Shown here: positions 1-29,204 of the stretch, in pieces
How positions within the stretch are numbered: the stretch's first letter is position 1
How the letters are laid out: every line of letters starts with the position of its first letter
IMG/VR virus record: IMGVR_UViG_3300024308_000015
Location: 1 to 29,204 of that record
Length of the DNA: 29,204 bases
Reading direction: 5' to 3' (one strand)
From: a virus
Notes under the pieces: generated by a model
The model's input: only the letters and a program-made list of their open reading frames with translations
Database searches by the model: none
Told to the model about the DNA's origin: nothing
Made by a program: the position numbers and the translations under genes

Positions 1-103
1 GTGTCAGCGAGAAGAATCGCGACGTATCCGGCTGGCCGTTGGCTTTCGCCAGGCCTGCGGCGTACTTACGCAACATCTGCTCTGCTTTTGGGGTTAATTG
101 CAT
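1..103 (-). CDS. N: Partial duplicate of the major capsid gene start (gpN, first 34 codons)
   Basis: This is the 5' end of the capsid gene, cut by the window edge. The start codon is the complement of cat at 101-103. The same codons occur complete at the right end of the window, where the full 340-residue gene is listed. It should be counted once: in the circular molecule it directly follows the scaffold gene O, with a 28-base gap that holds its ribosome binding site. Confidence 0.9.
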   Translation of the reverse strand, partial: MQLTPKAEQMLRKYAAGLAKANGQPDTSRFFSLT

Positions 104-127
104 TTCGTTTTATCCCTGGAAAGAAAA
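1..127. repeat. Left copy of 127-bp terminal overlap
   Basis: These 127 bases are identical to the last 127 bases of the window. A perfect end overlap of exactly 127 bases is what a de Bruijn assembler leaves when it closes a circle with a k-mer of 127. I therefore read it as an assembly junction inside the capsid gene, not as a biological terminal repeat. Confidence 0.93.
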
Positions 128-131
128 TTGA

Positions 132-1193
132 TTAACAGAAGTCAAACGGCTTGTTGCTGCCGCCTGGCGCATTATTCGGGCGCTGAGTGCCGCCGCTTTC
201 CATCGCTGACAGCTTCGTCAGTACGGTGGTCAGTTGTGTGGTCAGCGTGTCCATCTGGTTACCACCAGACTGGCGACGCGCTGAAAACTCACGGTGACGG
301 CTGCGGCGCGGGCGTTTGGACGGGGTCACGTTGAACGCTTTCATTGCTTTAGCCAGGTTGGCTTTTGCAACGCTGAACTCCGCCGCTTTGACTTCGTCTT
401 CCGGGTTCTCAGCGACATCCTGCGCCAGTTCGGCAACTTCTGCGGCTGCGTCCGCGATCTCTTCGGCAATGTCTGCCACTTCGTCGGCCGCCTGTTCTGG
501 CGTATCAACGTTGTCAGCGTCGCCAGTGGCAGCGTCTTTGCCGCTTTTGACTAAATCCAGCAGTTGCTGGATGAGGGCTTTTAACTCTTCCATTTTCTGT
601 TCCTCGCCCTCGTTGGGCTTGTCGGTGTTAGGTTCTGGTGTTGGCGTGAACTCTTTACGGGCCGAAAATAATTTCGACCAGAAAGAATCTTTTTTTTCAG
701 GCTTGCGTGTTTGCAAATTACCCAGGCTGAATGTTTCCAGGCTTCCGCGTTCCGCGTCCTTTTCTTCTCCAGCCAATACGAATTTAAGTTTTTCAGTTCC
801 CAGGCTTGCCGGAATATCCGTAACGGCCAGCCCGAAAAGATACTCGCGTCCGCTTCCTGCAAAATCAGTGACGAATTCAGCAGACGTAAAAAGCTTTTGG
901 CCCATGCGGTTGGCATCAATTAAAAATTGATTCGGTATTAACTGGGCATACAATTTTGTGACATCACCTTCCGTCTCAACTTTTAGCGCATCGACTTCGC
1001 CCAGGTTACAGGTAAATTCACGCTCGCTGATATCGTATTGCGGGTGATGCGGCCAAATCATCGCCGTGTAGGTTTTACGGGAATAGGTTTCCGCAGCGTC
1101 AATTAACCATTGCGTTTCGATGGTGCGACCGTCCACGGCCTGCCCGGATGTGGCAATGCATATCCAATCAGTTCGGTAACTGGGTTGCGTCAT
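132..1193 (-). CDS. O: Capsid scaffolding protein / serine protease (P2 gpO-like)
   Basis: This 353-residue protein matches P2 gpO in layout. An N-terminal protease domain (about residues 1-165) is followed by a charged linker and an Ala/Glu-rich, probably coiled-coil scaffold domain (about 200-280), then a basic, low-complexity tail. Candidate catalytic residues at the P2-like spacing are Asp21 (AVDGRT), His49/His50 (WPHHPQ) and Ser104 (LFTSAEF). In this family the protein directs procapsid assembly and cleaves itself and the capsid protein. The ATG at 1193 has AAAGGT upstream. It is the first gene of the leftward late operon, with the capsid gene directly downstream. An in-frame ATG at 593 behind a GAGGA-type site could give a separate scaffold-only product (see findings). 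Confidence 0.93.
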   Translation of the reverse strand: MTQPSYRTDWICIATSGQAVDGRTIETQWLIDAAETYSRKTYTAMIWPHHPQYDISEREFTCNLGEVDALKVETEGDVTKLYAQLIPNQFLIDANRMGQKLFTSAEFVTDFAGSGREYLFGLAVTDIPASLGTEKLKFVLAGEEKDAERGSLETFSLGNLQTRKPEKKDSFWSKLFSARKEFTPTPEPNTDKPNEGEEQKMEELKALIQQLLDLVKSGKDAATGDADNVDTPEQAADEVADIAEEIADAAAEVAELAQDVAENPEDEVKAAEFSVAKANLAKAMKAFNVTPSKRPRRSRHREFSARRQSGGNQMDTLTTQLTTVLTKLSAMESGGTQRPNNAPGGSNKPFDFC

Positions 1194-1368
1194 AACTGAC
1201 CTTTAATAATGGAATGAATAAAACAATTCGTTTGTGATGGTCAGTATTGCCAATTAAATAAAACTGCGCGACCGCTTTATTTCTTATGTATTCGGTTATA
1301 AGTGGTTAGCCACCTTTTACCGATATTTAATTATCAATATGGTTAAATAATCCCGTCATAATAGCCTC
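1194..1368. promoter_or_regulatory. Divergent late promoter region between O and P
   Basis: This AT-rich 175-bp gap separates the two diverging late operons. In P2 the same spot carries two Ogr-activated promoters. It contains GGTTA three times (1294, 1304, 1341) and a small inverted repeat GTGG-TTAG-CCAC at 1302-1313. The exact P2 activator site TGT-N12-ACA is not present: the only two TGT triplets (1233, 1287) lack ACA at the right distance. Promoter function is inferred from position; the binding site is unresolved. Confidence 0.6.
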
Positions 1369-3186
1369 ATGGCTAAATATTCCGATGAATTAAAAGAAGC
1401 GGCCCGCACGCTTTACATTAAAAGCTGGACGCCGAAAGATATTGCGCAGGAATTGAATATTCCCCCGCGTACCATTTACCACTGGGCTGACGTCGGAGAG
1501 TGGGCATCACTGCTGCCTGTCGAATCAGTGGAAAATGTCATCGCCCGCCGCATCGACCAGCTCTCCCGCCGTGAGAAAAAAACGGCCCTTGAACTGGAAG
1601 AACTGCGTGATCTGATTGCCCATCACGTCAAGCTGATGGCGCAGCGTAATAAGCACGCCGAAAAGCTGGCCGAAATTCAGGCCAAAAAAGCCTCTTATGA
1701 CGGGGAAGGTTACTGCCTCAGTAGCGCAGGCGGTGAACCTGGGGAAAGGGAAGGAAAGCGCCGGTATAAGAAAAACGACGTTTCCGGCCTGACGCCTGAA
1801 ATGCTCGACACCTGGGCGCGGGAACATCTGTTCGAATATCAGCTACATTGCCGCGAGCACAAAGGCGAAGACTGGCGCTTTATTCTTAAAAGCCGCCAGG
1901 TTGGCATGACCTACTATTTTGCGTGGGAAGCCTTCGAAGATGCCGTCATAAGCGGTGACAACCAGGTCTTTTTCTCCGCATCCCGCGCACAGTCGGAAAT
2001 CTTCCGCGAATACATCGTCCAGATTGCACAAAACCATTTCGGCATCACGCTGACCGGCAAAAATATTCGCCTCAGCAACGGCGCAATCCTGCGCTTTCTG
2101 TCCACAAACGCCAGCACCGCGCAGGGCTTTAACGGCCACCTTTACGGTGATGAAGTCTTCTGGATCCCGAAATTCACGCGCCTGCATGAAGTCGCCAGCG
2201 CAATGGCGACGCATAACAAGTACCGGACGACCTACTTTTCAACGCCCAGCGCGAAAACGCACCAGGCGTACCCGGTATGGACTGGCGAGGAATGGCGCGG
2301 CGACGATCCTAAGCGTAAAGGGATTGAGTTTCCGAAAGAAAACGCTATGCGCCAGGGCATCATCTGCCCGGATGGGATCTGGCGTTACATCATCACGATG
2401 GAAGACGCCATCAAGGGCGGGCTGGGTGCGCTCGTCGATATCGAACGACTGCGCAACAAATACAACCCGACCGCGTTCGCCATGCTTTACATGTGCCAGT
2501 TTGTTGACAGCAAAGACGCGGTCTTCAAATTCTCCGCACTGGTTGGCTGTGAAGTGGACCGGGCCACGTGGGGCGATTTTGACCCGACCGCCGCGCGGCC
2601 ATTTGGAAACCGCGAAGTGTGGGCGGGCTTCGACCCGTCGCGCTCCGGCGACAACTCCACTTTTGTGATAATCGCGCCACCCATTCACGACGGTGAACGC
2701 TTCCGCGTGCTGGCCTGCTGGCAATGGCAGGGCTTTAACTTTAGCTGGCAGGCCGACCAGATCCGGCAGCTTATGCGCCGCTTCAATATTACCTATATCG
2801 GGATCGACACAACCGGCATCGGCGTAAACGTGTATGACCTGGTCAGCAAGTTTGCCCCACGCGAAGCAACCGCCATTCGATACAGCGTTGAAAGTAAAAA
2901 CCGCCTGGTGTGGAAGATGATCGACGTTGTGGAACACAAGCGCATTGAATGGGCGAAAGACGCCATAGACGAAGCCAGCAAAGAGCGCGTAGAAATTCCG
3001 GCGTCGTTTATGGCTATCCGGCGCACCACTACAAAAAGCGGCAATGAACTGACGTTCGTTGCCGAACGCTCAGACGCAACCGGCCACGCGGACGTTTTCT
3101 TTGCTATCTCACACGCCGTAATAAACGAACCTATCGATCACGAATTTGAACGCCCATCGACCTGGGCTTTTGGGAATGCAGCATGA
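1369..3186 (+). CDS. P: Terminase large subunit, ATPase/nuclease (P2 gpP-like)
   Basis: This 605-residue terminase packages DNA into procapsids. It begins with a helix-turn-helix (about 8-42, ending PPRTIYHWAD), which is normal for the P2 family. A coiled, variable linker follows (about 60-140). The ATPase has a Walker A-like KSRQVGMT (174-181) and Walker B LYGDE (258-262). The nuclease domain shows Asp422 in GFDPSRSGDNS, Asp480 in GIDTTGIG and Asp575 in TGHADVFF, the usual acidic triad. It is slightly longer than P2 gpP; the extra length is a Gly/Glu-rich stretch near 110-132. It is the first gene of the rightward late operon, and its stop overlaps the portal start (ATGA). The ribosome binding site before the ATG is weak. 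Confidence 0.95.
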   Translation: MAKYSDELKEAARTLYIKSWTPKDIAQELNIPPRTIYHWADVGEWASLLPVESVENVIARRIDQLSRREKKTALELEELRDLIAHHVKLMAQRNKHAEKLAEIQAKKASYDGEGYCLSSAGGEPGEREGKRRYKKNDVSGLTPEMLDTWAREHLFEYQLHCREHKGEDWRFILKSRQVGMTYYFAWEAFEDAVISGDNQVFFSASRAQSEIFREYIVQIAQNHFGITLTGKNIRLSNGAILRFLSTNASTAQGFNGHLYGDEVFWIPKFTRLHEVASAMATHNKYRTTYFSTPSAKTHQAYPVWTGEEWRGDDPKRKGIEFPKENAMRQGIICPDGIWRYIITMEDAIKGGLGALVDIERLRNKYNPTAFAMLYMCQFVDSKDAVFKFSALVGCEVDRATWGDFDPTAARPFGNREVWAGFDPSRSGDNSTFVIIAPPIHDGERFRVLACWQWQGFNFSWQADQIRQLMRRFNITYIGIDTTGIGVNVYDLVSKFAPREATAIRYSVESKNRLVWKMIDVVEHKRIEWAKDAIDEASKERVEIPASFMAIRRTTTKSGNELTFVAERSDATGHADVFFAISHAVINEPIDHEFERPSTWAFGNAA

Positions 3187-4247
3187 CAACAAAGAAACAG
3201 CGTAAAGCGAAAAAATTCAGGGCAACGACCGGCAACAACGTTGAAGCGTTTACGCCAGGGCGCGGCAGCGTGATCACCTTTGGCGAACCGGAACCCATCC
3301 TGACGACCGGCACCGATTATCACAATATCTGGTATGACAACGAGGCGGATCACTGGCGGCTTCCGATTGACCGGCTGGCGCTGGCTCAGTTGCCGAACCT
3401 TAACGGCCAGCATGGTGGCGTATTGTATGCACGGCGCAATATGGTTGCCGGTGGCTATATCAGCGGCGGTCTGACGCCGGACCAGGTCGAACAAGCGGTC
3501 TTTGATTATCTGCTGTTTGGCGACGTCGCAATCCTGAAAATTCGTAACGTATTCGGGGAGGTGATCGACCTGCTGCCGCTGCCGTCGCTTTATCTGCGCT
3601 GCCGGAAAGACGGAACGTTCGCCATTCTTCAGGAGGGACCAGCGCTGATTTATGACCCGGAAGACATTGTCTTCTTTAAAATGTATGACCCGCGTCAGCA
3701 GGTCTACGGCCTGCCGGATTACATCGGCGGGATCCATTCCGTTTTACTTAACAGCGAAGCGACCATCTTCCGCCGCCGCTACTACAACAACGGTGCGCAT
3801 ATGGGCTTTATTCTGTATACCAGCGACCCAAATTTAACGCTGGAAATGGAAAACGAAATCAAAGACAAGATTGCGCAGTCCAAAGGGCTGGGCAACTTCC
3901 GCAACATGTTTATCAACATCCCGAAAGGCGACCCGGATGGGGTCAAAATCCTGCCGGTGGGGGAAGTCAGCGCAAAGGACGAATTCCAGAACATCAAAGG
4001 GATCACCGCGCAGGATATCTTTACCGCGCACCGTTTCCCGGCAGGGCTGGCGGGCATCATCCCGACGAACGGCGCGGTAATGGGTAACCCTGAAACCGCC
4101 CGCACGACCTACCGGAAAGACGAAGTTATCCCGCTGCAGCGTAAATTTATGAATGGTGTTAACAATGACCCGGAAATCCCGCCGCGCTTACACCTTAATT
4201 TTGATGTTGAATTGCCGGTCATTGATGCCGATAAGGGCGAAAAATGA
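3183..4247 (+). CDS. Q: Portal protein (P2 gpQ-like)
   Basis: This 354-residue portal protein forms the ring through which DNA enters the head and to which the tail joins. The length is close to P2 gpQ (344). Family hallmarks include the YHNIWYDNEADHWRLPIDR segment near residue 40, RRYYNNGAHMGFI near 198 and the C-terminal HRFPAGLAG followed by MGNPETARTTY. It starts at an ATG overlapping the terminase stop (ATGA), so translation of P and Q is probably coupled. Its own stop codon also overlaps an ATG in the frame of the downstream activator gene. Confidence 0.95.
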   Translation: MTTKKQRKAKKFRATTGNNVEAFTPGRGSVITFGEPEPILTTGTDYHNIWYDNEADHWRLPIDRLALAQLPNLNGQHGGVLYARRNMVAGGYISGGLTPDQVEQAVFDYLLFGDVAILKIRNVFGEVIDLLPLPSLYLRCRKDGTFAILQEGPALIYDPEDIVFFKMYDPRQQVYGLPDYIGGIHSVLLNSEATIFRRRYYNNGAHMGFILYTSDPNLTLEMENEIKDKIAQSKGLGNFRNMFINIPKGDPDGVKILPVGEVSAKDEFQNIKGITAQDIFTAHRFPAGLAGIIPTNGAVMGNPETARTTYRKDEVIPLQRKFMNGVNNDPEIPPRLHLNFDVELPVIDADKGEK

Positions 4248-4303
4248 ACGTAATTAGTTTAAAATCATCCCCATTGTTAGCAATGGCGTGCGGGGTGGTG
4301 AAC

Positions 4304-4570
4304 ATGCGAGTTTTTAAAATTAAATGTCCTGAATGCGGTCAACCGGCCATCATTCGTAAATCTGACTGGAAGGATAAAAAACTGGCGGATTTATACTGCG
4401 CGTGCACCGAAGTTGAATGCGGCCACACGTTTGTGTTTAACGCCTCGTTTTCTCACACGCTCAGCCCCAGCGGGCTGACCGGTAACAAGCTGGTCAAATT
4501 CCTGATTGACAGGCTCAAGCCAGAAGAACGCCAGTTCGCACTGGACCTGCTCAACGGACAGACCGCATAA
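4304..4570 (+). CDS. ogr: Late transcription activator, Ogr/Delta-like zinc finger
   Basis: This 88-residue protein begins MRVFKIKCPECG and carries four cysteines in the Ogr/Delta pattern: C-x2-C (CPEC), then C-ACTEVE-C with the last Cys in VECGHTFVF. The C-terminal half is helical and charged. Proteins of this family bind late promoters and recruit RNA polymerase through its alpha subunit. I chose the ATG at 4304 because family members start within a few residues of the first CxxC and a GGGGTGG stretch lies upstream. An in-frame ATG at 4244 overlaps the portal stop (ATGA) and would add 20 residues. In P2, ogr follows D; here it follows Q, which makes late activation self-reinforcing. Another short zinc-ribbon gene sits at the P2 ogr position. 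Confidence 0.85.
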   Translation: MRVFKIKCPECGQPAIIRKSDWKDKKLADLYCACTEVECGHTFVFNASFSHTLSPSGLTGNKLVKFLIDRLKPEERQFALDLLNGQTA

Positions 4571-4573
4571 AAG

Positions 4574-4596
4574 AAGCCCGCATCAGCGGGCTTTTT
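4574..4596. terminator. Bidirectional intrinsic terminator between ogr and the early operon
   Basis: An 8-bp stem AAGCCCGC / GCGGGCTT with loop ATCA lies three bases after the ogr stop. T runs flank it in both directions (TTTTT on the plus strand; TTCTTTT on the minus strand). It separates convergent transcription of ogr and the early operon. Confidence 0.85.
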
Positions 4597-4793
4597 CATT
4601 TGCAATTGCCGTTAATCACCACCCTGAACCTAAGACCCAGCATTGACGGCTTCCCAACACCCACGCCACCTTTACACCAGGTATCAATTACTTTTTCTGT
4701 CACGACCTTAATCGACGACTTTTCCCAGCGCCAGCCGGTCACCACACCCATGACAGTATTTCTTCTGTTGTTAAAACAAACCCTGATTCTCAC
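4596..4793 (-). CDS. Hypothetical 65-aa basic protein, last gene of early operon
   Basis: A GTG start at 4793 is preceded by an excellent ribosome binding site (AAAGGAGAGG, seven-base spacing). That makes this short reading frame credible despite its size. The protein is 65 residues, basic and without a membrane segment; it begins RIRVCFNNRRNTVMG and ends RFRVVINGNCK. It lies 97 bp downstream of gpA and its stop codon touches the shared terminator. I do not recognise it. P2 relatives commonly carry unrelated small genes here, sometimes host-interaction or superinfection-exclusion genes, but nothing in the sequence shows this one has such a role. Confidence 0.6.
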   Translation of the reverse strand: MRIRVCFNNRRNTVMGVVTGWRWEKSSIKVVTEKVIDTWCKGGVGVGKPSMLGLRFRVVINGNCK

Positions 4794-4890
4794 TTTGCCT
4801 CTCCTTTGAAAAGACGCGGACTCTTTGCCGCCCGCACCCGCAGAATCCCGCCGCCCATCGCAACCAGTTGCGACGGCCAGCGAGATTTAT

Positions 4891-7500
4891 TTATCGTTTC
4901 GGTGGCTGACTCTCAGCGGCGGCCACCATTTTTCTGTATTCACCAACTGGATCGAACCGCAACCGCAACACATCCACGCCGTGGTTATCCCTCATTCGTT
5001 CCCATAACTTATTTACCGTGCCGGATCCGTCGTTTTGCTGACGTGTGATTAACTCGCCGTCCGAACTGGCGCGGTAAACCTGCCCGTTAATTTCCAGCCT
5101 GCTGCCTTTCAGCAGTGAAATTGCCTGGGCTTCGGAAACGTCCAGCCCATAAAGGGCGGCATCCTCCTGCAAACTGGCAACCGCGGGCGCGAGCGCGGCC
5201 CGCCTGACGCTTTCCTCTGCCGATTTTGTGTTGATTTTCTCCACTGCAGCACGCCAGGCGACATCCAGTTCACTGCCCGGGTCATACGGTGAAGCCGCTT
5301 TCACTCTCCTGACGGGTCCTTCTCGCAAGCGGCGAACCAGCTTGCGCCGCGTTGCTGCGTCCATGTTTTCAAAATCGACCATTTCTTCCTCTGAATCGTC
5401 TGTCACATCCTCCACGTCTGGCGCAAAATCGGTGATTTTTTCGTCTTCCGTAGAGTTATTGACAGAACTCCAAGCGTCGCCGGTTGGCGACGGCAAAAGG
5501 TCAACCCCCAAACCGGGGCCACTTTTGGCCTCGGTGGCGGCTTTAGATTTGGCGCGGATTGTCCACTTAACCAGACGCGTGCAAATGCGGGAGGCATCGC
5601 CCAGGCGCGGCGACCAGACCCCGAAGACCTTTTCCGGGATCTCACAGTAAGCATTCATTTCATCGGCTGGCTGATAGGCGAGGCGGACGACATAGTTTTC
5701 ACGCGGGATCAACACACCGCCCTGGCGCAATATGTATGTGGCGAAGCAACCCACATCGGCGGCGGCGCAGACCGCATCCATTTCGGGATCGGCCAGCATT
5801 GCCGCGCCACGTTTGAAGGTATTCGCAATTTTGCGCTGGCTGGTTAGCTGGTTGCTCAGTTTGCGCAGTTCGCGATAAACGGACACAGGCGGCTGGCCCA
5901 GCGGCTGAAACTGACGGATGCGGTGAAGCGATGCCCACGCCATTGCATATTTGGCCGTTTCATTCAGCGGCTTGCCCGTCTCGTCGTCCAGCTCACCGGC
6001 CAGCGCGTGGCCGTCGATATTTTTGGAAATATATTTCGCGATATAGGCCGTTGCTGACCCTTTGCGCGGGTCCATTTTTTTGGACTTGAAGCGAGCGCCG
6101 GTATTGCGGCCCAGTTCGGCGCGGTCTTCTTTGGTGAAGTATTCGCGCAATATTGCGACCGTGGCTTTTACTTCCGCCTGCGGCATGAATAACAGGGCGT
6201 GCCAGTGTGGCGTCCCGTCGTGGTGTGGCTCTGCGACACGGAAACCATAGGGACGTAAATCTTCACGCTTCAGTTTGGCGGTTGCGCGGTTCCAGACGCG
6301 GCATAAATACCGCTGCGCCTGGGCAACGGTGGTGTGATTCCACTTGCTGTTATGGTGACCGGATTCGACATTGCTGTGATATTTGGACGGGCAAGTGATG
6401 GTCAGGAAGATGCCCACATCGCCGCGCTGTTGTGCGACAAGCTCCACGCCAGCCATACGCGCCATTAGCTCATGGCGTCGGATCGCCGGATTGGATGTGG
6501 ACTTGTTAATCATATCTTCAAGCGATGAAACGTTGCCGTCTTCGTCGACAAGCTCATGACTCTTGAAAAATTCGCGGTTCTTCCGGCGCTGTTCCTGCCA
6601 CTCAACCAGGCTTGAAGCGCTTACATAGGCGTGGGCCTTGCGATGAACTGCGCCGATTGCACGCAACTGGTTTTCGCGCCAGTCACAGCGCAGACGCCAG
6701 ATTTTGCGACCCCACCAGTCCGGCGAGCACATACGCAGAATGGCAGTAAAGATCCGCTCACGTTCCCACGGCGCTGTCCATGCCGGAGGCACAATCCGCA
6801 AGGCCAGCATTTCGCGGCCCAGGTGGCAATAAATCCAGTCCAGTTCTTCAATGCTCATGCCCTCGGCGGTCAGGCCCAAAGCGGCGCATTCGGTTTCAAG
6901 CATTTCAGCAAGGCGGTTAGCAATTTCATGCGCAGCGCTTAATGCCTCCCGCTTTGTGAAATCTGCCAGGCGTTGCCAGCGGCCATGCCAGTAGGCGGCC
7001 AGTTCGCTGTTAACGTCTGTCGCAACGCCTTGTTTGCTGCGCACGACATCAAGACGCAGTAATGATTTTTTCACGGTCCCCATAAGAAAATCATTAATGT
7101 GTCGGGCTTCACGGTTGGCGCGTAACCAGTCGATTTTTTTGCGCCAGACTTCGCGGATAAAAAACGGCTCAGACAACAAACGGGCCTCCACACCTTCCGG
7201 CGTGCTGGCCCATGCGGCTGCGGCGGCCTTTGCGGCGTCCATGTCTTTTCTGACCATTTCTTGATGTACGGCTAACGGCAGGCCGTGCGGCTCGTATTTG
7301 TCCAGCGCATGGATCAGCGCTCCCCGATTGCGAACCTCAGCCGGGTTATAACCGGCGCGTTTGATAAGTCGGTCGATATGCTTTTCAACGGCAGGATGAT
7401 GCGCCACCGCCCCGGCGAGCGGGGCGAGCTTTGCAGATTCAAAGGTAAACGCCCCGATAGAGGGGCGAGGTTTATTCCAGGGCCAGGCGAAATCCGTCAT
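4891..7500 (-). CDS. A: Rolling-circle replication initiator (P2 gpA-like HUH endonuclease)
   Basis: This 869-residue replication initiator nicks the origin, stays covalently attached through tyrosine and starts rolling-circle replication. The motif order is that of the phage GPA family. Motif I is FLTITCPS (365-372). The metal-binding HUH-type motif is PHWH in EPHHDGTPHWHALLF (His432, His434). Two catalytic tyrosines, Tyr486 and Tyr490, lie in ATAYIAKYISK. The N-terminal 340 residues form the family-specific helical part. The C-terminal 200 residues are acidic and more variable. It is longer than P2 gpA (about 761 residues). The ATG overlaps the stop of the upstream 75-residue gene (ATGA). 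In P2 the origin lies inside gene A itself; I could not place it here by eye. Confidence 0.95.
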   Translation of the reverse strand: MTDFAWPWNKPRPSIGAFTFESAKLAPLAGAVAHHPAVEKHIDRLIKRAGYNPAEVRNRGALIHALDKYEPHGLPLAVHQEMVRKDMDAAKAAAAAWASTPEGVEARLLSEPFFIREVWRKKIDWLRANREARHINDFLMGTVKKSLLRLDVVRSKQGVATDVNSELAAYWHGRWQRLADFTKREALSAAHEIANRLAEMLETECAALGLTAEGMSIEELDWIYCHLGREMLALRIVPPAWTAPWERERIFTAILRMCSPDWWGRKIWRLRCDWRENQLRAIGAVHRKAHAYVSASSLVEWQEQRRKNREFFKSHELVDEDGNVSSLEDMINKSTSNPAIRRHELMARMAGVELVAQQRGDVGIFLTITCPSKYHSNVESGHHNSKWNHTTVAQAQRYLCRVWNRATAKLKREDLRPYGFRVAEPHHDGTPHWHALLFMPQAEVKATVAILREYFTKEDRAELGRNTGARFKSKKMDPRKGSATAYIAKYISKNIDGHALAGELDDETGKPLNETAKYAMAWASLHRIRQFQPLGQPPVSVYRELRKLSNQLTSQRKIANTFKRGAAMLADPEMDAVCAAADVGCFATYILRQGGVLIPRENYVVRLAYQPADEMNAYCEIPEKVFGVWSPRLGDASRICTRLVKWTIRAKSKAATEAKSGPGLGVDLLPSPTGDAWSSVNNSTEDEKITDFAPDVEDVTDDSEEEMVDFENMDAATRRKLVRRLREGPVRRVKAASPYDPGSELDVAWRAAVEKINTKSAEESVRRAALAPAVASLQEDAALYGLDVSEAQAISLLKGSRLEINGQVYRASSDGELITRQQNDGSGTVNKLWERMRDNHGVDVLRLRFDPVGEYRKMVAAAESQPPKR

Positions 7501-7724
7501 TTCTTACTTTCCACGTTGTACTTTTCGTGGGTCAGCAATGACCAGACCTTGCCGCCGTCCTTACTCAACAACCGCCAGCGGCAACCCAGACGGATCACCA
7601 GGTAATGATGTGGCGCAATGCGGGAAAAATTTCTCCGACCTTTCACGTACTGGCTTAATTCAGCGGTTGCACGCTTGCTTACGCACAGCGGTGCGGCGCA
7701 TGAAATCTGCAAACGGGTAGTCAC
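7497..7724 (-). CDS. Hypothetical 75-aa early protein, GTG start
   Basis: This 75-residue reading frame is bounded by two stop/start overlaps. Its GTG (7724) shares bases with the Dam stop (GTGA), and its own stop shares bases with the gpA start (ATGA). That arrangement strongly argues for translation as part of the operon and fixes the GTG as the start; an upstream in-frame start at 7802 would run deep into dam. The protein has one early Cys pair (ISCAAPLC) and a basic, aromatic C-terminal half (YLVIRLGCRWRLLSKDGGKVWSLLTHEKYN). I do not recognise a family. The position beside gpA suggests a replication-linked role, but this is inference only. Confidence 0.7.
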   Translation of the reverse strand: MTTRLQISCAAPLCVSKRATAELSQYVKGRRNFSRIAPHHYLVIRLGCRWRLLSKDGGKVWSLLTHEKYNVESKK

Positions 7725-8707
7725 TGGAAAACCTCCACACCATTCGCCGCAGCCGTCGCGATCATTTCTTTGTATGTCGCATTCCCCATTACTGGGCCGC
7801 AATCAGGGCAGCAACCGCCACCGGCACGCCCGCAGCCGTCGCACACTTTGAGGACGCCGATCACCTCGCTGGCGGCTCCCCTGGTAATGGCGTTCGCACT
7901 CACTGAACGGTTAACGCTGATTTCCTGAAAATTAAAAGCGCGATAAATATCGCGGGTGGCGGGGGTATCACTGTTTGAAAGGATCACCGGCGAACCAGTC
8001 AGGCGGTTGGCAGCCAGCAGGGCCGCAGCTAACTGGCGGTGTTGTTTCTCACCAAACGGGGCGGTGTGGTACTGGGTAAAATTGGCTGTTTCGCTCGCTG
8101 GCAGGTACGGTGGATCGCAGTAGATAACGGCATCGCTGCCAATCATGATTTTTAATGTGCTCTGGTAGTCGCAACAAACGAAAACGGCTTTCGTGTCGTT
8201 GGCCTTTTCAGAGAACAAGCGGATCTGTTCTTCGGGGAAGTAAGGCGGGGTTTTATGCTTACCAAAGGGAACGTTATATCCGCCCTGGCGGTTGTAGCGC
8301 ACAACGCCGTTATAGCCGTGGCGATTCAGATAAAGGAATTGCGCAGCGCGAAGGATCTTGCCCGCGTCCGGGCCGTTTTCGAAAACTTCACGTGAAGAAA
8401 GATTATCTCTGGCACGGGCGTTGAAATCATCCCGGACCCACTGATAACCGTCTTTATCGCCATACACCTTAAACAACGGGCGGGCGGCGTTAATCACCGC
8501 ATCCGGCCAGCGCGTTATCTGGCGGTAAAGGTTAATCAGGTCGGGATTGATATCACCCAGGATATAACGGCGATATTCAGTATTGAGGAAGACAGAAGCA
8601 CCGCCGACGAACGGTTCAACCAGGCAATCCGCCTTAGGCAGTACGGGCAGCAGATCGGGAATTACGCGGCTTTTACCACCAGGCCATTTCACAAGCGAAC
8701 GAATCAT
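7721..8707 (-). CDS. dam: DNA adenine methyltransferase (Dam-like) with C-terminal zinc-ribbon-like tail
   Basis: This 328-residue class alpha N6-adenine methyltransferase presumably methylates GATC. It starts MIRSLVKWPGGKSRV, the usual Dam N-terminus. The AdoMet motif is EPFVGGASVFLN (31-42) and the catalytic motif IV is DPPY (198-201). The ATG at 8707 has GGAGAAAG upstream; a more distal in-frame start at 8728 lacks that site. The last 40 residues are unusual: C289-x2-C292 and C300-x2-C303 form a zinc-ribbon-like motif after the methylase fold. Phage Dam enzymes can protect DNA from host restriction or affect regulation. The intergenic region at 11798-12273 is rich in GATC, a possible target. 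Confidence 0.92.
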   Translation of the reverse strand: MIRSLVKWPGGKSRVIPDLLPVLPKADCLVEPFVGGASVFLNTEYRRYILGDINPDLINLYRQITRWPDAVINAARPLFKVYGDKDGYQWVRDDFNARARDNLSSREVFENGPDAGKILRAAQFLYLNRHGYNGVVRYNRQGGYNVPFGKHKTPPYFPEEQIRLFSEKANDTKAVFVCCDYQSTLKIMIGSDAVIYCDPPYLPASETANFTQYHTAPFGEKQHRQLAAALLAANRLTGSPVILSNSDTPATRDIYRAFNFQEISVNRSVSANAITRGAASEVIGVLKVCDGCGRAGGGCCPDCGPVMGNATYKEMIATAAANGVEVFQ

Positions 8708-8776
8708 TTTACTTTCTCCAGGGTGCAAGAAGCCCGACGCGTTAGCGCCTGTTTCTTTTTTGTGGTCAGTTATTTG

Positions 8777-9166
8777 TTAATTGGTTGGTTTGTCTGGCTC
8801 TGGCGGCTTGTCACGTAAAGCCTGCATTTCAGCGCGGGGCGCGGCGTAGTCCTCAAATTCCCACGGCATTGACGCGGCGAACTCTGAAAGGCGCTTAATC
8901 CCCATCATCAGGCAGGTTTGTTCCGCTTCAGTCAGATCAGCAAAAGCTAAATTCAGGTGGCGGCGGGTCAGTTGTGGTAAACCGGCCACGCGGCTGGCGG
9001 CATCATTCGCCAGGATGAAAACCACTTTCTTGCGAGTTTCATCCAGGCGATTGAAGCGGGTTGCCGTATCGTTCACGCGGTTGGCGTTCAAACTGGCTTG
9101 CAGTCGGGCGCGTTGTTCCAGAAAACTGCGGCGGCCCGGTTGCTGTCCCGTTTTATCCATGAACAT
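8777..9166 (-). CDS. Hypothetical early protein, 130 aa
   Basis: This predominantly helical, charged protein has no membrane segment or signal peptide. It contains the segment TRKKVVFILANDAAS near residue 46 and a C-terminal Pro-rich tail (RDKPPEPDKPTN). I chose the ATG at 9166, which sits behind GAGGTGG; a GTG two codons upstream (9172) and an ATG two codons downstream are alternatives. It lies in the early operon between a Fil-like gene and dam. I do not recognise a family with confidence. Small proteins in this slot of P2 relatives are usually uncharacterised replication or host-takeover factors. Confidence 0.65.
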   Translation of the reverse strand: MFMDKTGQQPGRRSFLEQRARLQASLNANRVNDTATRFNRLDETRKKVVFILANDAASRVAGLPQLTRRHLNLAFADLTEAEQTCLMMGIKRLSEFAASMPWEFEDYAAPRAEMQALRDKPPEPDKPTN

Positions 9167-9182
9167 ATCCACCTCACCAGAA

Positions 9183-9407
9183 CTAAGCGAAGATGCCCAT
9201 AAGACGGGCGAACCAGCGGCGTTTATTGCGCGGGCGCGTCATGAAGGGCAAACGGCAATGTTTAATGAACTGCACGTCGGCCGCCTTTGGCTGGAAGAAA
9301 CGACCGTCAGGGGTTTCAATCCAGCCACGGGTGTGGGCGCGGTGTGTTACCTGCTGGCTTTTTGTTAACAGGCTGGCGAAAGAAGGGCTTGTCGTCAGTG
9401 TTGTCAT
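9183..9407 (-). CDS. Small early protein, possibly Fil-like (phage 186 filamentation protein type)
   Basis: This 74-residue protein begins MTTLTTSPSFASLLTKSQQ and continues with a short GWIETPDGRFFQP motif. The combination SPSFASLL plus a GWI...GRxxxP segment recalls the small Fil family of phage 186, which blocks host cell division when expressed. The match is from memory and the protein is short, so the call is tentative. The ATG at 9407 lies directly after the cox stop (9410) and fits the family start; an upstream ATG at 9434 would overlap cox. The C-terminal half is basic (RPRNKRRWFARL). Confidence 0.6.
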   Translation of the reverse strand: MTTLTTSPSFASLLTKSQQVTHRAHTRGWIETPDGRFFQPKAADVQFIKHCRLPFMTRPRNKRRWFARLMGIFA

Positions 9408-9409
9408 AA

Positions 9410-9682
9410 TTACAGCCCCATCCATAAAAGCCATGCGTCGCGCTGTTCAACCGGGCGGTTGTAAAACGCTTCACGAACGCCGCGATTAAACTCAGGAACA
9501 AAGACCAGCTTTTCCCCAGCGCGTGCTTTTGGTTTGGTCGGATCGCGGAATTCAACAACCGGCAGTTTGTTTTTTTCAATCATCGTTTGAACGGCGGTGC
9601 GAGGTTTCCCCAGCAATTCCGCGAACTTATCAGGATGTACAGCATCAAGTGGGTACTGGATAACGTAGTCGTTCGCTTCCAT
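9410..9682 (-). CDS. cox: Cox: excisionase and repressor of the lysogeny promoter
   Basis: This 90-residue protein closely resembles P2 Cox (91 residues). It has a winged-helix-like DNA-binding region (DKFAELLGKPRTAVQTMIEKNKLPVV) and the characteristic C-terminus RPVEQRDAWLLWMGL. Cox directs excisive recombination together with Int and represses the promoter for C and int. The ATG at 9682 has a strong AAAGGAG site. A further in-frame ATG at 9700 lies upstream of that site and is less likely. It is the first gene of the early operon, diverging from the repressor gene. Confidence 0.87.
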   Translation of the reverse strand: MEANDYVIQYPLDAVHPDKFAELLGKPRTAVQTMIEKNKLPVVEFRDPTKPKARAGEKLVFVPEFNRGVREAFYNRPVEQRDAWLLWMGL

Positions 9683-9842
9683 AACACTCTCCTTTCTCAT
9701 TTGGTTACATGATAACCTTGTAGGATCCAGCGGCTTTAAAACGGTTCAGGATGCTTCCTGAGGCGCTGGACTCGCGCCTAAAATGGTATCCGGTTGGGTA
9801 CCATTCGAGGCAAATATAGTCTCCATTGGGGAACCATGTCAA
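9683..9842. promoter_or_regulatory. Divergent lysis-lysogeny switch (operators for C and Cox)
   Basis: This intergenic region separates cox (leftward) from C (rightward). It contains an inverted repeat ATGGTA (9783-9788) / TACCAT (9799-9804) and a related half-site GGGGAACCAT (9828-9837) that resembles GGGTACCAT (9796-9804) 33 bp away. These are candidate C operators. A TATAGT at 9815-9820 is a possible -10 for the repressor promoter, giving a leader of about 16 bases. I found no convincing consensus -35. Which protein binds which repeat is inference. Confidence 0.65.
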
Positions 9843-10136
9843 ATGAAAACATCGGAGAAACTCCGCGCAATTCGGAAAGCAGAAGGGCTAACACAAGCAA
9901 AATTTTGCGAAATCAGCGGCGTGGCGCTTAGTTCTTTAAAGAATTATGAAGGGGGTCATAAGGAGCCAGGTTTACAAATTGTGAAGCAGATCGTAAATGC
10001 CCCACCATTCAAAAAATATACGCTCTGGATTATGACAGACGAAACCGCACCAGAAGCCGGGCAAATTAGTCCGGTCGTCGCACACTCTGGGCAAGACGAA
10101 ACAACCTCGTCACCCTCAGGCCGCAAAACTGGCTAA
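9843..10136 (+). CDS. C: Immunity repressor C (P2 C-like)
   Basis: This 97-residue repressor maintains lysogeny by shutting the early promoter. It has the same length and architecture as P2 C (99 residues). A helix-turn-helix (LTQAKFCEISGVALSSLKNYEGG, about 17-39) is followed by a dimerisation half with the P2-like KKYTLWIMTDETAPEAGQI and a GQDETTSSPSGRKTG tail. Like P2 C it has no autoproteolysis domain, so the prophage is probably not SOS-inducible by RecA-stimulated cleavage. I chose the ATG at 9843, which matches the P2 N-terminus and follows GGGGA. An upstream in-frame ATG at 9783 lies inside the operator repeats. Confidence 0.93.
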   Translation: MKTSEKLRAIRKAEGLTQAKFCEISGVALSSLKNYEGGHKEPGLQIVKQIVNAPPFKKYTLWIMTDETAPEAGQISPVVAHSGQDETTSSPSGRKTG

Positions 10137-10278
10137 CAATTAACCAGGCTTATATTTATTTCAAATCTTGTTTACTTGTTGCTATGTATGACAGGCACAA
10201 GGACAAGAAAGCAGTCGATAGAACTGGGTTAAAACCAAAAACCAGATCTAAAAATCTGTCGATAAATCGGAGGGTCTT

Positions 10279-11259
10279 ATGAGCATTAAGAGACTCGATG
10301 ATGGTCGATATGAAGTGGACATCAGACCGCGCGGGCGCGAAGGACGTCGCATTCGCCGGAAGTTTGAAAGGAAAGCCGAAGCGTTGGCCTTTGAGCGCTA
10401 TACGCTGGCGAACGCCAACACTAAAGAATGGGCTGGGCAACGGGCAGATAGGCGAACGCTCTTAGAATTGTTGGATGTATGGTGGAAATACTACGGCCAG
10501 AACCATGAACGTGGAACGAAGGAGTTTAATCATTTGCTTAAGACTATCGGTGACATGGGCGACATCCCAGTAACCAGGCTAAACAAACGAATACTAATGG
10601 ATTACCGTTCCATGCGGCTGCGCGACGGGGTCAGTGCATCGACCATTAACCGTGACTTATTCCGCCTTTCTGGCATGTTTTCCAAACTGATCCAGCTTGA
10701 AGAGTTTGCCGGAGTGCACCCAATTCATGGCCTGCCACCATTGGCAGAAGCTAACCCGGAAATGGCATTCCTGGACAAAGCAGAAATTTCGCAACTGCTG
10801 AATTCTTTCTCCGGTGATGATCTACTTGTCGCGCTACTGGGGATAAGTACGGGTGGCCGATGGTCTGAACTCGTAACACTGAAACCAGCACAAATAGTAA
10901 ACGGGCGCGTTACGTTCCTGAAAACGAAGAACGGGAAAAAACGCACGGTTCCGATCTCTGACGAACTGGAAAAGATGATCAAGGAAAAGGCCAGCGGGAA
11001 TTTATTCAACGTCGATTATGGGAGTTTTTGCAAGACCCTGAAGATGGTCAAGCCCGACATCCCACCAAATCAGGCAACGCATATTCTGCGGCATACCTTC
11101 GCAAGTCATTTCATGATGAACGGCGGCAACATCATTGCATTACAGCAAATATTGGGTCATGCAAGCATCCAGCAGACGATGACCTATGCGCACCTTTCGC
11201 CGGAATATCTGCAAAATGCCGTGGCATTGAATCCACTTTCGGGAGGCGTATCGCTGTAA
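10279..11259 (+). CDS. int: Integrase, tyrosine recombinase (P2/HP1 type)
   Basis: This 326-residue recombinase integrates and excises the prophage. It has an N-terminal arm-binding domain (about 1-60), a core-binding SAM-like domain (about 60-150) and a catalytic domain. Catalytic residues are visible: Arg194 (STGGRWSEL), a lysine near 215-217 (FLKTKNGKK), His268-x2-Arg271 (HILRHTF), His294 (ILGHAS) and the nucleophile Tyr303 (MTYAHLSP). The ATG follows a strong CGGAGGG. A 142-bp gap separates it from C; the two are probably co-transcribed. A terminator and attP follow immediately. Confidence 0.96.
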   Translation: MSIKRLDDGRYEVDIRPRGREGRRIRRKFERKAEALAFERYTLANANTKEWAGQRADRRTLLELLDVWWKYYGQNHERGTKEFNHLLKTIGDMGDIPVTRLNKRILMDYRSMRLRDGVSASTINRDLFRLSGMFSKLIQLEEFAGVHPIHGLPPLAEANPEMAFLDKAEISQLLNSFSGDDLLVALLGISTGGRWSELVTLKPAQIVNGRVTFLKTKNGKKRTVPISDELEKMIKEKASGNLFNVDYGSFCKTLKMVKPDIPPNQATHILRHTFASHFMMNGGNIIALQQILGHASIQQTMTYAHLSPEYLQNAVALNPLSGGVSL

Positions 11260-11269
11260 ATTCTGAATT

Positions 11270-11309
11270 CCCCGGAGTGTCCACATTGCGTCCACACTTC
11301 GGGGTTTTT
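11270..11309 (+). terminator. Intrinsic terminator after int, overlapping Int arm sites
   Basis: A 10-bp stem (CCCCGGAGTG with CACTTCGGGG, one G-T mismatch) is followed by TTTTT. It lies 10 bases after the int stop. The loop contains the first pair of GTCCACA repeats, so the same DNA appears to serve termination and Int binding. Confidence 0.75.
11278..11297. promoter_or_regulatory. Int arm-type site pair (left)
   Basis: Two direct copies of (T/C)GTCCACA start at 11278 and 11289, eleven bases apart. The reverse complement, TGTGGACA, is the P2 Int arm consensus as I recall it. Confidence 0.75.
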
Positions 11310-11369
11310 GAAACGGTTCCAGACGGTTACAGCCTTTTTTAACTTACTGTTTTTTAAAGGTGTTATATG

Positions 11370-11382
11370 TAAGTCATTGATA
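11370..11382. promoter_or_regulatory. IHF binding site in attP
   Basis: The 13 bases TAAGTCATTGATA match the reverse complement of the IHF consensus WATCAANNNNTTR at every defined position. Int systems of the P2 and HP1 type need IHF to bend attP. Confidence 0.7.
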
Positions 11383-11447
11383 AACAGTAACCATGCATTA
11401 TATTGTAAAAGCCAGCATTGCTGTTTTAATTTTAGACGCAAAACCAT

Positions 11448-11467
11448 GAAACAAAAGGATTTGTTTC
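11448..11467. repeat. Perfect inverted repeat, candidate attP core
   Basis: GAAACAAA and TTTGTTTC form 8-bp perfect arms around AGGA. It lies six bases left of the second arm-site pair. Read with 6-bp arms and an 8-bp spacer it resembles a tyrosine-recombinase crossover core, but it might instead be a Cox site or a transcript hairpin. Confidence 0.45.
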
Positions 11468-11473
11468 TAACGA

Positions 11474-11493
11474 TGTCCACACATCGTCCACAC
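11474..11493. promoter_or_regulatory. Int arm-type site pair (right)
   Basis: A second pair, TGTCCACA at 11474 and CGTCCACA at 11485, has the same orientation and the same eleven-base spacing as the left pair. Confidence 0.75.
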
Positions 11494-11513
11494 ATCGAAA
11501 TTTGACTATATCA

Positions 11514-11537
11514 GGCCCGCCTACTGCGGGCCTTTCT
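11514..11537 (+). terminator. Intrinsic terminator, rightward
   Basis: Stem GGCCCGC / GCGGGCC (7 bp) with loop CTACT, followed by TTTCTT. It is a second barrier to transcription leaving int through attP. Confidence 0.75.
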
Positions 11538-11544
11538 TATGGGT

Positions 11545-11569
11545 AAAAAAAACCAGCCTGCTGGCTGGT
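11545..11569 (-). terminator. Intrinsic terminator after the zinc-ribbon mini-gene, leftward
   Basis: On the minus strand, stem ACCAGCC / GGCTGGT is followed by a run of eight T. It lies 18 bases after the stop of the 46-residue gene and protects attP from leftward transcription. Confidence 0.8.
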
Positions 11570-11586
11570 CTTTGGTGATTCTTCGT

Positions 11587-11727
11587 TTACTCCCGGCGCT
11601 CTCGTATTGACCTGATAAACGCGTAGTGGCATTTGTCGCAACGTTCGACATCAAGCGGGAATAGTCTTTCCAGAAGCGAACGCCGGACGTTGCAGTCTCG
11701 GCAAAATTTTAAACCCAATACTTTCAT
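11587..11727 (-). CDS. 46-aa zinc-ribbon mini-protein
   Basis: This short reading frame encodes MKVLGLKFCRDC, a helical charged middle, and ERCDKCHYAFIR. Four cysteines form C9-x2-C12 and C30-x2-C33, the geometry of a single structural zinc ribbon. The ends are rich in Arg. It has its own intrinsic terminator directly downstream and a possible promoter upstream, which supports a real gene. The ribosome binding site (ACAGG) is weak. In P2 the late activator ogr sits at this point between D and attP. Here the Ogr relative is elsewhere and a shorter protein of different sequence occupies the slot. The spacing recalls small zinc-finger regulators such as Mu Com, but I claim no homology. The function is unknown; nucleic-acid binding is a guess from the fold. 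Confidence 0.7.
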   Translation of the reverse strand: MKVLGLKFCRDCNVRRSLLERLFPLDVERCDKCHYAFIRSIRERRE

Positions 11728-11756
11728 GGTGTTGGCCTGTCGTTATTTTTGCGATA

Positions 11757-11786
11757 ACCCTATGGCTTGTGCTGGCATTCGTCCAA
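11757..11786 (-). promoter_or_regulatory. Possible promoter for the zinc-ribbon mini-gene
   Basis: On the minus strand TTGGAC (11786-11781) and TAGGGT (11762-11757) are 18 bases apart, a weak sigma-70 match. It would start near 11750, about 23 bases before the ATG. Confidence 0.25.
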
Positions 11787-11797
11787 TTGCTTTTGTA

Positions 11798-11819
11798 GAT
11801 CAATTATCAGTAATTGATC
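11798..11819. repeat. Perfect inverted repeat containing two GATC sites
   Basis: GATCAATTA and TAATTGATC form 9-bp perfect arms around TCAG. Both outer ends are GATC, and a third GATC follows at 11829. The centre lies about 58 bases upstream of the possible start site for the mini-gene, where an activator site could sit. It could be a protein-binding operator. Confidence 0.7.
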
Positions 11820-12326
11820 GTCATTACCGATCAGGCGAAGCGGCAAAAGGCGCAAATAACAGACGTATTTTGCGGGCGCAGCGGCGGCCAGCAACCGCAG
11901 ATCTTTTCTCCTGTTGTGCGCGGGGTTTTGCAAAAATAAAAATATCCGCCATTGCTCGCAACTCCTTGCGCTGCAAGGCTTTCAGGCCATTCAGAGAAAA
12001 TAACCCAAACGACTGATGCGCACTTTTGATCGTGACGGAAAGTAAAACGATCCTTTTAAAAACATCATGTTAACCAATCGGTTAGGCGCTGACTGGTCGG
12101 CAACTTTTGCAAAGCGCTGCAAATCCTTGCGCGGAGTGCAAACGCCAGCAGACCGTAGAAGCCCAGCGGCGGCGCGGGCTGGCGGGTTGCTTTGCGCAAA
12201 AATTCTTTTGCAAAATTTTTATGATCCAAATACCGCAGGCGGGTGCGGTGTAGCGCCGTTTCCGTCTCGGATCCGCTTCCGTCTGCGTTCTGTCGCTTCG
12301 TCTCTGGGGCGTGGTTGAACGAATGC
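11820..12326. other. Non-coding region, candidate cos/packaging site
   Basis: No convincing gene lies here. Short open frames exist on both strands but begin at poor starts, one inside the terminator T run. In HP1, the closest model for the tail module, the cohesive ends lie between the last tail gene and attP, which is this position. Visible elements are the palindrome TTTTGCAAAA at 11926-11935 and 12206-12215, a near copy at 12105-12114, TTTGCGCAAA at 12191-12200, TAACC-AATC-GGTTA at 12071-12084, and a group of CCGTCT/CGTCT repeats at about 12258-12305. The cut site cannot be seen directly. Confidence 0.5.
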
Positions 12327-12351
12327 AAAAAAGGCCGAACGTTGTCGGCCT
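12327..12351 (-). terminator. Intrinsic terminator of the leftward late operon
   Basis: On the minus strand a 7-bp stem AGGCCGA / TCGGCCT is followed directly by six T. It lies about 70 bases after the D stop codon and closes the 17-kb late operon. Confidence 0.85.
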
Positions 12352-12420
12352 GTGATTTCTGCGCTTAATGTGGGGCGTTCTGTGGCGTCTGGTGACGTGG
12401 GGGATTTTGCCTGCTTTCTG

Positions 12421-14145
12421 TCAGGCAATCAGGGGGCTGTATTTTGCTTTTAAATTGCTCGCTTTTGTCGCGGTTCCAGTGAACTGTGATGCCTGTCCAC
12501 TGGTGCCAACGCTTGGGTGCGTGTGCGACGCGCATATCTGCGCCAGTTCGTGGACCACATCAAGGGTGTCAGTCAGCAACGTCAGGACGTTGATTTGCTC
12601 ACTGCCCAGCTTAACGGATGCCCCGATCAGCTCCTGCGCAGCGGCAACGCTCTTTCGAATGCCTGTGATTTTTTCTGTAAGCGCACCACCCACAATAAGA
12701 CTGGTATTGCCTTTGATGTTGTCTTCCAGCTTACCGCCTATATCGCGTTTTACGTTCTGGCCAACACTGACAGAATTATCCTTGCTGCAGGTCACCGTCA
12801 GATTGCCGGACGTGCCGATACTGTAATCACCCTCGCTTATGTGTACAACCGCACCGGCCATTAGCGTGACCGTTCCCAGCACGGTTGTTTTATCTGTTGC
12901 CTGGACGGTCGTTTCGCGTGCAACCAGTTTCCGCTTTTCATCATCGGCGGTCACTTCCCGCGTCATTGATGTTTCGCTTATCGTCTGGTCAGTCTGGCGC
13001 ACCCAGTCACCGGCAACGGTCACGCGCTGCGAGACACCATCGCGCTGTTGCTGTAACTGTTCGCCAGGCTTCACCGCTGGCAGGTTATGCCCCTGGGGCA
13101 TTATCTGACGGATAAACGGTTTATCCTGCCGGCCCTCCACGAATCCCACTTCAACCAGCGTGCCGGGCGGTGGAAACTGGAACATTCCCGACTCACTGCC
13201 CGCCATAGGGACCGGCAGCGGCACAGCAGAATAAACCGGCGTATTGGCTGCCGCGTTGCCGTCTTCGTCCAGCAATTGCAGATCCACGGCATAACGTGGG
13301 CGGAATGGGTCTGCAATATCACCCCCGGAAACATCTTCGCTAGGGGCTTCAACCCTGGCGAGTTTCGGCAAATGCAGCCCGGAAGCCAGTTCCGGATATG
13401 CGCTTTCGATCTGTCGTTGAATGGGTGATTTTTGCAATGGCTTCCCGGTGGCCTTGTTACGCGGCAACCAGGTGATAGTCATATCATCATTGTTTAGCTG
13501 TACCTGGTTTAAGCGCTGGCCGTTAACCTCAACACCTGGGCGCAGGCTCTGAATCATCGGCACAACCATTGAATTACCGGCTGCGGATGCCTGACTAAAC
13601 TCGTGCGGGATCTCCACGGGCTTTCCAGCGAAAAGACTATCCGCTGCGGCCCCAGTGAAAACCGCGCCGTCCGGTAACTGATACCAGATGTAATCCGTTA
13701 TTGAAAATGCGCGGCCCAGGGTCGCTAAAAGCTGATATCCGGTTCCGCTGTGCGTAAAGTGTGGGATTGGCTTATCCGCATAGGCAGCACCGGCAGGCGG
13801 GGCAACGGTTAGCCCGCTTTGCTCGGTAATCCAGTCAGTGATCTGCCTTAACGTGGGATGCTGGAAAGAACACGGCCAAAGCTTATCGAATATCCCGACA
13901 AGCTCACGAACGAACAAACGGCATGTGCCATTATCCGCAGGCTGTGACCGTTCGACGTACCCGGTGAACCATCGAAGGACCAGCCCGTCATAACCCACAT
14001 CCACACGAACCACTTTTCCGGTGTAATCGATGTCGGTGCTGGCAGTGATGAATCCGCGCCCGCAGGCGTTCAACTCAAGCACGACATTGCAATCCACCAT
14101 GTGGATCGGATCGCTGGAAAGGAAAAGGCGTTTTATTGGTTTCAT
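12421..14145 (-). CDS. D: Tail hub-spike fusion (gpD-like late control protein plus VgrG-like spike)
   Basis: This 574-residue protein combines two baseplate parts that are separate in P2 (hub gpD and spike gpV). The N-terminal half (about 1-250) has the gpD/VgrG hub character (VDVGYDGLVLRWFTGYVERSQ, AYADKPIPHFTHSGTGYQLL). An OB-fold-like segment follows (about 300-375, YSAVPLPVPMAGSESGMFQFPPPGTLVEVGFVEG). A repetitive beta-rich stretch (about 420-510) then resembles a needle. It ends with HTH (His541, His543), matching the HxH iron-binding tip of gpV-type spikes. It is the last gene of the late operon. The name follows the P2 gene; VgrG/Pvc8-family hub-spike is the structural description. 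Confidence 0.87.
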   Translation of the reverse strand: MKPIKRLFLSSDPIHMVDCNVVLELNACGRGFITASTDIDYTGKVVRVDVGYDGLVLRWFTGYVERSQPADNGTCRLFVRELVGIFDKLWPCSFQHPTLRQITDWITEQSGLTVAPPAGAAYADKPIPHFTHSGTGYQLLATLGRAFSITDYIWYQLPDGAVFTGAAADSLFAGKPVEIPHEFSQASAAGNSMVVPMIQSLRPGVEVNGQRLNQVQLNNDDMTITWLPRNKATGKPLQKSPIQRQIESAYPELASGLHLPKLARVEAPSEDVSGGDIADPFRPRYAVDLQLLDEDGNAAANTPVYSAVPLPVPMAGSESGMFQFPPPGTLVEVGFVEGRQDKPFIRQIMPQGHNLPAVKPGEQLQQQRDGVSQRVTVAGDWVRQTDQTISETSMTREVTADDEKRKLVARETTVQATDKTTVLGTVTLMAGAVVHISEGDYSIGTSGNLTVTCSKDNSVSVGQNVKRDIGGKLEDNIKGNTSLIVGGALTEKITGIRKSVAAAQELIGASVKLGSEQINVLTLLTDTLDVVHELAQICASHTHPSVGTSGQASQFTGTATKASNLKAKYSPLIA

Positions 14146-14148
14146 GGC

Positions 14149-14691
14149 TTACCCCAGCGCGTCATTTACAGGTTTCAGGACCTTTTCTTCAAACCAGGAC
14201 ATTTTGTCCGCTGGCTCGTCTGCGGCGGAAACACCACCACCGCCCGCCGTGCCGGTTTGCTTTGTGCTGGCCGTGGCGTTGCCTTTTCGCGCCTGGCGCT
14301 TTTCCGGTACGCTGTTTTTTTCTCGCAACGTAAAACTGACCTGCCAGGCGAGACGGTCTTCCTGGGGAACGGCATCAATCTGACCGGTGAAAGTGGCTTC
14401 GCGAAAATTAATAGCCGCGGCGGTGGCATTGGCTACACGATATGTTTTCAGTGCTCCGCTGGTTTCTGTGGCGGATGCCAACTGGAAAAGACGCTGCAAA
14501 ACTGCCTCATCGTCAAACGTCACCAGACCCGACACGCGCAACTCTTTGGCTTTGATACCCTGTTCGGAATTGGTCGTGCTCGATGTCTGCCCGGACTGGT
14601 CTTTTTCCTGAAATTGCATCGAAGGGGAAACCAGCATGTTTTGCATGGTAATGCCTTCGCCGTTAAGCGCCAGTAGCGCGGTCTGGCTCAT
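14149..14691 (-). CDS. Baseplate/tail protein, HP1-like
   Basis: This 180-residue protein starts MSQTALLALNGEGITMQNMLVSPSMQFQEKDQSGQTSSTT and has a beta-rich fold through about residue 125 (LRVSGLVTFDD, YRVANATAAAINFREATFTGQIDAVPQEDRLAWQVSFTLREK). A Gly/Ala linker and a short C-terminal helix follow. It is immediately upstream of the hub-spike gene (three-base gap) and overlaps the previous gene by 29 bases. HP1-group phages carry a protein of this kind in the same slot. P2 gpU has a comparable position relative to D, but I see no clear sequence match. The likely role is tail terminus or hub assembly, by inference. Confidence 0.75.
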   Translation of the reverse strand: MSQTALLALNGEGITMQNMLVSPSMQFQEKDQSGQTSSTTNSEQGIKAKELRVSGLVTFDDEAVLQRLFQLASATETSGALKTYRVANATAAAINFREATFTGQIDAVPQEDRLAWQVSFTLREKNSVPEKRQARKGNATASTKQTGTAGGGGVSAADEPADKMSWFEEKVLKPVNDALG

Positions 14692-15385
14692 GGATCATTT
14701 TTCCTAAGTCTGATAGTGAATCGCCAATAAACAACGTTGCCGCCGTGTGTACGGCGGTAGTTCGGGGGATATTTTTTAATAACTCCCCAGCGGCACCGCG
14801 ATGGGTTCCTGTGTATCTAAAAGATAAAATCTTAGCGCTGGCCCCCTTCAATTCATCCAGTGACTGGCTCAGCGAATTAAGCAGGCTTGCCCGCTCCTGA
14901 ACGAAACCGGCAATCTGACTTTGTAACGCTGTGATGTTTGTCGGTATGGCTGCCGCAAGCTGTGCGGCAGCTACACGCTGCGCATTCACCGCTAAACGGT
15001 TAGTGGACACAGACAACGGCGCGGCGACCGGAAGCAAATTCGCTTTGGAAGGAAGTTGCATTTTTACCGTGCTTAATTTCGCCGCCGCGTCGGCAATTCG
15101 GCTTACCTGGGTAAAAACGGGGGCCGGAAAGACCGTGGCAAGGTTTTTCAGGGCATTCATAAACGCATTATGGGTATTTTCAGCGACCATCATCACGATC
15201 ACGTCTCCGCTTCCACTGCTGGATGCCAGTTTGCCCGCCAGATATCCAAGCGCGTTAGCCGGACTTAGATATCCGCCAGAATCCGCAGACTGGCCCAGCC
15301 CATACACCCACGGATGCGCCGGAATAATCGAACAACTTAACGTTGCCATATCATCGGCAATCCTGATAACCGATTCCTGCCACAT
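14663..15385 (-). CDS. Putative tail protein, HP1-like, 240 aa
   Basis: This 240-residue protein is Ala-rich and helical from about residue 90 to 185, with likely coiled coils (IADAAAKLSTVKMQ, LQSQIAGFVQERASLLNSLSQSLDELKG). It has no signal peptide. It begins at an ATG overlapping the stop of the fibre chaperone (TAATG) and overlaps the next gene by 29 bases, so it belongs to the tail operon. HP1-group phages have an uncharacterised gene at this point. I do not recognise a domain of known function; the position suggests a tail or baseplate component. Confidence 0.7.
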   Translation of the reverse strand: MWQESVIRIADDMATLSCSIIPAHPWVYGLGQSADSGGYLSPANALGYLAGKLASSSGSGDVIVMMVAENTHNAFMNALKNLATVFPAPVFTQVSRIADAAAKLSTVKMQLPSKANLLPVAAPLSVSTNRLAVNAQRVAAAQLAAAIPTNITALQSQIAGFVQERASLLNSLSQSLDELKGASAKILSFRYTGTHRGAAGELLKNIPRTTAVHTAATLFIGDSLSDLGKMIHEPDRATGA

Positions 15386-15909
15386 TACTGCGGTACCTCC
15401 GGCCAGATAACGGGTAATACTGTGGTGTCCAGGCTTTCCAGCTTGTCGATATAATCCAGCCAGCTATTCAGCGTGTTTAATTGCGAGTCTGTCAGCGTGC
15501 GTCCGGTCATTAATTTGGTCTGAGGCACAATGATTTGTTCTTTCGCCTCACTCAGTAACTGCTCGCGACTTTCCTCGGCCTGTTGCTGTAGTTCTTCCTG
15601 GCTATAAACAAACGGGATGATTTTTTTACCATCAAACACCCAGCGTGTACCCGGATCGAAGAATGTCGCCGGGACGCTGGCTTTGCGCACTTCAGCAACC
15701 GATAAATTTTCAGGGGCAAGCATCGAAACATCCCACGACGCAGCGATAATGATCCCGTTCTCGTCAAACATGAATTTCAGACTGGTGGGTGAAAATTTGC
15801 TCTGAGATTCATACCAGTCATTACCTTCTTTATCGGTGAATACCAGGACTGAAATATCACCCATCTGTTTAGCCGTTGCGGTAAAATTTTTCATCAACAT
15901 CATAATCAT
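15385..15909 (-). CDS. Tail fibre assembly chaperone
   Basis: This 174-residue protein resembles the lambda Tfa / P2 gpG type chaperones that help fibres fold and attach. Its N-terminal part contains DKEGNDWYESQSKFSPTSLKFMFDENGIIIAASWDVSML. The C-terminal part holds the family-typical QLLSEAKEQIIVPQTKLMTGRTLTDSQLNTLNSWLDYIDKLESLDT. The ATG at 15909 lies just after the fibre stop, which makes it a better start than the in-frame ATG at 15939 inside the fibre gene; ATG 15894 is another possibility. The chaperone and fibre normally co-evolve and are exchanged together. Confidence 0.85.
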   Translation of the reverse strand: MIMMLMKNFTATAKQMGDISVLVFTDKEGNDWYESQSKFSPTSLKFMFDENGIIIAASWDVSMLAPENLSVAEVRKASVPATFFDPGTRWVFDGKKIIPFVYSQEELQQQAEESREQLLSEAKEQIIVPQTKLMTGRTLTDSQLNTLNSWLDYIDKLESLDTTVLPVIWPEVPQ

Positions 15910-15914
15910 TGCCC

Positions 15915-18215
15915 TTATGCGTAGGCCGCAGTAACCCACGAACCACCATTAATCTGATACTGAAGCGGGCGAAGTCGGACCCAATAATTAGAACTCCCCC
16001 GGTCAGCAAATGACGTCATCACGCCGCCAGCCATGCGCTCACTATTTCCGCGCTCCTGATATTCAGCCGATGCACCAAGACGAACGCCGGTAACGTAACT
16101 ACCTTTTGCCTGATAACGCGCCTCGCTTTCGGCTTTCGTATAAGCCTGCCCTGCCGGGGTGTAATTTCCTTTAGGCTGATAACGTGCTTCACTTTCTGCT
16201 TTCGTATATGCGCTAGTCTTAGCCATATACCCCGCGTCCGATTGGGCTTTGGTGTAATAGCGCTGGTCAAAATTGGTGTAATTACCCGGAGATATTTGCC
16301 CAGGTGCGTAAAAGTTACCGCTGGTATCCCATTTGTAATTAATGTCCTGGACGCCACTGCCTTTCATGTGCAGATGCCATGAAAGATCGGTCCCGGAAAC
16401 AAGCGAACCCATTGAAAAAGCCCAGGAGTTAACACCTGCAATAGATGCTCTCTGTTTTACTGCCGGGTGATATTCGCTTGCGCCTGATACCGCAGAGTAA
16501 GAGTTAAAAAATGGTGCTTTTGTGTTGTACTGCTGCGTCCACATAAATGAATCGCTATAACCTGCAGTCACATCTTTATCGGCATAAATGGTGTTGACTA
16601 CCGAAAGGGGCGTTTCAATTTGCACTCCGCCTGTTGAGAGACTTATCCGAAAAGGGCGTAAGGAATTGTAAGTACCATAGGCATCGCCCTTATTAGTCAA
16701 CATCAGATAAAGATTATTACTGTCATTACGCCAGAATGTGCCGTAATCGCCGTATACAATGCGGTAACTGTTAACGGAAGCAGATTGCACTTCGGCATTA
16801 ACTTTTAACAGCCCCGTCATTGTGTCGCCGCCTTTGTTTACGGCATTGATGTCCGCAGGAGACGGTTTGTTTTCCGCATCATACTGCTTTGTCCAGGCTG
16901 ACCACGTTCCGTTATACATCGTGCGAATGTATGACCGGGAATTACTATAAATCCGGTAGATCTGCGTAAAGCCAGCGTGTTTATAAACCTCAAGTGACCC
17001 CGCGTTTGGCTCAGGATAATTTGTCCCAGTAGCGGCTTGAGCGTTCGCGGCCTGGAAATACAACCCCGGCGCGATGTAATCATTTAAATCCGCACCGCCA
17101 CCAATGCCCACTGAGAGTTTAAAAATATCACCGGGCAAAATATCAGTATCAGTTGATAGCGCATGGCCGTTAATTTTTCGCGTAAGTGGTACCCGTGTGT
17201 TTGCGTTATCGTCTGCGGCCTTTGCTTTGTCATAGGCTGCTTTAACCGCTTTCGGTGTTGCGGCCAATGCTTCCGAAGTGCTATCCACTGCACTACTCAG
17301 CTTTGTGAAACCCTTTTCGGTAGTCGTTGCGTCAGGGTGGTTGCGCGATTTTTCATGCGCCTTTAACGCCTGGTCAGCCAGTCCACCGGCAGGGCGGAGA
17401 TCGGTAATATTTCCATTTGCGTCGATGCTCGCCAGTGCAAACACATAATGCTGACTGCCATTTTCCACATAATTGGCAAGATTCGCGGCTACCGTGATTT
17501 TGCTTTTCACGGTCCATTCGCTTGTTAACGTTCCCGACCATGACACATCCAGCCAGACTTTTACCGGCTTCGTTGATACAGCGATATTCTGGTTTGCGGC
17601 CAGTTCAGTGCGTAACCCGGCAACGTAACCCGCGCCTTTCGTGACAAAATACTGAGTGCCGCTTTTATCAACCAGGTAACCGGCATCAAAAAACGCTGCC
17701 GCACCATACAGATCGATATTCTCCAGGCGCTGGCGCTCATCCATAGAAGCCAGTCGGGCGGTAAAATCAATCTGCCACGTCTCTGCGGGCGTAGTGATAT
17801 TGGTTGCCGCCTGCGCTCCGCTGTATTCCATCAGCATGGATCTCACCAGGACGTTGCCCTGCTGGCCGCTGGCATTTTTGATTTTTCGCTGCGTTGGCGC
17901 GTGAATAATCATCGCCAGCGTGCCGGTTGCTTTATTTGAAAGGCCGATCCAGTTGAAATCGAAGTCCCCGACATCCGCGCCCAGCGTCACGGAGTAAACA
18001 ACGGAATTACCGTTCACCACGCCTGACTTACTGACCGCCTGACGGTGTACAATTTTATCCGCGCCCGGTGTGGTTTCGGTGTTAGCAATTGGCTTATCAA
18101 CATCCAGACCGGGGATAAAGGCAAAAATAAACTCATCCAGCAGTACGGGCTTATTATCTATAGCCTGCTGTGCTTTCCATTCGGTAAATGCTTTTGTAAT
18201 TACAGCCTGTGACAT
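15915..18215 (-). CDS. H: Tail fibre, receptor-binding
   Basis: This 766-residue tail fibre begins with a conserved baseplate-attachment domain (about 1-160, DUF3751-like), with LLDEFIFAFIPGLD and NWIGLSNKATGTLAMI. A connector follows with HEKSRNHPDATTTEKGFTKLSSAVDSTSEALAATPKAVKAAYDKA, the short repeat seen in P2 and lambda side-tail fibres. The distal half is variable. Residues 654-710 hold three repeats starting YTKAxSxAxY. The C-terminus (MAGGVMTSFADRGSSNYWVRLRPLQYQINGGSW) is a conserved fibre tip type. The ATG follows AAGGGATG and the stop of the upstream gene is five bases away. It determines host range. Confidence 0.92.
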   Translation of the reverse strand: MSQAVITKAFTEWKAQQAIDNKPVLLDEFIFAFIPGLDVDKPIANTETTPGADKIVHRQAVSKSGVVNGNSVVYSVTLGADVGDFDFNWIGLSNKATGTLAMIIHAPTQRKIKNASGQQGNVLVRSMLMEYSGAQAATNITTPAETWQIDFTARLASMDERQRLENIDLYGAAAFFDAGYLVDKSGTQYFVTKGAGYVAGLRTELAANQNIAVSTKPVKVWLDVSWSGTLTSEWTVKSKITVAANLANYVENGSQHYVFALASIDANGNITDLRPAGGLADQALKAHEKSRNHPDATTTEKGFTKLSSAVDSTSEALAATPKAVKAAYDKAKAADDNANTRVPLTRKINGHALSTDTDILPGDIFKLSVGIGGGADLNDYIAPGLYFQAANAQAATGTNYPEPNAGSLEVYKHAGFTQIYRIYSNSRSYIRTMYNGTWSAWTKQYDAENKPSPADINAVNKGGDTMTGLLKVNAEVQSASVNSYRIVYGDYGTFWRNDSNNLYLMLTNKGDAYGTYNSLRPFRISLSTGGVQIETPLSVVNTIYADKDVTAGYSDSFMWTQQYNTKAPFFNSYSAVSGASEYHPAVKQRASIAGVNSWAFSMGSLVSGTDLSWHLHMKGSGVQDINYKWDTSGNFYAPGQISPGNYTNFDQRYYTKAQSDAGYMAKTSAYTKAESEARYQPKGNYTPAGQAYTKAESEARYQAKGSYVTGVRLGASAEYQERGNSERMAGGVMTSFADRGSSNYWVRLRPLQYQINGGSWVTAAYA

Positions 18216-18219
18216 GATT

Positions 18220-18816
18220 TCATCCCTTCAAACTGGCGCTGTATGTAGCGCTTGATTCGTTCGTTACATCGCCCAGCGTGGCGGGCCAGCAAACATAGTC
18301 ACCCTGATACCAGCCAATATTGATATGCACTGGCAGGGTGGTAATCACTTCGAAGCGATACCGGCGACACGTCCGGCCATACTTGCGAATAATTTCTAAC
18401 AGCAGGTCGCTGTTATCTGAAACCTGACTGTCAGTGACCCGAACGGTAATAACGTCCCAGTCCATACCTTCCTGGCGTTCCAGGATTTCGGCATAACCGA
18501 TCCCCAGTCGCTCAAAGATGGCAATAAATCCGGCAACCTCCCCGGCACCTTGCGCATTAATAAATGCATAGCTAACACGCTTGCGATAAAGGTCGATCGG
18601 CTCACCCCTGAAACGGGTAATATCGCGTTCCCATGCAATCAGGTTCAGCAGCGGTTCGGCGCAGGTCAACGGATCGAACTGTCTCAGCGGCCAGGTGATC
18701 CATTCATAAACCTGCGACCAGAATTTTACGCAGGCCCGTAATAACCTCGCCGGGTCGCCGCGGTCCATCCATGAGGGCAATCTCAGCCCGGCCAGCAGTC
18801 TGGAAAATTCAGTCAT
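18220..18816 (-). CDS. I: Baseplate protein gpI-like (tail protein I)
   Basis: This 198-residue protein fits the P2 gpI family: an N-terminal SRLLAGLRLPSWMDRGDPARLLRACVKFW, then LTCAEPLLNLIAWERDITRF and the typical RKRVSYAFINAQGAGEVAGF. In P2, gpI and gpJ form the baseplate wedge that carries the fibres. The ATG at 18816 overlaps the J stop in the eight-base unit ATGACTGA; a TTG two codons earlier is a weaker alternative. It lies directly upstream of the fibre gene. Confidence 0.87.
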   Translation of the reverse strand: MTEFSRLLAGLRLPSWMDRGDPARLLRACVKFWSQVYEWITWPLRQFDPLTCAEPLLNLIAWERDITRFRGEPIDLYRKRVSYAFINAQGAGEVAGFIAIFERLGIGYAEILERQEGMDWDVITVRVTDSQVSDNSDLLLEIIRKYGRTCRRYRFEVITTLPVHINIGWYQGDYVCWPATLGDVTNESSATYSASLKG

Positions 18817-19993
18817 TGGCAATCTCCACGGTCAACCCGGCCAGACGCGGGACTGAAAGTTCGCTGACGATATCGGTCAGTGAAAAACTCAGTGAATCAA
18901 CAACCGGAAACGCTTTGTGAATCTCACGGCCCAGGTTTGAAAATGAAAAACGGGAATAAGGCCATGTTTTTTTCACGTCATAGTTAGCGTTTTCACGAAA
19001 TGCGCACCGGATCAGGTTCGTGATGTTGCTCTTTAAAGTGCTCAGTTCATCCGGCTCCATGTTTTCAATGCTCTGAACAAACACAGTTACCGCCAGTGTG
19101 TGGCTGGTTTCTGGCATGGGGAAGCACTGCATATCATCGCCGTGACCGTGGTGACCCTGGTTATTCACATAATCATTAACCGCGTCGATAAAGGGCTGCG
19201 AGGTTTCGCCGCTATCCAGTAATAAATACGCGTTTGCGGTACCTGGCCCGCGCGGTGCGTCATGCAAAAAGAAAATGCGATCCACACTCAGGCCGACCAC
19301 GCCCGCAATCATGCTGCGGTAAATGGCATCCGTATGATAATTACCTACCAGGTTAAACTGATTGCGCACGCGGTCGCGTAGTTCATCATCGGTTTCTTCA
19401 TTGGCCCCCGGCGTCACCAGCCAGTCTTCTTCATTCACGGCGCTGGCAATGCCTGCAACCGCAACGGGCAGGATTCGGTAATAACCAGGTGCCAGGTTAT
19501 AGCCGCTGCCGCTGCCGGTTGCGGCGACCGGCACCAATCCGCTCTCAATCCCTGCGGCCAACGTCGTGGCTTCGCTGACGGCCAGGGCATACACCACACC
19601 GTTGATTCGTTCCGTCTGCACTATCGTGCCGACAGGGATTACAACCTCATCCCCCGCGTTCAGCTTGAAGAATCGCACCAGGCCAGCGGCTGGGCTGGCT
19701 GGCTTCACTTCAATATTCACGGCCCAGGCAAGCAGGCGCAGCATTGACCCGGTAGCCGTTGCAACAAACATATTGCGCAGGACTACATTGATTAACGCGT
19801 CGCGCAGCCACATCACCGGCGTGGTGACAATTTTCGAAATCAACCGCCAGAAGGGGGACATTCTCGACGTATTGGTGACGAACCCTTCCGCCTCAACGGT
19901 TTTCTTGAAAATCGCCGTTACTTCGGCCTCTGTCGACGGCATCCCGCTGTCGTTAAGAACCTGCTCAAAATCGACGTCTGGTTTCTCAGTCAT
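18809..19993 (-). CDS. J: Baseplate wedge protein gpJ-like
   Basis: This 394-residue protein belongs to the Baseplate_J family. Diagnostic stretches are ARFFKLNAG-like LVRFFKLNAGDEVVIPVGTIVQTE (about 130-155), GSGYNLAPGYYRILPVAVAGIASAVNEEDW and EETDDELRDRVRNQF. The C-terminal part ends with a compact beta domain. I chose the ATG at 19993, which has GAGG upstream and overlaps the preceding gene's stop in ATGACTGA. An upstream in-frame start at 20044 lacks that context. It is longer than P2 gpJ (302) and closer to HP1-type members. Confidence 0.9.
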   Translation of the reverse strand: MTEKPDVDFEQVLNDSGMPSTEAEVTAIFKKTVEAEGFVTNTSRMSPFWRLISKIVTTPVMWLRDALINVVLRNMFVATATGSMLRLLAWAVNIEVKPASPAAGLVRFFKLNAGDEVVIPVGTIVQTERINGVVYALAVSEATTLAAGIESGLVPVAATGSGSGYNLAPGYYRILPVAVAGIASAVNEEDWLVTPGANEETDDELRDRVRNQFNLVGNYHTDAIYRSMIAGVVGLSVDRIFFLHDAPRGPGTANAYLLLDSGETSQPFIDAVNDYVNNQGHHGHGDDMQCFPMPETSHTLAVTVFVQSIENMEPDELSTLKSNITNLIRCAFRENANYDVKKTWPYSRFSFSNLGREIHKAFPVVDSLSFSLTDIVSELSVPRLAGLTVEIAND

Positions 19994-20321
19994 AGTTAAC
20001 CTCAGTTCCCACACTGCCAAACTCATAGGTTTCTGCGGTGACATACAGCCGGGTAATACTTTCTTCGGTGATCACCACCGTTCCGGGGACAAGACGTTCA
20101 TCGCTTTCCACCAAAAGAGATAGCTGGGTCAGTACATCACCGCGCATTGTCGGGCTACGTTCGCCAATCAGGCGAGTGGTCACGCCACTTTCCAGAATGC
20201 TGTGAATGATGTCCTGGGCGATGCTGTCACGGTTATTGCATCGCTGCGGTTCGTTGCCGCTGTCCAGGGTAAAATCTCCGTCAGTGATCAGAAGATCGAT
20301 GTATAGCGGTTCGGTACTCAT
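19986..20321 (-). CDS. Baseplate protein, DUF2590-like (gpW/gp25 analogue)
   Basis: This 111-residue protein fits the small HP1-type DUF2590 family (LYIDLLITDGDFTLDSGNEPQRCNNRDSIAQDIIHSILESG). It sits between the tape measure and the J-like protein, where P2 has the gp25-like wedge protein gpW. The segment DSIAQDIIHSILESGVTTRLIGERSP parallels the gp25 fold in having an early helix and a conserved Arg-containing turn. Its ATG overlaps the tape-measure stop and its own stop overlaps the J start. The wedge role is inferred from position and length. Confidence 0.78.
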   Translation of the reverse strand: MSTEPLYIDLLITDGDFTLDSGNEPQRCNNRDSIAQDIIHSILESGVTTRLIGERSPTMRGDVLTQLSLLVESDERLVPGTVVITEESITRLYVTAETYEFGSVGTEVNYD

Positions 20322-22519
20322 CCGGCGTTAAGCTCCTGCCATTCGGCCAACTGGGCCGGGGTAATTCCATTCGGGGCGTTAATGTAAGTGTCGCCCCACG
20401 TCTTACGGCTATCCACAACGGTCTTATTGTCGGATTTCACCTGGCTTATCAGGCCTCCGCGTGGGATATCTGCATTAATTTTGTTACCCGTCAGCAATGA
20501 CGGGGCATTCAGCGCTGGCGGCTCTGCAGCACGATCAGTAATAACGGTGTGTGCCGGTATTTCAGTGACAGCAGGGACCATCCCGGCGCCTGGGGGTAAT
20601 GCGGTTGGTGCAACCCCGGCTCCGGCTGGCAACTTCACCCCTGCGGGATCTACTCCTGGCGGCTGCGCCGTAGTTTTGAGATCGATATTGACCCCGGGGA
20701 TTTTGTTTAACTTCTCGGCAATCCAGTTATAGGTGGATGCAAACGTATTTTTCAGGGTATCGAAAAGTTTTCTGAACACGCCGCCGATGGTTTCCGCAAA
20801 CCCTTCAAAAGAGGCCAGCGGTGACAGGCCAGCAAAGAACGCAACCACCACGGCCCAGCCGTCAGTGATGGATTGCCAGACGCTGGAAAATACCTGGCCG
20901 ACCTGCGCGGCAACGCTCATCACCCAGGAAAAGGCCTCAGTATTCATCACTGCCGCTTTCAGTTCTTCCCAGTGGGTTACGACGTACCACACCCCAGCGG
21001 CCAGCAGGGCCAGCGCGGCAATGATCAGCGTTATGGGACTGGTCAGCAGTTGCATTGCCACACCGGCAAACGTGGTTGCCACGGCATACACACGCATGGC
21101 AACGGCTCCGGCTTTCAGTGCGATGTTCCAGGCGGCCAGCGCAACGCGGCAAACTCCCGTCCAAAGGGCTAACAGTTTTGACTGGATCCACAGCGCGGCC
21201 AGACCAATGCGGGTCGTCAGCAATGACGGGCGCAGTATGTTCAGCGTCCATAACAGGCCTTTCCAGGCACTATTCAGGACTTTCGCAATTCCGCTCAGGC
21301 CTGTCATAGTGAATCCGAAGATGCCCATCACAATGTTAGTGGCCGCACCTGCCAGACCGAAAGACAACACGCCCAGGGTGATGTAACCCAGCCAGCGGGC
21401 AATGTTGGGGAACATTTCCAGCCAGCGGGCAAACTTCGCCCCCACGTCGGCAACGCGGTTCATCATTGGCGTCAGTATCGGGATCAGCGTATTGCCCAGG
21501 GCCACGCGCATGGCGTAAAACGTCGCGACGATACGTTCCCACGGTTTCGCCATACGTTCGGCCATTTCCTGGGCGCGTTTCATGCCGTCATTGCGCCCCA
21601 GCTCTGTGATGCTGCGGTTCAGGGTGTTTTGCTGGCCGTACAGTTTTTTGATGACATCAGCGCCACCACCAAAAGCCGCGTCCAGTGCCTGCTGGGCCTT
21701 TACGTTCCCTTCAATGCTTGCCCCGTATTTATCTTGTAGCTTTTGCAGAATATCGCCCATTGGCAGCATTTTGCCGGTCGCATCAACAAAGCTCATGCCC
21801 AGCTTTTCAGCCGCTGCCGGTGCGCTTCGCAAAAACTGCTCGTAAATGCCGCTGGACTCTGTGCCCAGGGTGCGCGAAAGCGTACCCAGCACCGCGAACT
21901 GTTCATCCATGCTGACGCCAAAATCAGCACCGGCGTTTTTGGTGCCCTCAATAAGCTCCTGCATGGTCTGCATTTTCACGCCGAAGTTTTGCACCATGTA
22001 GGCCGTTTTCCCGGCCAGTTCTTCGGCAAACCTGACATTGCCCAGGCTGGACAATTCCGCGTTGAAGCGGGATGCCATCGCGCCGATATATTCACCCGCT
22101 TCCTCGCCGCTGGCTTTTACACCTGCCGCCAGGGTGTTGGCCGCCACTGTCACGCGTGGCAAGTCGGCATCAGAGAGGCCAGCCATTGCGCCTTTCATCG
22201 CATAGCTGGAATTCACCACATCAACCGCGCTTTTGCCGTAGCGAACACTGAATTTCAGGGCCTCGCTGGAAAGTCGCTTGAGCGTGTCTTCTGCCACGCC
22301 TTTGGCCCCCACTTCCGAAAGCGCAGCATTCATTTCATACGCGGGGCCAACCACGCCCGCGATGGACTGGGCAACACCCCATACCGCCGCCGCACCGATA
22401 CCGATTTTTGCAAAAGACGCCTGCGATTTTTCGGCAAAGCCAGTCAGCGAAGACTGGGCCGTTTTTAATGGCCGCGTCAGCTTATCAATCAGGCTCAGCG
22501 TAAAATCCAGGTGGCTCAT
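20318..22519 (-). CDS. T: Tail tape measure protein (gpT-like)
   Basis: This 733-residue protein sets tail length and passes through the tail tube. The N-terminus (SLIDKLTRPLKTAQSSLTGFAEKSQ) and the segment ALSEVGAKGVAEDTLKRLSSEALKFSVRYGKSAVDVVNSSYAMKGAMAGL are typical of the phage tape-measure core domain. Hydrophobic segments lie in the middle (LGYITLGVLSFGLAGAATNIVMGIF near 380; SPITLIIAALALLAAGVWYVV near 500). The C-terminal third is Pro-rich. It begins two bases after the frameshifted chaperone stop (ATG at 22519). It is somewhat shorter than P2 gpT (815). Confidence 0.93.
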   Translation of the reverse strand: MSHLDFTLSLIDKLTRPLKTAQSSLTGFAEKSQASFAKIGIGAAAVWGVAQSIAGVVGPAYEMNAALSEVGAKGVAEDTLKRLSSEALKFSVRYGKSAVDVVNSSYAMKGAMAGLSDADLPRVTVAANTLAAGVKASGEEAGEYIGAMASRFNAELSSLGNVRFAEELAGKTAYMVQNFGVKMQTMQELIEGTKNAGADFGVSMDEQFAVLGTLSRTLGTESSGIYEQFLRSAPAAAEKLGMSFVDATGKMLPMGDILQKLQDKYGASIEGNVKAQQALDAAFGGGADVIKKLYGQQNTLNRSITELGRNDGMKRAQEMAERMAKPWERIVATFYAMRVALGNTLIPILTPMMNRVADVGAKFARWLEMFPNIARWLGYITLGVLSFGLAGAATNIVMGIFGFTMTGLSGIAKVLNSAWKGLLWTLNILRPSLLTTRIGLAALWIQSKLLALWTGVCRVALAAWNIALKAGAVAMRVYAVATTFAGVAMQLLTSPITLIIAALALLAAGVWYVVTHWEELKAAVMNTEAFSWVMSVAAQVGQVFSSVWQSITDGWAVVVAFFAGLSPLASFEGFAETIGGVFRKLFDTLKNTFASTYNWIAEKLNKIPGVNIDLKTTAQPPGVDPAGVKLPAGAGVAPTALPPGAGMVPAVTEIPAHTVITDRAAEPPALNAPSLLTGNKINADIPRGGLISQVKSDNKTVVDSRKTWGDTYINAPNGITPAQLAEWQELNAG

Positions 22520-22520
22520 A

Positions 22521-22978
22521 TCAGTTTCCGTTTAGTGCAATGGCGATACCTTCCGCCGTTTTATTCGCCCTGGTTTTGGCGAAATACTCATCCAGCCACA
22601 GGGCGCGGGCGATGCTTTCTTCGTCGTCAGGTTCATGCGGGAGGTAGTAGCGGCGCAGGGCAAGGTATTGCTCCAGCCCGTTCGTGCGTATGGCCGCCAC
22701 CCGCGCCGCTAGTTTTTTACTTCGATCTCAAGTTTCGGTGAGTAAATCTCGTTGACCTTCTCGACGATCTGCATTTCACAGCCTGGGTAATCTTCCATCA
22801 GCTTGTTTAATGCCTCTTTTGATTCGGCATCAACAATGCGCCCCAGGTAGGTCGCCATAGGCGCAACCTTATTGGTCATGGTCATTTCGTTAATCAGGTT
22901 GTTGTAGGCGGTTTTGTTTGGCTCAAAGCTCAGGCCCACACCCGCCACGGTCATGACAATTTTTTTAGACTTGCTCAT
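22521..22978 (-). CDS. E+E': Tail assembly chaperone, -1 frameshift product (gpE-E'-like)
   Basis: A ribosome slipping back one base at A AAA AAC (22718-22712) continues for 63 codons to a TGA at 22523-22521, two bases before the tape-measure ATG. The fusion is 152 residues. The extension has a charged, helical sequence (LAARVAAIRTNGLEQYLALRRYYLPHEPDDEESIARALWLDEYFAK) with normal codon character, no stop codon, and no start codon of its own in a useful position. The P2 E/E' and lambda G/GT pairs work the same way. The coordinates span one joined reading: 22978..22712 in frame 0, then 22712..22521 in frame -1. Confidence 0.85.
22709..22978 (-). CDS. E: Tail assembly chaperone, short form (gpE-like)
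   Basis: This 89-residue zero-frame protein (MSKSKKIVMTVAGVGLSFEPNKTAYNNLINEMTMTNKVAPMATYL) is the short tail assembly chaperone of the P2 E / HP1 type. It ends at a TAG placed directly after a -1 slippery heptamer, so a fraction of ribosomes should read on into the extension listed separately. The start has AAAGGAAGT upstream and overlaps the Rz1 stop (ATGA). It lies before the tape measure, the universal position of this chaperone pair. Confidence 0.87.
   Translation of the reverse strand: MSKSKKIVMTVAGVGLSFEPNKTAYNNLINEMTMTNKVAPMATYLGRIVDAESKEALNKLMEDYPGCEMQIVEKVNEIYSPKLEIEVKN
22712..22718 (-). promoter_or_regulatory. Programmed -1 ribosomal frameshift site
   Basis: Zero-frame codons GTA AAA AAC TAG contain the canonical heptamer A AAA AAC directly before the stop. 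Downstream GC-rich sequence (GGCGCGGGTGGCGGCC) could form a stimulatory structure. Confidence 0.85.
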
Positions 22979-23271
22979 TTTGTTACTTCCTTTCGTTGTC
23001 GAATGATGCCCACCAGGGCGTTATGTCGTGCGGCGCATTCGGCGTAGATTTGCCGATAAGCGGTTAATGCCGCGTCAAAATCATTGCCTGTCGGCCCTGC
23101 CAGCCTCGGCAGGTTTACCGGGCAAAGGGTTAGCTGGTTTTCCTGATAGGGTTCGCTCGATGCTGGCCGCCAGTTCGTTGAACAACCGGACGTAATCATC
23201 AGAAGCACACACATTGTTAAAAACCGGCTTAATGGTTTCGGTACGGATAACCCGTTCGGTGTGGATCTCAT
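22975..23271 (-). CDS. lysC: Outer-membrane spanin lipoprotein (Rz1/LysC-like)
   Basis: This 98-residue reading frame is embedded out of frame in the 3' part of Rz, the hallmark of spanin pairs. It has a basic N-terminus, a hydrophobic segment (FLTMCVLLMITSGC) and a lipobox-like ITSGC with Cys30 as the lipidation site. The mature part is Pro-containing (STNWRPASSEPYQENQLTLCPVNLPRLAGP). The ATG at 23271 has GGAG about ten bases upstream within Rz. Together with Rz it fuses inner and outer membranes in the last step of lysis. Confidence 0.83.
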   Translation of the reverse strand: MRSTPNGLSVPKPLSRFLTMCVLLMITSGCSTNWRPASSEPYQENQLTLCPVNLPRLAGPTGNDFDAALTAYRQIYAECAARHNALVGIIRQRKEVTK

Positions 23272-23464
23272 TGGCTTTTAACTCCGCGAGTTTCTTTTCC
23301 AGCGCTTCGCCGGACTGCCGCGTTACCTCCACGACAATCTGGCGCGTTTCCTCTGTCGCCTTACTGGCGGCCAGTTCAAGCTTTGCGTTGTGCCAGTCGT
23401 GCGCCTGCCAGCCTGCTGACATTGCAGCAGTCAGGATCAGGACCAACCCCAGCAAGTTACGCAT
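23081..23464 (-). CDS. lysB: Inner-membrane spanin (Rz/LysB-like)
   Basis: This 127-residue protein has an N-terminal signal anchor (MRNLLGLVLILTAAMSAGW) followed by a long charged coiled-coil segment (KLELAASKATEETRQIVVEVTRQSGEALEKKLAELKANEI), as expected for an i-spanin. The C-terminal part has DDYVRLFNELAASIERTLSG, common in P2 LysB relatives. It starts at the stop of the endolysin gene, and Rz1 overlaps its 3' half in another frame. Confidence 0.85.
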   Translation of the reverse strand: MRNLLGLVLILTAAMSAGWQAHDWHNAKLELAASKATEETRQIVVEVTRQSGEALEKKLAELKANEIHTERVIRTETIKPVFNNVCASDDYVRLFNELAASIERTLSGKPANPLPGKPAEAGRADRQ

Positions 23465-23802
23465 CAGCGGACCCCGTTATGCTCAAGTGAAAAATGATTG
23501 CCGTCCGGCTTACTGAACCGGCCACCCCATGCCCCGCCGATGGATTCCCAGTATTCCCCCAGCGGGCGATAGGCGGCGCTGTCGGTCTGGTACTCCCCGT
23601 TGATAAACAGGTTGAAATCCACGGCAAGGCGCTGGGTGTGCAGGCTGTTTGCAATGCCGCTGCCTTTTTTGGCATTAAGCGCGGCCTGCTCTGGCGTGCG
23701 GTAGGCTTCGCCAAATGTCAGGCGGTACCCTTTTTCCTCCGCGAAGTGGATCAGGTTTGCGATCATCACGGTGAAAAGTTGTTGTTTCTCACTCAGTTTC
23801 AT
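23464..23802 (-). CDS. Endolysin, M15-type peptidase (L-alanyl-D-glutamate peptidase)
   Basis: This 112-residue enzyme cleaves peptidoglycan stem peptides. The zinc-binding pattern of the M15/VanY type is clear: His55 and Asp62 in SLHTQRLAVDFNLF, and the C-terminal His103 in PDGNHFSLEHNG. The conserved TFGEAYRTPEQA (29-40) is present. P2 itself uses a different lysozyme (gpK), so this is a replacement within the lysis slot. There is no signal peptide, so release requires the holin. The ATG overlaps the holin 3' end by 14 bases. Confidence 0.92.
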   Translation of the reverse strand: MKLSEKQQLFTVMIANLIHFAEEKGYRLTFGEAYRTPEQAALNAKKGSGIANSLHTQRLAVDFNLFINGEYQTDSAAYRPLGEYWESIGGAWGGRFSKPDGNHFSLEHNGVR

Positions 23803-24100
23803 GGCTTTTGCTTCCCCATCGTTTCATCCAGTATTCCGCCAGTCGCCTTAAACCGGCCTCAATAAAGGCGCTTCCCAGAATGCCCAGGGCGCAGGCAATA
23901 CCCACGACCACCAGTTCCGGCATATCGGGAAATTTCAGCAGCGGGATCGCGGCAAGCGGTGCCACCGCAGCCCCCAGAATCATCCGCCCGACCAGCAGAC
24001 GGGTTGTGATCTGCTCACTGCTGACCATCAGTTGCCCCAGGCCAATCACGGCCCCAATCAGCAGCAATTTTGCCAGCAGTGATGTTTCTCCATTTGGCAT
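23789..24100 (-). CDS. Y: Holin, three transmembrane segments (P2 gpY-like)
   Basis: This 103-residue membrane protein has three hydrophobic segments (about 8-26, 35-56 and 62-84). The second contains RLLVGRMILGAAVAPLAAIPLLKFPDMPEL, which parallels the P2 holin gpY. The C-terminus is basic (RRLAEYWMKRWGSK), facing the cytoplasm. It opens the lysis cassette, four bases after the tube gene and overlapping the endolysin. It times lysis by letting the endolysin through the inner membrane. Confidence 0.88.
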   Translation of the reverse strand: MPNGETSLLAKLLLIGAVIGLGQLMVSSEQITTRLLVGRMILGAAVAPLAAIPLLKFPDMPELVVVGIACALGILGSAFIEAGLRRLAEYWMKRWGSKSHETE

Positions 24101-24104
24101 CTCG

Positions 24105-24563
24105 TTAACCCTTCAGATCACGCGTATCGCGGGCTGACAGGTACGAAACGCCGTCAATCGCTACAAAGTCGGGGCTGGTGACCATGAATTTAATTTTCTT
24201 CGTGGTTTTACTTGCCTCGTTAGGGTTGATGTTGACGATGTCAGACAGCGCAGGCACGCAGCCAAACACTTCGATTTTTTCTTCGTCGTCTCCGGCGTTC
24301 GCGTAGAACAAAAAGTCCTTTGCCGGGATGCCGCGCCACGAACCGGCAGCACGCGCTACGGCAGTAAACTTTTTAAAGTTCTGGGAATCGACTTCGATTT
24401 CCACATCCGCCGAAACCGACCCTTTCGTGTGCCCGTTCGGCACGCCACGGGTTTGCGCCACAGCGCTGTTATCGGTAATGGTGACGGTCGCGTTTTCAAC
24501 GTGAATCATGACGCCGTCATAGTTCACATCAAACGATCCGCCGCTAATGCGTTCTCCGCTCAT
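24105..24563 (-). CDS. FII: Tail tube protein (HP1-type, DUF2597-like)
   Basis: This 152-residue protein lies directly after the sheath, where the tube gene of contractile tails belongs. The sequence RISGGSFDVNYDGVMIHVENATVTITDNSAVAQTRGVPNGHTKGSVSADVEIEVDS fits the DUF2597 family of HP1-group phages. It is beta-rich, with the GV-NG loop typical of tube proteins. It is of similar length to P2 gpFII (172). Its ATG overlaps the sheath stop (ATGA). The name is by function, not high sequence identity to P2. Confidence 0.85.
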   Translation of the reverse strand: MSGERISGGSFDVNYDGVMIHVENATVTITDNSAVAQTRGVPNGHTKGSVSADVEIEVDSQNFKKFTAVARAAGSWRGIPAKDFLFYANAGDDEEKIEVFGCVPALSDIVNINPNEASKTTKKIKFMVTSPDFVAIDGVSYLSARDTRDLKG

Positions 24564-25708
24564 TGCTGGTTCTCCAGTGATGTATCAAGTTCGATGCTGA
24601 CGCCGATTTCTTTCGCGCTCTCATACGGTCGAACGACGATATAAATTTGCACCGCAACATTGCTGGTCCAGGTAATGGTGATATCACCGTCCTTTGGCGG
24701 CTTCACTTCGCCGGGAAACTCCACGCCATTAATCTGGGTCGAGATCGCCATTTCACGCAGCGGCTTACCGAAGTAGGTCTGGTGCGCTGCAATGCTTCCC
24801 GGCGTGCTGTTGAGCGAGCGATCTGCGATTTTTGGAATGGCACGCAAACGGACGCGGCGAGACGCTTTATCAACCACGCGGACGTTTTCGATTACCTGAT
24901 AATCACCGCCCTCAACATCCAGCGTGCGGCCGTCTGACCAGTAAATGCCGTCGTAATCGTGGTACCACATTGGCACGCTGTAGCGGTTCGCCTGAAGCGC
25001 CTGCAGTACAGCAAGATCTAACTCAACCCCGGTACCATCCTGCGGCAATTCATCATTGCCCAGGGCCGTGACTGCGCCAGTTGCCACACGGGCCGGGCTG
25101 TCAGCTACCGTTACCGAACGGTTGCACAGGCGACCCGCCAGGACGCCGGGTTCGTTGCCCCACAGGCGTGGTACAAGCTGAACGCCAGGCGATGCAATAC
25201 CATTCTCAATTGTCGCCAGACGGCTAACATATTCGGCCCAGGTCTCTGTTTCCCCAGGACCACCCACGGACAGGATGAACCAGACGAAACGACCGAATTT
25301 TGCCTGTAGCGTTGAGCGCATTTCTGTTGCGCGGTTGATGGTGGCTTTTGAATCAGTATCAAACGCCAGGACAATACCTTCCGTTGATGCCGCGTTCTGG
25401 GCTTGCGTCACGGCATTAATCCAGTCTTCGTCTGGCTCGTAGCCTTCGGCTTCGGGATCTTGCCCCGGCAGCACATGGACGTATGCAAACCAGTTCTGAC
25501 CGGCATTTCTGGCGGCTGCAGCCACAATCCGTTTTAACAGGCTGTCGCTTTCCCCCAGGGCTTTATCCAGATCGGTACCGGTATTCAGCGGCTGAGTTTT
25601 GCCGGTGTTGGTGTCGCCATAACCCACATACAGGACAACGCGTTCGATGTCGTCCGTTGTGCCGTTGTAGCGATTTTTCTGACTAACTGTGACTGTCGGC
25701 CAGGTCAT
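24560..25708 (-). CDS. FI: Tail sheath protein (HP1-type, DUF2586-like)
   Basis: This 382-residue contractile sheath protein fits the HP1-type DUF2586 family. Characteristic regions are VILYVGYGDTNTG-like ERVVLYVGYGDTNTGKTQPLN near the start, WFAYVHVLPGQD near 75, and the C-terminal domain YSVPMWYHDYDGIYWSDGRTLDVEGGDYQVIENVRVVDKASRRVRLRAIPKIADR, which matches the common sheath C-terminal fold. It is close in length to P2 gpFI (396). It opens the sheath-tube pair, with three bases separating it from the S-like gene. Confidence 0.9.
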   Translation of the reverse strand: MTWPTVTVSQKNRYNGTTDDIERVVLYVGYGDTNTGKTQPLNTGTDLDKALGESDSLLKRIVAAAARNAGQNWFAYVHVLPGQDPEAEGYEPDEDWINAVTQAQNAASTEGIVLAFDTDSKATINRATEMRSTLQAKFGRFVWFILSVGGPGETETWAEYVSRLATIENGIASPGVQLVPRLWGNEPGVLAGRLCNRSVTVADSPARVATGAVTALGNDELPQDGTGVELDLAVLQALQANRYSVPMWYHDYDGIYWSDGRTLDVEGGDYQVIENVRVVDKASRRVRLRAIPKIADRSLNSTPGSIAAHQTYFGKPLREMAISTQINGVEFPGEVKPPKDGDITITWTSNVAVQIYIVVRPYESAKEIGVSIELDTSLENQQ

Positions 25709-25710
25709 TT

Positions 25711-26406
25711 TTACCCCCTGATATCCTGCGCGTTGACGTCCCAGCCGAAGCCGATGGCCTGCATTTGCCGCGCTATGATTTGGTTGAATTCATCGTTACT
25801 GACACCCAGAAAAACGCGCCCCGGAATGTCTATGGTCCATGTGCGTTTTGCTGGGGTGCCTTTCAGCTTTCTGATAATTAAACCCGCCTGCGCCATGCTC
25901 ATGGTTTCCATGATTTGTTTGCTGGATGGCTTCACCCAACGTTTTCCCTTGCGGACCTTGTACCCCAGCGCCCGCAGGCGCTTTGCCTGACGCGGTAACG
26001 CGGGCTGATTTGCCTGCGGTTTACGCGGGGCGGTGCTGGCTTTCATCTGGATCCGTGCGCCGTCCTGCTGGACCGCACCAACCAGACCCGCCGCGACGGG
26101 CTTATTTCCGTTTCGGTAGTTACCGCCTTTCAGGTAGACGCGTACCCCCTGAATTTCTGGCATTTCCCGCACGGCCAGCAGTTTTGGCAAACCTTTAAGC
26201 ATCTTCCCCTTACCACGCTTGCGCGGCTCCCACGGGGTGCCGTCCGGCGCTGCCTGCTGGCGCTGGTGACGTTTGGCCGCTGCGATGACGCCCAGCTTTG
26301 CCACACGCCACAAAAGACGCTGTCGCTTACGCGGAGGAAGATCGGCCTGGGCCAGCTTTTCACGCATCAGCTTTAGTTGTTGCTGGTTAAGCTCGCCACG
26401 GATCAC
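25711..26406 (-). CDS. S: Tail completion/virion morphogenesis protein (gpS-like)
   Basis: This 231-residue, strongly basic protein fits the phage virion morphogenesis family. Its N-terminus (LKLMREKLAQADLPPRKRQRLLWRVAKLGVIAAAKRHQRQQAAPDGTPWEPRKRGKGKML) has the conserved QxxPDGTPWxPRK segment. The C-terminal part ends RVFLGVSNDEFNQIIARQMQ. In P2, gpS is needed for tail completion and head-tail joining. It is longer than P2 gpS (150), with the extra length in a Lys/Arg/Pro-rich middle region. Its start overlaps the R-like stop (ATGA). Confidence 0.87.
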   Translation of the reverse strand: MIRGELNQQQLKLMREKLAQADLPPRKRQRLLWRVAKLGVIAAAKRHQRQQAAPDGTPWEPRKRGKGKMLKGLPKLLAVREMPEIQGVRVYLKGGNYRNGNKPVAAGLVGAVQQDGARIQMKASTAPRKPQANQPALPRQAKRLRALGYKVRKGKRWVKPSSKQIMETMSMAQAGLIIRKLKGTPAKRTWTIDIPGRVFLGVSNDEFNQIIARQMQAIGFGWDVNAQDIRG

Positions 26407-26879
26407 GAGACATCACCGACATCGACAATAATTTCGGCTTCCTCTGCGACCCAGATTTCCGGGTTGACGATATCCCACGTCTTACCCCTGAACGGGATCT
26501 GACCGCTTGCCACCTCGCGGATGATTACGGGGTCAGCAAGCCCGACCACCACATCAAGAATGCACGTTCCCTCGTCGTCGAATTCCGGGTCCACGGTGGG
26601 ATCGGGTAATTTCAGCTCGTCGCGCAGCTCGTTGGCGTGCTCATCGACCCACGCAAGCACCAGGGCGTAAATCAGGCCCGGTGAATACTTGCGAAACGGG
26701 AAGTTATCCCACGACAAACGGGCGCTGTAAGTCAGTACACCGATGCGGCGCTGGCCGTTCCCCATCGCTTTCGCGCTGCGGACCAGGGCGCAATCATCCA
26801 TTGAACTGGAAAACATCTGCATTGCATCGTGTGGCAGGTTCGACGTAATAAACGCCGTCAGGCTTTCCAGTTGGCTCAT
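26403..26879 (-). CDS. R: Tail completion protein (gpR-like)
   Basis: This 158-residue protein fits the P2 gpR family: SQLESLTAFITSNLPHDAMQMF at the N-terminus, RRIGVLTYSARLSWDNFPFRKYSPGLIYALVLAWVDEHANELRDELKLPDPTVDPEFDDEGTC in the middle. The C-terminus is acidic. In P2 it acts in tail completion. Its ATG overlaps the L stop, and its stop overlaps the S start, so L, R and S are tightly coupled. In P2 the lysis genes intervene between L and R; here they do not. Confidence 0.88.
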   Translation of the reverse strand: MSQLESLTAFITSNLPHDAMQMFSSSMDDCALVRSAKAMGNGQRRIGVLTYSARLSWDNFPFRKYSPGLIYALVLAWVDEHANELRDELKLPDPTVDPEFDDEGTCILDVVVGLADPVIIREVASGQIPFRGKTWDIVNPEIWVAEEAEIIVDVGDVS

Positions 26880-27349
26880 ATCAAATGCACCCCGACGCGT
26901 GGCTGCTGCAGCATGTTGCGCATCACGTTTGCCGCTTCGGCCAGCAGATTGGCGCGAGTGTCCAGGCTTTCCTGTCCTGGGTGCGACTCACGCCGCCCGA
27001 TGGTGGCAAACTCGCCCAGCAAATCGGCTTTGGCGCGGGCATAGACCGCTTTTTTGTACTGGGCTGTTAACTGGGTTTCGTCTCCCAGTTTCGCGCCCGG
27101 TACGTCTGCGGCCCGCTTGCATCCTTTCCCGTTCCAGTAGGCCACCACGTCGGTCAGCGTCGTGTTGACTTCGGCAATTGCCGCCAGCATGGCAACGCCT
27201 GCGGTGTCTGGCGGCAGGTCGGCGGGCAGGGTGCGCGATACCTGGAATTCAGCCAGATCCAAATCAGGCCAGAAAGTTACGCCGTTGGTGATAACGGTCG
27301 GCGTAACTGTTAACGGTTTGCCGCTGATACTGAAACTTGGGCCGCTCAT
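26876..27349 (-). CDS. L: Head completion/stabilisation protein (gpL-like)
   Basis: This 157-residue protein fits P2 gpL (169 residues), which closes the head after packaging and forms the connector. Helical segments include AGVAMLAAIAEVNTTLTDVVAYW and TAQYKKAVYARAKADLLGEF, with RANLLAEAANVMRNMLQQPRVGVHLI at the C-terminus. The ATG at 27349 is preceded by GAAGGTG. A more distal in-frame start at 27406 would add a hydrophobic stretch foreign to the family and is rejected. A 101-bp gap separates it from M. Confidence 0.85.
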   Translation of the reverse strand: MSGPSFSISGKPLTVTPTVITNGVTFWPDLDLAEFQVSRTLPADLPPDTAGVAMLAAIAEVNTTLTDVVAYWNGKGCKRAADVPGAKLGDETQLTAQYKKAVYARAKADLLGEFATIGRRESHPGQESLDTRANLLAEAANVMRNMLQQPRVGVHLI

Positions 27350-27450
27350 CGTTTCACCTTCTTTGCAAAAGAAACGGGCTAACGGGATCCATAGCCAACA
27401 ACCCAAAAGGTTGATGCCTCCCCCGCGCCCGTCCCGGCTTGCGGGAGTCG
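27350..27450 (-). promoter_or_regulatory. 101-bp M-L intergenic gap with inverted repeats, function unknown
   Basis: This is the largest gap within the leftward late operon. On the minus strand it has a hairpin CAACC-TTTTG-GGTTG, a second pair GGCTA-N10-TAGCC, and a TTTTGCAAAG identical to 12105-12114. No T run follows the stems, so it is not an obvious terminator. It may be an internal late promoter or an RNA structure. Confidence 0.3.
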
Positions 27451-28155
27451 TTATTGCTTAGTCAGGCTGTTAATCCGGGCGCGAATCTTGTCGCGTGCGG
27501 TCCTGACGCCAGAGTTATTGTTAAAGGCGTGTGCCTGGGAAAGAAGCGCATCAGCCTGTTCAAGAATTTCCACATCATCCACGGCAGTGGCACGCGGTCG
27601 GCCCCGTTCGTCGCGCAGCAGGTAAAGCCCCGCGAACTTGAACCATTTCGCGTTAATGTCTTCGTGCAAACGCCACTTTTCGCGGATATTTTCAAACGTG
27701 CGGCCAAAATAAGGTTCTATGCTGTGACCGGCTTCCGCCTGGCTCGTTGCCCACTCCAGCACCGTATCTGCCACAAATGCGGGCATGGTGCTTTTGAAGT
27801 TTTCCGGCATCGCCTGGTTTTCAGTGATAGCCGCGTCGGCCCAGTCCAGCGCCTTGCCCATTTCCCCCGTGTCGAACAACCAGATCACGCAGTAGACCAG
27901 GGCCGGATTTGCGAAGCGGGCATCACCGGAAAGATAGGATTCAACGGTCGGCATCCAGCGCGGCAACAACACATCGCGTTTAAATTCGATGCGGTCTTCG
28001 GTGCGTGGCAGGCTGCGGAGTTTCTCAACATCTTCTGCCAGTTCCAGCATTTGCAGGTGGAAGCTGACCGGCGACGATGCCAGGGCTTCGCGTTTATCCA
28101 GCGTCTTTGCGGCCTTAATGCGTGCGCGGTGTCGCTGACACGGGGACATAGCCAT
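27451..28155 (-). CDS. M: Terminase small subunit/endonuclease (gpM-like)
   Basis: This 234-residue protein matches P2 gpM in length (247) and in motifs: SPCQRHRARIKAAK at the N-terminus, FKRDVLLPRWMPTVESYLSGDARFANPALVYCVIWLFDTGEMGKALDWADAAI in the middle and KWFKFAGLYLLRDERGRPRAT near 180. GpM recognises cos and works with gpP. The ATG lies two bases after the capsid stop, with GGGGGCG inside the capsid gene end as its ribosome binding site. Confidence 0.92.
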   Translation of the reverse strand: MAMSPCQRHRARIKAAKTLDKREALASSPVSFHLQMLELAEDVEKLRSLPRTEDRIEFKRDVLLPRWMPTVESYLSGDARFANPALVYCVIWLFDTGEMGKALDWADAAITENQAMPENFKSTMPAFVADTVLEWATSQAEAGHSIEPYFGRTFENIREKWRLHEDINAKWFKFAGLYLLRDERGRPRATAVDDVEILEQADALLSQAHAFNNNSGVRTARDKIRARINSLTKQ

Positions 28156-28157
28156 TT

Positions 28158-29180
28158 TTATTCGCCCCCGCCCGGTGCTGGCTCGTCAGTTGCCAGGGTA
28201 ATTTTGTCGTAGGCGGCGTAAAGCTCGTCATGTTCGACGGCGTAGCCTTCCATGCGCAGATAATTATTTTCAAAGCGCTTGCGGTCGTCGTTCCATTCGG
28301 CTTTACGCTTACGGGTTCCCTGCTGGGTGTAAATGTGCAGGTTGTCCAGCGTGGTGACGATGAGGCGACCAGACGGCATAAACGGCGGGGTGTACACGGT
28401 ACGGCCAGCGATCTGACGGCCAATCAACTGCGCGGCGACTTTCTCAGTCGGGCGATCAATCTTATTCATCAGCGTGGTGACGTCTGCGCCGATAAGGTCA
28501 GCGGATGCCAGCACAACCAGACGCGGGTCATTGCGATAAGGCTCATAAATGCAGGTATGCACCAGATCGGTGACCGCTGCGTCCAGCCCCATGAAATCAG
28601 CATTCGCGCCGCCGATAGTGACGTCGCCGGTGATGATTTGTTCGGCTGAACGGTCCTTAACAATTTTATGCCAGCCGATGTTAACGTCTTCACCGTTCGG
28701 GTTAGCTTCCGGGTCGGTGTTTTCTGCAACTTCTACACCGTTGAACGCCACGCGCAGCATATCCAGTGCAAATTGTTCATTGCTGTTCGCCTGGATACGC
28801 TGGAAGAACTCGTCTTCACTGCCCGCGTTAGCCCAGGTCACAAGCATGGAATATGACAAATAAGAACCGGAATCCGTTTCGGCCAGCTTATATTCGTTTC
28901 CGCCCACGCCCATCGCACGCGAGAAGCGACCATCTTTTTTGCGGCCCGTGTAGATACCCACCTGGCCGGTGGTTACCACCTGCCCGGTGATCTGGTCCAC
29001 GTCCAGCACGTTAGGCAGCAGGCGCAGGAATTCAGAACTTGCCAGCAGCGCGTCACGCAACTGGGTTTCTTTCGGTGGTGTCAGCGAGAAGAATCGCGAC
29101 GTATCCGGCTGGCCGTTGGCTTTCGCCAGGCCTGCGGCGTACTTACGCAACATCTGCTCTGCTTTTGGGGTTAATTGCAT
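28158..29180 (-). CDS. N: Major capsid protein (gpN-like)
   Basis: This 340-residue protein is the P2-type major capsid precursor (P2 gpN: 357). Family stretches include LTPPKETQLRDALLASSEFLRLLPNVLDVDQITGQVV near the N-terminus, IQANSNEQFALDMLRVAFNGVEVAENTDPEANPNGEDVNIGWHKIVKD in the middle and LIGRQIAGRTVYTPPFMPSGRLIVTTLDNLHIYTQQGTRKRKAEW near 270. In P2 the N-terminal ~31 residues are removed by gpO. The start lies inside the 127-base assembly overlap, and in the circle it follows gene O by 28 bases. Confidence 0.94.
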   Translation of the reverse strand: MQLTPKAEQMLRKYAAGLAKANGQPDTSRFFSLTPPKETQLRDALLASSEFLRLLPNVLDVDQITGQVVTTGQVGIYTGRKKDGRFSRAMGVGGNEYKLAETDSGSYLSYSMLVTWANAGSEDEFFQRIQANSNEQFALDMLRVAFNGVEVAENTDPEANPNGEDVNIGWHKIVKDRSAEQIITGDVTIGGANADFMGLDAAVTDLVHTCIYEPYRNDPRLVVLASADLIGADVTTLMNKIDRPTEKVAAQLIGRQIAGRTVYTPPFMPSGRLIVTTLDNLHIYTQQGTRKRKAEWNDDRKRFENNYLRMEGYAVEHDELYAAYDKITLATDEPAPGGGE

Positions 29181-29204
29181 TTCGTTTTATCCCTGGAAAG
29201 AAAA
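29078..29204. repeat. Right copy of 127-bp terminal overlap
   Basis: Identical to bases 1-127. Removing one copy gives a circle of about 29,077 bp and restores an uninterrupted O-N junction. Confidence 0.93.

Follow-up and report, generated by a model that had tools for sequence, protein, structure and literature searches.

A conserved slip site beside the stop codon of a tail assembly chaperone gene points to programmed -1 frameshifting in HP1/K139-type phages

Does the short chaperone gene that lies just upstream of the tape measure gene in this virus encode one protein, or is it also read past its stop codon, by a -1 ribosomal frameshift, into a longer one? The window analysed here is a virus record of 29,204 bases, in which the chaperone, extension and tape measure genes all lie on the minus strand. 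The zero-frame gene, an E-like tail assembly chaperone of 89 aa (22709..22978, -), ends GAA GTA AAA AAC TAG, so that the heptamer A AAA AAC (22712..22718, -) directly adjoins the TAG stop (22709..22711, -) and has the X XXY YYZ phase (..GTA AAA AAC) that tandem -1 slippage needs. The E'-like extension is an open -1 frame of 63 codons plus a TGA at 22523-22521 (22521..22712, -), which has base 22712 in common with the slip site; its first codon after a -1 slip is CTA, and it reads LAARVAAIRTNGL...NGN. The tail tape measure gene (20318..22519, -; Pfam PhageMin_Tail 3e-19, TIGR01760 4e-16) follows, and its product is the expected client of the chaperone. The initial annotation had placed the heptamer directly before the chaperone stop, without giving the strand, followed by 63 open codons in the -1 frame and a product of 152 residues; the sequence bears out all three (89 + 63 = 152). 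The two bases that it counted between the extension and the tape measure start are in fact one, as the TGA ends at 22521 and the ATG lies at 22519. Beyond the TAG, the next zero-frame stop of the window is 59 codons downstream. The genes of the window hold 20 heptamers that fit X XXY YYZ in phase and have A or T as Y, and only the one at 22718-22712 adjoins a stop. As the heptamer, the stop position and the -1 frame are also conserved, the layout of the slip site is not due to chance.

On its gene content, the window is an HP1/K139-type Peduoviridae genome. Profile matches identify a P2-family capsid gene (TIGR01551) and a PBSX-type portal gene, and further HP1/K139-type matches include the GPO scaffold, an HP1 Orf24-type protein, DUF2586 and the HP1 ORF34 baseplate protein. 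The capsid and scaffold genes sit at opposite ends of the record (1-1193 and 28158-29204), as expected if the phage genome is circularly permuted, which it appears to be. The nearest named relatives are Salmonella phages SI7, SW3 and SW5, with 87.6% DNA identity over the region, and Enterobacter sp. RIT418 carries the chaperone at 97% identity. By comparison with the SI7 annotation, a lysis cassette (holin-like, endolysin-like and Rz/Rz1-like genes) separates the chaperone gene from the HP1 Orf24-type gene, which we take from its position to be the tail tube gene. The Rz1-like lipoprotein ORF (22975-23271, -; lipobox-like ITSGC), which is unannotated in SI7, overlaps the Rz-like ORF (23081-23464) in another frame, and its stop overlaps the chaperone start (ATGA); its match to LysC is weak (0.0077, below the cut-off). 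Elsewhere, about 1.1 kb past the integrase is without a clear gene (11260-12420; relatives match it only in part, SI7 over 54% of the stretch at 78%), and within it lies a 46-codon CxxC...CxxC ORF (11727-11587, -) with sub-threshold Pfam matches only. An Rfam search of the window gave zero matches.

The arrangement is widely conserved. By tblastn over phage records, the chaperone was found in 64 and the extension in 67, with hosts from Salmonella to Vibrio and Haemophilus and including E. coli and Aeromonas; overall, the relatives span at least ten host genera. Two sets of loci were compared, one of 50 loci (the window, 18 named phages and 31 IMG/VR contigs) and one of 79 readable IMG/VR loci, with 26 contigs common to both. 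A slip heptamer (A AAA AAC or A AAA AAA) adjoins the zero-frame stop, which may be TAG, TGA or TAA, in 50/50 loci of the first set and 78/79 of the second, and all 18 named-phage loci have the extension in the -1 frame. The initial annotation had let its reading depend on conservation of the -1 frame in relatives, and the -1 relation is kept in the same 50/50 and 78/79 loci. The run is of six As, or of seven (A AAA AAA) in several Vibrio, Salinivibrio and Pseudoalteromonas phages. NTA-AAA-AA(C/A)-stop occurs in 21/21 diverged lineages, and the codon before AAA is always NTA where the heptamer is intact, while GTA accounts for only 31 of the 189 Val codons elsewhere in these genes; the lineages are related, hence no formal probability is assigned to this conservation. 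The lone exception, L131, is one A short in its slip site (five As, around 1495-1504), which appears to reflect decay or a sequencing error. The chaperone frame of L131 appears broken, and in L130, its sister in one and the same IMG/VR genome, the six As are intact.

The extension evolves as a protein in the -1 frame only. The window's clade gives median dN/dS values of 0.06 for the chaperone and, for the extension, 0.14 in its -1 frame, against 1.65 and 2.25 in the other two frames. Homology in the extension starts at its first codon, upstream of any usable start codon. Both halves belong to known families: the chaperone matches Pfam PF10963, Phage_TAC_10 (E=8.2e-32; 109.7 bits against a curated cut-off of 25.7), and the extension matches PF21830, DUF6890, over residues 19-62 (E=8.4e-21; 73.9 bits against 23.6) as well as phrog_7050 (E=3.9e-24), a family annotated as of unknown function. 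The PF21830 and phrog_7050 models begin at about residue 16-19 of the extension and leave out its first conserved part (residues 19-63 correspond to 22524-22658, -, in the window), probably because internal start codons had been used in calling the proteins from which they were built.

AlphaFold models were made of the chaperone and the extension as separate chains. Foldseek pairs the chaperone model (pLDDT 91.6) at a probability of ~1.0 with predicted structures of annotated tail assembly chaperones from Gordonia, Halobacterium and other phages, and also pairs it with PDB 3fgx (TM 0.74), at E-values that are modest (1e-3 to 6e-2); the modelled fold of the 89-aa protein thus matches known tail assembly chaperones. 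The 3fgx entry is RBSTP2171, an uncharacterised protein of Bacillus stearothermophilus, whose sequence match to the chaperone is weak (0.027) and which is possibly a prophage tail assembly chaperone itself. The extension is modelled as helical (pLDDT 93.2); a fold search with this model returned nothing under E=1, and a PDB profile search with the extension returned no meaningful matches.

To assess RNA structure around the slip site, 45-nt windows from the 21 lineages were compared with synonymous shuffles. Between -5 and +10 nt of the slip-site end, the mean fold z-score falls to values of -1.4 to -1.6 (-1.5 to -1.6 immediately past the site), against roughly 0 to -0.7 over most of the gene. 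Clear hairpins are predicted 6-9 nt past the heptamer in several relatives, e.g. yong1, canoe, ESSI-2, ev015 and ev239, and in the window's clade a long GC-rich stem is predicted from 2-3 nt past it, with z-scores of about 0 to -3.2 that vary with the member and the window length (-0.8 to -2.3 for the window itself). In the window, this possible stimulatory stem-loop starts 2 nt past the heptamer (22650..22709, -) and has a predicted energy of -28 kcal/mol. RNAalifold gave zero pairs for a covarying stem common to the 21 lineages. The structural signal is weak in the window's clade and stronger in relatives; a stimulatory RNA element in the window's phage is therefore plausible but unproved.

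To place the locus among known systems, we compared it with other genes that use -1 frameshifting. The HP1/HP2/K139/F108/phiO18P/ESSI-2-type Peduoviridae (e.g. HP1 orf26) have a homologous chaperone and extension, the same heptamer (A AAA AAA in some Vibrio-type members), an adjoining stop and a site upstream of the tape measure gene, and do not differ essentially from the window. P2 resembles it in that E/E+E', annotated as a join with a frameshift site, lies just upstream of the tape measure gene and gains an extension of similar size by a -1 shift, but the slip site of P2 is T TTT TTG, and its zero-frame stop lies well beyond that site. Furthermore, P2 E belongs to Pfam Phage_TAC_7 and E' to Phage_P2_GpE, whereas the halves in the window belong to Phage_TAC_10 and DUF6890. 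When these halves were aligned by hhalign with P2 E and E', as single sequences since a scan for P2 relatives gave near-identical copies, no relationship was detected (E 0.24 for E' and 0.32 for E, probability under 1%), and homology to P2 E or E' was rejected on this lack of profile similarity to the single P2 sequences and on the different Pfam families. Thus, the likeness to P2 E/E' and lambda G/GT drawn in the initial annotation is sound for the position and mechanism of P2 E/E' and for the -1 shift in both systems, and does not extend to a detectable sequence relationship with P2. The alignment that it proposed with E' parts of P2/HP1/K139-type phages yields homologues of HP1/K139 type, and with the single P2 sequences none could be detected. 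Lambda gpG/gpGT is likewise a tail assembly chaperone with a -1 frameshift extension, but in a siphophage and on a different slip site, G GGA AAG. The lambda extension is made by a minority -1 shift, at about 30:1, and is crucial for tail assembly (PMC5009743). IS elements that use A_AAA_AAC in E. coli have the same heptamer as the window, in genes of transposable elements, where it serves transposases, rather than in tail chaperones. A proven A_AAA_AAC frameshift cluster is reported among IS elements (PMC4066793).

The fusion could also be made at the level of the transcript, if RNA polymerase added an A within the A run so that some mRNAs encode the fusion in one frame. The site does consist of six consecutive As, and of seven in several of the Vibrio, Salinivibrio and Pseudoalteromonas phages, and in E. 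coli possible slippage of transcription has been tied to A7 runs (PMC4066793). However, the run is kept at six or seven As, in exact codon phase and never longer, in lineages with intact genes, and the excess mRNA structure downstream fits ribosomal slippage better. Efficient slippage by bacterial RNA polymerase usually requires about nine As or Ts. We regard transcriptional slippage at this site as very unlikely. Another route would be expression of the extension as a separate small gene by re-initiation or coupling, for example from the GTG at codon 5 or a TTG at codon 19, and such ORFs do occur in public annotation (SI7 gp15 from codon 5; a PGAP 'DUF6890 family protein' of 45 aa). Yet no start position is conserved, five of the 21 lineages have no ATG, GTG or TTG in the first 25 codons, and none of the candidate starts has a Shine-Dalgarno core; an own start codon for the extension was rejected on these grounds. 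A separate gene would also leave the conserved residues 1-18 and the heptamer unexplained, which makes it highly improbable. That the extension is an unexpressed, accidental open frame is barely conceivable; the -1 frame alone is under purifying selection and is retained across at least ten host genera, both of which contradict this reading.

Programmed -1 frameshifting that makes a short and an extended tail assembly chaperone is strongly supported, by the conservation of the -1 frame and the slip site, by purifying selection in the -1 frame only, by RNA structure in the relatives and by the chaperone fold; from these comparisons, we put its probability at about 0.93. We infer that slippage occurs, how frequent it is and what each product does. 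Most ribosomes would reach the UAG and release the 89-residue chaperone, while with tRNA-Lys and tRNA-Asn on A AAA AAC a minority would slip back one base, bypass the stop and go on to a chaperone of 152 residues, the last 63 of which would form a C-terminal domain. If lambda gpG/gpGT is a guide, the short product may coat the tape measure protein, while the extension may recruit tail tube subunits. The efficiency of the shift may be low, since in E. coli A_AAA_AAC is reported to shift far less readily than A_AAA_AAG (PMC5009743). The adjoining stop has precedent in some dnaX genes, where a stop lies directly past the shift site (PMC5009743). Its conservation could reflect a mechanistic role, or it could merely spare the short product unneeded residues. 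The suggestion in the initial annotation that the adjoining stop and the GC-rich sequence past it set the product ratio is weaker than the case for the frameshift: the stop is conserved, but the downstream fold of the window is only modestly stronger than in its synonymous shuffles. A more specific idea seems doubtful: in this clade, a stop codon waiting in the A site (UGA followed by C in many enterobacterial and Aeromonas members) would favour slippage of the tRNAs behind it, and the speed of termination would tune the ratio of the two chaperones.

The public records examined do not reflect this arrangement. In the records of 18 relatives and in one E. coli genome, the join is unannotated, and the extension is either missing or given as a truncated separate gene ('hypothetical' or 'DUF6890'); close copies are found in 18 of 5426 complete E. 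coli genomes. The initial annotation expected automatic annotation to miss the extension because it has no start of its own, which is right for the join and the full extension, but the in-frame GTG at codon 5 can be called, as in Salmonella phage SI7, where a short ORF is annotated from there. A search of the accessible literature found no paper on a frameshift in HP1, K139 or phiO18P, and a prior description in HP1-type phages is possible. The 2004 paper by Xu et al. in Mol Cell (16:11) reportedly names 28 phages that use frameshifts of this kind. The mechanism is a textbook one; the locus is a newly documented HP1-type example, for which we claim no priority. For DUF6890/phrog_7050, so far a family of unknown function, a role can be suggested: most likely it represents the part of the HP1-type tail assembly chaperone that the frameshift encodes. 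Its members are usually annotated with a wrong start or left unannotated, and a correction would mend many prophage annotations. Finally, the conserved slip-plus-stop layout, together with lineage-specific hairpins, offers a natural series for probing what sets frameshift efficiency.
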